Source: Clostridia bacterium
Lineage (GTDB): Bacteria > Bacillota > Clostridia > TANB77 > CAG-465
Assembly (NCBI GenBank): GCA_017534305.1
Contig: JAFWCU010000016.1
Coordinates: 1-64,000 of the forward strand
Direction of reading: 5' to 3'
Length of the DNA stretch: 64,000 bases
Shown here: piece by piece, positions 1 to 64,000 of the stretch
Layout of the letters: each line of letters starts with the position of its first letter
Numbering within the stretch: position 1 is the first letter of the stretch
Position numbers and translations under genes: made by a program
Notes under the pieces: model-generated
The model's database searches: none
What the model was told of the DNA's origin: nothing
What the model saw: the letters and a program-made list of their open reading frames with translations, nothing else

Positions 1-38
1 AATATTAAAAGGAAATATTTATAAATGATTATTATATG

Positions 39-59
39 AGAGCCTTAATTGGCTCTTTT
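39..59 (+). terminator. intrinsic terminator of an upstream gene
   Basis: A 6-bp stem, AGAGCC/GGCTCT (39-44 and 51-56), with a TTAATT loop is followed by TTTT. It would end transcription from a gene lying before the window, and so isolates the defence operon that starts at 166. Confidence 0.6.
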
Positions 60-78
60 AATTTATATAAAAATTATT

Positions 79-111
79 CTTGAAATTTTCAAGGATTACT
101 TGATATATAAA
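79..111 (+). promoter_or_regulatory. promoter with overlapping palindromic operator for the defence operon
   Basis: CTTGAAATTTTCAAG (79-93) is a perfect palindrome with a single central base. It contains TTGAAA (80-85), a good -35 box; TATATA/TATAAA around 104-111 could be the -10, though the spacing (18-20) is slightly long. The palindrome lies 73 bp upstream of a small HTH gene. The layout is that of an autoregulated promoter, as seen for controller proteins of restriction-modification systems. Operator function is inferred, not shown. Confidence 0.45.
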
Positions 112-165
112 AGTATAAATGATAAAATATTTATGTACTAAAAAACTTAGGATGGAAGGTATAAT

Positions 166-390
166 ATGATATTTGATTATAATAAATTATGGAAATTAAT
201 GATTGATAAAAAAATCAATAAAACTGAACTTTGTAAGGAAGCAAAAGTAAGCACTAATGCGATGGCAAAAATGGGAAGAAACGAATCAGTACCACTAGAA
301 ACTTTGGCAAAGATATGTGATATTTTAAAATGCGATTTAAATGATATTGTAGAAATCAAAAGAAAGGAAGATGAAAATGGAAACAACTAA
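166..390 (+). CDS. small Cro/C1-type (XRE) HTH regulator
   Basis: The product is a 74-residue protein made almost entirely of one HTH_XRE domain; the helix-turn-helix lies around residues 18-45 (KTELCKEAKVSTNAMAKM). Such proteins bind palindromic operators as dimers. It is preceded by GGAAGG and overlaps the next gene (mod) by several bases, so the two are translationally coupled. Small regulators directly before restriction-modification genes often act as controller proteins that delay nuclease expression. The perfect palindrome at 79-93 is the obvious target. The family is clear; the role as controller is inferred from context. A stray HTH gene with no link to the RM genes is less likely given the overlap. 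Confidence 0.8.
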   Translation: MIFDYNKLWKLMIDKKINKTELCKEAKVSTNAMAKMGRNESVPLETLAKICDILKCDLNDIVEIKRKEDENGNN

Positions 391-2086
391 CCTATCTAAA
401 ATTAGAAGAGATAAAATGTTAAATACAATTAGTGAAATTAAGAAAGGTATAACCGATGAACAAACTCTTACTAACTTATCTATGATTGAAAATGAACTTA
501 CTAAAAAGAAATATGGTCTAATTTGGGAAGAACATGAGGAACGCGTTGATAAAGAGTTAGAAACGCAAATACCTACTTTTGAAGATGTTAAAGAAAAAGA
601 AATAATTTCTAATCCTGATGATAAATTTAATTTTTTATTAGAGGGAGATAATTTGCATAGTCTTTATCTTTTAGAAAAAACTCATAAGGAAAAAATAGAT
701 GTTATATATATTGATCCACCTTATAATACTGGAAGCAACGATTTTATTTATAATGATAAAATTGTTGACGAAGAAGATGGTTATAAACATTCTAAATGGT
801 TATCCTTTATGGAAAAAAGATTAAGAATAGCAAAAAATTTACTTAGTGATAAGGGAATAATATTAATTTCTATTGATGATAATGAAATTGCACAATTAAA
901 ATTGCTATGTGATGATATTTTTAATGAAATAAATAGAATTTCAATTCATCATATTCAAGTACGATATGCTGAAAAATCATTGGCAGATGGTAAATCAGTT
1001 AAACCAGTAATGGAATATGTTTTAGTTTATGCAAAAGATGCAAGTCAATTTAAAATAAATTTACCAAAAGAAGAATATACAGACGCTAGTTTTATATATG
1101 AGATTAAAGAAATTTCAGATGGAATATCTATTAAAAATAAAGATAATACAGAATTAAAAATATTTAAGCCTGGTGAATGGACAATTGAGAAAAAAGAACA
1201 GTCAAATATAAATTTACTTAAAGAAACATGGGTATCTGGAACAATTTATTCAAAAATGTCATATGGTCAAGTTGTTAGAAAATATATCGAGCCTCGTTAT
1301 AGTATAGACGGATTTGGATGTTTATATAAAGTAATTGGGCGTGGTGATGATGGATTAGGTTACAGATATTATGTTGGTCCTCAAAAAAAAGGTTCTACTA
1401 GATGTAAAATGTATTCCGGTATGCCATTATCTCGAGTCGAAGAAATTAATTCACAAAATGGTTCTTTTAGAGAGGTTCCTATTGCAAATTCAATAAATTT
1501 TGCTGCTGATTTTGGTAATATTCGTCATGAAGGAAATATGCCATTTAATAGTGGTAAAAAACCTGTCAAGATGTTAAAAGAATTAATAAATTATCATACC
1601 AATAAAAATGCTATTATTCTTGATTTTTTTGCAGGTTCTGGGAGTACTGCACAAGCAGTATTAGAATTAAATAATGAAGATAATGGTAATAGACAATTTA
1701 TTTTATGCACAAATAATGAAAATAATATTTGTGAAGAAATTACATATAAAAGAATCAAAAATGTTATTGATGGATATGGAAAATATAAGCCTTTAATTAC
1801 AAATTTAAAATATTATAAGTGCACTTATATTCCAAGAATAAATACCGAAAATGAAAATCTGCATAATAATTTGCTTATTAATATTAAAAACCTTATTCAA
1901 TTAGAAAATGGTATTGAGATTGATGATAATAAAATAAGAGTATATTTAGATGAAGATGAATTAGATAAATTTAGTAAAAATCAAAACGAATTAGATATAT
2001 GTGAAAAATTATATATTTCATCTGATATACTACTAACGCAAATGCAAGAAATATATTTAAAAATAATAACGTTGAAGTGTATATAA
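377..2086 (+). CDS. mod: type III restriction-modification DNA methyltransferase (Mod), 3' end frameshifted
   Basis: This is the modification and specificity subunit of a type III RM system, which transfers a methyl group from AdoMet to adenine. DPPYNTG (motif IV, about residue 113) comes before DFFAGSGST (motif I, about residue 416), the order of beta-class adenine methyltransferases; the segment between them would carry target recognition. ATG 377 is preferred over ATG 371 because AAGGAAG ends at 370. The frame stops at 2084-2086 with an unusual tail. The -1 frame just before it encodes a typical Mod C-terminus (VEVYIIPEYYFEDEI) that runs to 2130 and overlaps the Res start. The slip point is TTTAAAA (2056-2062). 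Either one A was lost or a -1 ribosomal frameshift makes full-length Mod. Confidence 0.9.
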   Translation: METTNLSKIRRDKMLNTISEIKKGITDEQTLTNLSMIENELTKKKYGLIWEEHEERVDKELETQIPTFEDVKEKEIISNPDDKFNFLLEGDNLHSLYLLEKTHKEKIDVIYIDPPYNTGSNDFIYNDKIVDEEDGYKHSKWLSFMEKRLRIAKNLLSDKGIILISIDDNEIAQLKLLCDDIFNEINRISIHHIQVRYAEKSLADGKSVKPVMEYVLVYAKDASQFKINLPKEEYTDASFIYEIKEISDGISIKNKDNTELKIFKPGEWTIEKKEQSNINLLKETWVSGTIYSKMSYGQVVRKYIEPRYSIDGFGCLYKVIGRGDDGLGYRYYVGPQKKGSTRCKMYSGMPLSRVEEINSQNGSFREVPIANSINFAADFGNIRHEGNMPFNSGKKPVKMLKELINYHTNKNAIILDFFAGSGSTAQAVLELNNEDNGNRQFILCTNNENNICEEITYKRIKNVIDGYGKYKPLITNLKYYKCTYIPRINTENENLHNNLLINIKNLIQLENGIEIDDNKIRVYLDEDELDKFSKNQNELDICEKLYISSDILLTQMQEIYLKIITLKCI

Positions 2087-2130
2087 TACCAGAATATTAT
2101 TTTGAAGATGAAATTATGGAGGTAATGTAA
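2056..2130 (+). other. T_TTA_AAA slippery heptamer and -1 frame extension of mod
   Basis: In the mod frame the codons are TAT TTA AAA, so bases 2056-2062 form a canonical X_XXY_YYZ slippery heptamer. Slipping back one base continues through NNNVEVYIIPEYYFEDEIMEVM to the TAA at 2128-2130, whose last A is the first base of the Res start codon. The extension looks like a normal Mod C-terminus and restores the usual mod/res stop-start overlap. I see no Shine-Dalgarno-like stimulator in the 15 bases upstream. A plain single-base deletion in the A-run, or a sequencing error, is equally compatible. Confidence 0.55.
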
Positions 2131-4328
2131 TGCAAGGAATTAGTTTAAAAAAGTTTCAAATAGATACAGTTAATAAATTATTAGATGCAACTAGTATTGG
2201 AACTAAAAAAGAAGTATTAGTACAAGCACCTACTGGATCAGGTAAAACTATAATATTACTTTCTTATATTGAAGAATATTTTAAAGAAAATAAAAACACT
2301 TTATTTGTTTGGCTAACTCCAGGTAAAGGAGATTTGGAAGAACAAAGTAGAAAGAAAATGTTAAAATTCTTGCCTCATCATAAAACACAAACTATACAAG
2401 ATGTTTTATTACAGGGATTTGAAGAAAAATCAACTGCATTTATCAATTGGGAAACTATCACTAAAAAAGGTAATAATGCCCTAAAAGAAGCAGAAAGAAA
2501 AAATCTATATGAAAGAATACACGAGGCTCACAACTCAGGTTATAAGTTTATTGTTATAGTTGATGAAGAACATCTAAATAAAACAGTAAAAGCAGAAAGT
2601 ATTATTGAATATATGAATCCAGATTACATTGTTAGAGTTAGTGCAACTACTAAAACTAACAAAGAAGCAGAATATATTGAAATAGATGAATTAGATGTTA
2701 TTAACTCTGGTTTAATTACAAGAGCGTTATATATAAATGAAAATGTTTCAAATGCCTCTACTCTATCAAATGAACATGAATATTTACTAGATTTAGCAAT
2801 AGAAAAAAGAAAAGCAATAAAACAAGAATATATGAAATTAGGCGTACAAGTTAATCCTTTAATTATTATTCAAGTACCAAGTAAATCAGATGATTTAGTA
2901 AAAATGATTGAAACTACCCTAGAAGAAAAAGGTTATGATTATACTAAACAAAATCTTGCAATTTGGCTTTCTGATAGAAAAGAAAATATAGAGAATATTG
3001 AAGATAATGAATCACTACAAGCAATACTTATAATGAAACAAGCAATATCAACTGGTTGGGATTGCCCTCGTGCTAAAATACTTGTTAAACTTCGTGATAA
3101 TATGAGTGAAGATTTTGAAACTCAAACTATTGGAAGAATTAGAAGAATGCCACAAGGACATCACTATGATAATGTTTTGCTTGATAATTGTTACCTTTAT
3201 ACTTTTGATGAAAAGTATGAAGAATCAGTTAAACAAGAATTAGGTAATAATGCTTATGATACAAAGGTTATATTTTTAAAAAATGAATATAAAAACTTCA
3301 CATTAAAGAAACTATCTTTCGATAATAACTTTGATGGATTTGATGAAAGAGAAACTTTTAATATACTACATAATTTTTATATAGAGAAATATAAATTAAC
3401 TTCTAAAAAGAAAGATAATAAGACTACATTAGAAGCAAATGGCTATATTTTTAAAGATACTATTGAAAATTATATAGTACAAGATAAGATTGTTAGAATT
3501 AATTCAGATGAATTAGAAAATGCTAACAGGATTAAAGTTGAATCTATTGTTACTACAAATAAAAATGGTTTTGAGTTAAGACATGCTATAAATGAAATAG
3601 CATCTAAAATTGGAATGCGTTATGATAGAACAAGATTAATGCTCGAAAGAATGTTTTGGAAACAAAAGTTATTTACTAAAAAGTTTGTAGATTTAACATT
3701 AACTGAATTTTATGCTTTCGTTATTAATAATGTTGATTTATTAAAATCAGATTTTAGTGAAGCAGTATCACAAAAAGCAAGACAAATGAAAATGAAATTT
3801 GAAGAACTTAAAGAAATTGATTGGCACTTACCTCAAATGGATTATATAAAATATGACCCTAAAATGAAAGATACTACTATATATGAAAAATCAGCATATA
3901 TCAATTACCCTAATAGTACAATAAAATCTAAAAGTGAGAGAATGTTTGAATTCTTCTGTGAAAATAATGATAATATCAAATGGTTCTATAAAAATGGTGA
4001 ATCATCAAGTGATTATTTTTCAATAGTTTATGTTGATGCAGTTAATCATAAATGGCACTTCTATCCTGATTTTATTGTATGTGATAAAAATAATAAGATA
4101 TGGATTATTGAAACTAAAGGTGGAGAAAATGCTGATGGTAAATCTAAAAATATAGATATTAAAGTAGAAAATAAATTTGAAGCACTTAAAGAATATTCTA
4201 AGAGATATAATGTCAATTGGGGATTTGTTAGAGATTACGATAAGAATGAGCAATTATACTTTTGTAATACAGAGTATACAGAAGACATGGAAAATGATAA
4301 TTGGGAATTATTAAAAAATATATTTTAG
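2130..4328 (+). CDS. res: type III restriction endonuclease subunit Res (helicase-nuclease)
   Basis: The 732-residue protein is the ATP-dependent translocase and nuclease partner of Mod. It has Walker A APTGSGKT (about residues 33-40), a DEEH Walker B box (about 145), the SF2 segment SATTKTN, a motif VI-like QTIGRIRRMP, and a C-terminal PD-(D/E)xK nuclease (YPDF about 645, ETKG about 661). The length is at the short end for type III Res subunits. It starts in the stop codon of the -1 frame of mod, the usual arrangement for a mod-res pair, with GGAGG upstream. All key residues are present, so it is probably active. Cleavage would require Mod and two inversely oriented unmodified sites, as known for the family. 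Confidence 0.92.
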   Translation: MQGISLKKFQIDTVNKLLDATSIGTKKEVLVQAPTGSGKTIILLSYIEEYFKENKNTLFVWLTPGKGDLEEQSRKKMLKFLPHHKTQTIQDVLLQGFEEKSTAFINWETITKKGNNALKEAERKNLYERIHEAHNSGYKFIVIVDEEHLNKTVKAESIIEYMNPDYIVRVSATTKTNKEAEYIEIDELDVINSGLITRALYINENVSNASTLSNEHEYLLDLAIEKRKAIKQEYMKLGVQVNPLIIIQVPSKSDDLVKMIETTLEEKGYDYTKQNLAIWLSDRKENIENIEDNESLQAILIMKQAISTGWDCPRAKILVKLRDNMSEDFETQTIGRIRRMPQGHHYDNVLLDNCYLYTFDEKYEESVKQELGNNAYDTKVIFLKNEYKNFTLKKLSFDNNFDGFDERETFNILHNFYIEKYKLTSKKKDNKTTLEANGYIFKDTIENYIVQDKIVRINSDELENANRIKVESIVTTNKNGFELRHAINEIASKIGMRYDRTRLMLERMFWKQKLFTKKFVDLTLTEFYAFVINNVDLLKSDFSEAVSQKARQMKMKFEELKEIDWHLPQMDYIKYDPKMKDTTIYEKSAYINYPNSTIKSKSERMFEFFCENNDNIKWFYKNGESSSDYFSIVYVDAVNHKWHFYPDFIVCDKNNKIWIIETKGGENADGKSKNIDIKVENKFEALKEYSKRYNVNWGFVRDYDKNEQLYFCNTEYTEDMENDNWELLKNIF

Positions 4329-4341
4329 CGAGGATATATAA

Positions 4342-5979
4342 ATGTATATTAGTAAAATAAAAATACATAACTTTAAATGCTTTAAAGATTATGAATTATC
4401 TTGTAATCCACAATTAAATATTTTAGTTGGAATGAATGATATTGGTAAATCTACTATATTAGAAGCAATACATTTGTGTTTAACTGGTTTCTTTCGTGGA
4501 AAATATCTGAAAAATAATCTAACACAAGATGTCTTTAATAATGATTGTATTAAAAATTATTTAGACAATATAAAATCTGATGCTAATACTCCATTGCCGT
4601 ATTGTAGTATTGAATTATATTTTCAAGATGCAGACCCTATGCTCTTAGGTAAAGAAAATTCAGATAATGAAAATGTTGCATGCATAACTTATAAAATAAA
4701 GTTTGCTTCAAAATATTGCGAAGATTACGAAATATATAAATCACTTGGCAACCCATATTCACTACCAATAGAATATTATGATATAGAATGGATTAATTCT
4801 GCTGGTAAAGATGTTACAGGTAGAACTATCCCTTATAAATCAATTTTAATAGATACTGATTCATTCATGAGAAATAATAATGATGTACAAATCTCCAGAA
4901 TTATTGAAGAAAATTTAGAGGAAAAAGAATTGGTAGGTATTTCTCAATTGTATAGAAAGATGAATGATAACTTTATAAATGATGAAATTATGACAAACAT
5001 TAATAAAAAACTTAGCCAAAATGCTCATATATTGAATACAACCATACAACTAGATACTGAATCATTGAATCAATCAGATTGGGAAAAATCTGTAATAACA
5101 AGAATAAATGCTACTCCATTTGATTTTGTTGGTAAAGGAACACAAGCAGCAATAAAAATAGAATTGTCTTTAACAAGTGGAAAAGCTGATAAATCTTCAA
5201 TTATTTTAATTGAAGAACCAGAAAACCATTTAACATATTCTAAAATGAATAAATTAATTAGTGAAATAACAAAATTAAATAAAGAAAAGCAAATATTTAT
5301 AACTACACACAGTAGTTTTGTTGCTAATAAACTTAATATTAAAAACTTAATTTTACTCTCTGATAACAAAAACACTTCATTTTCAAAACTGACACCTGAA
5401 ACAATTAATTTTTTTGAAAAGAAGCCTGGATATGATACTTTGAGACTTCTACTATGCAAAAAAGCAATATTAGTTGAAGGTGATGCTGATGAACTAATAG
5501 TGCAAAAAGCATATCTTAACAAAAATGGTATATTGCCTATAGAAAATGATATTGATGTAATTTCTGTTGGAAATACTTTTTTAAGGTTTTTAGAAATATC
5601 TACTCTTTTAAAAAAGAAAACTATTGTAGTAACAGATAATGATGGCGATATAGAACAATTAAAAAATAAATATGAAAACTATCTAGGAAAAAATGAAAAA
5701 GATTTTATAAAAATTTGTTATGACAATGAAACTCATATAGGACAGGGAAATTTAAAATCAAAAAATGGTGGAACATTTAATTATGATACATTAGAACCAT
5801 GTATGCTAAGAGTAAATAATTTAGAAATATTAAATGAAATTTTGGAAACAAATAAATCTTCAGATGATGAATTAATTTACTATATGGTAAACAACAAAAC
5901 TGAATGTGCGTTAAAAATTTTTGATACCACTAAAGATATAAAATTTCCAAAATATATAGAGGATTCGATAAATGAATAA
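4342..5979 (+). CDS. OLD-family ATPase/TOPRIM nuclease, GajA-like
   Basis: The 545-residue protein joins an ABC/SMC-type ATPase to a TOPRIM nuclease. Visible motifs are Walker A GMNDIGKS (about residue 30), Walker B IILIEEPENH (about 290), a TTHSS H-loop, then TOPRIM VEGDADE (about 379) and VTDNDGD (about 432). It starts 13 bases after res and overlaps by 8 bases a UvrD-like helicase gene. OLD nuclease followed by UvrD-like helicase is the Gabija (GajA-GajB) layout of class 2 OLD proteins. GajA nicks DNA and is restrained by nucleotides in the known system. Length is close to known GajA proteins. Whether this pair is true Gabija or a relative needs a tree. Confidence 0.85.
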   Translation: MYISKIKIHNFKCFKDYELSCNPQLNILVGMNDIGKSTILEAIHLCLTGFFRGKYLKNNLTQDVFNNDCIKNYLDNIKSDANTPLPYCSIELYFQDADPMLLGKENSDNENVACITYKIKFASKYCEDYEIYKSLGNPYSLPIEYYDIEWINSAGKDVTGRTIPYKSILIDTDSFMRNNNDVQISRIIEENLEEKELVGISQLYRKMNDNFINDEIMTNINKKLSQNAHILNTTIQLDTESLNQSDWEKSVITRINATPFDFVGKGTQAAIKIELSLTSGKADKSSIILIEEPENHLTYSKMNKLISEITKLNKEKQIFITTHSSFVANKLNIKNLILLSDNKNTSFSKLTPETINFFEKKPGYDTLRLLLCKKAILVEGDADELIVQKAYLNKNGILPIENDIDVISVGNTFLRFLEISTLLKKKTIVVTDNDGDIEQLKNKYENYLGKNEKDFIKICYDNETHIGQGNLKSKNGGTFNYDTLEPCMLRVNNLEILNEILETNKSSDDELIYYMVNNKTECALKIFDTTKDIKFPKYIEDSINE

Positions 5980-7093
5980 TAATCTTTTAATTGCAGGAGC
6001 AGGAACAGGTAAAACAACTTTTATTATTAATAAGGCTTTAACTCGACAAAATAGAGTTTTAATTACAACATACACAATTAAATGTAGAAAAGAAATAGAA
6101 GAACAAATAATTTCTAAAAAAGGTTATATTCCAAATAATATTGTAGTACAAACTTGGTTTTCCTTTTTATTAGAACATGGAATTCATCCATATAAGAAAG
6201 ATTTGGGTATTAAAGAGGTAAATGGTTTAAATTTTGTAAATGGTAAATCAGGAATAAAATATATAAATAAACAAGGTATTCCAATTTGCTATTCAGAAGA
6301 AGACTTTGATAAATTTTATTTTGATGATAACAAAAATGTTTTCTCTGATAAATTATCTAAACTTGTATTAAAAATTAACGAAGCATCAAATAATTCCGTA
6401 TTTGACAGATTATCAAAAATTTTTGATACGATATATATTGATGAAGTACAAGATTTAGTTGGGTATGATTTAGAAATAGTTAAAAAGATATCCGAAAATC
6501 AAAATAACTTATTTTTAGTTGGAGATCCAAGACAAAAGGTTTATGACACACATGTAGATTCAAAATTTAAAAAGTACAATAATGGAAATATAGATGAATT
6601 TATAAAAGATAAATGTAAACAATCAAATTTTTATATAGATACCACAACTTTAAATACATGCAGGAGATGTCATAAAGATATTGTAAAATTTATGAACGAT
6701 TTTTATAAAAAATATGATAATCTTCTAGCAAATGAAAAATCATACAATCAACATCAGGGCATATTTGTTGTAAGAAGTAATGATGTAAGTATATATTTAG
6801 AAAAATATTGTCCTATACAACTTAGATATAATAAGACTAAAAAAGTTGATATTAATTTTAAATTTTTGAATTATAAAGAGGCAAAAGGATGTACATATGA
6901 TAGAACTCTAATATATCCAACAAAAGATTTAGAAAACTACTTAAAAAATAAAAATGATATATCAAAAATAAATACAAAAAACGCTATTTATGTTGCACTA
7001 AGCAGAGCAGTAAATAGTGTTGCAATAGTTTATGATGGAAAAGTTAATGAAAAAGTAAATATTAAAGTTTGGGAGGAAAGTAATGAACAATAA
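5972..7093 (+). CDS. UvrD/Rep-like helicase, GajB-like, compact
   Basis: An SF1A helicase core in 373 residues: motif I GAGTGKT (residues 9-15), Ia ITTYTIKC, II YIDEVQDL (about 157), III LVGDPRQKVY, IV NTCRRC, V KEAKGCTYD, VI YVALSRA (about 341). Every ATPase/helicase motif is present, yet the protein is well short of typical GajB (about 490 residues), so the 1B/2B insertions must be small. It overlaps the OLD gene by 8 bases and the next gene by 11, which points to strict co-translation. In Gabija the helicase joins GajA in a large complex and is thought to sense or respond to nucleotide depletion and DNA ends. That role is inferred here. Confidence 0.83.
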   Translation: MNNNLLIAGAGTGKTTFIINKALTRQNRVLITTYTIKCRKEIEEQIISKKGYIPNNIVVQTWFSFLLEHGIHPYKKDLGIKEVNGLNFVNGKSGIKYINKQGIPICYSEEDFDKFYFDDNKNVFSDKLSKLVLKINEASNNSVFDRLSKIFDTIYIDEVQDLVGYDLEIVKKISENQNNLFLVGDPRQKVYDTHVDSKFKKYNNGNIDEFIKDKCKQSNFYIDTTTLNTCRRCHKDIVKFMNDFYKKYDNLLANEKSYNQHQGIFVVRSNDVSIYLEKYCPIQLRYNKTKKVDINFKFLNYKEAKGCTYDRTLIYPTKDLENYLKNKNDISKINTKNAIYVALSRAVNSVAIVYDGKVNEKVNIKVWEESNEQ

Positions 7094-7643
7094 AGATAGT
7101 TTAATTAATAATATATTAAATTTTTTAGAAAATAATGAAAAAGTAGTTTTAATTACTGGGACTAATCAATATGAAAAACATAAAACGGTTATAGCAATAC
7201 TTAATAAATATTGCCCTAAATCCAAAATTTTGTTTAGAACAAATTCTATGTCTAATATATATGATGAATCATTTTTAGGATGGACTGGATATTTAAAAAA
7301 GAAGATTAAATCTGGAGAAACTTTCAAAATTTCTAAAAATTATTATCAAGTAGACTCTTTTAACACAGAACGAACATGGTACCAAACAGATATTAATTTT
7401 GATTATGCTATATTGTATCCTTTAGATGCTTGTCTTAGAAATAATAGTTTAGAGAAAGTATTAAATAATCTTTTAAATGAAAAAAATATAAAAAAGATAT
7501 TTTTAATCTCATGGACAGATTCAAAATACTACAATTATGAAAAATTTTCTCACTATTACTCTCAAAGGTTTATATGTGATGCATTAGAAGAAGATCCAGA
7601 ATATCATAAAAGAGTGTTGAATAACATCAATAATATTCATTAA
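7083..7643 (+). CDS. unknown protein with degenerate P-loop, third gene of Gabija-like module
   Basis: I do not recognise this 186-residue family. Its N-terminal half alternates hydrophobic strands and helices like a P-loop NTPase: strand KVVLITG, then GTNQYEKH (residues 26-33), which matches GxxxxGK[ST] except that the second Gly is Glu and the final Ser/Thr is His. Later strands are KILFRTN, YAILYPLDA (position of Walker B) and KKIFLISWTD (position of sensor 1). Nucleotide hydrolysis looks unlikely, though binding is possible. It overlaps the helicase gene by 11 bases and is the last gene of the operon. A regulatory or sensor subunit of the OLD-UvrD pair is the simplest reading, and is inference only. 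Confidence 0.6.
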   Translation: MNNKDSLINNILNFLENNEKVVLITGTNQYEKHKTVIAILNKYCPKSKILFRTNSMSNIYDESFLGWTGYLKKKIKSGETFKISKNYYQVDSFNTERTWYQTDINFDYAILYPLDACLRNNSLEKVLNNLLNEKNIKKIFLISWTDSKYYNYEKFSHYYSQRFICDALEEDPEYHKRVLNNINNIH

Positions 7644-7690
7644 AACTATTGATAATGAAAAATATATACTATATAATGTTTATAGAAAGA

Positions 7691-7756
7691 GAGCGTTATG
7701 GTTCGTAAGTTGTTGCTTAATCGCTCCAATTTTTTTTTGCCCATTTTTAATGGGCA
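7691..7756 (+). terminator. tandem intrinsic terminators ending the defence operon
   Basis: GAGCG (7691-7695) pairs with CGCTC (7722-7726), with further pairing inside, and is followed by a run of nine to ten T. Directly after it GCCCAT/ATGGGC (7739-7744 and 7750-7755) forms a second hairpin before ATATTTT. Together they close the operon that starts at 166. Confidence 0.7.
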
Positions 7757-7779
7757 TATTTTAATCAGTAACGAAAAGA

Positions 7780-7809
7780 AGAGTAGTACAACAAAGTACT
7801 ACTCTTTTT
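7780..7809. terminator. bidirectional terminator between convergent units
   Basis: A perfect 10-bp stem, AGAGTAGTAC/GTACTACTCT (7780-7789 and 7796-7805), is followed by TTTT on the plus strand. It lies just past the stop of the minus-strand ABC exporter, so it can serve both directions. The T-run is better on the plus strand. Confidence 0.7.
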
Positions 7810-7810
7810 G

Positions 7811-9493
7811 TTATTTTGCTATTTTGTAAAGTTTTGCAAAATAGCCTTTTTTTCTTAATAATGATTCATAATTTCCAGATTCAACAATCTTTCCATCATT
7901 TAAACAGTAAATTTCATCAACATCTTTTATTGTTTCTAAACGATGAGCAATTATTATTAGTGTTTTGTTGTGAAGTCTTTCTAGTATGTTTTTCATTACA
8001 GCTTTTTCTGTTAGATTGTCCATTGCACTTGTTGCTTCATCTAGTATAACAATAGAAGAGTCTTCAAAGAAAAGTCTTGCTAAAGCCACTCTTTGACGTT
8101 CACCGCCACTCATTTTTACACCTTTTTCACCAAGTTCAGTGTCAAGACCTAATTCAAGCTTTTCATAGAATTTTTCAAGGTGTACAAGACGTAACACTTC
8201 GATTATTTTTTCATCATCTACTTGTTTGTCAAAAACAAGATTTTCACGAAGTGTTCCATCAAATATTGGAGCCTCTTGTGAAACGTAAGACACATGATCA
8301 TAATATGAGTTTAAATCTAAATCTTTTAATTCACTTTGACCAATTTTTACATGGCCTTTTTCATATTTTAAAAGTCCCATTATCATCTTTATTATTGTAG
8401 ACTTCCCAGATCCAGTTTGACCAACAAGAGCAACAGATGAACTTTGTGGTATTTTTAGATTTAGATTTTCAATTACATATCTTTTTCCATAAGAAAAAGA
8501 TACATTTTCTAGTAATAAGTCTCCATGAAGAGAAGAGGTTCTTTTTCCTTCAAGTAGAGCTTCATCATCTTTTTCATCTAAAAGAGATAAATATCTTTTA
8601 ACAGTTACTTTGTTTAATTTGTAATCCACATATTCAACATTGAAAATTGCAATTGGTTCATATGCTTTTCCAAGTAGAGATAAAACTGTAACTATTGCAC
8701 CAACAGTTAAATTTGAATGAATTACGGCGTATCCCAAAACTAACACTTTTAATACATTAACTATTAGTGAAAAAATAGAAAAGAACATTTCGTGTACAAG
8801 TTTTATTTTTGTTTTTGCATCTGTTATGTTTTTTATTCCATCTTTTGTTATTTGTATTTCTGTGTCATACTTCTTGTTTGTTCTGAAAACTACAAGTTCC
8901 ATGAAACCACGAACTAAATGTCTGTTTAATGTTTCTTGGTTTACAAGTATTTTTTCTTTTAACGCATAAAGCTTTTTAAGAATTAAATTAGATATTAAGA
9001 TTACAACTACATAACCTAAAAGAACAAATAACACTAGCTTTTTCTCTACATTGTAAATGAAAAATAGTGAAAATGCTGCAGTAGGAAGTAGCCATCTTGC
9101 AATTTTTAAGTAGAAGTCTATCATTACAGAAGTTGAAGCTGTAGCTCCATCTTCAACTCTTTGGGTAAGAAGACCAGTTCCAAGTTCTTGGTATTTTAGA
9201 TAATCTATTGTTTTCATCTTTCTTAATGCTGCAAGTTTGAAATCTAAATATAGTTTGTTTTTTACTTGTTGCTCAGGATAGTTTTCTATGTAACCAAGTA
9301 TTGTAGATACTATAAGCAACACACCATAAATTAGTAGTGGAGCAATTGTAAGCATGTGAAATTGGTAAGCATCTAGTATTTTTTGGTAGTATGTAACAGC
9401 ATATAAATCTAGAAAGTTTATTGCTATTCCAATTAATACATAAAATAGAATCATTTTTAAGTTTTCTTTTAATACTTCTTTGAATAATTTCAT
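7811..9493 (-). CDS. ABC exporter, fused membrane and ATPase domains
   Basis: A 560-residue half-transporter of the type IV (MsbA/LmrA-like) exporter fold. About 300 N-terminal residues hold six likely membrane segments; the ATPase domain follows with Walker A GQTGSGKST (about residue 358), signature MSGGERQRVALARL (about 460), Walker B VILDEATSAMD and the H-loop IIAHR. It should work as a dimer, either a homodimer or with a partner outside this window, and export lipids, drugs or peptides; the substrate cannot be read from sequence. It is a single-gene unit preceded by a good promoter and a roughly 200-base leader with a terminator-like hairpin, which suggests inducible expression, as for several drug exporters. 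Confidence 0.88.
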   Translation of the reverse strand: MKLFKEVLKENLKMILFYVLIGIAINFLDLYAVTYYQKILDAYQFHMLTIAPLLIYGVLLIVSTILGYIENYPEQQVKNKLYLDFKLAALRKMKTIDYLKYQELGTGLLTQRVEDGATASTSVMIDFYLKIARWLLPTAAFSLFFIYNVEKKLVLFVLLGYVVVILISNLILKKLYALKEKILVNQETLNRHLVRGFMELVVFRTNKKYDTEIQITKDGIKNITDAKTKIKLVHEMFFSIFSLIVNVLKVLVLGYAVIHSNLTVGAIVTVLSLLGKAYEPIAIFNVEYVDYKLNKVTVKRYLSLLDEKDDEALLEGKRTSSLHGDLLLENVSFSYGKRYVIENLNLKIPQSSSVALVGQTGSGKSTIIKMIMGLLKYEKGHVKIGQSELKDLDLNSYYDHVSYVSQEAPIFDGTLRENLVFDKQVDDEKIIEVLRLVHLEKFYEKLELGLDTELGEKGVKMSGGERQRVALARLFFEDSSIVILDEATSAMDNLTEKAVMKNILERLHNKTLIIIAHRLETIKDVDEIYCLNDGKIVESGNYESLLRKKGYFAKLYKIAK

Positions 9494-9551
9494 TTTTTAT
9501 TTCTCCTTATTTATTTTTTTCTTTACAAATTTTTGTATTAGTATAAAAAAA

Positions 9552-9619
9552 GAACCTCCTCATAAACAGCTAAACTAATACAAATTTCTTTGTATGTTTG
9601 CTATTCATGAGGAGATTCT
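9552..9619 (-). promoter_or_regulatory. leader attenuator (terminator hairpin) upstream of the ABC exporter
   Basis: Read on the minus strand, the leader contains a long hairpin with arms around 9603-9619 and 9552-9568: GAATCTCCTCAT pairs with ATGAGGAGGTTC, continuing with an AGC/GCT segment. Seven U follow (9544-9551). It sits between the promoter (-10 at 9705-9710) and the start codon at 9493, so most transcripts would stop before the gene unless the hairpin is disrupted. Just upstream is a four-codon ORF (MKSL, 9619-9633) with AAAGGA before it, a possible leader peptide. This resembles ribosome-mediated attenuation of antibiotic-resistance genes. The inducer is unknown. Confidence 0.6.
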
Positions 9620-9704
9620 TAAAGGCTCTTCATTATTCCTTTGAGCAAATTTAATTACTCTTGGTAGTAAAACGCGAATAGACTAATTGAATTACTACAA
9701 TATT

Positions 9705-9733
9705 ATTATAACATAAAATGAACAATTTTGCAA
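9705..9733 (-). promoter_or_regulatory. sigma-A promoter of the ABC exporter
   Basis: On the minus strand TTGCAA (9728-9733) is followed after 17 bases by TATAAT (9705-9710). The predicted start point is near 9698, leaving a leader of about 200 bases. The rest of the intergenic gap up to 9846 shows no gene. Confidence 0.7.
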
Positions 9734-9846
9734 GCTATAGTTGTCATAAAAGCAAAATGGAGCAAGAAGATTATAATATAATTATAAATAAATTGAAAAA
9801 ATTGAAGTTTAATGATAAACTTTTTATATAAAAGGAAGTGTTATAT

Positions 9847-10968
9847 ATGAGTAAAAAGGAAATAATAATTGTTGCTATAACTCTAGTAGTGTTAATAGCT
9901 ATAGTTTTTTTAGTTGTTGCGTTATTAAACAGAAAAAAAGAGCCTGAAAATCCAGAAGTACCAGATATATCTAGAGTAGACTTTAGTGATAAAATTGAAG
10001 TGGTACCAACAATGGATGACACTATAATGTCTGATACAAGTTGGTGTGCAACCTTTCAACTAGTATGGAATGACTTGAAAAACGAACTTGTAAAACAAGA
10101 TATTAAAATGTCACCTCAACCAATTATTGCAGACAACTTAAATAAAGAAAGCTTTACTGAAGATATGCTTTCAGATGAATACTATTATAAGATATATGGA
10201 CCTAAATCACCATCTCTAAAAGCAGAAATAGAAAAAGGAATCAAAGAAAAATTTAACCAAACAAGTGATATATTAAATGATTTTGATTGGTCTGAAGAAG
10301 CAACAACTGCTTCAGATCCAAAAAGATATTTCTTCTATACTATGCTTTATAGAGAATTTGAATATTTATATAAATTTGATACTTTAGATAATGGAAATTT
10401 TGGTAAGTATAAAGATGTAGAGTATTTTGGAATAGATAATAAATCAAACGAAGAATTAAAAGAAAATATTAGAGTATTATATTATAATTCAAAAGATGAT
10501 TTTGCTGTTGTATTAAAAACTAAAAATCATGATGAAGTTATAATGGTAAAATCTCCAGAAGGCAATACATTTAATGAAATATATAATAATATGAATAAAA
10601 AGACAGAAAATAGAGTAGGAAGTTCATATATGGAAGAAGAAGACTTCTTTAAAGCTCCAAAACTAAAATTCAATGTAAAAAAAGATTATATTGAACTTGC
10701 AGGAAAAATGTTTCCTACAGCAGATGGAGATGTTTTAGAAATTGCAAAAGCACTTCAAACTATCCAATTTGAAATTGATGAAAAAGGTGGAAAAGTAAAG
10801 AGTGAAGCAGCAATAGATGTTAAAGATGGACTAGCAATAGATCCAGGTGCAAAACCAAAACCAAGATATTTCTATCTAGATGATACGTTTGCTTTATTCT
10901 TAAGAGAAGAAGGAAAAGAACTTCCATATTTTGCCGCAAGAATAGAAGACATTACTAAATATCAATAA
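9847..10968 (+). CDS. membrane-anchored divergent serpin-like protein
   Basis: A 373-residue protein with one N-terminal membrane segment (about residues 4-26) and a large outer domain. ATG 9847 is chosen because AAAGGAAG lies 8-9 bases upstream; the upstream GTG at 9838 is within that site. The end of the protein follows the order of a serpin: APKLKFNV (strand before the hinge region), TIQFEIDEKGGKVKSEAA (compare the serpin hinge, ieVnEeGteAaA), then YFYLDDTFALFLREEG and a final short strand (compare DHPFlFlIrd). The stretch between hinge and final strands is shorter than a true reactive loop, and the Ala-rich hinge is degraded. So it may be a non-inhibitory serpin relative. Homology is inferred from pattern alone. 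Confidence 0.5.
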   Translation: MSKKEIIIVAITLVVLIAIVFLVVALLNRKKEPENPEVPDISRVDFSDKIEVVPTMDDTIMSDTSWCATFQLVWNDLKNELVKQDIKMSPQPIIADNLNKESFTEDMLSDEYYYKIYGPKSPSLKAEIEKGIKEKFNQTSDILNDFDWSEEATTASDPKRYFFYTMLYREFEYLYKFDTLDNGNFGKYKDVEYFGIDNKSNEELKENIRVLYYNSKDDFAVVLKTKNHDEVIMVKSPEGNTFNEIYNNMNKKTENRVGSSYMEEEDFFKAPKLKFNVKKDYIELAGKMFPTADGDVLEIAKALQTIQFEIDEKGGKVKSEAAIDVKDGLAIDPGAKPKPRYFYLDDTFALFLREEGKELPYFAARIEDITKYQ

Positions 10969-10997
10969 AGTAATAAATAACAATTAATAATAAAAAG

Positions 10998-11019
10998 CGA
11001 GTAGGAGAAATCCTACTCG
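10998..11019 (-). terminator. terminator of plsC
   Basis: CGAGTAGGA/TCCTACTCG (10998-11006 and 11011-11019) forms a 9-bp stem with a 4-base loop; on the minus strand it is followed by CTTTTTA. The hairpin includes the plsC stop codon. It may also serve the serpin-like gene from the other side. Confidence 0.7.
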
Positions 11020-11666
11020 TTATTGTTTTGATGTTTTGGTTTAAGTTTTAGTTTTCTTACTGGACGCTTTTCATAACTTGTAGCACTATCTTGTAATTCT
11101 AAAACTTCTTTTTGCCATCTAAGTCTGTATGGCTCTAAAGCTTTCTTGTCTACTTTTCCATCTTTAACAGCACCTTCCATATAAAATGGTCTGCCATAAA
11201 TAACTCTTGTACGTCTAAATAATCTTGGTTGCTCCAAAAATACTGGAACAATAGGAACATTAGCTTTAGCACTAACAAAGAATGCACCAGATTTTATTCT
11301 TGTTATTTTGTTTTTATTTAAATCTGAAATTGTTCCTTGAGGGAATAGCATAAATAATTTGTTTTTCCCATCCTTAAAATAATCTATTGCTGCAAGAAGT
11401 TCAACACCATTGTGAGCATCTCTATCTACTTTAACAATATCTGCAAAGTTTAATAAAGCTGCCATCCATTTGTGTTGGAAACATTCTTTTTTAGCAAGAA
11501 TACGTATGTTTTCATTACGTGTCCACATAACAGGACCATCAGCATCACTTACGTGGTTTGGAGCAAGAATATATTGACCATTAGTTAAATCTGGTTTGTT
11601 ATATTCTTTTACTCTATATAAACAATTAATTACTATTCTTGCAAATATTTTAAATCCTTTACCCAT
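11013..11666 (-). CDS. plsC: 1-acyl-sn-glycerol-3-phosphate acyltransferase (PlsC family)
   Basis: The 217-residue protein carries the acyltransferase motif NHVSDAD (HxxxxD, about residues 37-43), the substrate-binding segment LFPQGTIS (the family's FPEGTRS) and a later VPV(F) strand. It should transfer a second acyl chain to lysophosphatidate at the membrane, giving phosphatidic acid. The Q in FPQGT replaces the common Glu, a tolerated variant. The last 20 residues are basic. It is a single-gene unit on the minus strand. The nearest GGAGG is 14 bases upstream of the ATG, rather far, but no better start is in frame. Other lysophospholipid acyltransferases share these motifs. Confidence 0.85.
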   Translation of the reverse strand: MGKGFKIFARIVINCLYRVKEYNKPDLTNGQYILAPNHVSDADGPVMWTRNENIRILAKKECFQHKWMAALLNFADIVKVDRDAHNGVELLAAIDYFKDGKNKLFMLFPQGTISDLNKNKITRIKSGAFFVSAKANVPIVPVFLEQPRLFRRTRVIYGRPFYMEGAVKDGKVDKKALEPYRLRWQKEVLELQDSATSYEKRPVRKLKLKPKHQNNNE

Positions 11667-11826
11667 AGTATATCACTTATCCTCCCTGGATTAATTAAAA
11701 ATCAACTTCATTATACAATAAAAAAAATATAATGTAAAGAAATAAAAATCATTTCTTTTATATTGCAATTATATTGAAGGATTAGACAAAAAATGATATA
11801 ATTTTCAAAGTATTTGAGGTGAATAA

Positions 11827-12276
11827 ATGGAAAACATAATGGGAATAGGAGTAGGAGTAATACTTTTAAATGATGAAGGAAAAGTATTATTGCTACTTAG
11901 AAATAATGATGAAAAACTAGCAGATAGTAATATGCATTATGAAGGACAATATACACTTCCTGCAGGAAAAATTAAATTTGGTGAAACTATAGAACAAGCA
12001 GCTAAAAGAAAAGCTAAAGCTGAAACTAATTTAGATGTAAATATAGAAGATATAAATGTAGTTTGTATGTTAAATGATCATAATGAATATGCACATTACT
12101 TAACAGTAGGAACAATTGCTAAAAACTATTCTGGTATTATAGATTTAGGTAAAACACAAGAACATGTAGATTATTTGTTCGCAGATATGAACAATTTACC
12201 AAAAAACACATGTGAATCTTCTAAGAAAATAATAGATAGATACATAAATAACACTTTTTATATAAGAGGTGAATAA
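11827..12276 (+). CDS. Nudix-fold protein with degenerate Nudix box
   Basis: A 149-residue Nudix protein: the strand GIGVGVILLNDEGKVLLLLR, then YTLPAGKIKFGET and the box itself. The canonical GX5EX7REUXEEXGU reads here as G-x5-E-x7-RKAKAETNL: the REUXEE part keeps only Arg and the last Glu, and the box Gly is Asn. The metal-binding Glu set is therefore incomplete and pyrophosphatase activity is doubtful. The gene stops 2 bases before an 8-oxoguanine glycosylase gene, a pairing that recalls MutT plus Ogg. A promoter TTGAAG-17-TATAAT ends at about 11802. It could be a non-catalytic nucleotide binder or an enzyme with altered metal ligands. Confidence 0.75.
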   Translation: MENIMGIGVGVILLNDEGKVLLLLRNNDEKLADSNMHYEGQYTLPAGKIKFGETIEQAAKRKAKAETNLDVNIEDINVVCMLNDHNEYAHYLTVGTIAKNYSGIIDLGKTQEHVDYLFADMNNLPKNTCESSKKIIDRYINNTFYIRGE

Positions 12277-12278
12277 AA

Positions 12279-13130
12279 ATGAAAGAATTAAAACTAGATG
12301 TTAGTTACTTTAATTTAAAATATACACTCGAATGTGGTCAATGCTTCAGATGGAAAGAGATAGAACCTAATACATATATAGGTGTAATAAAAGATAGAGT
12401 TCTAAAGGTAAGACAAGATGGTAATACATTATATATAATAAGTAACAAAGAAGAAAATTTAGAAGAAGTAGTAAGAAAATACTTTGGTTTAGATAAAGAT
12501 TATGAAGCAATAGAAAAAAGGATTATTCTTTCAGATGAAAAAGTTAAAGAGGCGGTTTCACATACAAGTGGACTAAGACATTTAAACCAAGATTTCTTTG
12601 AGACTTTAATATCATATATAATATCTGCAAACAACAATATTCCAAGAATATCTAAATCTGTAAATGAGATATCTAGAAGATATGGAACTAAAGTTAGTCT
12701 AGATAATCAGGAATACTATTTATTTCCAACAGCCAAACAATTAAAAGATGTAACAGTAGATGAGTACAGAGATTGTGGCGTAGGATTTAGAGACAAATAT
12801 ATATATGATACTGTAAAAAGAATAAATGATGGAACATTAAATTTGGAAGAAATAAATAAGCTAGAAACACCAATTCTTAGAAAAGAACTTTTAAATATAA
12901 TGGGAGTAGGCCCTAAAGTTGCCGACTGCATTATGCTATTTTCTTGTGGAAGACAAGAAATATTTCCAATAGATGTATGGGTAGAAAGAATAATGAAAAG
13001 GTTATATTTTAATAACGATGAGAAAACAACTAAAAAGCAAATTGCAGAATATGCAGACAAGCATTTTGGAAAAGATGGTGGTATTATACAACAACATTTA
13101 TTCTATAATGTTAGAGAAGGTACAATATAG
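12279..13130 (+). CDS. ogg: 8-oxoguanine DNA glycosylase/AP lyase (OGG1 type)
   Basis: A 283-residue HhH-GPD glycosylase. N-terminal ECGQCFRW matches the OGG1 N-domain; SYIISANNNIPRI matches the OGG1 SSNNNI element; the helix-hairpin-helix GVGPKVADC carries the catalytic Lys; FPIDVWV carries the catalytic Asp. It removes oxidised guanine opposite C and cleaves the abasic strand. It is translationally coupled to the Nudix gene just upstream, which suggests a two-gene unit for oxidised purines, although that Nudix box is damaged. It resembles the Clostridium OGG branch rather than MutM/Fpg, which starts with Pro. Confidence 0.9.
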   Translation: MKELKLDVSYFNLKYTLECGQCFRWKEIEPNTYIGVIKDRVLKVRQDGNTLYIISNKEENLEEVVRKYFGLDKDYEAIEKRIILSDEKVKEAVSHTSGLRHLNQDFFETLISYIISANNNIPRISKSVNEISRRYGTKVSLDNQEYYLFPTAKQLKDVTVDEYRDCGVGFRDKYIYDTVKRINDGTLNLEEINKLETPILRKELLNIMGVGPKVADCIMLFSCGRQEIFPIDVWVERIMKRLYFNNDEKTTKKQIAEYADKHFGKDGGIIQQHLFYNVREGTI

Positions 13131-13135
13131 CAAAT

Positions 13136-13164
13136 TTGAAAAAAATATAAAGATATTGTATAAT
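13136..13164 (+). promoter_or_regulatory. sigma-A promoter of the small export protein gene
   Basis: TTGAAA (13136-13141) and TATAAT (13159-13164) are spaced by exactly 17 bases. The start point should lie near 13171, giving a leader of about 17 bases with AAAGGAGAG before the ATG at 13188. Confidence 0.75.
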
Positions 13165-13187
13165 ACTTTTTGTTAAAGGAGAGAAAA

Positions 13188-13763
13188 ATGGCAAATTTAC
13201 CAATATTAATTAAGTATATTATAATAGCTATCATTAGTATGGTACCTATTGTTGAATTAAGAGGAGCAATTCCAATTGCTGAAACAATGGATTTAAATAT
13301 ATACATTTATTATCCATTATGTATTATATGTAATATGATACCAGTACCATTCATATTTATGTTTGCAAGAAAAGTACTTGAATGGGGAAAAGATAAAAAG
13401 ATAATAGGTAAGTTCTTTACTTTTTGCTTAGAAAAAGGACAAAAGGGTGGAGATAAACTAAAAGCTTCTGCTGGTAACAAAGGAACATTTTGGGCATTAC
13501 TATTATTTGTAGGAATTCCAATTCCTGGAACTGGTGCTTGGACAGGAACTCTAGCAGCTAGTTTTCTAAATCTAGATTTTAAAACAAGTATTGCAGCTGT
13601 TATGGGTGGCGTAGTTCTTGCAGGAATTATAATGTCACTTGGTAGCAAATTAGTATCATTCTTTGGGTGGCCAGGACTTATTGCAATAATTGCAGTAATA
13701 CTTGTAGCAATTATTGGATCAATAGTTTTAGGCAAAAAGAAAGATAAAAAAGAAGCAAAATAA
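13188..13763 (+). CDS. small multidrug-export family membrane protein
   Basis: A 191-residue membrane protein of the family annotated as putative small multi-drug export protein (Sm_multidrug_ex). The typical start is visible: a hydrophobic helix, then VPIVELRGAIPIAE, and later GIPIPGTGAWTGTLAAS, the conserved Pro/Gly-rich re-entrant-like segment. Three to four membrane segments, then a Lys-rich tail. ATG 13188 fits the AAAGGAGAG site; an upstream TTG is poorer. It has its own promoter and a terminator at 13867-13896. Transport function is a family label with thin experimental support; the fold resembles DedA/VTT-like proteins in its motif. Confidence 0.78.
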   Translation: MANLPILIKYIIIAIISMVPIVELRGAIPIAETMDLNIYIYYPLCIICNMIPVPFIFMFARKVLEWGKDKKIIGKFFTFCLEKGQKGGDKLKASAGNKGTFWALLLFVGIPIPGTGAWTGTLAASFLNLDFKTSIAAVMGGVVLAGIIMSLGSKLVSFFGWPGLIAIIAVILVAIIGSIVLGKKKDKKEAK

Positions 13764-13866
13764 TTAAAAAAGTAAAAAATTACAAAAAAAATCAAGAAAT
13801 TTAATAAAAAGTAATGAAAAAGTAATAAAAATAGTGTATAATATGATTATACTTAGTAATTAAAGT

Positions 13867-13896
13867 AAAAGATTCGTAAAGAGTCTTTTATTTTTT
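13867..13896 (+). terminator. intrinsic terminator
   Basis: AAAAGATTC/GAGTCTTTT (13867-13875 and 13881-13889, one G-T pair) is followed by ATTTTTT. It closes the small export protein unit. A TATAAT at 13837-13842 with ATGAAA 17 bases upstream lies before it, so a very short transcript is possible; I see no ORF there. Confidence 0.6.
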
Positions 13897-13949
13897 GGAA
13901 AACATAGTTAGGAAACATAAAACTTTTTAATAAAAATAGTCATTTTGTG

Positions 13950-13978
13950 TTGACTTTAAGTACTAATTATGATAAAAT
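13950..13978 (+). promoter_or_regulatory. promoter of the rpmG-secE-nusG-ribosomal cluster
   Basis: TTGACT (13950-13955) and TAAAAT (13973-13978) are spaced by 17 bases, with the predicted start near 13985 and ATGGAGGTG preceding the rpmG start codon. I see no other strong promoter before the L10 leader. Confidence 0.65.
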
Positions 13979-14023
13979 AGCAAAGCATACATGAGTTAAA
14001 GAAGCATGGAGGTGTGTTTATAA

Positions 14024-14173
14024 ATGAGAGAAAATATTACAATGGCATGTACAGAATGCAAACAAAGAAATTACGAAACTCAAAAAAATAAAAGAAACAA
14101 TCCTGACAGAATTGAAGAAAGAAAATATTGTAAATTCTGTGGAAAACATACAATACATAAAGAAACAAAATAG
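14024..14173 (+). CDS. rpmG: ribosomal protein bL33 (zinc-binding form)
   Basis: A 49-residue protein translated as [18 protein letters not shown] and so on, with two CxxC pairs (CTEC and CKFC), the zinc-binding C+ form of bL33. Length and the [14 protein letters not shown] ending are typical. Part of the large ribosomal subunit. GGAGGTG lies about 9-10 bases before ATG 14024. It is the first gene of the secE-nusG-rplKAJL cluster, its standard place in Firmicutes. Confidence 0.95.
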
Positions 14174-14196
14174 TTTTAATTAAGGGGTGAATTGTA

Positions 14197-14397
14197 ATGG
14201 CAAAAGGATTTTTTAAAGGCGTAAAAAATGAATTAAAAAAAGTAGTATGGCCAACAAAAGAACAACTTTTAAAAAACACAGCAATGGTAATTCTACTAGT
14301 TGTAGTATTTGCAGTTGTTATATTAGGCTTTGATATGATTTTAGAATTTGCTGATGGTAAATTCTGGACTTTTATATCTAATCATTTTGCTGCCTAA
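14197..14397 (+). CDS. secE: preprotein translocase subunit SecE
   Basis: A 66-residue SecE of the short, single-membrane-segment type. FKGVKNELKKVVWPTKEQL is the conserved amphipathic cytoplasmic helix and hinge; the membrane helix covers about residues 30-50. It stabilises SecY in the SecYEG channel. AAGGGGTGA precedes the start, and the gene sits between rpmG and nusG as expected. Confidence 0.96.
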   Translation: MAKGFFKGVKNELKKVVWPTKEQLLKNTAMVILLVVVFAVVILGFDMILEFADGKFWTFISNHFAA

Positions 14398-14451
14398 TAT
14401 TAAATGTTCTTTTATTTATAACGAATAATTTTAGAGAAGGAGTTGAATGTT

Positions 14452-14988
14452 GTGGAAGATAATGAATTATTAACTGATTCATCAGCACGTTGGTATGTTG
14501 TATACACTTATTCTGGTTATGAGAATAAAGTAAAAGCAACTCTAGAAAAAATTGTTGAAAATAAAGGCATACAAGATAAGATTCAAGAAATCATCATTCC
14601 AATGGAAGAAGAAATTGAAATTAAAGATGGTAAACAAAAATCATCTATCAAGAAAGTATTCCCTGGATATGTTCTTGTAAAAATGATAATGACTGATGAA
14701 ACTTGGTACGTTGTCAAAAACATTAAAGGAGTTTTCAACTTTGTAGGTGTAGGAGATAAACCTCTACCACTTACAGAAAAAGATATGCAATCTCTAGGAA
14801 TAGAGGATATAATTAATTTAGATTTCGAAGTTGGAGACAATGTTAGAATTACAACAGAGCCATTCTACAACTATCCAGCTGTTATCGAAGAAATCTTCAA
14901 AGATAAGAAGAGAGTTAAAGTTAAAGTATCTATGTTTGGTAGAGAAACAACTGTAGATTTGGAATTCAACCAAATCCAAAAAATATAA
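14452..14988 (+). CDS. nusG: transcription elongation/antitermination factor NusG
   Basis: NusG binds RNA polymerase through its NGN domain (here from RWYVVYTYSGYE) and couples it to ribosomes or Rho through the C-terminal KOW domain. KVFPGYVLVKM and VGDKPLPL are typical NGN segments. In the KOW domain the usual GPF...G is EPFYNYPAVIEEI, a slightly unusual variant. GTG 14452 is chosen because GAAGGAG ends 9 bases upstream; the TTG at 14443 would abut that site. Product 178 residues. Confidence 0.95.
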   Translation: MEDNELLTDSSARWYVVYTYSGYENKVKATLEKIVENKGIQDKIQEIIIPMEEEIEIKDGKQKSSIKKVFPGYVLVKMIMTDETWYVVKNIKGVFNFVGVGDKPLPLTEKDMQSLGIEDIINLDFEVGDNVRITTEPFYNYPAVIEEIFKDKKRVKVKVSMFGRETTVDLEFNQIQKI

Positions 14989-15057
14989 AAAAATAGTTAT
15001 ATAGTATATTCACATATACATTATATATAAACCTATGCTTTAAGGGAGGTGAAAATG

Positions 15058-15486
15058 ATGGCTGAAAAGAAAGTAACACATGTTGTAAAACTACAAATTG
15101 AAGCTGGTAAAGCCAATCCAGCACCACCAGTAGGACCAGCATTAGGACCAACTGGAATTAACATTATGCAATTTTGTAAAGAATTCAACGAAAAAACTGC
15201 TAAAAACGGAGGAATGATATTCCCAGTTGTTTTAACTGTATATCAAGATAAATCATTCGAATTTATCCTAAAAACTCCACCAGCAGCTGTTCTTCTAAAA
15301 CAAGCAGCTAAAATCCAAAAAGGTTCAGGAAGACCTAACAGAGAAAAAGTTGCTACAGTTAAAAGAGCACAAGTTGAAGAAATCGCAAACATCAAAATGC
15401 CAGATCTTAACGCATCATCACTAGAATCTGCAGTATCTATGGTTAAAGGTACAGCTAGATCAATGGGGATCGTCGTTGAAGACTAA
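15058..15486 (+). CDS. rplK: ribosomal protein uL11
   Basis: A 142-residue uL11 with the Pro-rich N-terminal hinge ([20 protein letters not shown]) that responds to EF-G and RelA, and the rRNA-binding C-domain ending in [18 protein letters not shown] is 8 bases before ATG 15058; ATG 15055 directly upstream is a near-equal alternative. First gene of the rplK-rplA pair. Confidence 0.96.
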
Positions 15487-15534
15487 AAGTGGGAGAACTT
15501 AAAAGTTCGCTAATACCAAAGGAGGGAAAAAGAA

Positions 15535-16215
15535 ATGAGTAAAAGAATGGACGAAGCTAACAAGTTAGTTGAAGCAGGAAAACTATACGAAGCTAAAGAC
15601 GCTATAGAACTTGCTTTAAACATGCCAAAAGCAAAATTCGACGAAACAGTTGAAATGCACGTAAAACTTGGTGTTGATTCTAAACAAGCAGATCAACAAG
15701 TTAGAGGAGTTATCGTACTACCAAATGGTACTGGTAAATCTAAAAAAGTTTTAGTACTTGCTAAAGGTGATAAAGCTGACGCTGCAAGAGAAGCTGGAGC
15801 AGATTTCGTTGGTGACGATGATATGATCGAAAAAATCCAAAGAGAAAACTGGTTCGACTATGATGTAGTAGTTGCTACACCAGATATGATGGCATCTCTT
15901 GGTAAAGTTGCTAGATTACTTGGACCTAAAGGTTTAATGCCTAACCCAAAATCTGGAACAGTTACTATGGATGTAACAAAAGCAGTATCAGAAATCAAAG
16001 CTGGTAAAATCGAATATAGATTAGACAAAACTAACATTATTCACTGCCCAATTGGTAAAGTTTCATTTGGAGCTGAAAAATTACTTCAAAACTATGAAAC
16101 ATTACTAGGAGCAATTGTTAAAGCTAAACCTGCTGCAGCAAAAGGAACATATTTAAAATCTATTGCTATCTCAACAACAATGGGAGCAGGAATCAAAATT
16201 AACCCAAGACAGTAA
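15535..16215 (+). CDS. rplA: ribosomal protein uL1
   Basis: A 226-residue uL1 forming the L1 stalk. [32 protein letters not shown] and [11 protein letters not shown] are conserved, as is [31 protein letters not shown] precedes ATG 15535. The usual partner of rplK; in many bacteria it represses its own operon through an rRNA-like site, not checked here. Confidence 0.96.
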
Positions 16216-16344
16216 GTGGTAAATTAACCATAAATCTTACCGAGGTTTTTAATAGGTAACGGAACTTAAGTTCTTGTTAGATACTTAAAAATCTCGTAAG
16301 TGTCTAGCAAGAACTTTTTTTGAATTTAAGGAGGTGTCAAAAAA
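16216..16344 (+). promoter_or_regulatory. ribosomal protein L10 leader with terminator hairpin
   Basis: The 129-base gap before rplJ holds a structured leader. A long imperfect stem with arms about 16268-16284 and 16300-16316 (AAGTTCTTG... and ...CAAGAACTT) is followed by a T-run, forming an intrinsic terminator ahead of rplJ. Upstream segments (TTACCGAGG, AATAGGTAACGG) resemble the L10-binding kink-turn part of the known L10 leader. Binding of the L10(L12)4 complex is expected to favour termination and so balance rplJ-rplL expression. Confidence 0.8.
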
Positions 16345-16845
16345 GTGCCAAGCGAAAAAGTATTAAGTCAAAAGAAAGCAAAAGTTGAAGAACTTTCTGA
16401 AAAATTTAAAAAAGCAAAAATGATCGTTTTAACTGAATACAGAGGTATCACTGTTGAAGACGACACTAAATTAAGAGCTCAAGTTAGAGCAAACGGAGAT
16501 GAATACGTAGTAGTTAAAAACTCTACAATCTCTTACGCAGCTAAAGAAGCTGGAATTGAAGGTCTTGAAGAACTTGAAGGACCAACTGCAGTAGTAATTG
16601 GATATGAAGATTACGTTAACGCTGCTAAAGTAGTTAATGATTTTGCAAAAGATCATGAATTCTACACTATTAAAACTGGTGTAATGGATGGAAAGAAAAT
16701 TGAAGTTGCTGAAGTTAAAAAACTTGCATCTCTACCATCAAAAGAAACATTATACTCTATGCTTGCTTCTGCATTACTTGGAAATATCCGTAATCTTGCA
16801 GTTGTTCTTGATCAAGCAAGAGAAAAACAAGCTGAAAATGCTTAA
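16345..16845 (+). CDS. rplJ: ribosomal protein uL10
   Basis: A 166-residue uL10, base of the L7/L12 stalk. MPSEKVLSQKKAKVEELSEKFKKAK and VLTEYRGITVEDDTKLRAQVR are typical. It starts with GTG at 16345, with AAGGAGGTG upstream. Its C-terminal helix binds L12 dimers. Expression is controlled by the leader at 16216-16344. Confidence 0.96.
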   Translation: MPSEKVLSQKKAKVEELSEKFKKAKMIVLTEYRGITVEDDTKLRAQVRANGDEYVVVKNSTISYAAKEAGIEGLEELEGPTAVVIGYEDYVNAAKVVNDFAKDHEFYTIKTGVMDGKKIEVAEVKKLASLPSKETLYSMLASALLGNIRNLAVVLDQAREKQAENA

Positions 16846-16902
16846 TTTCAATTATTCAATGTAAAAAATAAAAAATAATATATTTTTAAGGAGGAATTTA
16901 AA

Positions 16903-17274
16903 ATGGAAAAAATTGAAAAATTAGTAGAAGAAATTGAAAAATTAACAGTTATCGAACTTGCTGACTTAGTTAAAGCAATCGAAGAAAAATTTGGAGTAAG
17001 TGCTGCTGCAGCTGTTGTTGCTGCTGGTGCTGGAGCTGCTGCTGGTGCAGCTGCTGAAGAAAAAACTGAATTCAACGTTGTACTTAAAGACGCTGGTGCA
17101 ACTAAAATTGCAGTTATCAAAGTAGTTAAAGAAGCTACTGGTCTAGGACTAAAAGAAGCTAAAGAATTAGTTGATGGAGCTCCTAAAACAGTTAAAGAAA
17201 ACATGCCAAAAGCTGACGCTGAAAAACTTGCTGAAGATCTTAAAGCTGCTGGTGCTGTTGTTGAATTACAATAA
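16903..17274 (+). CDS. rplL: ribosomal protein bL12 (L7/L12)
   Basis: A 123-residue bL12: an N-terminal dimerisation helix pair ([19 protein letters not shown]), an Ala/Gly-rich hinge and the factor-binding C-domain ([27 protein letters not shown]). AAGGAGG precedes ATG 16903. A strong terminator follows, so the usual read-through into rpoBC is absent. Confidence 0.97.
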
Positions 17275-17302
17275 TTCAAAACTTATAAAAACTAAGCAAA
17301 TT

Positions 17303-17335
17303 AAAATGACACTATTAAAAAGTGTCATTTTTTTT
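17303..17335 (+). terminator. strong intrinsic terminator after rplL
   Basis: A perfect 11-bp stem AAAATGACACT/AGTGTCATTTT (17303-17313 and 17321-17331) is followed by TTTT. It ends the ribosomal cluster. Confidence 0.85.
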
Positions 17336-17421
17336 ATTGCAAATTTTTAAAATATTAGATATTATATTACTGAGATATTCTAGTTAGTAGAATTATATTA
17401 TTTAAAAGGAGGAATTGATTA

Positions 17422-19206
17422 ATGGACGAGGAAAAACAAGTTGAAGAGCTTGAAAATAACATGCCGGAAGAAATTAATCAACAAGAAGAAAACACACCAG
17501 ATGTCAGAAGAACTGGTGAAAGTCTAGCTCAAGAAGAGGAAAAAGAAGAAGGCAAAAAAGAGAAAAAGCCTAAAAAGAAAAAAAGAATCTCAATAATTAC
17601 ACTAATTATTTTAGTACTAGTAGCAGTTGCACTTGTAGTAACAATAGTATTTTTAAGACCAAAAAATGAAGTAGAAAACAATACTACAGAGAGTAAAACA
17701 AACACAGAGCTTGAAAAATATTGTATATCAGGAAACGATATAAATGATTTCGATCTAAGATTTTTACAATTAGAAAACGGAAACAAGAATATAATTTATA
17801 GCCCACTTTCAATTAAATATTGTCTTGGTATGTTAAATGAAGGCGCTTCAGGTGAAACAAAAGAACAAATAACAAAAGTAATTGGAACATATTTGTCTAA
17901 TAAATATGAAAATAGCGCTAATATGTCATTTGCTAATGCAGTATTTATTAGAGAAAGCGAAAAAGATAATATAAAAGAGACATATACAAATGCACTAAAA
18001 GAAAAATATAATGCAGAAGTTAAAACTGACACATTTGAAGCAGCAGATAATATTAACTCATGGATAAACGAAAAAACTTTAAACTTAATAAATAATATGT
18101 TAACAGATGAAGATGTTAGAAGTACTCCATCAAATTTCTTCTTAGTAAATTCACTTGCAATAGATATGGAATGGAATATAAAATTCTTTGAAAGACAAAA
18201 AACTGGCTTAGGAATAAATTACGCACACATAAATTATGTAGGAATAGGATATTATCCATTAGAAAAATCTAAAAACACTTTTGAAGGCATAGATTATGAA
18301 GTATCTGGAATGGAAATTGATGCAGTATATAATAATTACGATCTTGTCGGAACAATTGGCGAGGATAATATTAGAAAAACTGTTGGAGATGCATATAGAG
18401 AATATCTATATAAATACTATTCAGATGAAAAAACACCAGAACAAATAGAAGAAGATATTAGTAGATACCTTGATGGATATATTACTGCAATTTCATCTAA
18501 CTACCACAAAAATGGTTACTCAACAGATTTTTCATTCTTCATTGATGATAACATACAAGCTTTTGCTAAAGATTTAAAAGAATATAATGGAAAGCAATTA
18601 CAATACGTTGCAATTATGCCAAAAAATGAAACTTTAGCAACATATATAGAAAAAACTAATGCAGAAGATGTAAAAAATATAGTTTCAAGTTTAAAACCAT
18701 TAGAATCTAGCAGCTTTAAAGATGGAGTTATAACAGAGCTTTATGGTTACATTCCTAAATTTACATACGATTATAAAATAGAATTAGTTGATGATTTGAA
18801 AAAAATGGGAATAACTGATTTATTTGATGCAGAAAAATCTCAATTAACAGAAATAACAGGTAATAGAGAACCATTAAATGAACTTATACATAAAGCAACT
18901 ATAGAATTTACTGAAGATGGTATAAAAGCGGCTGCAACAACTGTTGGCGGTGCCGGCGGTGGCGGCGGAGCTTTTGATTATATCTACGAAGTCCCTGTAG
19001 AATATATAGAAATGGACTTTAATAAACCATATATGTACTTAATAAGAGATAAAGAAACAGGAGAAGTATGGTTTGTAGGTTCTGTATATGAGCCATTAGA
19101 TGCTTCTAAGGATACTAACGTTTATGGAACATATAGAAATAATGTGGATGGAAGACATAATTCTAAAAGAAAAGTTGGAGCAGGAGATCCTGGTAAACTA
19201 TCTTAA
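17422..19206 (+). CDS. membrane-anchored serpin
   Basis: A 594-residue protein: an acidic then Lys-rich cytoplasmic start (1-55), one membrane helix (about 56-78) and an outside serpin domain. Serpin marks are NIIYSPLSIKYCLGMLNEGASGETKEQI, FFLVNSLAIDMEW, the hinge IEFTEDGIKAAATTV (about 497-508) and the end FNKPYMYLIRDKETGEVWFVGSV. The reactive loop begins with a Gly tract, GGAGGGGG (509-516), encoded by a GC-rich patch (18946-18969) unlike the surrounding DNA, followed by AFDYIYEVPVEYIEM. The hinge Ala residues favour an inhibitor that inserts its loop, but the Gly tract is unusual. Two stretches (about 250-350) look like insertions relative to compact serpins. Likely protects the surface against host or self proteases; target unknown. 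Confidence 0.85.
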   Translation: MDEEKQVEELENNMPEEINQQEENTPDVRRTGESLAQEEEKEEGKKEKKPKKKKRISIITLIILVLVAVALVVTIVFLRPKNEVENNTTESKTNTELEKYCISGNDINDFDLRFLQLENGNKNIIYSPLSIKYCLGMLNEGASGETKEQITKVIGTYLSNKYENSANMSFANAVFIRESEKDNIKETYTNALKEKYNAEVKTDTFEAADNINSWINEKTLNLINNMLTDEDVRSTPSNFFLVNSLAIDMEWNIKFFERQKTGLGINYAHINYVGIGYYPLEKSKNTFEGIDYEVSGMEIDAVYNNYDLVGTIGEDNIRKTVGDAYREYLYKYYSDEKTPEQIEEDISRYLDGYITAISSNYHKNGYSTDFSFFIDDNIQAFAKDLKEYNGKQLQYVAIMPKNETLATYIEKTNAEDVKNIVSSLKPLESSSFKDGVITELYGYIPKFTYDYKIELVDDLKKMGITDLFDAEKSQLTEITGNREPLNELIHKATIEFTEDGIKAAATTVGGAGGGGGAFDYIYEVPVEYIEMDFNKPYMYLIRDKETGEVWFVGSVYEPLDASKDTNVYGTYRNNVDGRHNSKRKVGAGDPGKLS

Positions 19207-19222
19207 CATCATAATAATAACA

Positions 19223-19250
19223 AAAATGACACCTTTGGGTGTCATTTTTT
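19223..19250 (+). terminator. intrinsic terminator after the serpin gene
   Basis: AAAATGACACC/GGTGTCATTTT with a short loop and T-run. Its stem closely resembles the one after rplL (both contain AAAATGACAC and GTGTCATTTT). It lies before the convergent ttcA-like gene. Confidence 0.8.
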
Positions 19251-19273
19251 GTGCGTAAATTATATAAAAATAA

Positions 19274-20029
19274 TTATATTTCATCTTTTTCTTCTATTGG
19301 TGTATTGCTACTTTTACTTTTATCCCAACCAGGAATTCCAGAACGAATAACTGCACCAATTAAATTTTCACGAACTTTAGGAATATCTTTTCTAAATTGA
19401 GTTATTGTATCTTTGAAATATTGTCTCATTGTAAATCCATCTTTTGGACAACATTTACCCATAACCGGAAAATTCATTTTACGAGCTAGAGCTCTTGTTT
19501 CTTTTTCATAAACATAAATCATTGGTCTAATTATAGTTATTTGTTGGTTACCAAAAGTTGTAACAGGTGAGAAAGTATGAATATTACCATTTAAACACAT
19601 ATTCATAAATAATGTTTCAATTACGTCATCTAAGTGATGTCCAAGTGCTACTTTGTTGCATCCGTGCTCTAGTGCAATAGTATTAAGCATTCCACGTCTT
19701 AAATTTGCACAAAGTGAACATGGATTTTTTTCTTTTCTAACATCGAATAGAATATTAGACAAATCTGAATGATAAATAACATATTCAACGCCTAAATCTT
19801 TACACATTTTTTCAAGTTCTTCAGTGTGAAATGTGTCACTATCTGGATGAATAGTAATTGCCATGATATCAAAATGAATTGGATAAAAACGTCTTAAAGT
19901 ATGAAGACCATAAAGTAAAGTGATGCTATCTTTTCCACCAGAAAGAGCAACAGCAATTTTATCTCCTTCTTGTATCATGTTGTAATCTTCAACCGCACGA
20001 CGAATACTTCCAGTTATTTTTTGTAGCAT
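19274..20029 (-). CDS. ttcA: TtcA-like tRNA thiolation ATPase (PP-loop)
   Basis: A 251-residue N-type ATP pyrophosphatase. The PP-loop ALSGGKDSIT (about residues 28-37) adenylates the tRNA base; CSLCANLRRGML supplies a CxxC pair and GHHLDDVIETLFMN is the TtcA family signature. A second Cys group (GKCCPKDG) is present. TtcA proteins thiolate cytidine 32 using an Fe-S cluster; the close relatives TilS and TtuA share the loop, but TilS lacks the CxxC. GGAGG lies 8 bases before the ATG. It is transcribed away from alaS. Confidence 0.8.
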   Translation of the reverse strand: MLQKITGSIRRAVEDYNMIQEGDKIAVALSGGKDSITLLYGLHTLRRFYPIHFDIMAITIHPDSDTFHTEELEKMCKDLGVEYVIYHSDLSNILFDVRKEKNPCSLCANLRRGMLNTIALEHGCNKVALGHHLDDVIETLFMNMCLNGNIHTFSPVTTFGNQQITIIRPMIYVYEKETRALARKMNFPVMGKCCPKDGFTMRQYFKDTITQFRKDIPKVRENLIGAVIRSGIPGWDKSKSSNTPIEEKDEI

Positions 20030-20105
20030 TTTAGACCTCCTTGTAAAACAATGTATAGTTTAACATAAAACATGTAAAAAAGCAATATTTAATAGTGGTA
20101 TTTTG

Positions 20106-20134
20106 TTGACTATAATATTTTTTAATGATATAAT
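20106..20134 (+). promoter_or_regulatory. sigma-A promoter of alaS
   Basis: TTGACT (20106-20111) and TATAAT (20129-20134), 17 bases apart. The predicted start is near 20141, leaving a leader of about 60 bases that contains a terminator-like hairpin. Confidence 0.75.
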
Positions 20135-20149
20135 GAAATGGCTAAATAT

Positions 20150-20171
20150 GAGCATTTTCAATGCTCTTTTT
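20150..20171 (+). terminator. terminator-like hairpin in the alaS leader
   Basis: GAGCATT/AATGCTC (20150-20156 and 20160-20166) with a TTC loop is followed by TTTTT. It lies wholly inside the alaS leader, downstream of the predicted start point, so it can attenuate alaS. I find no T-box sequence, so the control signal is unclear. Confidence 0.5.
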
Positions 20172-20201
20172 AAATTAAAATTAAGATTGGAGATATGTAT
20201 T

Positions 20202-21968
20202 ATGGATTCAGCACAAATAAGAGACAAATATATTGAATTTTTTGTATCAAAAGGACACAAACAAATACCTAGTGCACCAGTTGTACCAGAAAACGATCCT
20301 TCTGTATTATTTAATACAGCAGGAATGCAACCTTTAGTACCATATTTAATGGGAGAACCACATCCATATGGAACTAGACTTTGCGACTATCAAAAATGTA
20401 TGAGAACAAACGACCTAGACGAAGTAGGAGATGTTACTCACCATACATTCTTTGAAATGCTTGGAAACTGGAGTTTAGGAGATTATTTCAAAAAAGAAAG
20501 TGTAACTTGGAGTTTTGAACTATTAACTAAAGTTTTCAACATTCCAGTAGAAAGACTTGCAGTAACTGTATTTAAAGGAAATGACATTGTTCCTGCAGAT
20601 GATGAAACTGCAAACATCTGGAGAAGTTTAGGAATACCAGATAATCGTATTAAATACTTAGGTGAAGACGATAACTGGTGGCCAAATATGGAACTTACAG
20701 GACCATGTGGACCAGACACAGAGATTTTCTATTTTAGAAGTGAAGATGAAATTCCAGAAGAATATGATCCAGAAGACGATAGATGGGTAGAAATTTGGAA
20801 CAATGTTTTCATGCAATATAACCACAATGCAGATGGATCTTTCACAGAACTTCCAAAGAAAAACGTAGATACAGGTATGGGACTTGAAAGAATTGCATCT
20901 GTACTTGAAGGAGTAACAGATAACTACAAATCTACAATTTGGAAAGATGTTATAGCAAAAATAGAAGAAATCACAGGACTACCATATGAGGGAAATGAAA
21001 AAGCTATGAGAATTATAGCTGACCACATTAGAAGTTCAGTATTTATGAGTGCAGACCCAGCGGGAATTAAACCAAGTAATACAGACCAAGGATATATATT
21101 AAGAAGACTAATTAGACGTGCTATTAGATATGCTAAAAAATTAAACATAGATATAGACAGCAATTGGGAAGAACAAATTGCAGTTCTAATTATTGAAAAA
21201 TACAAAGGATACTATCCAGAACTAGAAGAAAACAGACAAGTAGTTCTAGATGTTCTAAAAGGTGAAAAAGTTAAATTTAACAGAACACTAGAAAAAGGAC
21301 TTAAAGAATTTGAAAAAATTGCATCTAAAATTACAGATGGAAAAATGGACAAAGATAATGCTTTCAGACTTTATGACACATTTGGTTTCCCAATAGAACT
21401 TACTGTTGAACTAGCTAATGAAATGGGAATTAAAGTAGACGAAGAAGGATTTAAAGAAAAATTTAAAGCTCATCAAGAATTATCTCGTGCAGGAGCAAAA
21501 GAAAAATTCAAAGGTGGCTTAGCAGCTACAGGTGAAACTGAAACTCAATACCATACAGCAACACATCTACTAAATGCTGCACTAAAAGTTGTAGTTAGTC
21601 CAGACTGTCACCAAAAAGGAAGTAACATAACAGCAGAAAGAATGCGTTTTGACTTCTCTTGTGACCATAAACTAACAGATGAGGAAAAACAACAAACAGA
21701 AGATCTAGTAAATAAATGGATAGACGAAGGATTAGTTGTAACAAAAGAAGAAATGAGCAAAGAAGAAGCAATTAATTCTGGAGCTGAATGTATGTTTATT
21801 GAAAGATATCCAGACGTTGTTACAGTGTATAAAATTGGGCAGGTTTCTGCAGAACTTTGTGGAGGACCTCACGTATCTAACACTAAAGAAATTCCACATA
21901 TTAAAATTAAGAAAGAAGAAGCTTGTTCTGCAGGAATAAGAAGAATAAAAGCAGAATTTGTAAAATAA
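20202..21968 (+). CDS. alaS: alanyl-tRNA synthetase, minimal form without C-Ala domain
   Basis: Charges tRNA-Ala. The class II catalytic core is clear (FVSKGHKQIPSAPVVP, FNTAGMQPLVPYLMG, QKCMRTNDLDEVG, DTGMGLERIASVL). The editing site follows with HTATHLLNAAL and the metal-binding CGGPHVSNT. The protein is only 588 residues against about 870 for the usual enzyme: it stops right after the editing core (SAGIRRIKAEF), so the DHHA1/C-Ala domain is missing, and the beta-barrel normally before HTATHLL is reduced to a few residues. ATG 20202 follows GGAG at 20188-20192. Short AlaRS forms occur in some bacteria; this one still keeps the editing residues. A second editing or C-Ala protein elsewhere is possible. 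Confidence 0.92.
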   Translation: MDSAQIRDKYIEFFVSKGHKQIPSAPVVPENDPSVLFNTAGMQPLVPYLMGEPHPYGTRLCDYQKCMRTNDLDEVGDVTHHTFFEMLGNWSLGDYFKKESVTWSFELLTKVFNIPVERLAVTVFKGNDIVPADDETANIWRSLGIPDNRIKYLGEDDNWWPNMELTGPCGPDTEIFYFRSEDEIPEEYDPEDDRWVEIWNNVFMQYNHNADGSFTELPKKNVDTGMGLERIASVLEGVTDNYKSTIWKDVIAKIEEITGLPYEGNEKAMRIIADHIRSSVFMSADPAGIKPSNTDQGYILRRLIRRAIRYAKKLNIDIDSNWEEQIAVLIIEKYKGYYPELEENRQVVLDVLKGEKVKFNRTLEKGLKEFEKIASKITDGKMDKDNAFRLYDTFGFPIELTVELANEMGIKVDEEGFKEKFKAHQELSRAGAKEKFKGGLAATGETETQYHTATHLLNAALKVVVSPDCHQKGSNITAERMRFDFSCDHKLTDEEKQQTEDLVNKWIDEGLVVTKEEMSKEEAINSGAECMFIERYPDVVTVYKIGQVSAELCGGPHVSNTKEIPHIKIKKEEACSAGIRRIKAEFVK

Positions 21969-21984
21969 TAGTGAGGGATAAAAA

Positions 21985-22515
21985 ATGGAAGATATGGAAA
22001 ACAAAGCATATATAGCCAAAACTAGAACAAAATATGATTATGAAGCAATTAAAAAATTTAATCAAGTACATAGTTATAGTAGAGTATCTGGTTGGATAGT
22101 AAGTATAATTGCATTATTTATACTAATATTTGCAATAGTAGATACAAGTTTTGAATCATACTATAGAATACTTATAATAGCAATATCACTAGTATGGTTT
22201 GTAGAATTTTTAACACTACCAATTATTAGTGCAAAACGTGCATATAAAACATCTAGACTTAGCCAAGATGCTGAAGTTGAAGTAGAATACTATGATGATT
22301 TTCTTAAAATGATAACTTTAAAATCTGGTGAAAAAGTTGGAGAAACAGTTATTAAATATGCAGAAATATATAAAATTAAAGAAACAAAAGACTTTATGTA
22401 CATATATATTTCAGGAAATCAATCAGTACTTGCAGGTAAAACAAATGTTGAGGGTGACCTAGAAAAAGTTAAAGACAAATTACAAGAAAATGTTAAAAAA
22501 TATAAAAGAAAATAA
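21985..22515 (+). CDS. YcxB-like membrane protein
   Basis: A 176-residue protein with two membrane helices (about residues 37-58 and 62-82) and a soluble C-terminal half. The layout, a helix pair then YYDDFLKMITLKSGEKVGETVIKYAEIYKIKETKDFMYIYIS, matches the YcxB-like domain family, whose function is unknown. GTGAGGGAT lies before ATG 21985, 16 bases after alaS, so it is probably co-transcribed with alaS and the HIT gene. Confidence 0.65.
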   Translation: MEDMENKAYIAKTRTKYDYEAIKKFNQVHSYSRVSGWIVSIIALFILIFAIVDTSFESYYRILIIAISLVWFVEFLTLPIISAKRAYKTSRLSQDAEVEVEYYDDFLKMITLKSGEKVGETVIKYAEIYKIKETKDFMYIYISGNQSVLAGKTNVEGDLEKVKDKLQENVKKYKRK

Positions 22516-22528
22516 TAGGAGGTATATT

Positions 22529-22882
22529 ATGGACGAAAATTGTATTTTTTGCAAAATAATAAAAGGAGAAATTCCTAGTAACAAAGTATATGAAGATGAA
22601 TATGTACTAGCATTTAAAGATTTACATCCAGTAACTCCAGTACACGTGCTAATTATTCCAAAAATTCATATACAAGATCTAGAACATGTAGATGAAACTA
22701 ATTCAGTATACACTCAAAAATGTCAAGAAGCATTCAAAAAAGTGGCTAGCGAGTGTGGTGTAGCTGAATCTGGTTATAGAGTAATCTGTAACTGTGGAGA
22801 AGATGGAGGTCAAGAAGTTAAACATCTTCACTACCATTTATTAGGTGGACAAAAGTTAGGAACAAAAATTGTACATGAATAA
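22529..22882 (+). CDS. HIT-family nucleotide hydrolase/transferase
   Basis: A 117-residue HIT protein (HINT branch). CIFCKIIKGEIPSNKVYEDE is the zinc-associated start and HLHYHLLGG is the HIT motif with the catalytic middle His. Such proteins hydrolyse phosphoramidates such as AMP-lysine and AMP-NH2; a link to aminoacyl-adenylates is known for HINT proteins and fits its place behind alaS, but the link here is inferred. AGGAGG precedes ATG 22529. Confidence 0.9.
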   Translation: MDENCIFCKIIKGEIPSNKVYEDEYVLAFKDLHPVTPVHVLIIPKIHIQDLEHVDETNSVYTQKCQEAFKKVASECGVAESGYRVICNCGEDGGQEVKHLHYHLLGGQKLGTKIVHE

Positions 22883-22914
22883 TTTGTGTTATTAATGAAT
22901 TTTTTGTTAAATGC

Positions 22915-22943
22915 GTGACTTTTATTTTTAAATGGGATATAAT
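22915..22943 (+). promoter_or_regulatory. promoter of the asp23 operon
   Basis: GTGACT (22915-22920) and TATAAT (22938-22943) spaced 17 bases, with GGAGG before ATG 22985. Sigma-A type; I see no obvious sigma-B site. Confidence 0.55.
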
Positions 22944-22984
22944 AATAAATGAACGTAGATAATCTACAAAGGAGGATATAGATT

Positions 22985-23449
22985 ATGAGTAAAAAAGAGG
23001 AACAAGCTGAAAGAGAAGTTGAAGAAATCGTAGCTAAAGACGAAGAAAAAGTTGAGATTGCTACAAACTTAAACATCTCAGAAGATGTTATAGGAATTAT
23101 TGCAGGTCTAGCTGCTTCAGAAGTTGAAGGTATTGCTGGAATGCAACTTGGTTTTGTTGATGGAATAAACCAAATGTTTGGTAACAACAAAAAGTACTCT
23201 AAAGGTGTAAAAATTGAACTTGAAGGAAGAAAAGTAACAGTAGATATTTTTGTAAATGTTAAATATGGTGTAAGAATACCAGATGTTGCTTGGGCTGCAC
23301 AAACAGCTGTTAAAAATTCAGTAGAAACAATGACAGGACTTGAAGTTGCTGCAGTAAATATCAATGTTCAAGGAATTATCTTTGAAAAAGAAGATAAAAA
23401 AGCAAAAGATGTAAAAGAAGAAAAAGTTGAAGAGGAAACAGAAGAATAA
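22985..23449 (+). CDS. asp23: Asp23/Gls24 family envelope stress protein
   Basis: A 154-residue Asp23-family protein: ISEDVIGIIAGLAASEVEGIAGM and KVTVDIFVNVKYGVRIPDVAWAAQTAVKNSVE are the family core; both ends are highly charged. In staphylococci Asp23 coats the inner membrane through its anchor AmaP and its loss triggers a wall-stress response. An AmaP homologue lies directly downstream, separated by a 10-bp hairpin that may tune expression between the two. Confidence 0.9.
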   Translation: MSKKEEQAEREVEEIVAKDEEKVEIATNLNISEDVIGIIAGLAASEVEGIAGMQLGFVDGINQMFGNNKKYSKGVKIELEGRKVTVDIFVNVKYGVRIPDVAWAAQTAVKNSVETMTGLEVAAVNINVQGIIFEKEDKKAKDVKEEKVEEETEE

Positions 23450-23464
23450 TATACTAGTTAAATA

Positions 23465-23494
23465 AGCCCGAACACAATTTGAACTGTTTGGGCT
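23465..23494 (+). other. intercistronic hairpin between asp23 and amaP
   Basis: AGCCCGAACA/TGTTTGGGCT (23465-23474 and 23485-23494) forms a 10-bp stem with one G-T pair and a 10-base loop. No T-run follows, so it is more likely an mRNA-stability element that keeps asp23 levels above amaP than a terminator. Confidence 0.5.
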
Positions 23495-23525
23495 ATGTGT
23501 ATATAAATTTAGGAGGATGAAAAAT

Positions 23526-24074
23526 ATGAAAGGTTTTGAAAAATTTATTTTATGCTTATTTTCAATTATTATGATAGTGATATCTGTATTTTTAATACTT
23601 ATATCTACAAGCATGATTCAAGTAGGAGATCTATATAATGTTGCTATAGACTTCTTAATAGCAAACAAATTATGGGTTCTAGTAATTGGAGCAGTTATTT
23701 CTTTACTAGGTCTTGTAGGTCTATTCTCATCATCTGGAGATAACGATGAATCTAGAAGTGGACTAGCTATCAAAAACGATTCTGGTACTGTATTTTTAAA
23801 CAGAGATACATTTGAATCAATGATCATGTCTGTATGTAGAAATTATCCAGAACTTGTAAGCCCTAAAGTTGACGTATCAATTGCAGAAGATGGAGTTAAA
23901 GCAAATATCTATGCTTTAATTATGCCAGATACAGTTGTACCAACACTTTCAAGTAAATTACAAGAAAATATCATGCAAGTAGTTAAAAAACAAACTACAA
24001 TTGAAATTAAAGAAGCAAACGTAAAAATTAAAGGCGTATATGTTGAACCAGCAAGAAAACAACAAAACAGTTAG
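23526..24074 (+). CDS. amaP: alkaline shock response membrane anchor AmaP
   Basis: A 182-residue protein with two N-terminal membrane helices (about 5-30 and 47-68) and a soluble domain that resembles Asp23 itself (VSIAEDGVKANIYALIMPDTVVPTLSSKLQENIMQVVKKQT). It anchors Asp23 to the membrane. ATG 23526 is used because AGGAGG at 23511-23516 would overlap the ATG at 23517. Confidence 0.88.
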   Translation: MKGFEKFILCLFSIIMIVISVFLILISTSMIQVGDLYNVAIDFLIANKLWVLVIGAVISLLGLVGLFSSSGDNDESRSGLAIKNDSGTVFLNRDTFESMIMSVCRNYPELVSPKVDVSIAEDGVKANIYALIMPDTVVPTLSSKLQENIMQVVKKQTTIEIKEANVKIKGVYVEPARKQQNS

Positions 24075-24087
24075 GAAGTGATTAAGT

Positions 24088-24360
24088 ATGAAAGAATTTT
24101 TAGACTATGTAGTAAAAAACAAATGGGTTATTATCTGTGTTGCTGTAGTAGTAGTACTATATGCATTTGGTATTGTAGAATTCTTAACTAAAGCTGTAAT
24201 CCTTGTTGCATTACTAGCCGGTGCAGTATATTTAGGAAAATTCATACAAGATCATGAAGATAATATATTAGATTTCTTCAAAGGAAGAGGTAGACAACAA
24301 GAAGTTTACGTATACAAAGAAGAAACAACTAAGAAAAGCAAAAAAGCAGACAAAGAATAA
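24088..24360 (+). CDS. small membrane protein of the Asp23 operon (DUF2273-like)
   Basis: A 90-residue protein with two hydrophobic segments (about residues 13-29 and 31-47) and a charged tail. Size, topology and position between amaP and nusB match the DUF2273 small integral membrane proteins of Asp23 loci. No catalytic motif is visible. Probably part of the membrane complex. Confidence 0.7.
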   Translation: MKEFLDYVVKNKWVIICVAVVVVLYAFGIVEFLTKAVILVALLAGAVYLGKFIQDHEDNILDFFKGRGRQQEVYVYKEETTKKSKKADKE

Positions 24361-24374
24361 TAGGAGAGTTTAAA

Positions 24375-24806
24375 ATGAGTAGAAAAAAAGCAAGAGACAA
24401 CGCTTTCAAATGCGTTTACGAGCTAGAGTTTGGTAGAGATGAAAACTTAGATAAAATTCTTGAATATTGCTACGAAGAAAACGACAACAAAGCAGAAGAA
24501 AAAGAATATATTGAAATGGTATTAAAAGGTATTAAAGAACACCTAGAAGAGATAGATGAAATAATACTATCTAAACTAAAAAACTGGTCTATAGATAGAA
24601 TTGCAAAAATTGATCTTGCAATATTAAGACTAGCTATATATGAAATAATGTATGTAGAAGATATTCCTGAAAAAGTAAGTGCAAACGAAGCGGTTGAACT
24701 TGCTAAAACTTATGGTAATAACGATTCAAAATCATTTGTCAACGGAGTTATTGCAAAAGTTATAGAAAGTAAGGAATCAGGAGATGGAACAAACACAAAT
24801 TCTTAG
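24375..24806 (+). CDS. nusB: transcription antitermination factor NusB
   Basis: A 143-residue all-helical NusB: SRKKARDNAFKCVYELEF at the start and RIAKIDLAILRLAIYEIMYVEDIPEKVSANEAVELAKTYGNNDSKSFVNGVIAK at the end are the family signatures, RNA-binding and S10-contacting respectively. It acts in rRNA antitermination. It overlaps xseA by 23 bases, an arrangement that implies translational coupling. Confidence 0.95.
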   Translation: MSRKKARDNAFKCVYELEFGRDENLDKILEYCYEENDNKAEEKEYIEMVLKGIKEHLEEIDEIILSKLKNWSIDRIAKIDLAILRLAIYEIMYVEDIPEKVSANEAVELAKTYGNNDSKSFVNGVIAKVIESKESGDGTNTNS

Positions 24807-25977
24807 TGTAACAGACATAAATAAATATGTTAAGACACTTTTTGAAAATGATCCACTTTTACCAGAAGTAAGCGTAAGAGGAGAGATTACAAATTTTAAA
24901 GCACATTATACTGGTCATTTGTACTTTACTCTTAAAGACGAATACTCAACTATTAAATGTGTTATGTTTAAAGGATATGCTCAATTCCTTAAATTCAAAC
25001 CAGCTGATGGAATGAAAGTAGTAATAAAAGGACAAGTTAGCTGTTTTGAAAGAGATGGGGTATATCAAATATATTGTAAATCTATGAGTCCTGAAGGACT
25101 TGGAGATTTATATCTTGCATATGAACAATTAAAAGAAAAATTAAATAAAGAAGGGCTTTTTGATGATATTCACAAAAAGCCAATTCCTTTCTTACCAAAA
25201 AGAGTAGGAGTTATTACATCACGTACTGGTGCAGTAATAAGAGATATAATAAATGTATCTACAAGAAGATATCCTAATGTAGATTTACTTGTATATCCTG
25301 CAGCTGTTCAAGGCGTAAATGTCGCTTCAACAGTAATTGAAGGACTAAAAACTTTCAATAAATTAAAAAATGTTGATGTAATAATAATTGCAAGAGGTGG
25401 AGGATCTTTTGAAGATTTATTTGGATTTAATGATGAAGCACTAGCACGTGAAGTTTTTGCTTCGCAAATTCCAGTAGTATCTGCTGTAGGTCATGAAACA
25501 GATTTTACTATTTGTGATTTCGTATCAGACCTAAGAGCACCAACACCATCTGCTGCAGCAGAACTTGTATATCCAGAATATAGTGAAATAGTATCACGTA
25601 TAGATAAAGATAAAAACAGAACAATTATAGCTATTAAAAACTATATTGAAAGAAAAAGACAATATGTTGAAAGACTTAAAGCTGCCAAACTAGAAAAAGT
25701 ACCACTAGATAAAATTAATAGATATAGATTAACTATAGACAATTTAATGATTAAATCTGAAAAAGATTTAAGAAATAAACTAAATGGATACAAAACTAGA
25801 TGTGTAGAAAGTATTACTAAAATAGATACTTTAAGTCCACTTAAAACATTAACAAGAGGATATAGTGTTGTAGAAAACAAAGATGGAAAATTAATAAAAA
25901 CAACAAAAGATGTAAAGCCAGAAGATATAATAAACATCACAGTAACTGATGGTAAAATATCTGCTATAGTTAAGTAG
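24784..25977 (+). CDS. xseA: exodeoxyribonuclease VII large subunit
   Basis: A 397-residue XseA: N-terminal OB-fold (LPEVSVRGEITNFKAHYTGHLYFTLKD), catalytic core (GVITSRTGAVIRDI, ARGGGSFEDLFGFNDE, SAVGHETDFTICDFVSDLRAPTPSAAAEL), a helical arm, and the TRGYSVV end segment. It degrades single-stranded DNA with XseB. The ATG lies within nusB, with AAGGA 7 bases upstream. Confidence 0.95.
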   Translation: MEQTQILSVTDINKYVKTLFENDPLLPEVSVRGEITNFKAHYTGHLYFTLKDEYSTIKCVMFKGYAQFLKFKPADGMKVVIKGQVSCFERDGVYQIYCKSMSPEGLGDLYLAYEQLKEKLNKEGLFDDIHKKPIPFLPKRVGVITSRTGAVIRDIINVSTRRYPNVDLLVYPAAVQGVNVASTVIEGLKTFNKLKNVDVIIIARGGGSFEDLFGFNDEALAREVFASQIPVVSAVGHETDFTICDFVSDLRAPTPSAAAELVYPEYSEIVSRIDKDKNRTIIAIKNYIERKRQYVERLKAAKLEKVPLDKINRYRLTIDNLMIKSEKDLRNKLNGYKTRCVESITKIDTLSPLKTLTRGYSVVENKDGKLIKTTKDVKPEDIINITVTDGKISAIVK

Positions 25978-25989
25978 GAGGGAATAATA

Positions 25990-26220
25990 ATGAAAGATAG
26001 TAAAACATTCGAAGACAGTTTAAATGAACTTGAAAAAATTGCATCTAATCTAGAAAACGGAGAGCTAGGTTTAGATGAAGCTATAAAAGAATTTGAAAAA
26101 GGAATAAACCTTTCTAAAGAATGTAGTAAAAAATTAGATGAAGCTGAAAAAAGAATAAACATTTTAGTTCAAGGAGAAGATGGAGAACTAAAAGAAGAAA
26201 GCTTTACAGCAGAAGAATAA
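25990..26220 (+). CDS. xseB: exodeoxyribonuclease VII small subunit
   Basis: A 76-residue XseB with the family core FEDSLNELEKIASNLENGELGLDEAIKEFEKG, a helical hairpin that wraps the XseA arm. It starts 12 bases after xseA. A terminator follows at 26229-26256. Confidence 0.95.
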   Translation: MKDSKTFEDSLNELEKIASNLENGELGLDEAIKEFEKGINLSKECSKKLDEAEKRINILVQGEDGELKEESFTAEE

Positions 26221-26228
26221 AATAAAAG

Positions 26229-26256
26229 TAACAGGGTAACACCTGTTATTTTTTTT
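26229..26256 (+). terminator. terminator of the asp23-xseB operon
   Basis: TAACAGG/CCTGTTA (26229-26235 and 26242-26248) followed by eight T. Confidence 0.8.
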
Positions 26257-26316
26257 AACAAAATAAACAGTGACAAAACAAATAGAAATCTAGTCTAATT
26301 ATTAGGAGGGATTTCT

Positions 26317-26892
26317 ATGAAGAAACTTTTTATTTTTTTTACTACATTAGTATTAACATTAAGTAGTGTCACTTTTGCTATGACACCAACATATACAAAT
26401 GATGCAAAATTTAATAGAGGAGTAGGAAATTGTTGCTACTATGTAGATGGTTCTGCATCTGGATATGCAAACCAAATATCCTCAGCAGCAAATAACTGGG
26501 AAGTAACAGGTTATGGATGGAACCCAATCTATATGACAGAAGTATCTAGTAACTATGCTACACATATGGATTTTTATAGTGCAACACCTGCAACAGATAG
26601 TTATTTGAGTAATTCAACAGCTGGATATACAACTTTTTGGAATTCTAATAGTACATTAGTAGCAAGTAAAACAAATTTTCCAACATATGATTATTTTTAC
26701 ACAGAAATAATAATGAATACAAATAATAGTGGTTCTTACGACTATAGAACAGCAAAACATGAAATGGGTCATGCTTTTGGATTAAATCATTATGAAAATA
26801 GTTATAGTATAATGTTTCCAAGTTTAGCAGGAATGTATGTATCAACTGTTCAACAATGTGATCACGATACAATAAACTATTTATATAATTAA
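26317..26892 (+). CDS. secreted matrixin-like zinc metalloprotease
   Basis: A 191-residue protein with a clear signal peptide (residues 1-21, ending FAM) and a small metzincin domain. HEMGHAFGLNH (about residues 148-158) is the HExxHxxGxxH zinc motif and SIMFP (about 164) is the Met-turn. The domain is close to the minimum size of a matrixin (peptidase M10). No pro-domain with a cysteine switch is obvious, although NCCYYVDG near the start has two Cys. It has its own unit between a terminator and the next gene. Substrate unknown; it would act outside the cell or in the wall. Smaller secreted M10-like proteases of this kind are common in gut Firmicutes. Confidence 0.85.
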   Translation: MKKLFIFFTTLVLTLSSVTFAMTPTYTNDAKFNRGVGNCCYYVDGSASGYANQISSAANNWEVTGYGWNPIYMTEVSSNYATHMDFYSATPATDSYLSNSTAGYTTFWNSNSTLVASKTNFPTYDYFYTEIIMNTNNSGSYDYRTAKHEMGHAFGLNHYENSYSIMFPSLAGMYVSTVQQCDHDTINYLYN

Positions 26893-26916
26893 TTACAAAA
26901 TAGTATATTTATTTAC

Positions 26917-26948
26917 TTGCATTATATGATATAATAACTATATAATGC
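26917..26948 (+). promoter_or_regulatory. promoter with 9-bp inverted repeat
   Basis: TTGCAT (26917-26922) and TATAAT (26941-26946), spacing 18. GCATTATAT (26919-26927) and ATATAATGC (26940-26948) form a perfect inverted repeat covering both boxes, a plausible operator. AT-rich chance symmetry cannot be excluded. Confidence 0.4.
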
Positions 26949-26960
26949 GAGGTAAGATAT

Positions 26961-27707
26961 ATGAAAGATATAGAAGATAGACTAAAAGAAGAATATGACA
27001 AAGTTGAAGTTCCAGACTATATGTTTGATACTTCAAGAGTATTTAGAAGAACAGAAAAAGAAAAAAATGATTCAAAAAAGAAGATTGTGTCAATAGCTGC
27101 AAGTGTTATAGCAACATTACTTATTGCAATAGCACTTATATTCACAATACCAAATTTATTAAAAGAAGAGGAAGTAATTATTGAAGAAAAAGGAACTATT
27201 AATAATGATATCAAAGGTGAGGTGACTGCAATAGATAATATTGCCAATTTAAACTCAGATAATATAGTAAGCATTGCTATTATTAGTATTAAACAAATAT
27301 CAGATTATAAAATAATCAATAATGTTCCATATAGTATAGTTAAAGCTCAAGTATTAAATCGTTATCTAGGAGATTTAGCTGATGAAATAGAGATGTATGT
27401 ACCAGGTGGGATTTTTACTGCAAAAGATATAAAAGAAAAAGTAAAATACAATAAAATAGATGATTTAAGTAAATATTCAGATGAAGATTTACTTAAAGTT
27501 ACATATTATAATGAAATATACATTCCAATGGTAGAAGAAAATAAAACTTATATTACAACTATAAATAAAGTTGATGGAAAATATTTTATTAATATGAATG
27601 TAAAGCTAGGTTTTAAAGAATATAATACTGAAACTAATATGGTTACTATAAATAATTATGATGAGCAACTAGATATTGATAGATATTTAGAAAGTATAAA
27701 TATCTAA
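26961..27707 (+). CDS. single-pass membrane protein of unknown function
   Basis: A 248-residue protein with a cytoplasmic start of about 45 residues (KDIEDRLKEEYDKVEVPDYMFDT), a membrane helix (about 47-66) and an outside domain. The pattern, a short charged N-terminus beginning with a helix and one membrane span, recalls anti-sigma factors and DUF4179-type proteins, but no sigma factor gene is adjacent, so I give no function. GCGAGGTAAG precedes the ATG. It shares a unit with the 64-residue ORF downstream. Confidence 0.65.
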   Translation: MKDIEDRLKEEYDKVEVPDYMFDTSRVFRRTEKEKNDSKKKIVSIAASVIATLLIAIALIFTIPNLLKEEEVIIEEKGTINNDIKGEVTAIDNIANLNSDNIVSIAIISIKQISDYKIINNVPYSIVKAQVLNRYLGDLADEIEMYVPGGIFTAKDIKEKVKYNKIDDLSKYSDEDLLKVTYYNEIYIPMVEENKTYITTINKVDGKYFINMNVKLGFKEYNTETNMVTINNYDEQLDIDRYLESINI

Positions 27708-27737
27708 TTCTTTCTAATAATACTAATGAGGTGAAAT

Positions 27738-27932
27738 TTGGCTTTTATGACAAAAAAGAAAAATATTGAAATAGATATCGATTTAGAAAGAAAAATGGTT
27801 CAAAATCCAAGTTTGAACGAATATGACTATGTTTATAGACTAAATAATATAACTTCATTAGATGAGCAAAAAATTAAAGTTGAGGAATTAGAAAATATAA
27901 CTAAAAAAGATAAAAATGATAATAAAAAATAG
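27738..27932 (+). CDS. small hypothetical protein
   Basis: A 64-residue charged protein (IEIDIDLERKMVQNPSLNEYDYVYRLNNI) without membrane segments. TTG 27738 is favoured because GAGGTG ends 4 bases before it; ATG 27747 is an alternative with a longer gap. Not recognised. It follows the membrane protein gene by 30 bases and ends before a hairpin. Confidence 0.55.
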   Translation: MAFMTKKKNIEIDIDLERKMVQNPSLNEYDYVYRLNNITSLDEQKIKVEELENITKKDKNDNKK

Positions 27933-27937
27933 AAAAT

Positions 27938-27960
27938 AAGAGGAGTAGGAGACTCCTCTT
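27938..27960 (+). terminator. hairpin without T-run
   Basis: AAGAGGAGT/ACTCCTCTT (27938-27946 and 27952-27960) forms a strong 9-bp stem with a 5-base loop, but AAATTCG follows rather than T. It could be a processed 3' end or a weak terminator. Confidence 0.45.
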
Positions 27961-28043
27961 AAATTCGCTTTACATAAGCTATTTACTTAAGTTTCACGGT
28001 TTTATTTTTTTTACTTTTTTCTTTAAAAAATTCTTAAAATCTA

Positions 28044-28072
28044 TTGACTTTTATCTCTATCTGAATTATAAT
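28044..28072 (+). promoter_or_regulatory. promoter of the tRNA-Met/tRNA-Tyr unit
   Basis: TTGACT (28044-28049) and TATAAT (28067-28072), spacing 17. The start near 28079 leaves a 13-base leader before tRNA-Met. Confidence 0.75.
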
Positions 28073-28091
28073 AATAACTGTCCAAAGATAT

Positions 28092-28168
28092 GGGCCTTTA
28101 GCTCAGTTGGTCAGAGCACTCGGCTCATAACCGAATGGTCCGGGGTTCGAATCCCTGAAGGCCCACCA
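28092..28168 (+). tRNA. tRNA-Met (CAT)
   Basis: A full cloverleaf: acceptor GGGCCTT/AAGGCCC, D-arm GCTC/GAGC, anticodon loop CTCATAA, T-arm CGGGG/CCCTG with TTCGAAT, and an encoded CCA. The anticodon is CAT. The anticodon stem lacks the three G-C pairs of initiator tRNA, so this is elongator Met or possibly tRNA-Ile2 after lysidine modification. Confidence 0.93.
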
Positions 28169-28179
28169 TTTAAATCTTT

Positions 28180-28265
28180 GGGTAGGTGCCCGAGTGGCTA
28201 AAGGGGGCAGACTGTAAATCTGTTGGCTTACGCCTACGATGGTTCGAATCCATCCCTGCCCACCA
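28180..28265 (+). tRNA. tRNA-Tyr (GTA)
   Basis: A class II tRNA with acceptor GGGTAGG/CCTGCCC, anticodon loop CTGTAAA in stem CAGA/TCTG, a long variable arm, T-arm GATGG/CCATC and an encoded CCA. The anticodon is GTA. It follows tRNA-Met by 11 bases. Confidence 0.93.
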
Positions 28266-28279
28266 ATTAAATGGTTGGC

Positions 28280-28310
28280 GAATCTACACTTTTGTGTAGA
28301 TTCTTTTTTT
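28280..28310 (+). terminator. terminator of the tRNA unit
   Basis: A perfect 10-bp stem GAATCTACAC/GTGTAGATTC (28280-28289 and 28294-28303) followed by seven T. Confidence 0.88.
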
Positions 28311-28427
28311 AGTTCATTATAATTTATTAAATTTTAGATATAAAAAAGAGCATGTTTTTCATGCTCTTTATTTTATTATTTTTTCTTCATTTATTTCTTT
28401 TGTTTTTTTATTTCTTTTATGTATATT

Positions 28428-29522
28428 TTATACATTAAATCTAAATAGTATAATATCTCCATCTTTTACTACATAGTCTTTTCCTTCAAGACGAACTAGA
28501 CCTTTTTCTCTAGTTGCATTATATGATCCATATTTCATTAAGTCATCATATGATACAACTTCAGCTTTAATAAATCCACGTTCAAAGTCTGTATGTATTT
28601 TACCAGCAGCTTGAGGAGCTTTAGTTCCTTTTTTAATTGTCCAAGCTCTACATTCATCTTTTCCTGAAGTTAGGAAAGAGATAAGGCCAAGTAGAGAATA
28701 ACTTGCTTTAATTAATTTATCTAAACCAGATTCATCAATACCATAATCTTGCATCATCATTTCTTTATCTTCATCATCTAGCTCAGATAATTCTTCTTCA
28801 AGTTTAGCACATAGAGCAATTACTTCAGCACCTTCTGCTTTTGCGTAATCTCTAACTTTTTGTACGTATGGGTCAGTATCTATAGTTGGTAGTTGAGATT
28901 CGTTAACGTTTGCAACATAGATAACTTTTTTATCTGTTAAGAAGAAAGCATCTTTTAATGTTTCTCTTTCATCATCTGTCATTTCAAAAGTTCTAACTGG
29001 CTTACCATCTTCAAGGTGAGTTTTAAGTCTTCTTAGAAGTTCCATTTCAGCTATTGCTTTTTTATCTCCAGATTTAGTCATTTTTCCAACTCTATCCATT
29101 CTTTTTTCTAGAGTTTCAATGTCTGCAAATACAAGTTCAAGTGAGATAGTTTCAATATCTCCAATAGGATCAATTTTACCATTTACATGAACAATATTAT
29201 CATCTTCAAAACATCTAACAACATGAGCTATAGCATCAGTTTCTCTAATGTGAGATAGAAATTTGTTACCTAAACCTTCACCTTTAGAAGCACCTTTTAC
29301 AAGACCAGCTATATCTACAAATTCAATTGTAGCATATGTTGTTTTTTGTGTTTCATACATTTTTCCAAGTTCTTCAATTCTTTTATCTGGTACACATACC
29401 ATACCAACATTTGGTTCTATTGTACAGAAAGGGTAGTTTGCACTTTCTGCACCTGCTTTTGTAATAGCATTAAAAAGAGTAGATTTACCAACATTTGGTA
29501 GACCAACTATTCCTATTTTCAT
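28428..29522 (-). CDS. ychF: redox-regulated ATPase YchF
   Basis: A 364-residue Obg-family P-loop protein. G1 is GLPNVGKST, G3 DIAGLVKGASKGEGLGN; the G4 position reads NVNE instead of NKxD, the change that gives YchF its preference for ATP. A helical arm and a C-terminal TGS domain (RAWTIKKGTKAPQAAGKIHTDFERGFI) follow. It binds ribosomes and affects stress survival. The start at 29522 has AAAGGAAG upstream; a longer reading from 29549 has none. A TTGACA-16-TATAAT promoter lies upstream on the minus strand. Confidence 0.95.
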   Translation of the reverse strand: MKIGIVGLPNVGKSTLFNAITKAGAESANYPFCTIEPNVGMVCVPDKRIEELGKMYETQKTTYATIEFVDIAGLVKGASKGEGLGNKFLSHIRETDAIAHVVRCFEDDNIVHVNGKIDPIGDIETISLELVFADIETLEKRMDRVGKMTKSGDKKAIAEMELLRRLKTHLEDGKPVRTFEMTDDERETLKDAFFLTDKKVIYVANVNESQLPTIDTDPYVQKVRDYAKAEGAEVIALCAKLEEELSELDDEDKEMMMQDYGIDESGLDKLIKASYSLLGLISFLTSGKDECRAWTIKKGTKAPQAAGKIHTDFERGFIKAEVVSYDDLMKYGSYNATREKGLVRLEGKDYVVKDGDIILFRFNV

Positions 29523-29623
29523 AATAATTACACTTCCTTTTTCATACAAGTAATATTATACCAAATATGCTTTAATTGTCAAGGATTTAACATAAAGTGG
29601 AGAGGGAGAAAAGGAATAAAAAA

Positions 29624-29650
29624 TATACCAAGAGTTTTAATCTTGGTATA
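29624..29650 (-). terminator. terminator of murC
   Basis: TATACCAAGA/TCTTGGTATA (29624-29633 and 29641-29650), 10 bp; on the minus strand TTTTTTATT follows. Placed just past the murC stop. Confidence 0.8.
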
Positions 29651-29683
29651 GTAAAAATTAAGTTTTATATTATTCTTATATCA

Positions 29684-31114
29684 TTATTTTTTTCTTGGTT
29701 TTAAATCTTCAAAATAGTCTGAAAGATGAGTAATATTTCCAGCACCAATTGAAAGAACAATATCTTTTGGTTGCATTTCTTTTCTTAACTCATTTGCAAT
29801 ATCTTCAAGAGTAGGAGTATACACTGCTTTTGTACCATTTTTGTTAACAAGTTCAACAACATCTTTTGAAGAAATTGTACCATCATCTACTTCTCTTGCA
29901 GCATATATATCCATAATATACACAATATCTGCATCTACAAATGCATGTGCAAAGTCTTCAAGTAATTCTTTAGTTCTAGAGAATGTATGAGGTTGGAAAC
30001 ATGCAATTATTCTTTTATGTTTCTTTTGTTTTGCAGCGGCAAGTGTAGCTTTTATTTCTGTTGGGTGGTGAGCATAATCATCATAAAGTTCAACACCTTC
30101 AGATATTGTTTTCTTGTATTCAAATCTACGTTTAGCACCACTAAATTTAGATAAGCTTTTTTGCATATCTTCAAATTTAACTCCATATGCAAGACCAGTA
30201 GTAATAGCAGCTAGTGCATCATATACATTGTGAATTCCTGGTACTGTTAAGTAGAAATTATATGTTTCATTGTTTCTTGGATCTGTAACATCAAAAGAGT
30301 AGAATCCTTTCATATTACACTTAAAGTTTTTAGCATAGATATATGCATCTGGCTCACTAAGTGAGAATTTGAATACCCTAACATTTTTTTGTTGAAGTTC
30401 ATCTTTAACATCTGCTAAAACTTCCATACAATGCTCATCATCTTGGTTAATAACTAGAGTACCATTTTCTGGTAGCATAAGTATAAACTCTTTGAAAGAT
30501 TTTTTAATATCTTCAATATCTGAGAAATAGTCTAAGTGTTCAGCTTCAATGTTTAGTATTGTTGCACAGTCATGTGGAAAGTTTAGAAAACTATCTACAT
30601 ATTCGCAAGCTTCTAAGATAAAGAAGTCTGAATTTCCAAGTCTATAGTTTGTATTATTTAATTTTTCATATTTAGAACCAACTTGAACGTTAGGATCTAG
30701 ACCTGCATCTATGAATATAGAAGAAATCATAGAAGTAGTTGTAGTTTTTCCATGAGTTCCACTAATGCAAATAGGTCTTGCATAACTAGTTAAAAGCATT
30801 CCTAAAAACTTAGCTCTTTCATAAGTTGGAATACCTAAGCTTTTAGCACGTACAAATTCAGGGTCATGTTGGTTAATAGCAGAAGTATAAACAACAACAT
30901 CTGCACTTTTAACAAGATCTGCATTTGAACCAATAAATACAGGGATACCATTTTGTTCTAGAGTTTCAATCATATCCCCATAGTTTCTATCTGAACCAGT
31001 TACTTCATAACCGTCTTTCTTTAATATTAAAGCGATACCGCTCATACTAACTCCACCGATACCAATCATGTGGATTTTTTTAATGTTTTTCAAAGCTTCA
31101 AAGTCTTTATTCAT
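29684..31114 (-). CDS. murC: UDP-N-acetylmuramate-L-alanine ligase
   Basis: MurC adds L-Ala to UDP-MurNAc, the first peptide step of peptidoglycan synthesis. The Rossmann start GIGGVSMSGIALIL is typical of MurC, the ATP site is GTHGKTTTTS, and HPTEIKATLAAAK and FQPHTFSRT lie in the C-domain. The start at 31114 (MNKDFEAL) is favoured because AAGGATGTG precedes it at normal distance; a start at 31132 has no ribosome-binding site. About 476 residues. It is alone on the minus strand, apart from murD at 56764. Confidence 0.95.
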   Translation of the reverse strand: MNKDFEALKNIKKIHMIGIGGVSMSGIALILKKDGYEVTGSDRNYGDMIETLEQNGIPVFIGSNADLVKSADVVVYTSAINQHDPEFVRAKSLGIPTYERAKFLGMLLTSYARPICISGTHGKTTTTSMISSIFIDAGLDPNVQVGSKYEKLNNTNYRLGNSDFFILEACEYVDSFLNFPHDCATILNIEAEHLDYFSDIEDIKKSFKEFILMLPENGTLVINQDDEHCMEVLADVKDELQQKNVRVFKFSLSEPDAYIYAKNFKCNMKGFYSFDVTDPRNNETYNFYLTVPGIHNVYDALAAITTGLAYGVKFEDMQKSLSKFSGAKRRFEYKKTISEGVELYDDYAHHPTEIKATLAAAKQKKHKRIIACFQPHTFSRTKELLEDFAHAFVDADIVYIMDIYAAREVDDGTISSKDVVELVNKNGTKAVYTPTLEDIANELRKEMQPKDIVLSIGAGNITHLSDYFEDLKPRKK

Positions 31115-31143
31115 TAAGTTCACATCCTTCATTTACAACTTTA

Positions 31144-31172
31144 ATTATACTCTACCAGGTTAAAATAGTCAA
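31144..31172 (-). promoter_or_regulatory. sigma-A promoter of murC
   Basis: On the minus strand TTGACT (31167-31172) and TATAAT (31144-31149) with a 17-base spacer, giving a leader of about 20 bases. Confidence 0.75.
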
Positions 31173-31210
31173 TAAATGCTAAAAAATTAGTTATAATATA
31201 CGTTATAAGC

Positions 31211-31239
31211 TTGAAAGTTGACAAAAAATGTTATATAAT
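31211..31239 (+). promoter_or_regulatory. sigma-A promoter of the TPR protein gene
   Basis: TTGAAA (31211-31216) and TATAAT (31234-31239), spacing 17. A TTGACA also lies in the spacer, but only 10 bases from the -10, so it is not the -35. Divergent from the murC promoter. Confidence 0.7.
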
Positions 31240-31263
31240 ACTCACGCGGAGGTAGGAACTAAG

Positions 31264-32502
31264 ATGATAATTGATAATATAATAGTAATAGCCGTAGCAA
31301 TAATTCTAATAACATATTTATCAATCAATTATGTCAAAAAATACTCAGCTCTAAATTTACTTGTAATTGCAATAGTTGCATTTTGCGTTGGAGTATATTT
31401 ACCTGTAGTAATATATGGTGTTAATTTGAGGCTAAGATATCAAATACCAGTGGGAATTGGTATTTTCGTGTTACCATGCATTGTTGCTATTTTACAATAT
31501 AATAATATTACATTTGGTAAGAATTTATTATTCAAAAAAGCAGAGGCAGCTTTTAATAACCAAAAATACTCTAAATGTGAGTCTTTATTATTAAAATACA
31601 TCTCAAAAGAGGGAAGAACACAAGAGGCTGTATTTTTACTTGCTAAATGTTACTATGCAAATAAAGAATATCAAGAAGCAAAAGAATATATTTATGAAGT
31701 AGTAGAAAAAGATAATCAAAACTACGAAGCATATTATATTTTAGGTAGAATTCTAGAGCTTGAAGAAGATATAGACTCTGCAATAGACATGTATCAAAAA
31801 TGTGTAGATATTAAACCTACATATTATGATGCATATGAATCTTTAGGTATTTTACTTGCAGATCAAGGAAAATATGAAGAAGCAGAAAAAATATATAGAA
31901 AAGCAATAGAATATCATACAGAATCATATGAGTTACTATTTAACTTAGCAATGATTCAATTAGAACTAGGAAAAGCAGATGACGCAGAAAAGAACCTAGA
32001 ATTAGCACTAGTTATTAATCCAGAAATTAATGATGCTATATACACTTTAGGAAATATTAAATTACTTAAAGGACAATACAATGATGCTTTAAGTTTATAT
32101 AGTGAAATAACAAAAACAGAAGATTATGGCTTAAAAGCATATTATAAAATTGCAGTAATCTATGTAACTAAAAATGAAATAGAAAAAGCAATAAGTGTAA
32201 TAGAATACTTAATTAATGAAGATGAAAGCTATGTTCAAAAAATTAGAGATGAGTTTATATTCAATTCAATTCGTTCTAAAATAGATCCAATGCTTACAGA
32301 AAGAGAAAACAGAAGCAAAGAACTAGTAAAGGCAGAAGAAACAGAAATAGAAGCAATAAGAGATACTAGAAAAAGTTGGTTTGGAAGAAATAGATTTGAA
32401 CAAATAGACGATTCTCTAAACTATGACAATGATAACTCAATTTTATATAATGATATAGATATGAGTAGAACAGGATTTAGAAATCAAGAAGACAATAAAT
32501 AA
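31264..32502 (+). CDS. membrane-anchored TPR-repeat protein
   Basis: A 412-residue protein: two or three membrane helices in the first 75 residues, then roughly six to seven tetratricopeptide repeats (for example YEAYYILGRILELEEDIDSA, YYDAYESLGILLADQGKYEEA and YELLFNLAMIQLELGKADDA), then a charged tail. TPRs are protein-binding scaffolds; the position on the cytoplasmic membrane face suggests assembly of a wall or envelope complex, with no stronger evidence. ATG 31264 is chosen because GGAGGTAGG precedes it. It is divergent from murC. Confidence 0.8.
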   Translation: MIIDNIIVIAVAIILITYLSINYVKKYSALNLLVIAIVAFCVGVYLPVVIYGVNLRLRYQIPVGIGIFVLPCIVAILQYNNITFGKNLLFKKAEAAFNNQKYSKCESLLLKYISKEGRTQEAVFLLAKCYYANKEYQEAKEYIYEVVEKDNQNYEAYYILGRILELEEDIDSAIDMYQKCVDIKPTYYDAYESLGILLADQGKYEEAEKIYRKAIEYHTESYELLFNLAMIQLELGKADDAEKNLELALVINPEINDAIYTLGNIKLLKGQYNDALSLYSEITKTEDYGLKAYYKIAVIYVTKNEIEKAISVIEYLINEDESYVQKIRDEFIFNSIRSKIDPMLTERENRSKELVKAEETEIEAIRDTRKSWFGRNRFEQIDDSLNYDNDNSILYNDIDMSRTGFRNQEDNK

Positions 32503-32509
32503 GTTTTTC

Positions 32510-32538
32510 TTGCAATAACAAAATAAATATTGTATAAT
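32510..32538 (+). promoter_or_regulatory. promoter of tRNA-Leu, overlapping the upstream terminator
   Basis: TTGCAA (32510-32515) and TATAAT (32533-32538), spacing 17. The predicted start (about 32545) falls inside the 5' arm of the terminator that closes the TPR gene. Confidence 0.7.
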
Positions 32539-32542
32539 TGAT

Positions 32543-32573
32543 GAAGTAAGCTAAAAGTTTACTTCATTTTTTT
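32543..32573 (+). terminator. terminator of the TPR gene
   Basis: GAAGTAAGCT/AGTTTACTTC (32543-32552 and 32556-32565, one G-T pair) followed by seven T. Transcripts that begin at the tRNA promoter lack the first bases of the stem, so they should read through. Confidence 0.75.
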
Positions 32574-32574
32574 A

Positions 32575-32660
32575 GCCGGTGTGCTGGAATTGGCAGACAG
32601 GATGGTCTCAAACACCATTGTCTTCGTGACGTGTGGGTTCGAGCCCCACCACCGGTACCA
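32575..32660 (+). tRNA. tRNA-Leu (CAA)
   Basis: A class II tRNA: acceptor GCCGGTG/CACCGGT, D-arm with TTGGCAGAC, anticodon loop CTCAAAC in stem ATGGT/ACCAT, a long variable arm, T-arm with TTCGAGC, and an encoded CCA. The anticodon CAA reads UUG. Confidence 0.93.
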
Positions 32661-32667
32661 GCATTTT

Positions 32668-32695
32668 GCAAGTATGAATCATACTTGCATTTTTT
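32668..32695 (+). terminator. terminator of tRNA-Leu
   Basis: GCAAGTATGA pairs with TCATACTTGC (32668-32677 and 32679-32688); T-run 32690-32695. Confidence 0.82.
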
Positions 32696-32786
32696 ATGTA
32701 ATAATACGATAAAAATTAAAAGAATTATTGTATATTATTTTTTTCTTTGATATAATCATTAAAAAGGGGTCATAGGAGGATAGAAT

Positions 32787-33005
32787 ATGAGAATAGCTTT
32801 ATATATTGTAGATGCGATAATAGTAATATTGTTTGTAGTTGCTGCTATAGGAACATTCGCATATGCTCAAAAGAACGGAAATAAAAGAGTAGAAGAAGTT
32901 AAAGATGAACTATTACCAAGAATAAGAAGAATGAATATTTTAACAATTTTACTTGGTGTTATGACATCACTAACAATAATACTAAATACTCTATTATGGA
33001 AATAA
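32787..33005 (+). CDS. small two-span membrane protein
   Basis: A 72-residue protein with membrane helices at both ends (about residues 4-26 and 49-70) and a charged linker (NGNKRVEEVKDELLPRIRRMN). Not recognised. AGGAGG precedes the ATG. It stands alone between tRNA-Leu and a terminator (33018-33047). Confidence 0.6.
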   Translation: MRIALYIVDAIIVILFVVAAIGTFAYAQKNGNKRVEEVKDELLPRIRRMNILTILLGVMTSLTIILNTLLWK

Positions 33006-33017
33006 TATAAAAAATAA

Positions 33018-33047
33018 GGCCATCACATAAGTGAAGGCTCTTTTTTT
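33018..33047 (+). terminator. terminator between convergent genes
   Basis: GCC-A-TCAC/GTGA-A-GGC with an ATAA loop, followed by CTC and seven T. It lies between the small membrane protein gene and the minus-strand HTH gene. Confidence 0.6.
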
Positions 33048-33051
33048 ATAT

Positions 33052-34779
33052 CTAATCTTTAAGTGGTATTTCAAATTTTTCTATAGCATCAACTAGTTTT
33101 GGATGATAAATTACAAAATGAATTGATGGTGCATTTTCTTTAGAAATAATAACACATTTACCATTTATAATAGATAAGTTTATATTTTTAAATGGACTTC
33201 TATTAGATTCTTTAAAAGTATAATTTGCATTTTCTTTAGCAAATCTCTTTATATCCTCAATATGTTCTAAATATTCTTCATAGCTATATTGAATTTTTTT
33301 ATCATAAAACATATATGAAAGAGATAAAGATACAGGTGCTTTTTCAAATTCATTTTTTGATGCAATTGTAATCTCATCGTTAAATGAACAATCTTTTAAA
33401 AGAGATATAATTCTTTCTTTTTCTTCTTTTAAATGTGATGATATCATATTTTTGTCTATTTCATCTATATTATTTCTACTTAGTATTTTATCCAATAGTT
33501 TTTCAGACATTGTATAAAAAGGAAGGGTAGCAAATATATTTAATCTATCTTCTTTAATTTCTTTATATTTTTCAAAAAGTTTTGCAAAGTCTGCTTTTCT
33601 TTCTGCATTATATATATCCATCAAAGGCATAGACTTTTTCCAAACAGTTTTTGTGTTTTCTACATAGTTGCTAATTTCTTCTTTTTTATTTGTCATATAA
33701 AATACAGCATTATTAATATTGCCTGTAGCATAGTAACCATTTAAAGAAACATTACCATTAGTGCATGTTAAATGACTAAATAGGTCATTGGCATTATTCT
33801 TTAAATAGTGTGGAGTAATAAGGCCTGTCATATATAGAGGAAGCCATCCTTCAAGACCAAGCATTAATTCTTTAAAAGGTCTGTCTAAATCATGAATAAT
33901 ATTAATATGAATACCTTTTTTCATACATGCCGCAAGTCCAAACATAAATTTTTTAGTAAAGTCCATATCTTTAGATGCTTCAACCATAGACATATTAGAA
34001 TAAAAGTATAAATCATTATGACTCTTAGAAAGTGCAATTGCCTTTATTGTATCTATTTGTGAATCTTTAAAACCATTAAGTCCAAAGTATGATTTAGATT
34101 TTGGCAAAAATACAGGAATAGTAGGAACTTTTAATGTATCAAAATGAATAGCTTTTATATATTCATTTAGATCAAACTCATCAAGCTTACTTAAAAAACT
34201 CTCAGTAGGTGAAGAGTACTCAATAGCATCAACTTTAGATAACCAATGAGAAAGACTATTAATTAATTCATCATTATTTAAAGTGGAAGAATTTTCATCT
34301 ATCATATAAGATATTTTTTGCATATTAGTGCTATCGGAATAATTAATACTTACATATTTACATATTGCAGATATAAAGTCACCAATGTTTTGAGGTTTTC
34401 TTGAACCAGATCTAATCTTAGATAAATAAGAAGAGTCATATCCAATATATCTTGCAAGCTCTGCTACATTAATATTAAGAGTAGATATTAAAACATTAAA
34501 ATTTTCTCTAAAAGTTTCAAAATCTATATCTGAAACACCAAGAGCTCCAAGTAAATCTTCCTTAATTACATCTTGTTTCAAATCTATATTTTTATCTTTA
34601 GATAGTATATAAATTCCAGCAACTAATGCATTAAATTGCTCACTTGGATACTTAGGAATTCTTTCACCATTTCTGTATCTACTAATAACTGCAGGAGATA
34701 TTAAAGAGGCATCAGAAAGCTCTTTTGCACTGCATCCAATTAACTCTATATATTCATTAAATTTTTCACTAAATGTCAT
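33052..34779 (-). CDS. large regulator-like protein with two N-terminal XRE-type HTH domains
   Basis: A 575-residue protein. Residues about 1-60 form one Cro/C1-like HTH (AKELSDASLISPAVISRYRNGERIP) and about 85-150 a second one (NVAELARYIGYDSSYLSKIRSGSRKPQ). The remaining 400 residues are not recognised; they hold FFLP-type hydrophobic stretches, no membrane helix and no clear enzyme motif. GAGGTGATTTT precedes the ATG, and TTGACT-16-TATGAT is a possible promoter. It is divergent from the membrane protein at 34918. It may sense a ligand with the large C-terminal part, or be a regulator of a lost element. Confidence 0.65.
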   Translation of the reverse strand: MTFSEKFNEYIELIGCSAKELSDASLISPAVISRYRNGERIPKYPSEQFNALVAGIYILSKDKNIDLKQDVIKEDLLGALGVSDIDFETFRENFNVLISTLNINVAELARYIGYDSSYLSKIRSGSRKPQNIGDFISAICKYVSINYSDSTNMQKISYMIDENSSTLNNDELINSLSHWLSKVDAIEYSSPTESFLSKLDEFDLNEYIKAIHFDTLKVPTIPVFLPKSKSYFGLNGFKDSQIDTIKAIALSKSHNDLYFYSNMSMVEASKDMDFTKKFMFGLAACMKKGIHINIIHDLDRPFKELMLGLEGWLPLYMTGLITPHYLKNNANDLFSHLTCTNGNVSLNGYYATGNINNAVFYMTNKKEEISNYVENTKTVWKKSMPLMDIYNAERKADFAKLFEKYKEIKEDRLNIFATLPFYTMSEKLLDKILSRNNIDEIDKNMISSHLKEEKERIISLLKDCSFNDEITIASKNEFEKAPVSLSLSYMFYDKKIQYSYEEYLEHIEDIKRFAKENANYTFKESNRSPFKNINLSIINGKCVIISKENAPSIHFVIYHPKLVDAIEKFEIPLKD

Positions 34780-34917
34780 AAAATCACCTCAATTTGTATT
34801 AGTTTAATATTTATATCATATCATAGATTGTCTGAAAGTCAATGACAATTATGGAAATAAATTCTAAGTAGACAAATTATATGATACAATAATATCATAT
34901 AAAGAGGGAGTGAAAAT

Positions 34918-36042
34918 ATGGAAAAAAAGAAAAAAATAATAATTATAGTTGTTAGTATAATACTAGCAATAGCATTAATAGGAGGTATTGTAGCAGTGGC
35001 AATTATTCAAATGAATGGAAATAACAATGAAAATGAAACTACAAAGACTTCAGGTGGAAAACTATTCTCAAAAGAACCTAAGGTAACTATTACAAAAAAT
35101 GAAGCAAGCACAGTAGAATATGATACTTATGATAACTCACTTGTATCATTTAAATATCCTAAGGGCTGGACAGTAGAAATTGCACCAGTAGATTATATAC
35201 ATTATTGCTTTAAAGTATATAATCCTAAAAATCCAGATTATATGTTGTTCTTTGGACTAAAACATGAAGGATTTTTAAAAACTGAACATGCAAGAGAAGT
35301 GTATGCAGGATATTATCCAGATGCAATATTTTCTAAACTTCCAGCAATAGATCCACAAACAACAAAAGCATATTATGAAAAATGGAATGAAATTGCAAAA
35401 TACTTAAACGATGTAGATTTTAAATCTATGCCATCATTTGCACCAACATTTAAAAACTTAGAACTAGGAGACAACTTAGGAACAGTTACTATTGGTGGAG
35501 ATATTTTAAGAGGAACATATGATGGACAAAATGGAAAATGTCAAGGATTATTTACAGCAACTGTAAAAGATATAGGTTCATACTATATAAGTGAAAATAT
35601 TTGGAATCCACTTGGACCTCAAGTAGATGTATGGCCACTTAATGTATATAACATTATCTTTATGACAGCTCCAGAAGAAGAATTCATAAACTGGCAACCA
35701 ATACTAGATAATTGTTTAGCTTCAATTGAATTTAGCCAAACATTTATTAATGGTTTCAACCAAGAAGAAACAACTCTAACTCAAACAATAATAGCTAACC
35801 AAAAAGTATATGATTCAATTTCAGATATGATTATGGATTCTTGGGAACAAAGAAATGCATCATATGATAGAATTAGCCAAAAACAAAGTGATGCAACACT
35901 AGGTTATGAAAGAGTATATGACACAGATACAGGAGAAATATACAAAGCACCAAACGGATTTATGGATCACTATGATGGAACAAAATATGAATCAATCACA
36001 GATGATATGTATACTGAACCTACAGCAGGTTATATAGAGTAA
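34918..36042 (+). CDS. membrane-anchored protein of unknown function
   Basis: A 374-residue protein: a Lys-rich start, one membrane helix (about residues 6-30), a polar linker (NGNNNENETTKTSGGK) and an outside domain of about 310 residues. NSLVSFKYPKGWTVEI resembles the start of PsbP-like extracytoplasmic domains, but the rest does not. No lipobox. GGGAGTG precedes the ATG. It is divergent from the double-HTH gene, so that protein might control it. Confidence 0.6.
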   Translation: MEKKKKIIIIVVSIILAIALIGGIVAVAIIQMNGNNNENETTKTSGGKLFSKEPKVTITKNEASTVEYDTYDNSLVSFKYPKGWTVEIAPVDYIHYCFKVYNPKNPDYMLFFGLKHEGFLKTEHAREVYAGYYPDAIFSKLPAIDPQTTKAYYEKWNEIAKYLNDVDFKSMPSFAPTFKNLELGDNLGTVTIGGDILRGTYDGQNGKCQGLFTATVKDIGSYYISENIWNPLGPQVDVWPLNVYNIIFMTAPEEEFINWQPILDNCLASIEFSQTFINGFNQEETTLTQTIIANQKVYDSISDMIMDSWEQRNASYDRISQKQSDATLGYERVYDTDTGEIYKAPNGFMDHYDGTKYESITDDMYTEPTAGYIE

Positions 36043-36064
36043 GATTATAAAATAAGTAAAAATA

Positions 36065-36095
36065 AGTGCCATATTGCAAAATATGGTACTTTTTT
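36065..36095 (+). terminator. intrinsic terminator
   Basis: AGTGCCATATT/AATATGGTACT (36065-36075 and 36080-36090, one G-T pair) and a T-run. Closes the unit of the membrane protein gene. Confidence 0.78.
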
Positions 36096-36108
36096 ACAAA
36101 CTGACCGT

Positions 36109-36145
36109 TCATTCTAATGACAAATATTGCATAATGTTATATAAT
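36109..36145 (+). promoter_or_regulatory. promoter and candidate TetR operator of the acyl-CoA synthetase gene
   Basis: ATGACA (36117-36122) and TATAAT (36140-36145), spacing 17. The inverted repeat TCATT-CT-AATGA (36109-36120) overlaps the -35 and lies in GACCGTTCATTCTAATGAC, of the sort bound by TetR-family fatty-acid regulators. A TetR gene lies downstream at 38016. Binding is inferred. Confidence 0.5.
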
Positions 36146-36175
36146 AGTGGAGAATAAAAAAGGAAGTTGAAAGTT

Positions 36176-37924
36176 ATGAAAAACAATATTAAAAGAATGG
36201 AAGCTACAGAGTATAATAATATTAAGGAAATAATGTATAATTCCGCAAAAGTTCACAAAGATAGAATAGCTTTTGTAATTAAACACAAAGATGAAAACAA
36301 AAACGTAACATATGAAAACATTACATATGAAAGAGTACTAGAAGATGTAAATGCTTTAGGTGCATCTTTATATGATTTAGGATTTAAAGGAAAAAGAATT
36401 GCTGTAATTGGTAAGAATAGATATGAATGGGTTCAAGCACATTTAGCTAACCTACTTGGTGGAATAGTATCTGTACCTTTAGATAAAGACTTACAAGTAG
36501 ATGAACTAGAAAACTCTTTAATTCGTAGTAAAGCCAATGCAATTGTGCTAGATAATAAACTAATACCATTAGTAGAAGAAATTAAATCTAGAGGCAATAC
36601 CGAGCTTACAGAGTACATTACAATGGATGAAGCAGAAGGATTTAAATGTGTTAAAGAGTTAACTGAAGCTGGTAAAAAAATACTAGAATCTGGAGACAGA
36701 GAATATCTAGACTGTGAGATAGATAGTAATTCAATGGGAATATTATTATTTACATCTGGTACTACATCAAAATCTAAAGCTGTAATGTTATCTCAAAGAA
36801 ATATAGCAAATAATGTTTATGACTTACAATGTATGGAACCAATAGATAAAACAGATACAAATATTGCTTTCCTACCATTCCATCACATTTTTGGTTCAAC
36901 ATGTATAATACTTATGCTTGCAGTAGGTATTAGAAATGTTTTCCCAGATGGATTAAAATATATTAAACAAAATATGAAAGAATATGAAGTATCTATGTTT
37001 GTTGGTGTTCCAGTTTTAACTGAAGCAATATATAAAGCATTAATGAAAGAAATAGAAAAACAAGGAAAAACTAAACTAATTAAAACAGCAACAAAAATTA
37101 GTAATTTCCTTTTAAAACTTCATATAGATGTTAGAAGAAAATTATTCAAACAAGTAATAGATGGACTTGGTGGAAAATTAAGATTTGTTATATCTGGTGG
37201 AGCACCTGCAGACCCTGCATCAATTAAAGGATTCAACGAAATGGGTATAGTAACATTACAAGGATATGGATTAAGTGAGACAGGACCTGTTATTTGTGCA
37301 GAAAACTACAAATGTAGAAAACCAGGAACAGTTGGCCTTCCAATGCCTAGTGATGAACTTGAAATTGTAAATCCAGATGCAGATGGTATTGGTGAAGTTA
37401 GAGTTAAAGGTCCAAATATAATGCTTGGATATTATGAAATGCCAGAGCTTACAGAAAAAGTTCTAAAAGATGGATGGTTCTACACAGGAGACCTAGGTTA
37501 TTTTGATGAAGATGGTTACTTAGTACTAACTGGTAGAAGTAAAGATATGATAGTTCTAAAAAATGGTAAAAAAGTATTCCCAGAAGAACTTGAAACTGTA
37601 GTAAATAGATTAGAACTAGTAGAAGAATGTATGGTATTTGGTATTCCAGAAAAAGATGATCCAAATGATTTTGACCTTGCAGTAAAAGCTGTATATAACA
37701 AAGAAACAATTAAAGAAAAATATAAAGATAAAACAGAAGAAGAATTAAAACAAATACTTTGGGAACAAATTAAGGAAACAAATCTAACATTTCCAAAATA
37801 TAAACATATCAAAAAACTATATGTTACATACGATGAATTAATCAAGACAACAACTAAGAAAGTTAAAAGACCTGAAGAGATGAAATTAATTAATAAAATG
37901 CTTGAAGAAGAAAGCAAAAAATAA
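36176..37924 (+). CDS. AMP-forming long-chain acyl-CoA synthetase family protein
   Basis: A 582-residue ANL-superfamily enzyme: P-loop LFTSGTTSKSKAV (about residues 190-202), A5 motif GYGLSETGPV, YTGDLGYFDEDGYL and the hinge GRSKDMIVLKNGKKVFPEELE. It should activate a carboxylic acid, most likely a fatty acid, to acyl-AMP and then acyl-CoA. ATG 36176 fits AAGGAAG; the TTG at 36167 is too close to it. A candidate TetR site lies upstream and a TetR gene follows 91 bases downstream, so both probably form one regulated unit. Acyl-ACP synthetases share these motifs. Confidence 0.87.
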   Translation: MKNNIKRMEATEYNNIKEIMYNSAKVHKDRIAFVIKHKDENKNVTYENITYERVLEDVNALGASLYDLGFKGKRIAVIGKNRYEWVQAHLANLLGGIVSVPLDKDLQVDELENSLIRSKANAIVLDNKLIPLVEEIKSRGNTELTEYITMDEAEGFKCVKELTEAGKKILESGDREYLDCEIDSNSMGILLFTSGTTSKSKAVMLSQRNIANNVYDLQCMEPIDKTDTNIAFLPFHHIFGSTCIILMLAVGIRNVFPDGLKYIKQNMKEYEVSMFVGVPVLTEAIYKALMKEIEKQGKTKLIKTATKISNFLLKLHIDVRRKLFKQVIDGLGGKLRFVISGGAPADPASIKGFNEMGIVTLQGYGLSETGPVICAENYKCRKPGTVGLPMPSDELEIVNPDADGIGEVRVKGPNIMLGYYEMPELTEKVLKDGWFYTGDLGYFDEDGYLVLTGRSKDMIVLKNGKKVFPEELETVVNRLELVEECMVFGIPEKDDPNDFDLAVKAVYNKETIKEKYKDKTEEELKQILWEQIKETNLTFPKYKHIKKLYVTYDELIKTTTKKVKRPEEMKLINKMLEEESKK

Positions 37925-37944
37925 AAAATATAAAAAAAAGTAAT

Positions 37945-38013
37945 AAATATCCACTTTTATATAGGAAAAAGCCATAAATTATGGTAAAATACCCTATGTA
38001 AAGGTGGATATTT
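37945..38013 (+). promoter_or_regulatory. long hairpin covering the tetR ribosome-binding site
   Basis: The left arm 37945-37965 pairs with 37993-38013 over 21 positions: 19 Watson-Crick and 2 G-U pairs. The 27-base interior contains a second perfect palindrome, CCATAAATTATGG (37972-37984). The right arm includes the ribosome-binding site AAAGGTGG, and the ATG at 38016 is two bases beyond it. Five T (38011-38015) overlap and follow the arm, so it could also act as a terminator after the acyl-CoA synthetase gene. G-U pairs replacing strict symmetry suggest selection on RNA rather than a DNA operator. Confidence 0.55.
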
Positions 38014-38015
38014 TT

Positions 38016-38591
38016 ATGAATAGAACAAAAAGAAGAATTTTTACAACAGCCATTAAGCTATTTGCACAAAACGGATATGAATCAACAGGAATTGAAGAAA
38101 TAACAGCAGTAGCAGGTGTTGCTAAAGGATCATTATATTATCATTTTGAAACAAAAGAAGAGCTATTTGACCTTCTTTTAGAAGAAGGAAGAAAACTATT
38201 ATACAATAGTATTGAAATAAAATTTAGAAGTTGTAATAACGCACTAGATAAGTTAAAAGCTATTATTATGATACAAATTAAATCATTAATAAAATATGAA
38301 GATTTCGTAACAGTATTAATAAATAATACCTTAGGAGATAATACTAGAAGTAAGAAAAGTCAAAAAGCATTAGATGAATATATGGGAAAAATTCAAGAAG
38401 TAATTCAAGAAGGAATAGATGAAGGTATATTCTATGATGGTGATACTGAAGGTATTGCATTCGGAATATTTGGAGTAAATTTTTCTAGCCTATTATACAG
38501 ATTAAAGAAGAATAGAAATGTTACTGCAGAAGAAATATATAAAAGCTATATAGAAATAGTAATTCGTGGACTAACAAAAGCAAGCAATTAA
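38016..38591 (+). CDS. TetR/AcrR family transcriptional regulator
   Basis: A 191-residue regulator with the TetR HTH at the N-terminus: RRIFTTAIKLFAQNGYESTGIEEITAVAGVAKGSLYYHFETKEELF (about residues 5-50). The C-terminal helical domain would bind an effector, perhaps acyl-CoA given the neighbour. ATG 38016 is favoured over the GTG at 38004. Its ribosome-binding site is buried in a long hairpin. A terminator overlaps the stop codon. Confidence 0.88.
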   Translation: MNRTKRRIFTTAIKLFAQNGYESTGIEEITAVAGVAKGSLYYHFETKEELFDLLLEEGRKLLYNSIEIKFRSCNNALDKLKAIIMIQIKSLIKYEDFVTVLINNTLGDNTRSKKSQKALDEYMGKIQEVIQEGIDEGIFYDGDTEGIAFGIFGVNFSSLLYRLKKNRNVTAEEIYKSYIEIVIRGLTKASN

Positions 38592-38607
38592 ATTTGCTTG
38601 TTTTTTT
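38581..38607 (+). terminator. terminator of tetR
   Basis: CAAGCAA/TTGCTTG (38581-38587 and 38594-38600) and seven T; overlaps the tetR stop codon. Confidence 0.82.
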
Positions 38608-38663
38608 GTGGATAAAAATAATTTTTTAACAAATAATACTAATGAATAAAATGGAGGTAGAAA

Positions 38664-39167
38664 ATGAAAGATAATTGGATATTTATAGTTCTTGGAGTAG
38701 TAGTTGCTGTAGTTATAATTGCATTAATTGGATTTAGCATGATGAACAATGATATGGAAACTAATACAATGGAAAATTTAAACAATGCAAATAATACAAC
38801 AAACGAAAGAGGAATATCAGATAATACAAACAATACTGGTAATACTAACAACACTAATAACAATAACACTAATAATTCTTTAATGGATGACAGAGATAAT
38901 GATGGTATGCTAGATAAAACAGAATTTAATAATCTAAAAAATGAGGCTGAAAAAATTGCAAGAGATATAGGAAATAACGTAGGAAACTTTACGCAAGATG
39001 CAATAGACGCTTTTAATAAAGCAAGAAATGATCTTATGACATATGATCAAGAAGAAAGTCAGTCTCAAGAAGAAATAGACAGACGATCAAAAAACTTAAG
39101 AGAAGCAATAGATAATTTAAATATGAATAATAATACAAACAATACAAATAATACAAACAACAGATAA
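38664..39167 (+). CDS. membrane protein with Asn-rich linkers and an EF-hand-like loop
   Basis: A 167-residue protein: membrane helix at residues 5-27, an Asn/Thr-rich linker with NT repeats, then DRDNDGMLDKTE, a perfect 12-residue EF-hand calcium loop (Asp at 1, 3, 5, 9; Gly 6; Glu 12), a helical segment, and a second Asn/Thr repeat at the end encoded by near-repeats of AATACAAAC. A single EF-loop with flanking helices resembles dockerin or calmodulin-like calcium sites, though only one is present. Probably surface-exposed; function unknown. GGAGGT precedes the ATG. Confidence 0.65.
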   Translation: MKDNWIFIVLGVVVAVVIIALIGFSMMNNDMETNTMENLNNANNTTNERGISDNTNNTGNTNNTNNNNTNNSLMDDRDNDGMLDKTEFNNLKNEAEKIARDIGNNVGNFTQDAIDAFNKARNDLMTYDQEESQSQEEIDRRSKNLREAIDNLNMNNNTNNTNNTNNR

Positions 39168-39193
39168 AGACTAGAATTAATCTAGTCTTTTTT
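39166..39193 (+). terminator. intrinsic terminator
   Basis: AAAGACTAGA/TCTAGTCTTT (39166-39175 and 39181-39190), then T-run. Confidence 0.82.
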
Positions 39194-39255
39194 ATGTTTA
39201 CAATTTAAACAATATATGTTACAATACTCCTTGTGATTACCAAAGGAGGGAGCAC

Positions 39256-39894
39256 ATGAAAGTATTAGTTACAGGAAGTAGTAGTGGTATAGGACAAGCT
39301 ATTGCCAAAAAATTCCTAAATGAAGGACATGAAGTAATAGGAATGGATATCCTTGAATCTACTATTAACCATCCAAGTTATACACATTTAATACAAGATA
39401 TTTGTGGAAAACTACCAGATATAGATAACATTGAAATAATTGTAAACAATGCTGGAATACAAGAAGGAGAAGTTATCAAGACAAATCTTGAAGCAACTAT
39501 TAAGCTTACAGAAAAATATATAACACCAAGCATAAAAAGCATAGTATTTATTGCATCAAGTAGTGCAACAACTGGTTCAGAATTTCCAGAATATGTTGCA
39601 TCAAAAGGCGGAATTGTAGCATATATGAAAAATGTTGCTTTAAGAGTGGCTAAGTATGGCGCAACAGCAAACTCAATTTCTCCTGGTGGAGTAATTACAC
39701 CTCTAAATTCACATATTCTAGAAGATGAAAAACTATATGAAGCTGTACTAAACGAAGCACTATTACACAAATGGGCAACTGCAGAAGAGATTGCAGAATT
39801 TGCATACTTTGTAACAGTAGTAAACAAAAGTATGACTGGAGAAGACATCTTTATAGATAATGGAGAAAAATTAAAATCCAATTTTATTTGGTAG
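39256..39894 (+). CDS. short-chain dehydrogenase/reductase
   Basis: A 212-residue classical SDR: NAD(P) loop TGSSSGIG (residues 6-13), NNAG, catalytic Ser in IASSS, and YVASKGG with the Tyr-Lys pair. The ISPGGVITPLNS segment follows the pattern of FabG-like enzymes. It is shorter than usual (about 245), lacking part of the early helices (one Rossmann crossover is trimmed). Substrate unknown. GGAGGGAGC precedes the ATG. Confidence 0.85.
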   Translation: MKVLVTGSSSGIGQAIAKKFLNEGHEVIGMDILESTINHPSYTHLIQDICGKLPDIDNIEIIVNNAGIQEGEVIKTNLEATIKLTEKYITPSIKSIVFIASSSATTGSEFPEYVASKGGIVAYMKNVALRVAKYGATANSISPGGVITPLNSHILEDEKLYEAVLNEALLHKWATAEEIAEFAYFVTVVNKSMTGEDIFIDNGEKLKSNFIW

Positions 39895-39905
39895 AAAGGT
39901 GAAAT

Positions 39906-39950
39906 TATACTAGTTATTCTACGCCGCCTAGTATAAAAAAGGAAAGAAGT
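39906..39950 (+). promoter_or_regulatory. candidate preQ1-I riboswitch controlling the downstream transporter
   Basis: TATACTAG/CTAGTATA (39906-39913 and 39928-39935) encloses a 14-base loop (TTATTCTACGCCGC); the stem is followed by an A-rich tail AAAAAAGGAA that contains the ribosome-binding site. Loop TTCT can pair with GGAA of the tail, giving the H-type pseudoknot of preQ1-I aptamers, where ligand binding hides the ribosome-binding site. The next gene encodes a queuosine-precursor transporter, the expected target. Conserved aptamer bases were only compared by eye. Confidence 0.55.
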
Positions 39951-40610
39951 ATGAACATATTATTAGGAGTGGTAAGCCTTTTATTAACTTTTAGCTTACT
40001 AATTATAGTAGAAAAGTTTTTCAAAAAAGAAGGATTATTTGTTTGGGTAAGTATAGCAACAATAATTGCAAATATCCTAGTTTGTAAGAGTATAGGAATA
40101 TTTAATATTACTACAAACTTAGGGAACATATTATTTGCATCAAGCTTTCTTGCAACAGATATCATGAGTGAAAAATATGGAGCAAAAGAGTCAAGAAAAG
40201 CAATTATTCTTGGAGTTGTATCTCAAGTAATATTTGTAATAATGACTCAAATAGGATTATTATATACACCAGCTCCTGAAGATTTAGCTCAAGAGAGTAT
40301 GAAAGGATTATTCTCAATTAACTTAAGAGTAAGTATTGCCAGCATTGTAATGTATTTTGTAAGTAACATGGCAGACATTTACATATTTGAGAAAATCAAA
40401 GAAAAAGTACCTGGCAAACTATGGCTAAGAAACAATGTTTCAACAATGATTTGTAATTCAATAGAAAATTACTTATTCTCGTTTTTAGCGTTTGCTGGAC
40501 TAATGGATATTACAACAATTTTATCAATAGCAACACTAGCATCAGTGCTAGAAATTGTAATTGCAGCATGTGATACTCCATTTTTATACTTATCTAAAAA
40601 ATTAAAATAG
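39951..40610 (+). CDS. queuosine precursor transporter (YhhQ/VUT-1 family)
   Basis: A 219-residue membrane protein with six likely spans. ANILVCKSIGIFNITTNLGNILFASSFLATDIMSEKYGAKESRKAI is the VUT family signature (TDIxSExYGxxxAR), and ENYLFSFLAFAG matches its end. Family members import preQ0/preQ1 or queuine. The candidate preQ1 riboswitch directly upstream supports a preQ1 role. AAGGAAAG precedes ATG 39951. Confidence 0.87.
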   Translation: MNILLGVVSLLLTFSLLIIVEKFFKKEGLFVWVSIATIIANILVCKSIGIFNITTNLGNILFASSFLATDIMSEKYGAKESRKAIILGVVSQVIFVIMTQIGLLYTPAPEDLAQESMKGLFSINLRVSIASIVMYFVSNMADIYIFEKIKEKVPGKLWLRNNVSTMICNSIENYLFSFLAFAGLMDITTILSIATLASVLEIVIAACDTPFLYLSKKLK

Positions 40611-40646
40611 AATAGAAACTATAAAAAGAGTATAAAACATTACTTA

Positions 40647-40678
40647 AACATCTAGAGTAAAACTTTAGATGTTTTTTT
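40647..40678 (+). terminator. terminator of the queuosine transporter gene
   Basis: AACATCTAGAG/CTTTAGATGTT (40647-40657 and 40663-40673) and a T-run. Confidence 0.8.
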
Positions 40679-40761
40679 GTCATATTGTAAATAATAGCAA
40701 AAATCACTAGTAAAATGTTATGTTTTCTAATATAATAGAATACGTAAATAGGAGAAAAAAT

Positions 40762-43479
40762 ATGTTAAAACTAAAAAATATTACAAAAACATATGAAACA
40801 GATGGAGTAGAAGATGTTCAAGCTCTAAAAGGAATAGATATAAACTTTAGAAAATCTGAGTTTGTATCAATACTTGGACAAAGTGGATGTGGTAAGACAA
40901 CACTACTAAACATAATTGGGGGATTAGACAGATATACGACAGGAGACTTAGTAATTAACGGTAAATCTACCAAAAATTATAAAGACAAAGACTGGGATGC
41001 ATATCGTAATTACTCTGTAGGATTTGTCTTCCAAAGCTATAATTTAATACCACACCAAAGTGTACTAGCAAATGTTGAACTATCGCTAACTATATCTGGA
41101 TATAATGCTAAGAAAAAAAGACAAAAAGCAATAGACGCATTAGAAAGTGTTGGACTTGGTGATCAAATACACAAAAGACCATCTCAATTATCTGGTGGGC
41201 AAATGCAAAGGGTAGCAATTGCAAGAGCAATAGTAAACGACCCAGATATAATACTTGCAGATGAACCAACCGGAGCACTAGATACAAAAACTAGTACTCA
41301 AATTATGGATTTACTTAAAGAAATATCTAAAGATAAACTAATTATAATGGTTACACACAACCCAGAAATTGCTGAAAAATATTCAACAAGAATAGTTCGT
41401 CTAGTAGATGGAAAAGTTACAGATGATACAAATCCATATAATGAAGAAGAAAAAGAAGAAGAGAGCAAATACGCAAATAAAAAGACTCATATGAGTTTTA
41501 TTACAGCTTTAAAACTTAGTTTAAATAACTTAATGACTAAAAAAGGAAGAACAATACTTACTGCATTTGCTGGAAGTATTGGAATAATAGGTATAGCTTT
41601 AATTCTTTCACTTTCTTCAGGAGTAAATAAATATATAGAGGATATACAAAAAGAGACAATGTTGTCTTACCCTATTGAAATAGAAGCAACTTCTATGGAT
41701 TTATCTAGCATATTAGGAGATACTAGTTTTTATGAACTAAATGAAGCAGACCATGAAAATGATGCGGTTTATTCAGATGTAAAAGGAATTGAAAGAGTAA
41801 GTAAAGTATCAATGACTTTATCTAAAAATAATTTAACAGATTTTAAAAAATATCTAGATAACAAAGAATCAAGAATTCATGAATATTTAGGGGAAAATGG
41901 TGTAGTTTATTCATACTCAACTAATTTTGATCTTTATTCATATGATCCAGATGGAAAATTAGTAAATGCAGATGGCTCAACATTTGAAACCAAAAACAAT
42001 GCATCTATGGCAATAACAATGGCAAGTGGATTTACATCATCTGCATCAGCTTCAATGGATACTTCAAATATAATAGATGAAATAATGCCAGGAACAACAG
42101 AAGAAGAGATAATTAGTCCTGCATTTATTAATGAATATGAATTAATAGAAGGAAGATATCCACAACAATACAATGAAGTAGTAATAGTATTAGATAAAAA
42201 CAATGAAATATCTGCAACAACTCTATACAATTTAGGACTACTTCCATCTAAGGAATATAAAGATATAATTAAAAAACTAGAAGCAGACGAAGCTGTTGAA
42301 ACTCAAAAGCAAAAAATATCATATGAGGATATATTAAATAAAACATTCAAAATAATACCTTCTTGCGATTATTATATTAAAAAAGATAACGGATTGTTTG
42401 AAAATGTTAAAGATAGTTCTGGAAAAGTAGAAGAATTATTAAAAAATGCAACAGAACTAAAAGTTGTAGGAATAATAAAACAAAAAGAAGAATCAAAAAA
42501 TGCATTAATAAGTAGTACGCTAGGTTATACAAAGCTACTAACAAATTATATAATTGATCATACAAACAACTCAGAAGTAATAAAAGCACAAGAAGCAGAT
42601 TCTTCAAAGAATGTAATTAATGGATTACAATTTAAAATTTCTACAGATGATGAAAAAGTTGAAGAAGCAAAAAAATATTTAAGAAATCTATCTATTACAG
42701 AAAAGGCACAATTTGCATCAGCAATTATGATACAATCAGCTGACCCTATGATGCAATCACAAATGATGTATTTGTCTGAGTCACAACTTGCAAGCTTTAT
42801 AGACTCATATGTAGACAATCCAGACAGAGACCTTATGATTAAATTCTATGATGATACAATAAGCCCAGGAACATATGAAGACAATATGAAAAGCTTTGGA
42901 AAAGTGTCATATGATACACCATCTAAAATTCAAATATATGCAGATACATTTGAGGCAAAAGATGGAATTACAGAATGTATTAATGAATACAACAATACAG
43001 TAGAAGAGGAAGATAAGATTACATTTACAGATTTTGTAGGACTATTAATGAAATCTGTAACAACAATAATTAATGCAATTTCATATGTTTTAATTGCATT
43101 TGTATCAATATCACTTATAGTATCAAGCATAATGATTGCAATTATTACATATATTTCTGTTTTAGAAAGAACAAAAGAAATTGGAATACTAAGGGCTATG
43201 GGTACATCTAAAAAAGATGTTTCAAAAATATTTAACGCAGAAACATTTATTGAAGGTTTTGTAGCAGGTGTATTAGGTATTGTTGTTACAATGCTATTAA
43301 ACATACCAATAGGAAAAATAATTCACGCAATAACAGATACAGACATGAAACCCGTACTACCTCTTGGTGGGGCAATAGCATTAATAATAATTAGTGTAAT
43401 ACTTACTGTAATAGCAGGTTTAGTACCTTCAAAAATAGCAGCTAAAAAGGATCCTGCAGTAGTACTTAGAAGTGAATAA
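40762..43479 (+). CDS. ABC transporter: ATPase fused to FtsX-type permease (MacB-like)
   Basis: A 905-residue fusion. The N-terminal ATPase has GQSGCGKTT, LSGGQMQRVAIARA and IILADEPTGALD. A membrane helix near residue 270 (SIGIIGIALILSLSSG) leads to a roughly 480-residue outside domain rich in charged residues, then three membrane helices with ISVLERTKEIGILRAMGTSK, the FtsX signature. This is the mechanotransmission type (MacB, LolCDE), often used for peptide antibiotic efflux or sensing. Substrate unknown; no two-component system is adjacent. ATG 40762 follows AGGAG. Confidence 0.9.
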   Translation: MLKLKNITKTYETDGVEDVQALKGIDINFRKSEFVSILGQSGCGKTTLLNIIGGLDRYTTGDLVINGKSTKNYKDKDWDAYRNYSVGFVFQSYNLIPHQSVLANVELSLTISGYNAKKKRQKAIDALESVGLGDQIHKRPSQLSGGQMQRVAIARAIVNDPDIILADEPTGALDTKTSTQIMDLLKEISKDKLIIMVTHNPEIAEKYSTRIVRLVDGKVTDDTNPYNEEEKEEESKYANKKTHMSFITALKLSLNNLMTKKGRTILTAFAGSIGIIGIALILSLSSGVNKYIEDIQKETMLSYPIEIEATSMDLSSILGDTSFYELNEADHENDAVYSDVKGIERVSKVSMTLSKNNLTDFKKYLDNKESRIHEYLGENGVVYSYSTNFDLYSYDPDGKLVNADGSTFETKNNASMAITMASGFTSSASASMDTSNIIDEIMPGTTEEEIISPAFINEYELIEGRYPQQYNEVVIVLDKNNEISATTLYNLGLLPSKEYKDIIKKLEADEAVETQKQKISYEDILNKTFKIIPSCDYYIKKDNGLFENVKDSSGKVEELLKNATELKVVGIIKQKEESKNALISSTLGYTKLLTNYIIDHTNNSEVIKAQEADSSKNVINGLQFKISTDDEKVEEAKKYLRNLSITEKAQFASAIMIQSADPMMQSQMMYLSESQLASFIDSYVDNPDRDLMIKFYDDTISPGTYEDNMKSFGKVSYDTPSKIQIYADTFEAKDGITECINEYNNTVEEEDKITFTDFVGLLMKSVTTIINAISYVLIAFVSISLIVSSIMIAIITYISVLERTKEIGILRAMGTSKKDVSKIFNAETFIEGFVAGVLGIVVTMLLNIPIGKIIHAITDTDMKPVLPLGGAIALIIISVILTVIAGLVPSKIAAKKDPAVVLRSE

Positions 43480-43503
43480 AATTCGAAAATGTTAATAATA
43501 ATT

Positions 43504-43535
43504 AAAGTCCAAGGAGAAATCTTTGGACTTTTTTA
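43504..43535 (+). terminator. terminator of the ABC fusion gene
   Basis: AAAGTCCAAG/CTTTGGACTTT (43504-43513 and 43521-43531), T-run. Confidence 0.82.
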
Positions 43536-43598
43536 TACATTCTTGTAAAATAAATAATTATATGATAATATCTAAATGTACATTTAAGGGAGGACAAA

Positions 43599-44459
43599 AT
43601 GGAAAAAATTGTAATTGAAGTGGGTTCTACTGTAACTAAAGTAGATAGTTTCGATGGAGAAAACATCAATCACATTAAAAGTGTAACTATAACTTTTAAG
43701 AAAAACTATAAAGAAAATGGAAATAAGCTAAAAAAAGAAGATATAGATAAATTAATTGAAACAGTAAATGAAACAGACAAATCTAATCTGTTTGTATGTG
43801 GCACAAGTATATTTAGAGATTTACAAGATGATGAAAGAGAAGAATTCTTAGATTATTTTAAATCTAAAACAGGACTAGATTTTAATATTATTTCATCTGA
43901 AGAAGAAAATATATATACAGTAAAAGGATCAACAAAAGTTGTTAAAGAGGCATTAATATTTGTAGGTGGAGGCGGATCTACCGAAATGTCTTATGTAAAA
44001 GACGGAAAAATTCAAGAAATGGCAAACAACAACTTTGGCGTAATGGATGTAATGCATGAGTTCCCAGATTTAAGTGAAGATTTAGCTACATCTAAACTTG
44101 AAGATGTAATGAACTATATTAGACAGAGAATTCAAGTACCAGATATTCAAACAGATATAATGATTCTTGCAGGTGGTGGACATGGACTTTTTGCAAGAGA
44201 ATCTGGAGTAAGATATGAGAAAAACTCATTATATGAAGATAAAAATGAACCAATTATGATGGACATAGCCACAAGAATAGAAGACACAAAAAGATATTAT
44301 ACTCAGATTTCAATGGAAGAGATTAAATCTAGAGTAGAAGATCCTGCATGGTGGTTTGCAACTCGTGCAATGTGTGCTTTTGTACTTGTTGTAGCAGAAA
44401 AAATAGGTGCAAAATATATAGTTCCAACAGATATATCAATGATTTATGGAATTGTTTAG
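43599..44459 (+). CDS. Ppx/GppA-like phosphatase family protein
   Basis: A 286-residue ASKHA-fold protein: IEVGSTVTKVDSFD (phosphate loop 1), CGTSIFRDL, ISSEEENIYT (Ppx-type EE motif), FVGGGGSTEMSY (phosphate loop 2) and MILAGGGHGLF (adenosine motif). Ppx/GppA proteins split polyphosphate or pppGpp. It lacks the extra C-terminal domains of full Ppx. Followed closely by a yitT-like gene (16 bases). Confidence 0.8.
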   Translation: MEKIVIEVGSTVTKVDSFDGENINHIKSVTITFKKNYKENGNKLKKEDIDKLIETVNETDKSNLFVCGTSIFRDLQDDEREEFLDYFKSKTGLDFNIISSEEENIYTVKGSTKVVKEALIFVGGGGSTEMSYVKDGKIQEMANNNFGVMDVMHEFPDLSEDLATSKLEDVMNYIRQRIQVPDIQTDIMILAGGGHGLFARESGVRYEKNSLYEDKNEPIMMDIATRIEDTKRYYTQISMEEIKSRVEDPAWWFATRAMCAFVLVVAEKIGAKYIVPTDISMIYGIV

Positions 44460-44475
44460 GAGGTAAAATAGATTT

Positions 44476-45330
44476 ATGAAAAAGAAGGTACTTAAACAGA
44501 TAGGATCAATTTTCTTAATAATTATAGGATGTGCATTAGCAGCATTTGCAATAGGTGCAATATTAATACCAAATCTAATTCTAGATGGTGGAATAAATGG
44601 TGTATCAATAATGCTTGCTCAACTAACAAAACTAAAACCAAGTTTATTCATAGTGCTACTTAACATACCGTTTATATTATTAGGATTAAGATCTTTAGGT
44701 AAAGAATTTGTGTTAAAAGCATTATTTGCTATGTTAGTTTTCTCTGGTATGTTACTATACACAGAAACAATGGAAATTGGAATACAAGATAAACTGCTTG
44801 CAACAGTGTATGGAGGCTTAGTACTAGGAATTGGAGTAGGGCTAATTATTAGATATGGTGGATGCTTAGATGGAACAGAAATTGCAGCTATAATCCTAAG
44901 CAAAAAAACTAGTTTTTCAGTAGGACAAATTGTACTAATATGCAATATATTTATATATGGAACTGCAGGCTTCCTATTTGGATTTAGCAGAGCTTTATAC
45001 TCACTTTTAACTTACTTTATTACTTTCAAAGTAATAGACTTTGTATCTGAAGGATTAGAACAAGGAAAAGCAGTGCTTATTGTTACAAACCAAAGTGCAA
45101 AAGTTGCAGGAGAAATATATAAAAGACTAGGAAGAACAGTTACATCTTTTGAAGGTAAAGGATTAATAAACGGAGAAACAATGATTCTTTACTCAGTAGT
45201 TACTAGACTTGAGCTAACAGAGATAAGAAATATAGTAGCGGCTGCAGATGTGCAAGCTTTTGTAACAGTAACAGATGTTTCAGAAATAATTGGAACACAT
45301 ATGAAGAAAAAACCAGAGATAGAGGAATAA
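44476..45330 (+). CDS. YitT family membrane protein
   Basis: A 284-residue protein with five to six membrane spans (DUF161, GGINGVSIMLAQLTKLKPSLFIVLLNIPF and GGCLDGTEIAAIILSKKTSFSVGQI) and a cytoplasmic DUF2179 domain at the end (LEGKGLINGETMILYSVVTRLELTEI). Common in Firmicutes; transport role unproven. Likely co-transcribed with the Ppx/GppA-like gene. A terminator overlaps the stop. Confidence 0.88.
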   Translation: MKKKVLKQIGSIFLIIIGCALAAFAIGAILIPNLILDGGINGVSIMLAQLTKLKPSLFIVLLNIPFILLGLRSLGKEFVLKALFAMLVFSGMLLYTETMEIGIQDKLLATVYGGLVLGIGVGLIIRYGGCLDGTEIAAIILSKKTSFSVGQIVLICNIFIYGTAGFLFGFSRALYSLLTYFITFKVIDFVSEGLEQGKAVLIVTNQSAKVAGEIYKRLGRTVTSFEGKGLINGETMILYSVVTRLELTEIRNIVAAADVQAFVTVTDVSEIIGTHMKKKPEIEE

Positions 45331-45345
45331 CCTCTATCTTTTTTA
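45317..45345 (+). terminator. terminator overlapping the yitT stop codon
   Basis: AGATAGAGG/CCTCTATCT (45317-45325 and 45331-45339) and six T. Confidence 0.85.
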
Positions 45346-45413
45346 TTTTTTGTAACTTTCTGTATCAAAAATTTTTTCTTTGTGATATACTACTTACACG
45401 GGAGAATAGTGTT

Positions 45414-45959
45414 ATGGAATATTTAGATGTAGTAGATGAAAATAATAATTTAACAGGACAAGTAGTAGATAGAAATACTGCACACAAAGAATTGCTTTAC
45501 CACAGGCATGTTTCATGCTGGATAATGGATAAAAAAGGAAGGGTATTACTTCAACAACGTGCACTAATTAAAAGTAATAACCCTGGAATGTGGGCAAAAA
45601 CTGGTGGACATGTGGATAGCGGTGAAACGCCAATTGATGCAGTAAAAAGAGAAGTGTATGAAGAGATAGGACTTGTAATAGATGAAAAGTGTTTAACAGA
45701 AGTTGCAATATATAAAAGTCAAAGACCAACAAGTGCATATTTTACATATAACTATTTGCTTGTTCAAGAAATAGACATAGATAAACTTGTGTTGCAAAAA
45801 GAAGAAGTCGAAAGCGTAAAACTTTTTGAAATAGAAGAACTAATTGAGGATAAAAAGAAAAATCCTCAAAACTATACTTTTTCAAAATGGAAAAATGAAG
45901 AATTTGATGCACAAATGAATCTTTTAAAAGCAGCAAGAGAAAAAATATTAAAGGAGTAA
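45414..45959 (+). CDS. Nudix hydrolase (isopentenyl-diphosphate isomerase-like group)
   Basis: A 181-residue protein with an intact Nudix box, GGHVDSGETPIDAVKREVYEEIGL, and the flanks MEYLDVVDENNNLTGQVVDRNTAHKELLYHRHVSCWI that place it in the group often annotated as Nudix or IDI-like. Catalytic Glu residues are all present, unlike the Nudix protein at 11827. Substrate unknown. It precedes a HAD gene by 2 bases, so the two are coupled. Confidence 0.88.
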   Translation: MEYLDVVDENNNLTGQVVDRNTAHKELLYHRHVSCWIMDKKGRVLLQQRALIKSNNPGMWAKTGGHVDSGETPIDAVKREVYEEIGLVIDEKCLTEVAIYKSQRPTSAYFTYNYLLVQEIDIDKLVLQKEEVESVKLFEIEELIEDKKKNPQNYTFSKWKNEEFDAQMNLLKAAREKILKE

Positions 45960-45961
45960 TT

Positions 45962-46573
45962 ATGATTAAAAATATTGTTTTTGACCTTGGGAATGTTATC
46001 CTTATGGATAAACCAATTAATTCACTAGATTGTTTAAATCTAGATGAAAAAGATTATGAATGTATAAAAATAAACTATTTCTGGAAATGGAAAGAAATGG
46101 ATGAAGGAAACAAAACTTTAAAAGAGCATTTCCTTGAGTCAGACATACCAGACTATTTAAAACAAGATGAAAGAATTCTTGAAAGAGCTACAAACTATTA
46201 CAAATATAGACCATTTAATGAAGAAGTAATAGATTTAATAGTAAAATTAAGACAGAACGGATATAAAATATATGTACTTTCAAATAATAATCATGAGACA
46301 TTTAACTATTTATTAACTACAAAATTAAAAGATTTAATAGATGATTGGGTTGTATCTTGTGAATATCACATGGGAAAACCAATGCCAGAATTCTATAATA
46401 TATTATTTACAAAATGTAATATTAAACCAGAAGAATCTTTCTTTATAGATGATAGACCAGACAATATCGCAACAAGTGAGTCTTTAGGAATGAAAGGACA
46501 TATATTTAACTACAAAGAAGATGGGATAAATAAACTAATAGAAGATATGAGAAAAAACAATATAAATTGTTAA
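45962..46573 (+). CDS. HAD-superfamily (IA) phosphatase
   Basis: A 203-residue HAD hydrolase: FDLGNVILMD carries the nucleophile Asp in the FDLGNV form typical of the YihX/epoxide-hydrolase-like group, YVLSNNNHE is motif II, KPMPEFYNILF motif III and FFIDDRPDNIATSESLG motif IV. In this group the second Asp of DxD is Gly, as here. Likely a sugar-phosphate phosphatase. AAGGAG precedes the ATG. Confidence 0.88.
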   Translation: MIKNIVFDLGNVILMDKPINSLDCLNLDEKDYECIKINYFWKWKEMDEGNKTLKEHFLESDIPDYLKQDERILERATNYYKYRPFNEEVIDLIVKLRQNGYKIYVLSNNNHETFNYLLTTKLKDLIDDWVVSCEYHMGKPMPEFYNILFTKCNIKPEESFFIDDRPDNIATSESLGMKGHIFNYKEDGINKLIEDMRKNNINC

Positions 46574-46603
46574 TAATAGACTTCATTAATAGGAGGTATA
46601 GTT

Positions 46604-47503
46604 ATGAAAGAAAAAGTTAATGTATATTTTACAAAAGAGATTACGCCAGAAAGTTTGGTAAAAATCTATGAAGCAGTAGGATATGAATTACCTGGAAAAG
46701 TTGGTGTAAAGATTTCTACAGGCGAGCCTGGAGGACACAACTATTTAAAACCAGAATTAATTAAAGACATTGTTTCACATTTAAATGGAACAATAGTAGA
46801 AAACTGTACAGCTTATGGTGGAAAAAGACAAAATTTAGAAGATCATCTAAAATGTGTAGAAGATCATGGATTTACTAAGATTGCAGATGTAGATATTTTA
46901 GATAGTGAAGGAGAGTTTGCAATACCAACAATTGAAGGATGCAAACATTTAGATAAAGACATTGTAGGTTCTCACTTAGAAAACTATGATTCATTACTAA
47001 TGCTTTCACACTTTAAAGGTCATGCAATGGGTGGCTTTGGTGGAGCACTTAAAAATATGTCTATAGGTGTTGCATCAACTGCAGGAAAACTAAATATTCA
47101 CTCTGCAGGAGCACAAAACCAAGAACAAAGCTATGTTTGGTCACATTTACCAGCTCAAGATGATTTCCTAGAGTCAATGGCTGAAGCTTGTTCTGCAGTA
47201 ATGGATTATTATGATAAACGTGGAGGAATCGTATATATAAACGTAATAAACAATCTTTCAGTAGACTGTGATTGCGATTCAAATCCAGAAACACCATGTA
47301 TGCAAGATATAGGAATTGTTGCATCTTTAGACCCTGTTGCATGTGACAGAGCATCTTTAGACTTAATATATAAATCTCAAGATCCAGGAAGAGAACATTT
47401 CCTAGAAAGAGTTGAAACAAGACATGGAGCACACACAATAGAACATGCTGTAACTTTAGGACTTGGAACAACATTCTATGAATTTATAGATTTAGATAAA
47501 TAA
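46604..47503 (+). CDS. DUF362 domain protein
   Basis: A 299-residue DUF362 protein. KVGVKISTGEPGGHNYLKP, LSHFKGHAMGGFGGALKNMSIGVAS and ACDRASLDLIYK are the family features. Many members carry a 4Fe-4S ferredoxin domain; here only scattered Cys near residue 223 (CDCDSNPETPC) are seen, so a small metal site is possible but no full ferredoxin. Function unknown. GGAGG precedes the ATG. Confidence 0.85.
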   Translation: MKEKVNVYFTKEITPESLVKIYEAVGYELPGKVGVKISTGEPGGHNYLKPELIKDIVSHLNGTIVENCTAYGGKRQNLEDHLKCVEDHGFTKIADVDILDSEGEFAIPTIEGCKHLDKDIVGSHLENYDSLLMLSHFKGHAMGGFGGALKNMSIGVASTAGKLNIHSAGAQNQEQSYVWSHLPAQDDFLESMAEACSAVMDYYDKRGGIVYINVINNLSVDCDCDSNPETPCMQDIGIVASLDPVACDRASLDLIYKSQDPGREHFLERVETRHGAHTIEHAVTLGLGTTFYEFIDLDK

Positions 47504-47517
47504 ATATGAACATTAAT

Positions 47518-47543
47518 AAGGCCTAGCATTTGCTAGGTCTTTG
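47518..47543 (+). terminator. hairpin terminator after the DUF362 gene
   Basis: AAGGCCTAGCA/TGCTAGGTCTT (one G-T pair) with a TT loop; T-run weak (TTG). Confidence 0.55.
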
Positions 47544-47583
47544 TTAGTTGTTGTCGTTTTAATTTATAATTCAATTCTGATAC

Positions 47584-47612
47584 TTGCTCTAGACTACATA
47601 ATATGGTATAAT
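47584..47612 (+). promoter_or_regulatory. promoter of a small frameshifted gene
   Basis: TTGCTC (47584-47589) and TATAAT (47607-47612), spacing 17; AAGGAGG follows at 47652-47658. Confidence 0.55.
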
Positions 47613-47665
47613 AACAAGGTAAATTTATATATTAAATCTTTAAATAATTTCAAGGAGGTTTTGCT

Positions 47666-47942
47666 ATGTTTAACTTTTTATTTGCAAACAAAAAGAAAAA
47701 CTCTGCTATAATATGCAGGAAAGAGGAGCTATTTCCTTCACGGATATGAGCTAAAACAAGAATTAAGAAAAATACCATTATATGGAATTGAAATACAAAA
47801 CATAAATATAGAGGCAATAGAAAACTACATATTTAGTGAATATGTTTATCATTATGAAAGAGTTAGTGGATATACAAGGGAAGTAGCACTAAGAAAAGCT
47901 CTAAAAAAATATATGAATAATTTTAATATAAAAAACTATTAA
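47666..47942 (+). pseudogene. small unknown gene with +1 frameshift
   Basis: AAGGAGG precedes ATG 47666. The first frame reads MFNFLFANKKKNSAIICRKE and stops after 27 codons. The +1 frame, entered near 47708-47716 (run ATAATAT), reads AGKRSYFLHGYELKQELRKI and on to the TAA at 47940-47942, directly before a terminator. Promoter, ribosome-binding site, good coding character in both halves and the terminator suggest a single gene of about 91 codons broken by one extra base. Sequencing error or programmed frameshifting would look the same. No family recognised. Confidence 0.5.
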
Positions 47943-47969
47943 GCAAGAATTAATTTTCTTGCTTTTTTT
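47941..47969 (+). terminator. intrinsic terminator before dnaE
   Basis: AAGCAAGAA/TTCTTGCTT (47941-47949 and 47956-47964) and a run of seven T. Confidence 0.8.
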
Positions 47970-48015
47970 ATATACTTTGACAAAAAATTTTGATATAATA
48001 CAAGTGGTGATAGAG

Positions 48016-51000
48016 GTGAGTTTTGTTCATTTACATTTGCATACAGAGTATAGTTTACTTGATGGTGCAATAAGAATTAACGAAGTAGTACAAAAAGCAA
48101 AAGAATATGGTATGCCAGCAGTAGCTATTACTGATCATGGTAACATGTTTGGAGCAATAGAAATGTATAAAGAGTGTAAAAAGCAAGGTATAAAGCCAAT
48201 TATTGGTTGTGAAGTATACGTTGCTCCTCGTTCACGTCTAGACAAAGAAGGAAGATTAGACACAGAACCAAACCACCTAATACTACTTGCAATGAACAAT
48301 ACTGGATATAAAAACCTATCTAGACTCGTTTCACTAGGCTATACAGAAGGCTTTTATTACAAGCCAAGAATAGACCTTGAAATCCTAGAAAAATATAGTG
48401 ATGGGCTAATATGTTTGTCTGCGTGCTTAGCAGGAGGACTTGCAAGAAGAATTACTGCAGGAGACATTCGTGGTGCTAAAGAGCACATAGAAAAATATAT
48501 TAGTATTTTTGGAAAAGATAGATATTTTCTTGAGATACAAGATAATAAATTAAGAGAACAAATATTAGTAAATCAAAAACTAATTGAGTTTTCTAAAGAG
48601 TATGGTTTGCAACTTGTTGCAACAAATGACTGTCACTACTTAAATAAAGAAGATTATGATTTTCATGAAGTGCTACTTTGCATTCAAACAAGAAAAACAC
48701 TAAATGATGAAGATAGAATGAGCTTTAAGGTAAATGAGTTTTATTTCAAATCTCCAGAAGAGATGAAAGAAGCATTTAAAGCAGTACCAGAAGCAATAGA
48801 AAACACATTAAAAATAGCAGATATGTGTAATGTGGAAATAGAATTTGGCCATACAATTCTACCAGAGTATAAAATTGAAGAAAACATGACTCATTTAGAG
48901 TATTTTACGAAAAAATGCTATGATGCTATACCTAAAAAATATCCAGAATCAAAATGGCCACAAGTCAAAGAAAGACTAGATTATGAGATAAGCGTAATAG
49001 ATAAAATGGGATATATAGATTATTTCCTAATTGTACAAGATTTCATTAATTATGCAAAAGGAGAAGGCATACCTGTAGGCCCAGGAAGAGGTAGTGGAGC
49101 AGGCTCACTTGCTGCATACTTAATTGGTATTACAGACATAGATCCTTTAAGATTTGGGTTAATATTTGAAAGATTTCTAAATCCAGAGCGTGTAAGTATG
49201 CCAGATTTTGATGTAGACTTTTGTTATGAAAGACGTCAAGAAGTAATAGACTATGTAAGTAGAAAATATGGTCATGATCATGTGGCTCAAATAATAACTT
49301 TTGGTACAATGGCAGCTCGTGCAGCAATTCGTGATGTTGCAAGAGTTTTAGACATACCATACCAAAAGGCAGATACTATTGCAAAATTAATTCCTCATAG
49401 TTTCAAAATAACAATAGATGAAGCGTTATCTGAAAGTCCGGATTTAAGGAAACTATATAATGAGGACATAGAAACTAGAAGAATAATAGATATATCTAAA
49501 AAATTAGAAGGCTTGTGTCGTCAAGCATCAACTCATGCATGTGGTGTAGTAATTACAAAAGAACCAGTAGTAAACTATGTACCAATGTATGAAAATGAAG
49601 GACAGCTAACAACAGAGTATACAATGACTACACTAGAAGAGTTAGGACTTCTTAAAATGGACTTTTTAGGACTAAGAACTCTAACAGTAATAAACGATGC
49701 TAAAAAATTAATTAAGAAGATACATGGAATTGATGTAAACTTTGGAGATTATGATGATCCTGGAGTATACAAGATGTTAACCCAAGGAAAAACACTTGGT
49801 GTGTTCCAAATGGAAAGTCCAGGATTTAGAAAAATGATGATGAAAATGGAACCTGATTCAATAGATGATATTATAGTTATGATATCTCTTTATAGACCTG
49901 GACCTATGGATCAAATCCCACGTTACATTAAAAACAAAAATAATAAAGAAAACATTGAGTATACGCATAAGTCATTAGAAAGTATTCTAAAACCTACATA
50001 TGGTTGTATGGTATACCAAGAGCAAGTTATGCAGATATTTAGAGAGCTTGCAGGATATACTCTAGGACGTGCAGACATTGTTCGTCGTGCTATGGGTAAG
50101 AAAAAGATAGATGTAATGAACAAAGAACGTGAAGTGTTTGTTGAAGGTGCTTCAAAAAATGGAATAGATGAAGTATCTGCCAACAAGATTTTTGATGAAA
50201 TGGCAGAGTTTGCAAAATATGCTTTCAATAAATCTCATGCAGCAGCATATGCAGTTGTAGCATATGAAACAGCATATTTAAAATATCACTACCCTGCAGA
50301 ATTCTTAGCTGCAAATATGAATTCATTCATGGGCAACCAAAATAAAGTACCTGTGTATATAAATGAAGCAAGGGAACTTGGAATTGAAGTCCTAAGACCA
50401 GATATAAACGAATCATATTCACGTTTTGCAGTAATAAATGGAAAAATTAGATTTGCATTAAGCTCAATTAAAAATGTTGGTGAAAGTGCAATAGAAGAAA
50501 TAATTAAAGAAAGAAAGCTTAATGGAAAGTATACAAGCTTTTTAGATTTCTGCCAAAGAGTATCAACAGAGACAGTTAATAAACGTTGTGTTGAAGGCTT
50601 AATAAAAGCAGGATGTTTTGATGAATTAGAAAAGGAATACAATCGTTATGATATCTTAGAAAACTTTGAGATGATCATAGATGGTGTAAATCATCAAAGA
50701 AAGAATAACTACGTAAATCAAATGGACTTCTTTGGAGAAATAGAACCAAGTGGTCAAAGTAGTATAAAGATAGAGAAAAGCGGAAGAGTACCAACTAGTA
50801 GAGAATTACTAGATATGGAAAAAGAAATGCTTGGACTATATATTAGTGGACATCCACTAGACGAATATAAAGAATATGTTAAGAAAAATGCAACTGTTAC
50901 AACTTTAGAATTAAATGAAGAAGCTCAAAGTGAAGATGAAGAAGATAATAATAATACTGAGCCAAAGCAAAGCTATGATGAAAAAACAGTAACACTTTGT

Positions 51001-51528
51001 GGAATATTTAACAAAGGAAGAGTGCTAGTTACAAAAGCGGGAAAAAATATGATGTTTGCAGGACTAGAGGATTTATATGGAGAAGTTGAACTTGTAATAT
51101 TCCCTACAACATATGATAGATTCTTTAGAATTTTAGAAGATGAAGCTATTTTAAAAGTAACAGGAAAAGTTACTATTAAAGAAGATGAAGGCGCAAAAAT
51201 ACTTGTACAAAATATTGTAAATATAGACGAAGAATTAAAAAGAGGAAAAACAAGTAATATTAAAGAAGAAAAAGCTGAAGAGCAAAAAGTTGAACTAAGA
51301 AAAATATATATAAGAATACCAAAGGATAAGCTAGATTTAGAAGACAGAGTAATAGGATATATTAAAGATTTAAACAAAGAATATCCAGGTAAAAATCCAG
51401 TATATATTTTCTATGATGGAACAAACAAAATGAGGCTACTTCCATCTAATCATTTTCTTCAAGACAATTCTTTAGTTATAGAAAAACTTGAACTTGCATT
51501 TGGAAAAGAAAATATAAAAATAAAATAA
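48016..51528 (+). CDS. dnaE: DNA polymerase III alpha subunit (DnaE type)
   Basis: The 1,170-residue replicative polymerase. PHP domain first (FVHLHLHTEYSLLDGAI, ITDHGNMFG), then the catalytic palm (GPGRGSGAGSLAAYL, MPDFDVDFCYERR with the metal Asp residues), fingers (STHACGVVI, YRPGPMDQIPRYI), a helix-hairpin-helix segment and a C-terminal OB-fold (VTLCGIFNKGRVLVTKAGKNM). No DnaQ-like exonuclease is inserted, so it is DnaE rather than PolC. GTG 48016 follows GGTGAT; earlier in-frame codons would extend into the terminator region. TATAAT 47994-47999 is the likely -10; the -35 is weak. Confidence 0.95.
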   Translation: MSFVHLHLHTEYSLLDGAIRINEVVQKAKEYGMPAVAITDHGNMFGAIEMYKECKKQGIKPIIGCEVYVAPRSRLDKEGRLDTEPNHLILLAMNNTGYKNLSRLVSLGYTEGFYYKPRIDLEILEKYSDGLICLSACLAGGLARRITAGDIRGAKEHIEKYISIFGKDRYFLEIQDNKLREQILVNQKLIEFSKEYGLQLVATNDCHYLNKEDYDFHEVLLCIQTRKTLNDEDRMSFKVNEFYFKSPEEMKEAFKAVPEAIENTLKIADMCNVEIEFGHTILPEYKIEENMTHLEYFTKKCYDAIPKKYPESKWPQVKERLDYEISVIDKMGYIDYFLIVQDFINYAKGEGIPVGPGRGSGAGSLAAYLIGITDIDPLRFGLIFERFLNPERVSMPDFDVDFCYERRQEVIDYVSRKYGHDHVAQIITFGTMAARAAIRDVARVLDIPYQKADTIAKLIPHSFKITIDEALSESPDLRKLYNEDIETRRIIDISKKLEGLCRQASTHACGVVITKEPVVNYVPMYENEGQLTTEYTMTTLEELGLLKMDFLGLRTLTVINDAKKLIKKIHGIDVNFGDYDDPGVYKMLTQGKTLGVFQMESPGFRKMMMKMEPDSIDDIIVMISLYRPGPMDQIPRYIKNKNNKENIEYTHKSLESILKPTYGCMVYQEQVMQIFRELAGYTLGRADIVRRAMGKKKIDVMNKEREVFVEGASKNGIDEVSANKIFDEMAEFAKYAFNKSHAAAYAVVAYETAYLKYHYPAEFLAANMNSFMGNQNKVPVYINEARELGIEVLRPDINESYSRFAVINGKIRFALSSIKNVGESAIEEIIKERKLNGKYTSFLDFCQRVSTETVNKRCVEGLIKAGCFDELEKEYNRYDILENFEMIIDGVNHQRKNNYVNQMDFFGEIEPSGQSSIKIEKSGRVPTSRELLDMEKEMLGLYISGHPLDEYKEYVKKNATVTTLELNEEAQSEDEEDNNNTEPKQSYDEKTVTLCGIFNKGRVLVTKAGKNMMFAGLEDLYGEVELVIFPTTYDRFFRILEDEAILKVTGKVTIKEDEGAKILVQNIVNIDEELKRGKTSNIKEEKAEEQKVELRKIYIRIPKDKLDLEDRVIGYIKDLNKEYPGKNPVYIFYDGTNKMRLLPSNHFLQDNSLVIEKLELAFGKENIKIK

Positions 51529-51540
51529 ATAGCAAAAAAT

Positions 51541-51578
51541 AGAAAAGATTGGAAATTGTGTCCTATCTTTTCTTTTTT
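51541..51578 (+). terminator. terminator of dnaE
   Basis: AGAAAAGATtGGA/TCCtATCTTTTCT (51541-51553 and 51561-51573) and six T. Confidence 0.82.
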
Positions 51579-51699
51579 ATGATATAATTTCTAAGGTAAA
51601 ATATAATATGATTTTTCTTGACTACATATACTTGCAGTGGTAAAATGCAATCACAACAATAATTTAATGCCAAGAGAAAACTTAAAGGAGGGAATTATT

Positions 51700-53472
51700 A
51701 TGAAAAGAAATGAAATTGATGAAAAATTCAAATGGGACATAACTACAATATATAAAAACATTGAAGAATATGAAAAAGACTTTGCACAGGTAAAAAATAA
51801 TATTCCAAAATTTGAACAATACAAAGGGAAATTCTTAGATAATGCAGATATATTCCTAGAATTTATGGAATTATATGAGACAACTTCTAGAAAACTTACA
51901 AAACTTTCAATGTATTCTCATTTACAAATAGACGTAGATCCTAAAAATGAAGAAATACAAAACTTAGAGTCAAGAATACAAGGACTAAGTGCAATGTATA
52001 GTGAAGCGTTAGTTTTCATGGATATTGAAATTGGAAACAATGAGTCAAAATGTAATAAGCTTCTAGAAGATGAAAGATGTAAAAAGTATTCAAGAATGTT
52101 TTATGAAATATTAAGATATAATCCACATAAACTAAGTGATGAATCTGAAGAAGTAATAAACAAGGCAATGAATGCTATGAATTCATATGAAACATACAAT
52201 GCAATCAAACTTGAATATGAGCCAGTAATAATTGATGGAAAAGAGTATTTTTTAAATGACGAAACACTAAGAGAGTTTTTAAAAAATCCAGATGAAAATA
52301 TAAGACGTCAAGCATATGAAAAAGTATATAAAGAATATAAAAAATATGCGCCAATTTATGCTAAAACTCTAGAAGGTAGTGTAAAAGAGGATGTATTTTA
52401 CTCTAAAGTTAGAAAATTTGGTTCACCTGTTGATTCTTTTGTATTTGCAGATGAAGTAAATTCAGATTTATTCTATAAGATTCTCAAAATGGCAAATGAA
52501 ACATATCATGACTACTTTGTAGAATATATAGATTTGTCTTCAAAATTACTAGGTAAGAAATTAGAGCGTTATGATTTATACTTACCATTAGTAAAAGAGC
52601 CAGAGTCAAAATATACTTTAGATGATGCATTCAATCTAATTTATGAAGCAACTAAAAATATGGGAGAAGACTACAAAGAAATTCTAGATAAAGCAAGAGA
52701 TGAAAGATGGATAGATTACATGCCACATGAGTTTAAAAGACATGGAGCATACTCTTCAGGATGTTATGATACAAATCCGTTTATACTTACAAGCTTTACT
52801 AATGATCTTGAATCTGTATTTACTTTAATTCATGAGCTAGGACATTCTTGTCATACATATTATTCTAAAACAAATCAAGAATACATTAATCATGATTATA
52901 GAATATTTGTTGCAGAAGTAGCATCTACTACAAATGAAAATCTTCTTTTAAATATGCTTATATCTAAAGCAAAAACAAAAGAAGAAAAAGCATATTTACT
53001 TTTCAAAAAAATGTATGACTTTATTGGAACTTGCTACAGACAACCATTATTTGCACAATTTGAAGATTCTCTTCATAAAATGAGTGCTTCAAATGAAGGT
53101 TTATCTATGCAAACAATTACAGATTTATATGAAAATTTAAATGTAAAGTATTATGGAGGATTAGTACCTGGAAATGAATATTCAAAATATTCATGCTTTG
53201 CGATACCACATTTTTATTCTGCATACTATGTATACAAATATACAATAGGAAATATTGTAGCCGAAGTAATTGCAAGAAGAATATATAATGGAGATAAAGA
53301 ACAAATTGAAAACTACAAAAAATTCTTAAAATCTGGTTCTTCAATGTCACCAGTAGAACTACTAAGACTTGCAGGTGTTGACCCACTTGATGATAACCTA
53401 TATAAAGAGGCATATGAAGGATTTAAGAAAGATTTAGATGATTTCAAAGCTTTAATGTTAGATAATGAGTAA
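51700..53472 (+). CDS. pepF: oligoendopeptidase F (M3 family)
   Basis: A 590-residue cytosolic zinc peptidase. HELGHSCHTYY (HExxH) is the active site, YSSGCYDTNPFILTSFTNDLESVFTLI precedes it and FVAEVASTTNE holds the third ligand Glu. The N-terminal helical domain WDITTIYKNIEEYEKDF is typical of PepF. It degrades peptides of about 7-17 residues. ATG 51700 follows AAAGGAGGG. Confidence 0.94.
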   Translation: MKRNEIDEKFKWDITTIYKNIEEYEKDFAQVKNNIPKFEQYKGKFLDNADIFLEFMELYETTSRKLTKLSMYSHLQIDVDPKNEEIQNLESRIQGLSAMYSEALVFMDIEIGNNESKCNKLLEDERCKKYSRMFYEILRYNPHKLSDESEEVINKAMNAMNSYETYNAIKLEYEPVIIDGKEYFLNDETLREFLKNPDENIRRQAYEKVYKEYKKYAPIYAKTLEGSVKEDVFYSKVRKFGSPVDSFVFADEVNSDLFYKILKMANETYHDYFVEYIDLSSKLLGKKLERYDLYLPLVKEPESKYTLDDAFNLIYEATKNMGEDYKEILDKARDERWIDYMPHEFKRHGAYSSGCYDTNPFILTSFTNDLESVFTLIHELGHSCHTYYSKTNQEYINHDYRIFVAEVASTTNENLLLNMLISKAKTKEEKAYLLFKKMYDFIGTCYRQPLFAQFEDSLHKMSASNEGLSMQTITDLYENLNVKYYGGLVPGNEYSKYSCFAIPHFYSAYYVYKYTIGNIVAEVIARRIYNGDKEQIENYKKFLKSGSSMSPVELLRLAGVDPLDDNLYKEAYEGFKKDLDDFKALMLDNE

Positions 53473-53481
53473 ACTAAAAAG

Positions 53482-53510
53482 GAGTGTAATTAATTTTTAC
53501 ACTCTTTTTT
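53482..53510 (+). terminator. terminator of pepF
   Basis: GAGTGTAA/TTACACTC (53482-53489 and 53497-53504), T-run to 53510. Confidence 0.82.
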
Positions 53511-53511
53511 G

Positions 53512-53539
53512 TTGACATTTTTTATACATGTTATATAAT
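53512..53539 (+). promoter_or_regulatory. promoter of the CDF transporter gene
   Basis: TTGACA (53512-53517) and TATAAT (53534-53539), spacing 16; it begins directly after the pepF terminator. Confidence 0.75.
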
Positions 53540-53585
53540 TAATTGTAAACGTTATAAGCGTTGTGTTATATTTTGAGGAGAAAAA

Positions 53586-54686
53586 ATGGAAAGAGAGAAA
53601 AAAATAATTAAAACTAGTGCATTAGGCATTTTAGTAAACATAGTTTTAGTGGCATTTAAAGCTGTAATAGGAATAATTACAAATTCCATTGCCATTGTTT
53701 TAGATGCAGTAAACAACTTAACAGATGTAATATCTTCTGTAGTTACAATAATTGGAACAAAAATTGCAAATAAAGCACCAGATGAACATCATCCATATGG
53801 ACATGGAAGAGTCGAATACTTTACATCAGTAATAGTATCTGCAATCGTTTTAATAGCTGGTGTTACAGCTTTTAAAGAATCAGTAGAAAAAATAATAAGT
53901 AGACAAGTTGCAACCTATTCTATTACTTCAGTTGTAATTGTTACAGTTGCTGTATTAACAAAATTTTTCTTGGGAAGATATGTTAAAGCAACTGGTAAAA
54001 AACTAAACTCTCAAAGCTTAATTGCATCTGGAGAGGATGCATTAATGGATTCAATTCTTTCTTTTTCAACATTAGTAGCAGCACTAGTAAATATGTTTGC
54101 AGGATATAGTATTGAAGGATATATTGGTATACTAATATCTATAGTAATCTTTAAATCTGCTGTAGAAATGTTAAAAGATACACTAAATATTATGATAGGA
54201 GAAAGAGCAGATAAAGAATTAACAGATAGTATAAAAAAAGCAATAATGTCTTATGATAAAGTTCAAGGTGTATATGATTTATCTTTACATACTTATGGAC
54301 CTTTAAAAACAATTGGAACAGCACATATTCAAATACCAGATGATATGACAGCAAAAGAAATTCATATTCTAGCAAGAAAAATAACAGTAGATTTATTTAA
54401 TAGATTTGGAATAGTAATGACAATAGGAATATATGCTGCAAACGATAGTGACGAATATATAGAAATAAAAACTGAAATAGCAAATATTATGAAAGAATAT
54501 GAACACTTAAAACAAATTCATGGATTCTTTGTAGATGAAGAAACAAAAAGTGTATATTTTGATGTTATATTTGAATTTGCATGTAAAAATAGAGAAGAAG
54601 TAAGAGATGAAATAATAGCAAAATTAAAGAAGAAATTTGGCCAATATAATTTCTATATCATAATAGATGATGATATAACAGACTAA
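53586..54686 (+). CDS. cation diffusion facilitator family transporter
   Basis: A 366-residue CDF protein with six membrane spans. NSIAIVLDAVNNLTDVISSVVTIIG carries the first half of the metal site (Asn/Asp ... Asp), DEHHPYGHGRVEYF the cytoplasmic His cluster, and the second half is SGEDALMDSILS (Asp...Asp). An N/D pair in span 2 is often seen in Mn/Fe-type CDFs. The cytoplasmic C-domain is longer than usual (about 160 residues, seemingly doubled). It exports a divalent metal by proton antiport. Metal not certain. Confidence 0.88.
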   Translation: MEREKKIIKTSALGILVNIVLVAFKAVIGIITNSIAIVLDAVNNLTDVISSVVTIIGTKIANKAPDEHHPYGHGRVEYFTSVIVSAIVLIAGVTAFKESVEKIISRQVATYSITSVVIVTVAVLTKFFLGRYVKATGKKLNSQSLIASGEDALMDSILSFSTLVAALVNMFAGYSIEGYIGILISIVIFKSAVEMLKDTLNIMIGERADKELTDSIKKAIMSYDKVQGVYDLSLHTYGPLKTIGTAHIQIPDDMTAKEIHILARKITVDLFNRFGIVMTIGIYAANDSDEYIEIKTEIANIMKEYEHLKQIHGFFVDEETKSVYFDVIFEFACKNREEVRDEIIAKLKKKFGQYNFYIIIDDDITD

Positions 54687-54688
54687 AA

Positions 54689-54720
54689 AAGAGGAGCATT
54701 GAATTGCTCCTTTTCTTTTT
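54689..54720. terminator. bidirectional terminator between convergent genes
   Basis: GGAGCA/TGCTCC (54693-54698 and 54705-54710) flanked by A-rich and T-rich runs, lying between the CDF gene and the minus-strand C26 peptidase gene. Confidence 0.7.
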
Positions 54721-55400
54721 TATCTTTTATTCATATATGTTTTACATGCATCAATAAACGCAGTAAGTATTTTTTTACTTGGTTCATCATCTGTTCTTTC
54801 AGGATGCCATTGAACACCTATGTTAAATAGTTTGTCCTTTTTCTCAATAGCCTCAATTATATCTCCTTCAGCACGAGCAGAAATAGTATAATCACCGGAA
54901 TTTGGTACTTTAGTTCTATGAATGCTATTTACCATTATTTTAGATTTACCAACAATATCATAAAGTTTTGTTCCAGGTATTATATTAACGCTATGAACAT
55001 AGTCATGCTCTAAATCTTTATGTCCTTCAATGAATATGTTTCTATTTTCATTATTATAGTTACACATTGTTTGCATTCCCATACATATTCCAAGTAAAGG
55101 CATATCTTTTTCGTTTGCTCTATCACATATATATCTATCATAAAAATACATAAAATCTCCACCTGGCATAAGAATACCATCGCACATATCAATTTGTGCA
55201 TTAAGTATTTCTTTATCCTCATCTGTTAGTGGGGTTTCTCTATTATTCATATATACCATATCTTGAGTAGGTAGTATTATATGTGGAATACCACCATTAT
55301 TAATTATCGCTCTTCTTATTGATTCAAGTATTACTAGTGCATTTCTACCGTTATCTGTAATATATGGTCTTGCACTAACACCAATAATTGGTCTTCTCAT
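54720..55400 (-). CDS. class I glutamine amidotransferase-like hydrolase (peptidase C26)
   Basis: A 226-residue gamma-glutamyl-gamma-aminobutyrate hydrolase-like protein: PIIGVSARPYI at the start, GILMPGGDFMYFYD, nucleophile Cys in LGICMGMQ, and VQWHPERTDDEPS with the catalytic His-Glu. It lacks a synthetase partner and so should act as a stand-alone hydrolase of gamma-glutamyl amides, as in the PuuD group. ATG at 55400 follows AGGTGAT. It lies just after the radical SAM gene on the same strand. Confidence 0.85.
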   Translation of the reverse strand: MRRPIIGVSARPYITDNGRNALVILESIRRAIINNGGIPHIILPTQDMVYMNNRETPLTDEDKEILNAQIDMCDGILMPGGDFMYFYDRYICDRANEKDMPLLGICMGMQTMCNYNNENRNIFIEGHKDLEHDYVHSVNIIPGTKLYDIVGKSKIMVNSIHRTKVPNSGDYTISARAEGDIIEAIEKKDKLFNIGVQWHPERTDDEPSKKILTAFIDACKTYMNKR

Positions 55401-55437
55401 TTTTATCACCTGTGAGCCATTATACCATAAAACGACA

Positions 55438-56346
55438 TTATTCTTCAACAGTATAATACATTCCTTGATATAAATCTTTCTCTCTTAATATTTTATCTAT
55501 TCCGTTTAGTACTAGTTTTTTGTGTGAGTTCCAAGAGGGAGCAACCAGCATATCTTTTGGGGCGTCTCCGCTTATCCTATGCAGTATAATATCTTTTCTT
55601 AAATGTGTAATAATATAACATAGCTCATCTAAATAGTACTCAAGCGTAATTGGACTATATTGGTTATTTTCATACATATCATTAAGTCTAGTATCATTTG
55701 TAACGTATGTTGAATGTATTTTTAATCCTTGAATATCCAAATTATTAACAAAATTAACAGAATTAACTATATCTTTATGAGTTTCACCAGGAAGTCCAAC
55801 CATAATATGTGTAACAATTTCAAGATTATACTTTCTAAGAATAGTTACAGCATTAATAAAATCTTCATTTGTATAGCATCTGTTAATTACTTTTCCTGTA
55901 TTCTCATTTGAAGTTTGAAGGCCAAGTTCAACACATACAGAGTATTTATCTGTATAAGAGAAGAGTAGACGTGCTATTTCTTCGTTGATGCAATCTGGTC
56001 TTGTTGCAATTTGAATACCTACTATACGTTCATCTATAAGAGCACTATCATATTTTTTCTTTAAATTCTCTATTGAGTCATAAGTATTAGTAAAATTCTG
56101 AAAGTATACGATAAACTTATTTGCACGCATTCCTCTATATGACGCTAAATGATTTTCTACTTGTGAGGCAATATCTATTGTTTTTAGATGTTCACCAGAA
56201 CCACGTTCGCCACAAAATATACATCCACCAACTCCTTTTGTGCCATCCCTATTTGGACATGTAAATCCAGCGTCAATGCATATTTTAAGTGTTCTTTCAC
56301 CAAATTTTTCTTTTAAATATGTGTTTAAATGATTATATCTTTCCAT
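55438..56346 (-). CDS. radical SAM protein (TIGR01212/YhcC family)
   Basis: A 302-residue radical SAM enzyme. The cluster segment is AGFTCPNRDGTKGVGGCIFCGERGSGEH, with the longer spacing typical of the YhcC/TIGR01212 group rather than plain CxxxCxxC. RYNHLNTYLKEKFGERTLKICIDAGF and VELGLQTSNENTGKVINRCYT are family features. Substrate unknown. It is upstream of the C26 gene in the same direction, so they form a two-gene unit. Confidence 0.9.
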   Translation of the reverse strand: MERYNHLNTYLKEKFGERTLKICIDAGFTCPNRDGTKGVGGCIFCGERGSGEHLKTIDIASQVENHLASYRGMRANKFIVYFQNFTNTYDSIENLKKKYDSALIDERIVGIQIATRPDCINEEIARLLFSYTDKYSVCVELGLQTSNENTGKVINRCYTNEDFINAVTILRKYNLEIVTHIMVGLPGETHKDIVNSVNFVNNLDIQGLKIHSTYVTNDTRLNDMYENNQYSPITLEYYLDELCYIITHLRKDIILHRISGDAPKDMLVAPSWNSHKKLVLNGIDKILREKDLYQGMYYTVEE

Positions 56347-56437
56347 GCACTATAGTATAGCAAAAATTTACATAAAATACAAATATAATGTATAAAAATA
56401 ATTATTTATGCAATAATAACAAAAGGAGATGATGTAA

Positions 56438-56650
56438 GTGATATATAAAGAAGTAACACCAAGAATACAATGTAATGTTTCAAAATGTATGCATAATTGT
56501 ATAGAAGATTCAACATGCAGACTAGATAGCATAATGGTTTGTGAATGCTTAAACGACAGAAATAGCAATAATAAAGAGGATCAAACTTCGTGTGGCTCAT
56601 ATAAATATGGAGGAGACTTAAACAAGTCTGAAATATTAGGTGGAAACTAA
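56438..56650 (+). CDS. DUF1540-like small Cys-rich protein
   Basis: A 70-residue protein with six to seven Cys: IQCNVSKCMHNCIEDSTCRLDSIMVCECL and TSCGSY. The C-x(4)-C-x(n)-C-x-...-C pattern and CNV..C.HN resemble DUF1540, small proteins thought to bind metal. GTG start, with AAAGGAGATG upstream. Alone between the radical SAM gene and murD. Confidence 0.7.
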   Translation: MIYKEVTPRIQCNVSKCMHNCIEDSTCRLDSIMVCECLNDRNSNNKEDQTSCGSYKYGGDLNKSEILGGN

Positions 56651-56655
56651 AATAA

Positions 56656-56689
56656 AAAGACTCACAAATTAAAGTGAGTCTTTATTTTT
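56656..56689 (+). terminator. intrinsic terminator
   Basis: AAAGACTCAC/GTGAGTCTTT (56656-56665 and 56674-56683), followed by ATTTTT. Confidence 0.82.
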
Positions 56690-56763
56690 ATATTCTGAAA
56701 CAATGAATTGTTGAAATTTATATAATATTAGAATATAATATAGAAGAAATAAGGAGTGAGAAT

Positions 56764-58140
56764 ATGAACGATAGAATAGTTAAATTTAAAGAAGAAATTA
56801 ATGGAAAAAAAGTATCAGTAATAGGACTTGGAGTAAGTAATATTCCTGCTATTAAATATTTAAGTGGCTTAGGAGCAAATATTATTGCTAGAGATAAAAA
56901 CGAAGAAATCCCAGAAGAATTAAAAGGATTGGAAAATGTAGAATTTGTTCTAGGAGAAAATTATTTACAAGGTCTAAAAGATTCAGACTACATATTTAGA
57001 TCTCCAGGTGTAAAACCTTGGACTCCTGAAATTGTTGAAGCTGTAGAGGCAGGTGTAATACTTACATCTGAAATGGAAACATTTATACATTTAACAGATG
57101 CAAAAGTTATAGCTATAACTGGTTCGGACGGAAAAACTACAACAACTACTCTAACTTCTCTTTTCTTAAAAGAAGCAGGAGAAACAGTATATGTTGGTGG
57201 GAATATTGGAACACCACTTTTAGATAAAGTAGAAGAAATAACAAGTGATGATTATGTTGTTCTTGAGTTAAGTAGTTTCCAACTTATGACTATGCAAGAA
57301 AAAACAGATAGAGCAGCTATTACAAATGTTTCTCCAAATCATTTAGATTATCACCATGACTATGAAGAATATATTAGAGCAAAATCTAATGTATTTAATT
57401 GTCAAGAAAGTGACGGAATATTAGTTTTAAACGAAGACAATGAATTTACTCCAAGATATGAGAAAGAAGCAAAAGGAATAGTTAGAAAATTTAGCTTAGA
57501 AAAAGAAACAAATGCTGTATACTATAGAGATGGAGCAATATACTCTAGAGTATCTGGTGTTGAAGAAAGAATAATGAGTATAGAAAATATTAAAATTGTT
57601 GGAATGCATAACGTTGCAAATATTTGTACTGCAGCAAGTTTAGTAATAGATATAACTGGAATTATGCCTATAGTTCATGTGTGTGAAACATTTGGTGGAG
57701 TAGAACATAGAATGGAGTTTATTCGTGAGGTAAATGGTGTAAAATGGTATAATGATTCTATTGCATCAAGTCCTACAAGAACTATAGCAGGTCTTAAATC
57801 ATTTAAAGAACCAATTGTTCTTATTGCTGGTGGTTATGATAAACACATTCCATATGATGTTATGGGACCATACTTGATGGATAAAGTAAAACTCCTAATA
57901 CTAGTTGGAACAACTGCGCCAAAGATTCGTGAAGCAGCACAAATTGAGGCTCAAAAACGTGGTGTTGAAACTATGCCTATTGTTGAATTTACAAATCTTA
58001 AAGAGGCAGTAGACTATGCAAAAGAAAATACATCTTACGGAGATGTTGTGGCTATGTCACCTGCAAGTGCATCTTTTGACCTATATAAAAATTTTGAAGT
58101 TAGAGGAAATTTATTTAAAGAATATGTAAACCAAATATAG
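56764..58140 (+). CDS. murD: UDP-N-acetylmuramoylalanine-D-glutamate ligase
   Basis: A 458-residue MurD that adds D-Glu to UDP-MurNAc-L-Ala. VSVIGLGVSNIPAIKYLSGLGA is the Rossmann start, ITGSDGKTTTTTL the ATP site, ELSSFQL the MurD-type central motif, and GGVEHRMEFIREVNGVKWYNDSIASSPTRT the C-domain signature. AAGGAGTG precedes the ATG. It stands outside a dcw cluster, as does murC here. Confidence 0.95.
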   Translation: MNDRIVKFKEEINGKKVSVIGLGVSNIPAIKYLSGLGANIIARDKNEEIPEELKGLENVEFVLGENYLQGLKDSDYIFRSPGVKPWTPEIVEAVEAGVILTSEMETFIHLTDAKVIAITGSDGKTTTTTLTSLFLKEAGETVYVGGNIGTPLLDKVEEITSDDYVVLELSSFQLMTMQEKTDRAAITNVSPNHLDYHHDYEEYIRAKSNVFNCQESDGILVLNEDNEFTPRYEKEAKGIVRKFSLEKETNAVYYRDGAIYSRVSGVEERIMSIENIKIVGMHNVANICTAASLVIDITGIMPIVHVCETFGGVEHRMEFIREVNGVKWYNDSIASSPTRTIAGLKSFKEPIVLIAGGYDKHIPYDVMGPYLMDKVKLLILVGTTAPKIREAAQIEAQKRGVETMPIVEFTNLKEAVDYAKENTSYGDVVAMSPASASFDLYKNFEVRGNLFKEYVNQI

Positions 58141-58149
58141 ATAAAAGCG

Positions 58150-58178
58150 TTGAAAAAGACACTGCTTTATGATATAAT
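58150..58178 (+). promoter_or_regulatory. sigma-A promoter of a short transcript
   Basis: TTGAAA (58150-58155) and TATAAT (58173-58178), spacing exactly 17. Start near 58185. Confidence 0.75.
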
Positions 58179-58184
58179 ATAAGT

Positions 58185-58299
58185 GTATTTGGTGGAGGTG
58201 TTCTAGATAAAAAAAGTAGAATATTCAAAAATCAAAACACAAATAAATAAAATTAAAGTAATACAAAAAAAGGACGTACTGGAATAGTGCGTCTTTTTT
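58185..58299 (+). ncRNA. short transcript with ribosome-binding site but no normal start codon
   Basis: Between a consensus promoter and a strong terminator (58267-58299: ACGTACT/AGTGCGT core with flanking A/T pairs) lies a transcript of about 115 bases. It has a near-perfect GGTGGAGGTG (58191-58200), followed 6 bases later by an open frame of 26 codons whose first codon is ATA (58207): KKVEYSKIKTQINKIKVIQ and so on, ending at TAG 58285-58287 inside the terminator loop. It is either a small RNA or a micro-protein gene with a rare or mutated start codon. Confidence 0.45.
58267..58299 (+). terminator. terminator of the short transcript
   Basis: A stem of at least 10 bp around loop GGAAT (58281-58285), with six T at the end. 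Confidence 0.82.
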
Positions 58300-58401
58300 G
58301 AGCTTTATATTACAATAATATTATATATATATTAAATAATTGAATAAAGTTTTAATTTAAGATATTATATGTTTGAAATATTATGTTTTTTAGGAGGTTA
58401 T

Positions 58402-58542
58402 ATGAAGACACCAGAACAAACAAGAGAATACCTAGAAAAAGTAAAAAAACTAAAAGTAACGGTAAATACATCTAAAGTGCAAAAAGACACTATTGATGAA
58501 ATAATAAAAAAAGTTGAGAATAATAGCAATAAGGAGGAATAA
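58402..58542 (+). CDS. 46-residue hypothetical protein
   Basis: TAGGAGG precedes ATG 58402. The product begins MKTPEQTREYLEKVKKLKV and is Lys/Glu-rich and probably helical. Its stop codon lies two bases before the ATG of the 869-residue gene, whose ribosome-binding site is within its last codons, so translation of the two is coupled. Not recognised. Confidence 0.6.
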   Translation: MKTPEQTREYLEKVKKLKVTVNTSKVQKDTIDEIIKKVENNSNKEE

Positions 58543-58544
58543 AA

Positions 58545-61154
58545 ATGGCAAATAAAAAGAGTGAACAAATTGCAATGGAAGAACTACTAAAAAAGATAAT
58601 GTATGATGATGTACAAAGAGAAGAACTAAAACAACATATGATTGATTCTTTAAAAGAGTTTCTTGTTGCTAAAGCCAAAAAAAGCTATCATAATCAAAAT
58701 CCTCATGTTTTAATTGATAGAAGTTTGGAAAGTGGCCAAGTAATAGAGTATACTAAAGGATACGAGCTATATACTGATGTTGATGACAATATAGACAAAA
58801 GTAATGCTATAGAAGTTGAAGGCGAAGTAATTGATGATGATGCAGATAACAAAAGAAAAGTTAAAGCTGTAGAAAATATGATAAATGAAGTTAACGGTCA
58901 AGTAAAATATATTGAAATGTATGAAAGAGATGCAAACGCAAACTTCTCTGGAAATAATGAAAGACTTTTTGACGACATTCAAAATTCATTATTGATTCAT
59001 TCTAACGATGAAAATGCTGTTGCAAATAAAGCATATCAAGAAGCTGTTTTAGAAAATATAGAGTATATATCAAAAGCTTCACTTGAAGTGGATAGTGGAG
59101 TGACAGATAAAGTATTAAAAGATTTAGCAAAGACTGTAAAAAGTTTTAAAATTATTCCAAAAGGCTCATTAATAAACTATAGTAATGAAATCATAAGCTT
59201 CAATAGCAAAATAGATAATCCGGAATTAAAAAGAAAAGTTAGAGGACCATTAACTTTTGCAATGGAAGAAGACGGAACACTAAAAGATTTTGATTACATT
59301 GATGCAAAAGCGGATGCAATAAATAGTAGTATTTATGATTCGGATTCATACAGTTCAAATGCAACAAAAGAAAAACAAATAAGTTATATAAACAGAACAG
59401 CAAATCAATTAAAATTAAATAATATGTTGGAATTAGCTTATCAAGGCAAATTTGAAGAATTTGCAAAGAATATGCACAAAAGCGAATTAATAGATACAAT
59501 AGAATTTGGAATTGCTGCATTTGAAGATTATGAAAAAGAAAAGAATAACTATTTTGTAAACAGATTAAAAACAATACCAAATGATTTAGGAACAGGTAAA
59601 CGAGAACTATTAGATGCTATAAAAGAATATAACACTAAAGATGGATTCTTAAATATACCGTTAAAATATAATGAAAAAGATGTCACTGCTAAAGAATTCT
59701 TTCAAGATTTAAAAGGAATAATAGAAAGAGATGAAATAGCTACATTAGGAATTCAGAAAGCTGTCAAAACTGTAGAAAAACAACCACTTGAAAAAGGGAA
59801 TGATGAAGGTAATAATACTCCACCACCACAAGAACCTGAAGAAAATCAAAAAGAAAACGATGATAAGAAACCAATCATTATTGCACCTGTATTTCAAATC
59901 CGTCCAATTATTACAGAAATTAAACTTGGAGATAAGATAAAAAACATATATAAGAATATTCAAAAGAGCAAAAATATAGATAAGCATAAAGACGGAGATA
60001 ACTACACATATAATTACGGCAATGAAAATGATAACAAAAAAGGAGAGCCAGAAGAGCCTGGAGAACAAGGTCAACCAGGAGATGATGGCTCAAAAGGCCA
60101 ACCGGGAGGAGATAATCAACCTATAGTTGATCCAGAACCACCAATTGTAGAGCCAGTAACATATGTAGAACCTACACAAAAACCAGATAAGCCACAACCA
60201 GATGAACCAATTGAAACCGAGCCAACCGAACCAACAGAACCAGTAATTCCACCAGAGGAAACTCAACAAGAGCCAAAAGTTGTACATAATGATGATCATA
60301 GTATAAACAATTCAAACAATACAACAATAGTAGAAGATAATCATATTGAAATTCATGGCGATGTAAATATAGTTAATGGAGATATCAATACAGATAATAG
60401 TACAAACACAACAAATATAGATAACAGCCAAAAAACAGAAAATATAATTAATGGTGATGTAGATGTTAGAAGATATGCAATTTTTATTGATTCTGAAAAT
60501 CCAAGCGAACCTGTAGATTTTAAAAACGAAGATGAGATTACTGAACAATATAAAGAAGAAATAATGGAAGCTATATTAAGCAAAAAAGATGAAATTATGA
60601 AGTATATGTCTAAAGAATCACATGAAGAACTAATTGAAAAATTACTAGAGGGAAGAAATCTAGAATTGTATAAGCATAGAATTGCAACATTAATAGCAGC
60701 AGGAGCAAATAAAGAGGAAGCAACACTAGATTTATTACAACTAAAAGATGATATGGAATATGGAAATGCAACAGATTTAGATGAGGAAGAGAAAAATATT
60801 GTTGAACAATCAGACATTGAAATAGAAAGTATTCCAGATTTAAATGAAGAAAAGTCTATAGATTTGTGTGCTAAATATGATTTTCTAAACTCAGCTGTTA
60901 TAGAAAAAGAAAATAAAAAAATTGAAGTAATAATCAGAAGATCAACAGAATTAGAATTAAAAATTACTAATATGAAAGATCCAAAGACAATTGATCAGCT
61001 AAATCGAATAGATAAACAAAGGGGAATTGTTAGAGATGCAGAGTATGAAGTTGTTGAAGATAATCAGCCAAAGCTAATAGATGGTAACGAACAACTGAAA
61101 TTAGCAAGCAGTCAAGAACCTGAAAAGAATAATAACGAAGAAATGTCAATATAG
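58545..61154 (+). CDS. large modular protein of unknown function with collagen-like and Pro/Glu-rich segments
   Basis: An 869-residue acidic protein without signal peptide or membrane helix. Residues 1-430 are mainly helical. A Pro/Glu/Asn-rich linker follows, with a short Gly-X-Y stretch (GEQGQPGDDGSKGQPGGD, near 500), repeats of EPTEPTEP, and then an Asn/Asp/Thr-rich segment with alternating hydrophobics (IEIHGDVNIVNGDINTDNS, near 610) that could form beta-solenoid turns. The last 220 residues are helical and charged again. I recognise no family. It is flanked by a 46- and an 80-residue ORF in the same unit. Confidence 0.7.
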   Translation: MANKKSEQIAMEELLKKIMYDDVQREELKQHMIDSLKEFLVAKAKKSYHNQNPHVLIDRSLESGQVIEYTKGYELYTDVDDNIDKSNAIEVEGEVIDDDADNKRKVKAVENMINEVNGQVKYIEMYERDANANFSGNNERLFDDIQNSLLIHSNDENAVANKAYQEAVLENIEYISKASLEVDSGVTDKVLKDLAKTVKSFKIIPKGSLINYSNEIISFNSKIDNPELKRKVRGPLTFAMEEDGTLKDFDYIDAKADAINSSIYDSDSYSSNATKEKQISYINRTANQLKLNNMLELAYQGKFEEFAKNMHKSELIDTIEFGIAAFEDYEKEKNNYFVNRLKTIPNDLGTGKRELLDAIKEYNTKDGFLNIPLKYNEKDVTAKEFFQDLKGIIERDEIATLGIQKAVKTVEKQPLEKGNDEGNNTPPPQEPEENQKENDDKKPIIIAPVFQIRPIITEIKLGDKIKNIYKNIQKSKNIDKHKDGDNYTYNYGNENDNKKGEPEEPGEQGQPGDDGSKGQPGGDNQPIVDPEPPIVEPVTYVEPTQKPDKPQPDEPIETEPTEPTEPVIPPEETQQEPKVVHNDDHSINNSNNTTIVEDNHIEIHGDVNIVNGDINTDNSTNTTNIDNSQKTENIINGDVDVRRYAIFIDSENPSEPVDFKNEDEITEQYKEEIMEAILSKKDEIMKYMSKESHEELIEKLLEGRNLELYKHRIATLIAAGANKEEATLDLLQLKDDMEYGNATDLDEEEKNIVEQSDIEIESIPDLNEEKSIDLCAKYDFLNSAVIEKENKKIEVIIRRSTELELKITNMKDPKTIDQLNRIDKQRGIVRDAEYEVVEDNQPKLIDGNEQLKLASSQEPEKNNNEEMSI

Positions 61155-61166
61155 GAGGTAGAGTAA

Positions 61167-61409
61167 ATGGGTAAATTTAATGTTAATGTTGATGAACTTT
61201 TTAGATTAAAAAGAGATTTTGAAAATGGAATTGTTGCAGAAGAAGAATTAAGTGAACCAGAACATGTTGCTCTAGCTTACGTATATGAACTTGAAGAAGA
61301 AGAGTTTCAAAAAATAATTGCAATGCAAGAAAAAGAAATTGAAGATTATAAAATAAGACTTAAAGAAGCAATTGAGTATTTAAAGAAAAGAAAAAATTTT
61401 GAGGCTTAA
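61167..61409 (+). CDS. 80-residue coiled-coil-like hypothetical protein
   Basis: A highly charged, probably helical protein: VNVDELFRLKRDFENGI, then EEEEFQKIIAMQEKEIEDYKIRLKEAIEYLKKRK with heptad-like spacing. It starts 12 bases after the 869-residue gene with AGGAGGTAG upstream, so it is likely part of the same unit. Not recognised; a partner protein is a fair guess. Confidence 0.6.
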   Translation: MGKFNVNVDELFRLKRDFENGIVAEEELSEPEHVALAYVYELEEEEFQKIIAMQEKEIEDYKIRLKEAIEYLKKRKNFEA

Positions 61410-61433
61410 AATATAGTTTTTTCAATATTTTTG

Positions 61434-61462
61434 TTGACAAACTGACAATGGCAATGTATAAT
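61434..61462 (+). promoter_or_regulatory. sigma-A promoter of the ylxM-ffh operon
   Basis: TTGACA (61434-61439) and TATAAT (61457-61462), spacing 17. The predicted start (about 61469) falls inside the 5' arm of the following hairpin. Confidence 0.8.
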
Positions 61463-61463
61463 A

Positions 61464-61495
61464 TGTGTAAAGTTTAAAAGCTTTACACATTTTTT
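61464..61495 (+). terminator. terminator of the upstream unit, overlapping the ylxM start point
   Basis: A perfect 9-bp stem TGTGTAAAG/CTTTACACA (61464-61472 and 61481-61489) followed by six T. Read-through from the 58,402-61,409 unit stops here; transcripts from the ylxM promoter lack part of the 5' arm. Confidence 0.8.
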
Positions 61496-61507
61496 ATGGG
61501 TGATAAT

Positions 61508-61828
61508 ATGGATAAAAACATTGAAATTTCTATGTTATACGATATTTACGGTAAGCTTCTTACTAATCGTCAACAAGAAATATTTGAAGAATATTATTTA
61601 TATAATTTATCTCTAAGAGAAATTGCAGAAAACAAAAAAATCTCATACCAAGCAGTAAGAGATAGTATTAAAGCAAGTGAGACAGCTCTTGAAAACTTTG
61701 AGTCTGTTACTCATACATTAGAACTTAGAGAAAAAATGAACAAAGCATATGACTTATGTGATGAAGCAGACTTAAATAAACAAAGAGACAAACTAAAGAA
61801 ATTACTAAAAAGTGAGGATGATATATAA
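61508..61828 (+). CDS. ylxM: YlxM family HTH protein (UPF0122)
   Basis: A 106-residue helical protein with a sigma-factor-like HTH: YDIYGKLLTNRQQEIFEEYYLYNLSLREIAENKKISYQAVRDSIK. YlxM genes sit directly before ffh in Firmicutes, and the protein is reported to affect the SRP. ATG 61508 follows GGGTGAT; ATG 61496 has no site. Its stop codon overlaps the ffh start. Confidence 0.9.
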   Translation: MDKNIEISMLYDIYGKLLTNRQQEIFEEYYLYNLSLREIAENKKISYQAVRDSIKASETALENFESVTHTLELREKMNKAYDLCDEADLNKQRDKLKKLLKSEDDI

Positions 61829-63162
61829 TGTTTGATAGTCTTTCAGATAAATTACAAAATGTAATGAAAAAACTTAAAGGACAAACAAGAATTTCAGAAA
61901 AAGAACTAAAAGAGATGCTAAGAGAAGTAAAACTTGCACTTCTTGAAGCAGACGTTAACTATAAAGTAGTAAAAGACTTCATTGCTTCAATTGAGGAAAA
62001 AGCTTTAGGTGAAGACGTAATGAAATCTTTAACACCGGGACAACAAGTTGTAAAAATTGTTAGAGATGAGTTAACAAATCTTTTAGGAGATACAAATTCT
62101 GGTATTAATTTTTCACCAAATCCACCAACAATTATAATGCTTGTTGGTCTTCAAGGTAGTGGTAAAACTACACTTTGTGGAAAATTAAGTAACTATTTAA
62201 GAAAACAAGGCAAGAAACCATACATGGTTGCTTGTGATGTATATAGACCTGCTGCTATAAAACAATTACAAACACTAGGCAAGAGCTTAGGAGTAGATGT
62301 TTATAGTGAAGAAAACAATAAAAATGTTGTAGAAATTGCTAAAAATGGTATAAAAGCTGCAACATCTAAGCTATGTAATGTAGTACTTATTGATACAGCT
62401 GGTCGTCTACAAATAGATGAAGCATTAATGAATGAGCTAGTAGATCTTAAAAAAGCTATTAGACCACATGAAATAATGCTAGTAATTGACTCTATGGTAG
62501 GTCAAGAAGCAGTAAATGTTGCAAGAGACTTCAATGAAAAGCTAGGAATTGACTCAATAACAATGTCAAAACTAGATTCAGACACAAGAGGTGGTGCTGC
62601 ACTTTCTGTTAAGAGCATTACTAAAAAGCCAATTAAATTTGCATCTGTTGGAGAAAAACTTAGCGACTTAGAGCCTTTCTATCCAGATAGATTAGCATCA
62701 AGAATTCTAGGAATGGGAGATGTATTATCTATCATAGATAAAGCTGAAGAAGCTTTTGAGGAAGAAGAAGCACTAGAGCTAGAAAAGAAAATTAGAAAGA
62801 GTGAATTTACATTAGATGATTATCTTGCACAAATGAAGAAAATCAGAAAAATGGGTTCATTCAAATCATTACTTGCTATGATTCCTGGTATTCCAAAAGA
62901 AATCAAGGACGTAGAAATAGATGAAAAACAACTACTTCGTATTGATGCTATTATTACATCAATGACAAAAGAAGAAAGAAGAAATCCTAAGATTTTAAAT
63001 GCTTCTCGTCGTCAAAGAATATCAAAAGGAAGTGGAAACACTGTTCAAGACATCAACCGTTTCATCGATAACTTTACACAAATGCAAAAGATGATGAAAA
63101 ATATGATGAATGGCAATGGAAAATATCCTAAAATGCCAGGAATGGACAATCTATTTAAATAG
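61828..63162 (+). CDS. ffh: signal recognition particle GTPase Ffh
   Basis: A 444-residue SRP54. N-domain, then the G-domain with GLQGSGKTT, DVYRPAAIKQL, DTAGRLQID and TMSKLDSDTRGGAAL, then a Met-rich M-domain (MGSFKSLLAMIPGIPK ... MMKNMMNGNGKYPKMPGM) that binds signal peptides and SRP RNA. Begins in the ylxM stop codon. Confidence 0.96.
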   Translation: MFDSLSDKLQNVMKKLKGQTRISEKELKEMLREVKLALLEADVNYKVVKDFIASIEEKALGEDVMKSLTPGQQVVKIVRDELTNLLGDTNSGINFSPNPPTIIMLVGLQGSGKTTLCGKLSNYLRKQGKKPYMVACDVYRPAAIKQLQTLGKSLGVDVYSEENNKNVVEIAKNGIKAATSKLCNVVLIDTAGRLQIDEALMNELVDLKKAIRPHEIMLVIDSMVGQEAVNVARDFNEKLGIDSITMSKLDSDTRGGAALSVKSITKKPIKFASVGEKLSDLEPFYPDRLASRILGMGDVLSIIDKAEEAFEEEEALELEKKIRKSEFTLDDYLAQMKKIRKMGSFKSLLAMIPGIPKEIKDVEIDEKQLLRIDAIITSMTKEERRNPKILNASRRQRISKGSGNTVQDINRFIDNFTQMQKMMKNMMNGNGKYPKMPGMDNLFK

Positions 63163-63207
63163 TTAAAAACAAATAAAATATAATTCACTTAAGGGAGGTG
63201 AAACTTA

Positions 63208-63447
63208 ATGGTAAAAATTAGATTAAGAAGAGACGGTGCTAAAAAAGCTCCATACTACACAATCGTAGTAGCAGATTCAAGATATCCAGCTGATGGAAGA
63301 TTCATTGAGAAAGTAGGAACATACAATCCAATGACTGAACCTGCAGAATTAAAACTTGATACTGAAAAAGTAGCAGAATGGATTAAAAAAGGTGCAAAAC
63401 CAACAGAAAAAGTTGCATCATTAATCAAGAAAGCTGAAGAAAAATAG
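63208..63447 (+). CDS. rpsP: ribosomal protein bS16
   Basis: A 79-residue bS16: [24 protein letters not shown] and [19 protein letters not shown] are typical. GGGAGGTG precedes the ATG. Standard neighbour of ffh and rimM. Confidence 0.96.
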
Positions 63448-63459
63448 GAGGACAAGTAA

Positions 63460-63708
63460 ATGTATAAAGAATTATTAGAATACATAGTAAAAAATCTTGT
63501 TAGCTCACCAGATAAAATTGAAATTTCTGAAAATGAAAATGAAGGAAAGACAGTTTTAAAGTTAAAAGTAGCAAAAGATGATATGGGTAGAATAATTGGT
63601 AAAGAAGGAAGAATAATTCGTTCTATTAGAGAAATTATCTATGCATACGCTGCAAAAGAAGGTAAAAAAGTATCTGTCGATGTTGAAGAACAAAAGGAGA
63701 ACGCTTAA
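63460..63708 (+). CDS. khpA: KH-domain RNA-binding protein KhpA
   Basis: An 82-residue single KH domain with the GRIIGKEGRIIRSIR loop. KhpA pairs with KhpB/EloR and influences cell elongation in Gram-positive bacteria. GGAGG precedes the ATG; its stop codon overlaps the rimM start by one base. Confidence 0.93.
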   Translation: MYKELLEYIVKNLVSSPDKIEISENENEGKTVLKLKVAKDDMGRIIGKEGRIIRSIREIIYAYAAKEGKKVSVDVEEQKENA

Positions 63709-64000
63709 TGTCAAGTGTTTTAATTGGACAGATAGTAAATGTACATGGTATTAAAGGTGAAGTTAAAATTTATCCATATACAGATGATGTAGATAGTCTA
63801 GCAAAAAAGCTTAAGAAAGTATATCTAGATGAAGCTATGACAAAATCATATAAATCTACATGTAGAATTCAAAAAGGAATGCTTCTAGTTAAGCTTTCAG
63901 AAATAGACACTGTAGAAAAAGCAGAATCTTTAAGAAAGAAATATGTATATATTTCAGAAGACGATTTAGATGAACTTGAAGAAGGTAGCTACTACGTTAA
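63708..64000 (+). CDS. rimM: 16S rRNA processing protein RimM, partial
   Basis: The first 97 codons of RimM: LIGQIVNVHGIKGEVKIYP is the conserved start of the N-terminal barrel, then VYISEDDLDELEEGSYYV leads into the PRC domain, cut by the window end. It acts in 30S maturation at the bS19/16S head. AAGGAGAAC precedes ATG 63708. Confidence 0.93.
   Translation, partial: MSSVLIGQIVNVHGIKGEVKIYPYTDDVDSLAKKLKKVYLDEAMTKSYKSTCRIQKGMLLVKLSEIDTVEKAESLRKKYVYISEDDLDELEEGSYYV

Follow-up and report, generated by a model that had tools for sequence, protein, structure and literature searches.

Type III restriction–modification genes, a Gabija pair and a small protein of predicted RecA/terminase-like fold in one gene run of a Clostridia bacterium

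Genes and signals of the run

The window analysed here is a stretch of 64,000 nucleotides that begins at the first base of its contig (JAFWCU010000016.1). The genes and features of interest at its left end are as follows.

166–390, + strand: XRE/Cro-type regulator (HTH_26), 74 aa; Pfam PF13443, E 7e-18
371–2086, + strand: mod, type III DNA methyltransferase, 571 aa; PF01555, E 6.9e-36, 124.7 bits; PADLOC MTase_III, 383.7 bits
2026–2130, + strand: alternative-frame stretch resembling the C-terminal part of related mod proteins, with no stop before a TAA
2130–4328, + strand: res, type III restriction helicase-nuclease, 732 aa; PF04851 (ResIII), E 2.9e-17, 63.5 bits; PADLOC REase_III, only 51.9 bits
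4342–5979, + strand: gajA, OLD-family ATPase-TOPRIM nuclease, 545 aa; PADLOC GajA PDLC00102, 590.5 bits over residues 1–544
5972–7093, + strand: gajB, compact UvrD-like helicase, 373 aa; PADLOC GajB PDLC00148, 389.4 bits over residues 1–369
7083–7643, + strand: orf6, 186 aa, phrog_36795 family (PHROGs, E 4e-33); predicted RecA/terminase-like motor domain
7738–7845, + strand: terminator cluster ending the gene run, with terminator-like sites at 7738–7756, 7776–7809 and 7818–7845

The coordinates bore out the preliminary description of six genes in the order XRE, mod, res, gajA, gajB and orf6, which lie head to tail on the + strand between positions 166 and 7643. XRE overlaps mod by 20 bases, gajA overlaps gajB by 8 and gajB overlaps orf6 by 11, while gaps of 43 and 13 bases separate mod from res and res from gajA. 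The spacing of 13 bases or less claimed throughout holds at four junctions but not between mod and res, where the real reading frame leaves 43 bases and only the alternative frame would give the shorter distance. The single terminator cluster was likewise found, with no + strand terminator-like site between 57 and 7738; the RNA fold of 7684–7760 had an energy of −19.7 kcal/mol (z −2.94). The one candidate promoter of the preliminary description did not stand out from the background, as promoter-like sites numbered 83 in 12 kb versus 93.5 ± 10.9 in shuffles; only 165 bases are visible 5′ of XRE because the window starts at contig base 1. One transcript for all six genes is plausible. At gathering thresholds, Rfam gave no match inside the operon; elsewhere in the 64-kb window, two tRNAs and one L10 leader were matched.

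The PADLOC and Pfam matches support a type III restriction–modification (RM) module and a Gabija module in this tight run, which a third protein completes. Mod carries the N6/N4 methylase motifs DPPY (at 115) and FAGSG (at 420). Res contains APTGSGKT, DEEH and a nuclease-like PD...ETK, that is, an SF2 helicase with a PD-ExK-like motif; its relatives are present in 16 of 287 genomes of the order. In GajA, the AAA_15 (75.3 bits) and OLD-like_TOPRIM (45.4 bits) domains both scored above the cut-off, as expected of an ATPase-TOPRIM protein. The overlapping neighbour GajB matched the UvrD-helicase domain (61 bits) as well as the full length of its 369-position PADLOC model, and has the motifs DEVQD, GDPRQ and VALSR. 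No sequence relative of GajB was detected among PDB chains at E 0.001, and a scan of viral contigs with GajA gave no confirmed match.

Judged from its sequence, mod is frameshifted around codons 557–559, since related mod proteins end in the alternative-frame sequence. The alternative-frame tail resembles the mod ends of relatives in loci L104, L107 and L118, and its TAA overlaps the ATG of res by one base. The mod frame therefore stops 43 bases before res and lacks the intact C-terminus of its relatives. Given this frameshift, there may be damage to the RM half or an error in the assembly; the source genome is 96.6% complete and 6.85% contaminated.

Recurrence of the two halves

The preliminary description had suggested that the RM and Gabija halves form a joint, layered unit. 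The tight gene run that contains both halves stands, but a conserved joint system does not: gajAB followed mod-res in none of the 12 other related mod-res loci whose downstream side could be read, and mod-res was part of the operon in none of the 17 related gajAB loci read. One of the latter has a mod-res pair convergent nearby, and in L082 the upstream side is cut off. In the sampled loci, the halves were always separate elsewhere, an outcome that the preliminary description itself had named as speaking against its proposal. A conserved joint mod-res and gajAB system was therefore rejected for the sampled genomes, in which the union was seen once only.

The closest relative of gajA and gajB in the sample of the order (59%/50%) is found in genome G266 at locus L022, whose 14.9-kb contig contains no mod-res and no orf6. 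By eye, the gajAB pair of this locus adjoins an apparent type I RM set.

Behind res, the relatives read have either no defence genes or other cargo. An OLD-like protein of 632 aa overlaps res in L105, a 90-aa ORF followed by an AbiLi-type ATPase lies behind res in L107 and L108, and the cargo in L109 is a Tmn-like protein of 1159 aa. L108 also has an AbiLii-type protein, found by scanning. The recurrent element overlooked by the preliminary description is Orf6, which stands beside type III RM, beside Gabija separately and beside other systems.

The Orf6 family and its neighbours

Residues 2–180 of Orf6 match positions 4–187 of the 188-position phrog_36795 model, practically over its full length, and the copies from L047, L054 and L028 match the same family. 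NCBIfam and PADLOC gave no match to Orf6, and Pfam only a sub-threshold one. A G029 protein picked up as Orf6 was rejected as a family member, being a PcrA-type helicase.

The predicted structure of Orf6 (pLDDT 89.5, pTM 0.85) matched terminases and helicases with Z scores of 10–12.8, indicating a RecA/ASCE core. Terminase ATPase domains ranked first, with Z values as high as 12.8 over 174 residues, and helicases and other motor ATPases scored nearly equally (Z 10–12.7), in match lists that exclude no fold family. Instead of the canonical Walker A motif GxxxxGK[ST], Orf6 has GTNQYEKH. Across 31 sequences, G26 is conserved in all and K32 in 30, the last glycine is replaced by E, K, Q or D, and H occupies the Ser/Thr position in 30. 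R52, D91, Y112, P113, K138 and D146 are invariant (31/31). The C-terminal tail is also conserved (Y174 in 30 of the 31 sequences, H175 and R177 in 29), but it is modelled with low confidence, the pLDDT dropping to 60 and 50. A large terminase combines an ATPase with a C-terminal nuclease, and Orf6 has 186 aa and one domain. From the model, Orf6 can be regarded with good confidence as one motor domain of the RecA/terminase-like kind whose P-loop is degenerate.

Defence-type genes adjoin orf6 in 15 of 29 genome loci, and none were identified in the other 14. These neighbours are type III RM, a second kind of Gabija, HerA, Avs1-like, Lamassu-like, PDC-S19, PDC-S50 and HD-CE/HATPase genes. Orf6 was also found in phages, on plasmids and beside recombinases, where it has no recognised defence neighbour; its mobile carriers include SPbeta-like phages, and in other phages it adjoins terminase genes or a ParB-methyltransferase gene. 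It lies immediately 5′ of a defence gene in ten loci (L038, L039, L059, L042, L043, L044, L047, L048, L054 and L055) and behind one in the window, L040, L045 and L130. The idea that Orf6 is the first gene of its operons was dropped, as same-strand genes precede it by 8–41 bases in L038, L039, L059, L047 and L048.

The same-strand spacing between orf6 and a neighbour of defence type or of unknown kind ranges from −13 to 41 bases in 15 loci (the window, L009, L038, L039, L042, L043, L044, L046, L047, L048, L054, L055, L057, L059 and L130). As a proof of partnership, this closeness was weakened by the 7 of 14 other orf6 loci in which a same-strand gene likewise lies no more than 41 bases away. 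In L038, L039 and L059, moreover, a non-defence gene lies as near before orf6 (8–15 bases) as gajA does behind it. Adjacency was weakened as a proof in the same way by a control within the same loci: PADLOC matched 8 of 10 genes adjacent to orf6 (three by homology, and one weakly, REase_II in L044, E 9.1e-5) versus 4 of 10 genes about 6 kb away (including a weak ShosT match, E 2.5e-4; Fisher p 0.17). The loci of Orf6 are defence islands anyway, and therefore a dedicated helper role of Orf6 is likely but unproven.

On the Orf6 tree, the partner labels of 25 labelled rows required 8 changes versus a shuffled mean of 12.56, and none of 500 shuffles was as low, a result that owes much to the mobile-element rows standing apart. 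Such clustering is expected if Orf6 stays with a partner for some time. Within the 13 defence rows alone it was weak (23 of 500 shuffles, and 72 of 500 without L039). Mobile-element and defence rows mostly stand apart on the tree, with at least three changes of that label.

Interpretation and relation to known systems

We favour, with slightly better than even confidence, the explanation that the locus is a composite two-layer defence operon which arose by the swapping of cargo and in which Orf6 is a portable accessory subunit. All six genes would be made from one message. The RM half would mark self and cut unmodified DNA, leaving ends open to GajA-GajB, which would act where the host repair nuclease does not hold them; the two halves would thus work in series on the same invader. 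With less certainty, the ligand of Orf6 may be a nucleotide, DNA or a common host protein, and Orf6 may modulate or set off the particular nuclease or ATPase encoded alongside it. Cooperation of the halves is mechanistically possible, since a preprint (PMC12407980) proposes that Gabija acts on linear DNA that lacks RecBCD, and ends of this kind would be produced by a type III enzyme. A broader proposal, which we advance tentatively, is that Orf6 defines a family of portable accessory subunits, derived from P-loop proteins, for unrelated immune operons (type III RM, two Gabija kinds, HerA, Avs1-like, Lamassu-like, PDC-S15/S19/S50 and HD-CE/HATPase), also borne alone by phages. All such subunits might respond to one shared signal, DNA ends or packaging for instance, as its sensor or as a brake on it, and in this operon Orf6 would link the type III RM cutter with Gabija.

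The locus could instead be an ordinary defence island, with three independent, uncoupled genes or systems on one strand and Orf6 a defence or selfish gene that stands by itself and lodges in islands. The separate occurrence of the halves elsewhere, the frequent defence genes 6 kb from orf6 (4 of 10, p 0.17 against the adjacent ones), the copies in phages, on plasmids and beside recombinases, and the equally close spacing in 7 of 14 loci all suit such an island. It accounts less well for the spacing of −13 to 41 bases in 15 orf6 loci, the 11-base overlap of orf6 with gajB and the partner clustering over all labelled rows of the tree, and we regard it as rather unlikely.

Two further accounts concern Orf6. 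In one, it would be an anti-defence or licensing protein: phages, plasmids and integrating elements would carry it alone to weaken the defences of the host, and in defence loci it would prevent self-attack when the system arrives in a new host. Its presence in SPbeta-like phages and beside terminase or ParB-methyltransferase genes in others, and its position directly 5′ of a defence gene in ten loci, agree with this role. We nevertheless consider it improbable, because genes closely precede orf6 in five loci (8–41 bases), orf6 follows the defence gene in the window, L040, L045 and L130, and the tree mostly splits mobile-element from defence rows. Avs proteins sense terminase, and Orf6 might accordingly be a terminase-like decoy or a sensor module that reports packaging; its best fold matches and its positions before terS-terL in L053 and L060 and 39 bases before an Avs1-like gene in L054/L055 point that way. 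As helicases and motor ATPases score nearly as well, the link may be just a common fold. A search of PDB chains gave no sequence relative of Orf6 (best E 0.46), and its PHROGs matches included no terminase family. We regard this account as very unlikely.

A small protein common to many unrelated immune operons and to phages would suggest a common trigger or weak point of bacterial immunity. Orf6, a short and confidently modelled handle, is the part most worth testing, and the operon lends itself to testing whether the breaks made by restriction feed Gabija. No paper on phrog_36795 was found, and, by title or the start of the abstract, no publication retrieved on Gabija with type III restriction, on GajB accessory genes or on shared accessory proteins described this operon or the Orf6 family. 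The excerpt of a review on domains shared by defence systems (PMC10952713) has no mention of an Orf6-like protein.

Compared with known systems, the locus resembles Gabija in its full-length GajA and GajB model matches and its adjacent, overlapping genes, but GajB is compact here (373 aa), the pair lies behind a type III RM module, and orf6 follows. It shares with type III RM (Mod-Res) the DPPY and FxGxG motifs of Mod, the helicase and PD-ExK-like motifs of Res and the neighbouring genes; it differs in the Res of 732 aa, the frameshifted mod C-terminus and the unbroken series of downstream defence genes. The predicted fold of Orf6 is that of the large terminase ATPase or helicase motor domain (Z up to 12.8), whereas its identity to these is 5–15% and it has no canonical Walker A and no nuclease or second motor domain. 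The rlo genes set a precedent for accessory cargo in type I RM loci. Like such restriction-linked accessory genes (rlo, AbiL-type), which place AAA-ATPase cargo behind RM genes, as in L107/L108, the locus carries cargo, here Gabija and Orf6. Finally, Orf6 matches phrog_36795 over its length, and while that library was built from viral proteins, the family occurs here in chromosomal defence loci as well.

The six-gene run in the window

The host genome (1.6 Mb, 40 contigs, 96.6% complete, 6.85% contaminated) carries the window from base 1 of contig C7. The gene coordinates place six genes on the + strand at 166-7643, in the order of the preliminary description. Mod, res, gajA and gajB show the expected motifs, the P-loop of gajB (AGAGTGKT) being read by eye.

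Genes of the run, in order, with domain and PADLOC matches
XRE, +: regulator, HTH_26 domain
mod, +: N6_N4_Mtase domain; MTase_III, 383.7 bits
res, +: ResIII domain; REase_III, weak, 51.9 bits
gajA, +: AAA_15 plus OLD-like TOPRIM; GajA, 590.5 bits over 1-544
gajB, +: UvrD-like; GajB, 389.4 bits over 1-369
orf6, 7083-7643, +: 186-aa protein Orf6

The one terminator cluster described at the end of the run was found at 7738-7845, and the terminator-site scan detected none on the + strand within the run. As promoter-like sites were no commoner than in shuffles, the single promoter of the run is only a candidate. Just past orf6, the region 7649-7760 contains a strong promoter-like site on the + strand (11 of 12) and then a 77-base stretch with T-runs that folds better than shuffles (z -2.94); this element may be a terminator pair or a small RNA.

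The gaps of 13 bases or less that had been described did not hold at the mod-res junction, where the stop in mod's own frame (2086) lies 43 bases short of res. Another frame, open at 2026-2130, encodes EVYIIPEYYFEDEIMEVM, and its stop overlaps the res start. Since related mods end in frame with the same or a very similar sequence (e.g., L118 and L104), the mod of the window is apparently frameshifted around codons 557-559. Its last ~28 residues have then been exchanged for ~15 unrelated ones, unless this is an assembly error.

The two halves in related loci

Relatives of res, counted at E <= 1e-40, were present in 16 of the order's 287 genomes, a count that includes the genome of the window. 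For the comparison, 15 stretches were fetched from 14 of the 15 other genomes (G006 was left out), and the downstream side was readable in 12, as L104, L112 and L118 break off at a contig end. None of these 12 mod-res loci had gajAB behind res. Meanwhile, 17 related gajA-gajB loci were read, namely L022-L026, L072-L076 and seven plasmids (L080-L086) chosen among the matches listed (40 of 1702 matching plasmid records). The operon contained mod-res in 0/17, the upstream side of L082 being cut off; in L076, mod and a weakly matching res lie on the opposite strand, convergent, 1.7 kb from gajA-gajB. Thus, the proposed conserved joint unit of type III RM and Gabija was not borne out: the conserved unit is each half, and their union is local among the loci sampled.

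Other defence genes were found behind res.

Cargo behind res in related loci
L105, 5540-7438: OLD-like ATPase of 632 aa whose gene overlaps res (AriA 95.1 bits, Old 93.3 bits)
L107, 8397-10062: 90-aa ORF, then AbiLi-type ATPase (299.8 bits)
L108, 8327-10644: 90-aa ORF, AbiLi-type ATPase, AbiLii-type protein (97.6 bits, scanned in L108)
L109, 5079-8558: Tmn-like protein (159.2 bits); a GmrSD protein is encoded upstream of mod

With L107 and L108 (99.5% identity over the long part of res) counted once and the window added, 3 of 12 distinct cases carried an OLD/AAA-type ATPase. We conclude that in this order the place behind a type III res can serve as a slot for varying defence cargo (OLD-like, AbiL-type, Tmn-like).

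In four genomes the res relative is split at the same break point into a 73-aa frame and a longer frame of 664 aa (L107 6183-8382; L108 6113-8312; L109 8618-10817, minus strand; L112 3-1734, minus strand, longer frame cut by the contig end). The second parts in L107 and L109 differ with dN 0.032 versus dS 0.333, so this part was apparently kept under selection while split. The split may reflect programmed frameshifting or a two-piece Res.

Orf6, its neighbours and its fold

Orf6 matched phrog_36795 along its length, with no match in NCBIfam or PADLOC and none above the cut-off in Pfam. Orf6 is rare: matches were found in 3/287 genomes of the order (one false, one the window) and in 4/391 of the class, window included. 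Scanning every genome contig by pattern, which detects only copies retaining one of two conserved stretches, gave 29 loci, all Bacillota by name; orf6 is broken (frame of 77-79 aa) in L051, L065 and L066. A defence-type neighbour was seen in 15/29.

Defence-type neighbours of orf6
Gabija: L038, L039, L059 (order orf6-gajA-gajB-Fic, long-GajB kind; only 35-45% over about 45 residues to the window's pair)
Type III RM: L043, L047, L048, L046 (in L046, DUF4391 and PLD-Snf2 genes directly upstream of orf6, mod 0.9 kb downstream)
HerA-like: L042, L051
Avs1b-like: L054, L055
PIN gene, LmuB one gene further: L045
PDC-S19: L040
PDC-S50: L057
HD-CE/HATPase: L044 (Pfam; PADLOC only 19 bits)

Neighbours in L038, L039, L059, L051 and L055 and the mods of L046 and L048 were named by blastp to a scanned relative. 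In the other 14 loci (L041, L049, L050, L052, L053, L056, L058, L060-L066), some of whose neighbours were scanned, no defence-type neighbour was identified. In L130, from the class search, orf6 comes after a PDC-S15 gene. Unnamed proteins of 189 and 206 aa, with no significant blastp similarity to each other, are encoded between mod and res in the Orf6-linked type III loci L047 (12522-13091) and L048 (7184-7804). On a Priestia filamentosa plasmid (L009, 8935-11495), a distant orf6 shares 13 bases with the gene of a 681-aa protein having no Pfam or PADLOC match; the two are a candidate defence pair of a new sort.

Plain clustering in a defence island is a rival reading of these neighbours. As a control, one gene ~6 kb from orf6 (upstream; downstream for L038) was scanned alike in ten loci. 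A PADLOC match was found in 4/10 (one weak), versus 8/10 defence-type adjacent genes in the same loci (three by homology, one weak; Fisher p 0.17). The loci of Orf6 are thus defence islands, and a place next to it is by itself weak evidence of partnership. In 15 loci, orf6 and a neighbour on the same strand that is defence-type or unknown are spaced by -13 to 41 bases (window, L009, L038, L039, L042-L044, L046-L048, L054, L055, L057, L059, L130); the spacing is equally tight in 7/14 loci without a defence neighbour (L053, L056, L060-L064), and non-defence genes lie 8-15 bases ahead of orf6 in L038, L039 and L059. In the 31-row Orf6 tree, 12 rows group together with support 92/91, which falls short of the tool's star; they comprise window, Gabija, type III, HerA, LmuB, HD-CE and PDC-S19 rows and one unassigned. 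For 25 rows with nine partner labels assigned by us (L009, L041, L050, L052, L056 and L058, with unassigned neighbours, left out), the tree required 8 changes, the minimum for nine labels, against 12.56 in shuffles (0/500 as low). When the comparison was restricted to the 13 defence rows, 23/500 shuffles were as low, and 72/500 once L039 was dropped. Orf6 seems to have stayed with a partner for some time and to have switched partners repeatedly; the comparison within defence rows is weak.

The AlphaFold2 model of Orf6 (27 sequences; pLDDT 89.5, pTM 0.85) is one RecA/ASCE-type core. A terminase-like sensor is one reading of Orf6: its best fold match is the D6E terminase (Z 12.8, rmsd 3.5 A, 174 residues), and in the phage contexts of L053 (10001-12717) and L060 (9192-12380) the genes for the small and large terminase subunits, named by PHROGs matches, come immediately downstream of orf6. 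Helicases and other motor ATPases match at Z 10-12.7. At the Walker A position stands GTxQxxKH, with the lysine in 30/31 and the last glycine and Ser/Thr replaced. The invariant or near-invariant polar residues R52, D91, K138, D146, D166, H175 and R177 hint at a role in binding or catalysis. Conservation extends to the tail DPEYHxRVL, although model confidence there drops to 60-50; this tail may be a peptide folding on a partner. A licensing or anti-defence protein is a further reading; the family also occurs in SPbeta-like phages and on plasmids, beside a ParB-methyltransferase gene in L032 and an integrase in L061.

Possible mode of action and known systems

In a preprint, Gabija is proposed to restrict linear DNA free of RecBCD, blocking its circularisation (PMC12407980). 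Type III cleavage would supply such DNA ends for Gabija, so the halves may act in series, and Orf6 might tune one or both. In searches of open-licence papers, we found no description of an Orf6 family beside several defence systems. Type III RM and Gabija are each already known systems; new is their union behind one regulator, together with Orf6.

What the first reader, a model, noticed from the sequence alone, without database searches (positions are those of the whole stretch)
7083..7643. Third component of the OLD-UvrD module: a P-loop-like protein with broken Walker A
Canonical Gabija has two genes. This third gene overlaps the helicase gene by 11 bases. The protein shows the strand order of a P-loop fold, with GTNQYEKH where GxxxxGK[ST] is expected and a Walker-B-like YAILYPLDA. 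It could be a nucleotide sensor or inhibitor for a system known to respond to nucleotide levels.
Basis: partly seen in the sequence, partly recalled or inferred. Interest (0 to 1): 0.7.

Follow-up and report, generated by a model that had tools for sequence, protein, structure and literature searches.

The report
P-loop-derived companion of defence systems
A small protein encoded right behind a two-gene anti-phage system (Gabija) belongs to an undescribed family whose nucleotide-binding fold has been rebuilt in a consistent way, and which sits next to many unrelated bacterial defence systems and inside phages, so it is probably a general helper or a free-standing defence gene rather than a third part of Gabija.

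Summary
The ORF at 7083-7643 is real: 186 aa, good ribosome-binding site, 11-base overlap with gajB, last gene of a co-directional HTH-Mod-Res-GajA-GajB operon. The motifs are not merely decayed: in 36 non-redundant homologues the Walker A site reads GT[HN]Qx[EKQ]KH (Lys kept, second Gly never present, Ser/Thr replaced by His) and the Walker B acids are always Tyr-Pro, while other positions near the ligand edge are nearly invariant; dN/dS is 0.12-0.33. "Third component of Gabija" is not supported. Only 3 of 33 aligned homologues sit by OLD-UvrD pairs, of two Gabija lineages; others sit beside type III R-M, SIR2-HerA/DRT8, AbiL/HerA, a Lamassu-type ATPase, TIR or HD-CE genes, alone, or in prophages including SPbetaL4. 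Seven other OLD-UvrD pairs inspected lack it. The family (PHROG 36795, function unknown) has no Pfam, NCBIfam, PADLOC or PDB relative by sequence. Best reading: a general defence/phage accessory with a rebuilt ligand site, partner-promiscuous or autonomous. Biochemical function is inferred, not shown.

The parts
7083..7643 (+). the gene: 186-aa P-loop-derived protein, PHROG 36795 family
   Evidence: ORF; homologues; PHROG match E 4e-33; AF2 model pLDDT 89.4, pTM 0.84
7071..7076 (+). ribosome-binding site GGGAGG, inside the end of gajB
   Evidence: sequence
7158..7181 (+). P-loop position, GTNQYEKH (residues 26-33): Lys32 and His33 nearly invariant, second Gly never present
7395..7430 (+). Walker B strand, NFDYAILYPLDA (residues 105-116): Tyr112-Pro113 in 36 of 36 in place of Asp-Glu
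7509..7520 (+). SWTD (residues 143-146), at the sensor-1 / motif III position; Asp146 in 36 of 36
7578..7613 (+). C-terminal signature DALEEDPEYHKR (residues 166-177)
5972..7093 (+). gajB, short UvrD-type helicase (373 aa)
   Evidence: PADLOC PDLC00148 GajB E 3.6e-117
4342..5979 (+). gajA, OLD ATPase-TOPRIM nuclease (545 aa)
   Evidence: PADLOC PDLC00102 GajA E 6.7e-178; OLD-like TOPRIM in Pfam
2130..4328 (+). type III restriction subunit Res (732 aa), same operon
   Evidence: Pfam ResIII, PADLOC REase_III
371..2086 (+). type III modification subunit Mod (571 aa), same operon
   Evidence: PADLOC MTase_III E 3.3e-115
166..390 (+). Cro/C1-type HTH regulator, first gene of the operon
   Evidence: Pfam HTH_26; a 45% identical HTH precedes a family member and Mod in L053
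7738..7809 (+). two terminator-like hairpins that close the operon

Best explanation
The gene encodes a single RecA-like P-loop domain whose nucleotide site has been rebuilt: Walker Lys kept, Mg-binding Ser/Thr changed to His, second Gly lost, Walker B Asp-Glu changed to Tyr-Pro, with new near-invariant Arg52, Asp91, Trp99, Lys138, Asp146, Asp166, Glu170, Tyr174 and His175. It is not a core Gabija subunit. It is a mobile accessory of Gram-positive defence islands and temperate phages that is expressed from whatever defence operon or prophage spot it lands in and works alone or with many partners. The mechanism I think most likely: it binds a nucleotide-like ligand or nucleic-acid end at the rebuilt site and uses that state to back up, gate or limit DNA-targeting defence. 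Shown: the fold (prediction), the conserved altered site, purifying selection, the promiscuous linkage. Inferred: ligand binding and any effect on phage.
For: Fold: AF2 pLDDT 89.4, pTM 0.84; best structural matches all P-loop/RecA (SF2 helicases, large terminases), Z 12.9 over 152 residues, 454 chains with Z 8 or more; Foldseek E 3.2e-4 to a terminase. Rebuilt site invariant in 36 non-redundant members. dN/dS 0.12-0.33. Promiscuous linkage: two Gabija lineages, type III R-M, SIR2-HerA + DRT8, AbiL + HerA-like protein, LmuB + PIN, AlbA + TIR, HD-CE/HATPase, REase-HEPN, Abi_alpha, often with 4-22 bp spacing or overlap. Alone in phages and on chromosomes. The tree needs several partner changes.
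Against: No biochemical or phage data exist. Nothing shows that a nucleotide is bound, and Tyr-Pro at the Walker B site argues against ordinary ATP hydrolysis. Type III-linked members form one clade (95/78), which could mean real partner specificity there. Defence genes cluster anyway, so adjacency alone may be hitchhiking. Of 23 non-redundant bacterial loci (window included) 10 show no recognised defence gene next door. No control set of distant genes was scanned.
Confidence: 0.5

Rival explanations
1. A dedicated third subunit or regulator of this Gabija system: it senses nucleotides or restrains GajAB.
For: 11-base overlap with gajB. A second Gabija lineage (L049, L054, L060) has a family member 10-14 bp upstream of gajA. 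Those members and the window's group together weakly. In 335 genomes of one order the L054-type GajA and the family occur in the same two genomes.
Against: Only 3 of 33 aligned homologues sit by OLD-UvrD. Six same-subfamily pairs and one L054-type pair lack it. 71 plasmid records hold this GajA, 3 hold the family, no shared record seen. The two linked Gabija lineages are distant and gene order differs. The two genomes with the L054 type carry near-identical loci, hence one cassette.
Confidence: 0.15
2. A free-standing defence gene (effector or sensor) that merely travels in defence islands and prophages, with no link to its neighbours' activity.
For: Solitary copies on chromosomes and in variable prophage spots; changing partners.
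Against: 4-base overlaps and 10-14 bp spacings with Mod or GajA, and a single clade of type III-linked members, suggest coupled expression that is kept over time.
Confidence: 0.25
3. A counter-defence or self-immunity protein of phage origin, co-opted in defence cassettes to limit self-damage.
For: Present in an SPbeta-like phage at a variable spot near the recombination directionality factor and upstream of terminase genes in Paenibacillus/Bacillus prophages; often first gene of the defence operon.
Against: One of 50,697 phage records carries it. Copies are split in another SPbeta-like prophage (L016/L029) and in L057 next to the same HerA-like partner as in L051, which is hard to square with essential immunity.
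Confidence: 0.15
4. An active NTPase, phosphotransferase or nuclease using a non-canonical metal site (His33, Asp91, Asp146, Asp166/Glu170, His175). This overlaps with the readings above, as it concerns chemistry rather than role.
For: Many near-invariant acidic and histidine residues that the secondary-structure order places at strand ends on the P-loop side.
Against: No coordinates were available to measure clustering; no known enzyme with this residue set was matched.
Confidence: 0.15

Closest known systems
Gabija (GajA OLD nuclease + GajB UvrD helicase)
   Same: the two genes before it are GajA and GajB by PADLOC; translational coupling
   Different: Gabija is two genes; seven other OLD-UvrD pairs inspected lack the third; homologues mostly lie elsewhere
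SF2 helicase RecA1 domains and phage large-terminase ATPase domains
   Same: predicted fold and order of motif positions (P-loop, Ia, Ib, II, III)
   Different: single domain with no RecA2; second Gly, Ser/Thr and Walker B acids replaced in the whole family; no sequence similarity found
PHROG 36795 (unknown function)
   Same: all 33 aligned members match; the window protein at E 4e-33
   Different: no function is assigned; the link to bacterial defence operons is not part of the entry
Type III restriction-modification
   Same: four homologues lie beside or near Mod genes, and the window gene shares its operon with Mod-Res
   Different: not a known R-M subunit; also found far from R-M

Membership tests
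Gabija, as a core component | present with most gajA-gajB pairs | tested here: not met
   absent from seven inspected OLD-UvrD loci; none of the 3 plasmids with the family was seen among the listed ones of 71 plasmid records with this GajA
Gabija, as a core component | homologues mainly linked to OLD-UvrD | tested here: not met
   3 of 33 aligned members
Gabija, as a core component | required for defence or bound to GajAB | not testable with these tools
   needs bench work
P-loop NTPase fold | P-loop sheet with a helix starting at the P-loop | tested here: met
   AF2 model and structural matches up to Z 12.9
P-loop NTPase, catalytic | Walker A GxxxxGK[ST] | tested here: not met
   GT[HN]Qx[EKQ]KH in the family; no Gly at the sixth position, His in place of Ser/Thr
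P-loop NTPase, catalytic | Walker B hhhhD[E] | tested here: not met
   Tyr-Pro in 36 of 36 at the equivalent place
P-loop NTPase, catalytic | binds or hydrolyses NTP | not testable with these tools
   needs an assay
SF1/SF2 helicase | two RecA domains | tested here: not met
   186 aa, one domain
PHROG 36795 | profile match | tested here: met
   33 of 33 members; window protein E 4e-33
known PADLOC defence family | profile match | tested here: not met
   no match at E 1
Gabija inhibitors Gad1/Gad2 | sequence or fold similarity | tested here: inconclusive
   no significant match to PDB sequences; no direct comparison was made

The most novel reading that the evidence does not exclude
An undescribed, partner-promiscuous add-on of bacterial immunity: a pseudo-ATPase RecA domain with a new invariant ligand site that plugs into Gabija, type III R-M, SIR2-HerA and other DNA-targeting systems and into prophages, tuning or triggering them through one shared signal.
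Probability: 0.25. Interest if true: 0.8.

Novelty: new variant of a known kind. Interest (0 to 1): 0.52.

Why it matters
If the family binds one ligand and acts with many unrelated systems, that ligand would be a shared signal of infection (or of safety) across Gabija, type III R-M, SIR2-HerA and AbiL, which is a directly testable question. Even as a free-standing gene it is an unannotated defence-associated family with clear residues to mutate, and it warns against adding subunits to Gabija from one locus alone.

Tried and rejected
Profile search of Pfam, NCBIfam, PADLOC and PDB with the protein or family: nothing significant. hhalign of the family profile against terminase and GajB profiles: no similarity, so the kinship with helicases/terminases rests on fold only. 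Weak matches in same-genus genomes (L018-L020) are ComEC-type metallo-beta-lactamase proteins and L007 is a response regulator (judged from their sequences); rejected. The window's short GajB (373 aa) made me ask whether the third protein supplies a missing domain; rejected, because equally short GajB proteins occur without it. One broad alignment was too diverse for the pattern search. Papers: no description of a third Gabija gene or of SPbetaL4's copy found.

Full report
Observation. The ORF at 7083-7643 encodes 186 aa, starts with ATG six bases after GGGAGG, and overlaps the end of gajB by 11 bases. It is the last of six co-directional genes with tight junctions: HTH 166-390, Mod 371-2086, Res 2130-4328, GajA 4342-5979, GajB 5972-7093 and this gene. 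Two terminator-like hairpins follow at 7738-7756 and 7776-7809. PADLOC identifies GajA (PDLC00102, E 6.7e-178), GajB (PDLC00148, E 3.6e-117) and type III Mod/Res, but gives nothing for the third protein. The island seems strain-variable: the nearest relative with the right-hand flank (G414, L086) matches the window only from 7774 on at 92% identity and has other genes to the left. The window starts at a contig end, so the left border is unknown.

Family. Searches in viral contigs, genomes, plasmids and phages gave about 50 loci, nearly all from Firmicutes or their phages. It is rare: 3 of 398 sampled genomes of the phylum, counting the window's own and one false hit, 2 of 335 of one order, 1 of 50,697 phage records, 3 of 72,556 plasmids. 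All 33 members of alignment A5 match PHROG 36795, function unknown. No other library has it. Six close pairs give dN/dS of 0.12-0.33, so the gene is under purifying selection.

Structure. AlphaFold2 with A5 gives pLDDT 89.4 and pTM 0.84: strand 21-25, loop, helix 32-43, strand 48-53, strand 86-92, strand 105-111, strand 135-142, strand 161-164, helix 172-185. The top VIA-align matches are RecA-like P-loop domains: SF2 helicases, NAT10/TmcA-type helicase modules, large terminases, Type ISP LlaGI (Z 12.3-12.9 for the best, over 150-175 residues). Foldseek agrees. No sequence-level kinship with terminases or GajB could be shown.

The altered site. Across 36 non-redundant members position 26 is Gly (35), 32 Lys (34, one Arg), 33 His (34), 31 never Gly, and 112-113 Tyr-Pro in all 36. 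Lys138 and Asp146 occur in all 36, Arg52, Asp91, Trp99 and Asp166 in 35, Tyr174 in 34, His175 in 33. By the order of strands these residues mostly fall at or just after strand ends on the P-loop side; I had no coordinates to measure distances. My reading is a rebuilt binding site, not a decayed one. Ligand binding is inference. A clade containing L009, L056, L043 and L058 carries an extra C-terminal CxxC...CxxC zinc-ribbon-like part, which hints at contact with nucleic acid or protein.

Neighbours. Window: Gabija and type III R-M. L049, L054, L060: a different Gabija (PDLC00080/PDLC00131 for L049) with the family gene 10-14 bp upstream of gajA and a Fic gene after gajB. L048, L052, L053: 4-base overlap to 14 bp upstream of type III Mod; L050: after a HKD+SNF2 helicase and one more gene, with Mod a few genes on. 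L009: SIR2-HerA before and DRT8 after. L051: AbiL/RloB before, HerA-like membrane protein after. L046: LmuB-type ATPase and PIN protein. L036: AlbA and TIR. L042: HD-CE/HATPase. L047: REase-HEPN. L012: Abi_alpha. Others are alone on chromosomes (L035, L037, L038, L044) or in prophages upstream of terminase or in SPbeta-like phages. Of 23 non-redundant bacterial loci 13 have a recognised defence-type gene adjacent or in the same operon; this is my own count and has no distance-matched control. In SPbetaL4 the gene lies in a variable stretch after yotB that is occupied by other small genes in SPbeta, SPR, SPbetaL6 and SPbetaL8.

Gabija link. Six OLD-UvrD pairs of the window's subfamily (L066-L071) have no family member, nor has one L054-type pair (read from its annotation and the plasmid search). 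71 plasmid records carry this GajA and 3 carry the family; none of the 3 was seen in the listed GajA records (some records unlisted). In the tree the window's gene groups weakly with L049, L054 and L051, inside a well supported clade (100/97) that also holds type III-, Lamassu- and HD-CE-linked members; the type III-linked members form one group (95/78) and all labels together need 14 changes. So the link is real but neither exclusive nor required.

Mechanism. Most likely it is a general accessory that binds a nucleotide-like ligand or a nucleic-acid end through the rebuilt P-loop and acts alone or with several DNA-targeting systems (0.5 for this broad reading; function steps inferred). Rivals are a free-standing defence gene (0.25), a Gabija-specific subunit (0.15), a counter-defence or immunity protein (0.15) and a non-canonical enzyme (0.15, overlapping with the others). 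Gabija's response to nucleotides comes from the literature (PMC8136825, title and abstract); nothing here ties the third protein to it.

Noticed in passing
window 166-7643: Type III Mod-Res and Gabija lie in one co-directional six-gene run under an HTH gene, an unusual joining of two defence systems in one probable operon.
   Followed up: partly
window 7774 / L086: Synteny with the nearest relative breaks at 7774; the defence island is absent there. GC is 23-26% inside and mostly 27-30% to the right.
   Followed up: yes
L009:8515-9282, L056, L043, L058: Family members with an extra C-terminal zinc-ribbon-like part (CxxC...CxxC).
   Followed up: partly
L009:4803-11338: SIR2-HerA, a family member and a DRT8-type reverse transcriptase in a row.
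   Followed up: partly
L004:7453-9495: A 680-aa protein overlapping the family gene by 13 bases in Priestia pBEH5, no Pfam or PADLOC match; possible new partner.
   Followed up: partly
L016/L029:5986-6543, L043, L057: Split copies of the gene in an SPbeta-like prophage, on an archaeal-labelled MAG contig and in a MAG next to the HerA-like partner.
   Followed up: no
L043: A family member on a contig binned as Thorarchaeota; possibly a binning error.
   Followed up: no
L048:5675-8320 and L050:5024-8284: SNF2-type helicases (DrmD-like; HKD+Snf2) just upstream of the family gene and type III Mod, hinting at hybrid R-M systems.
   Followed up: partly
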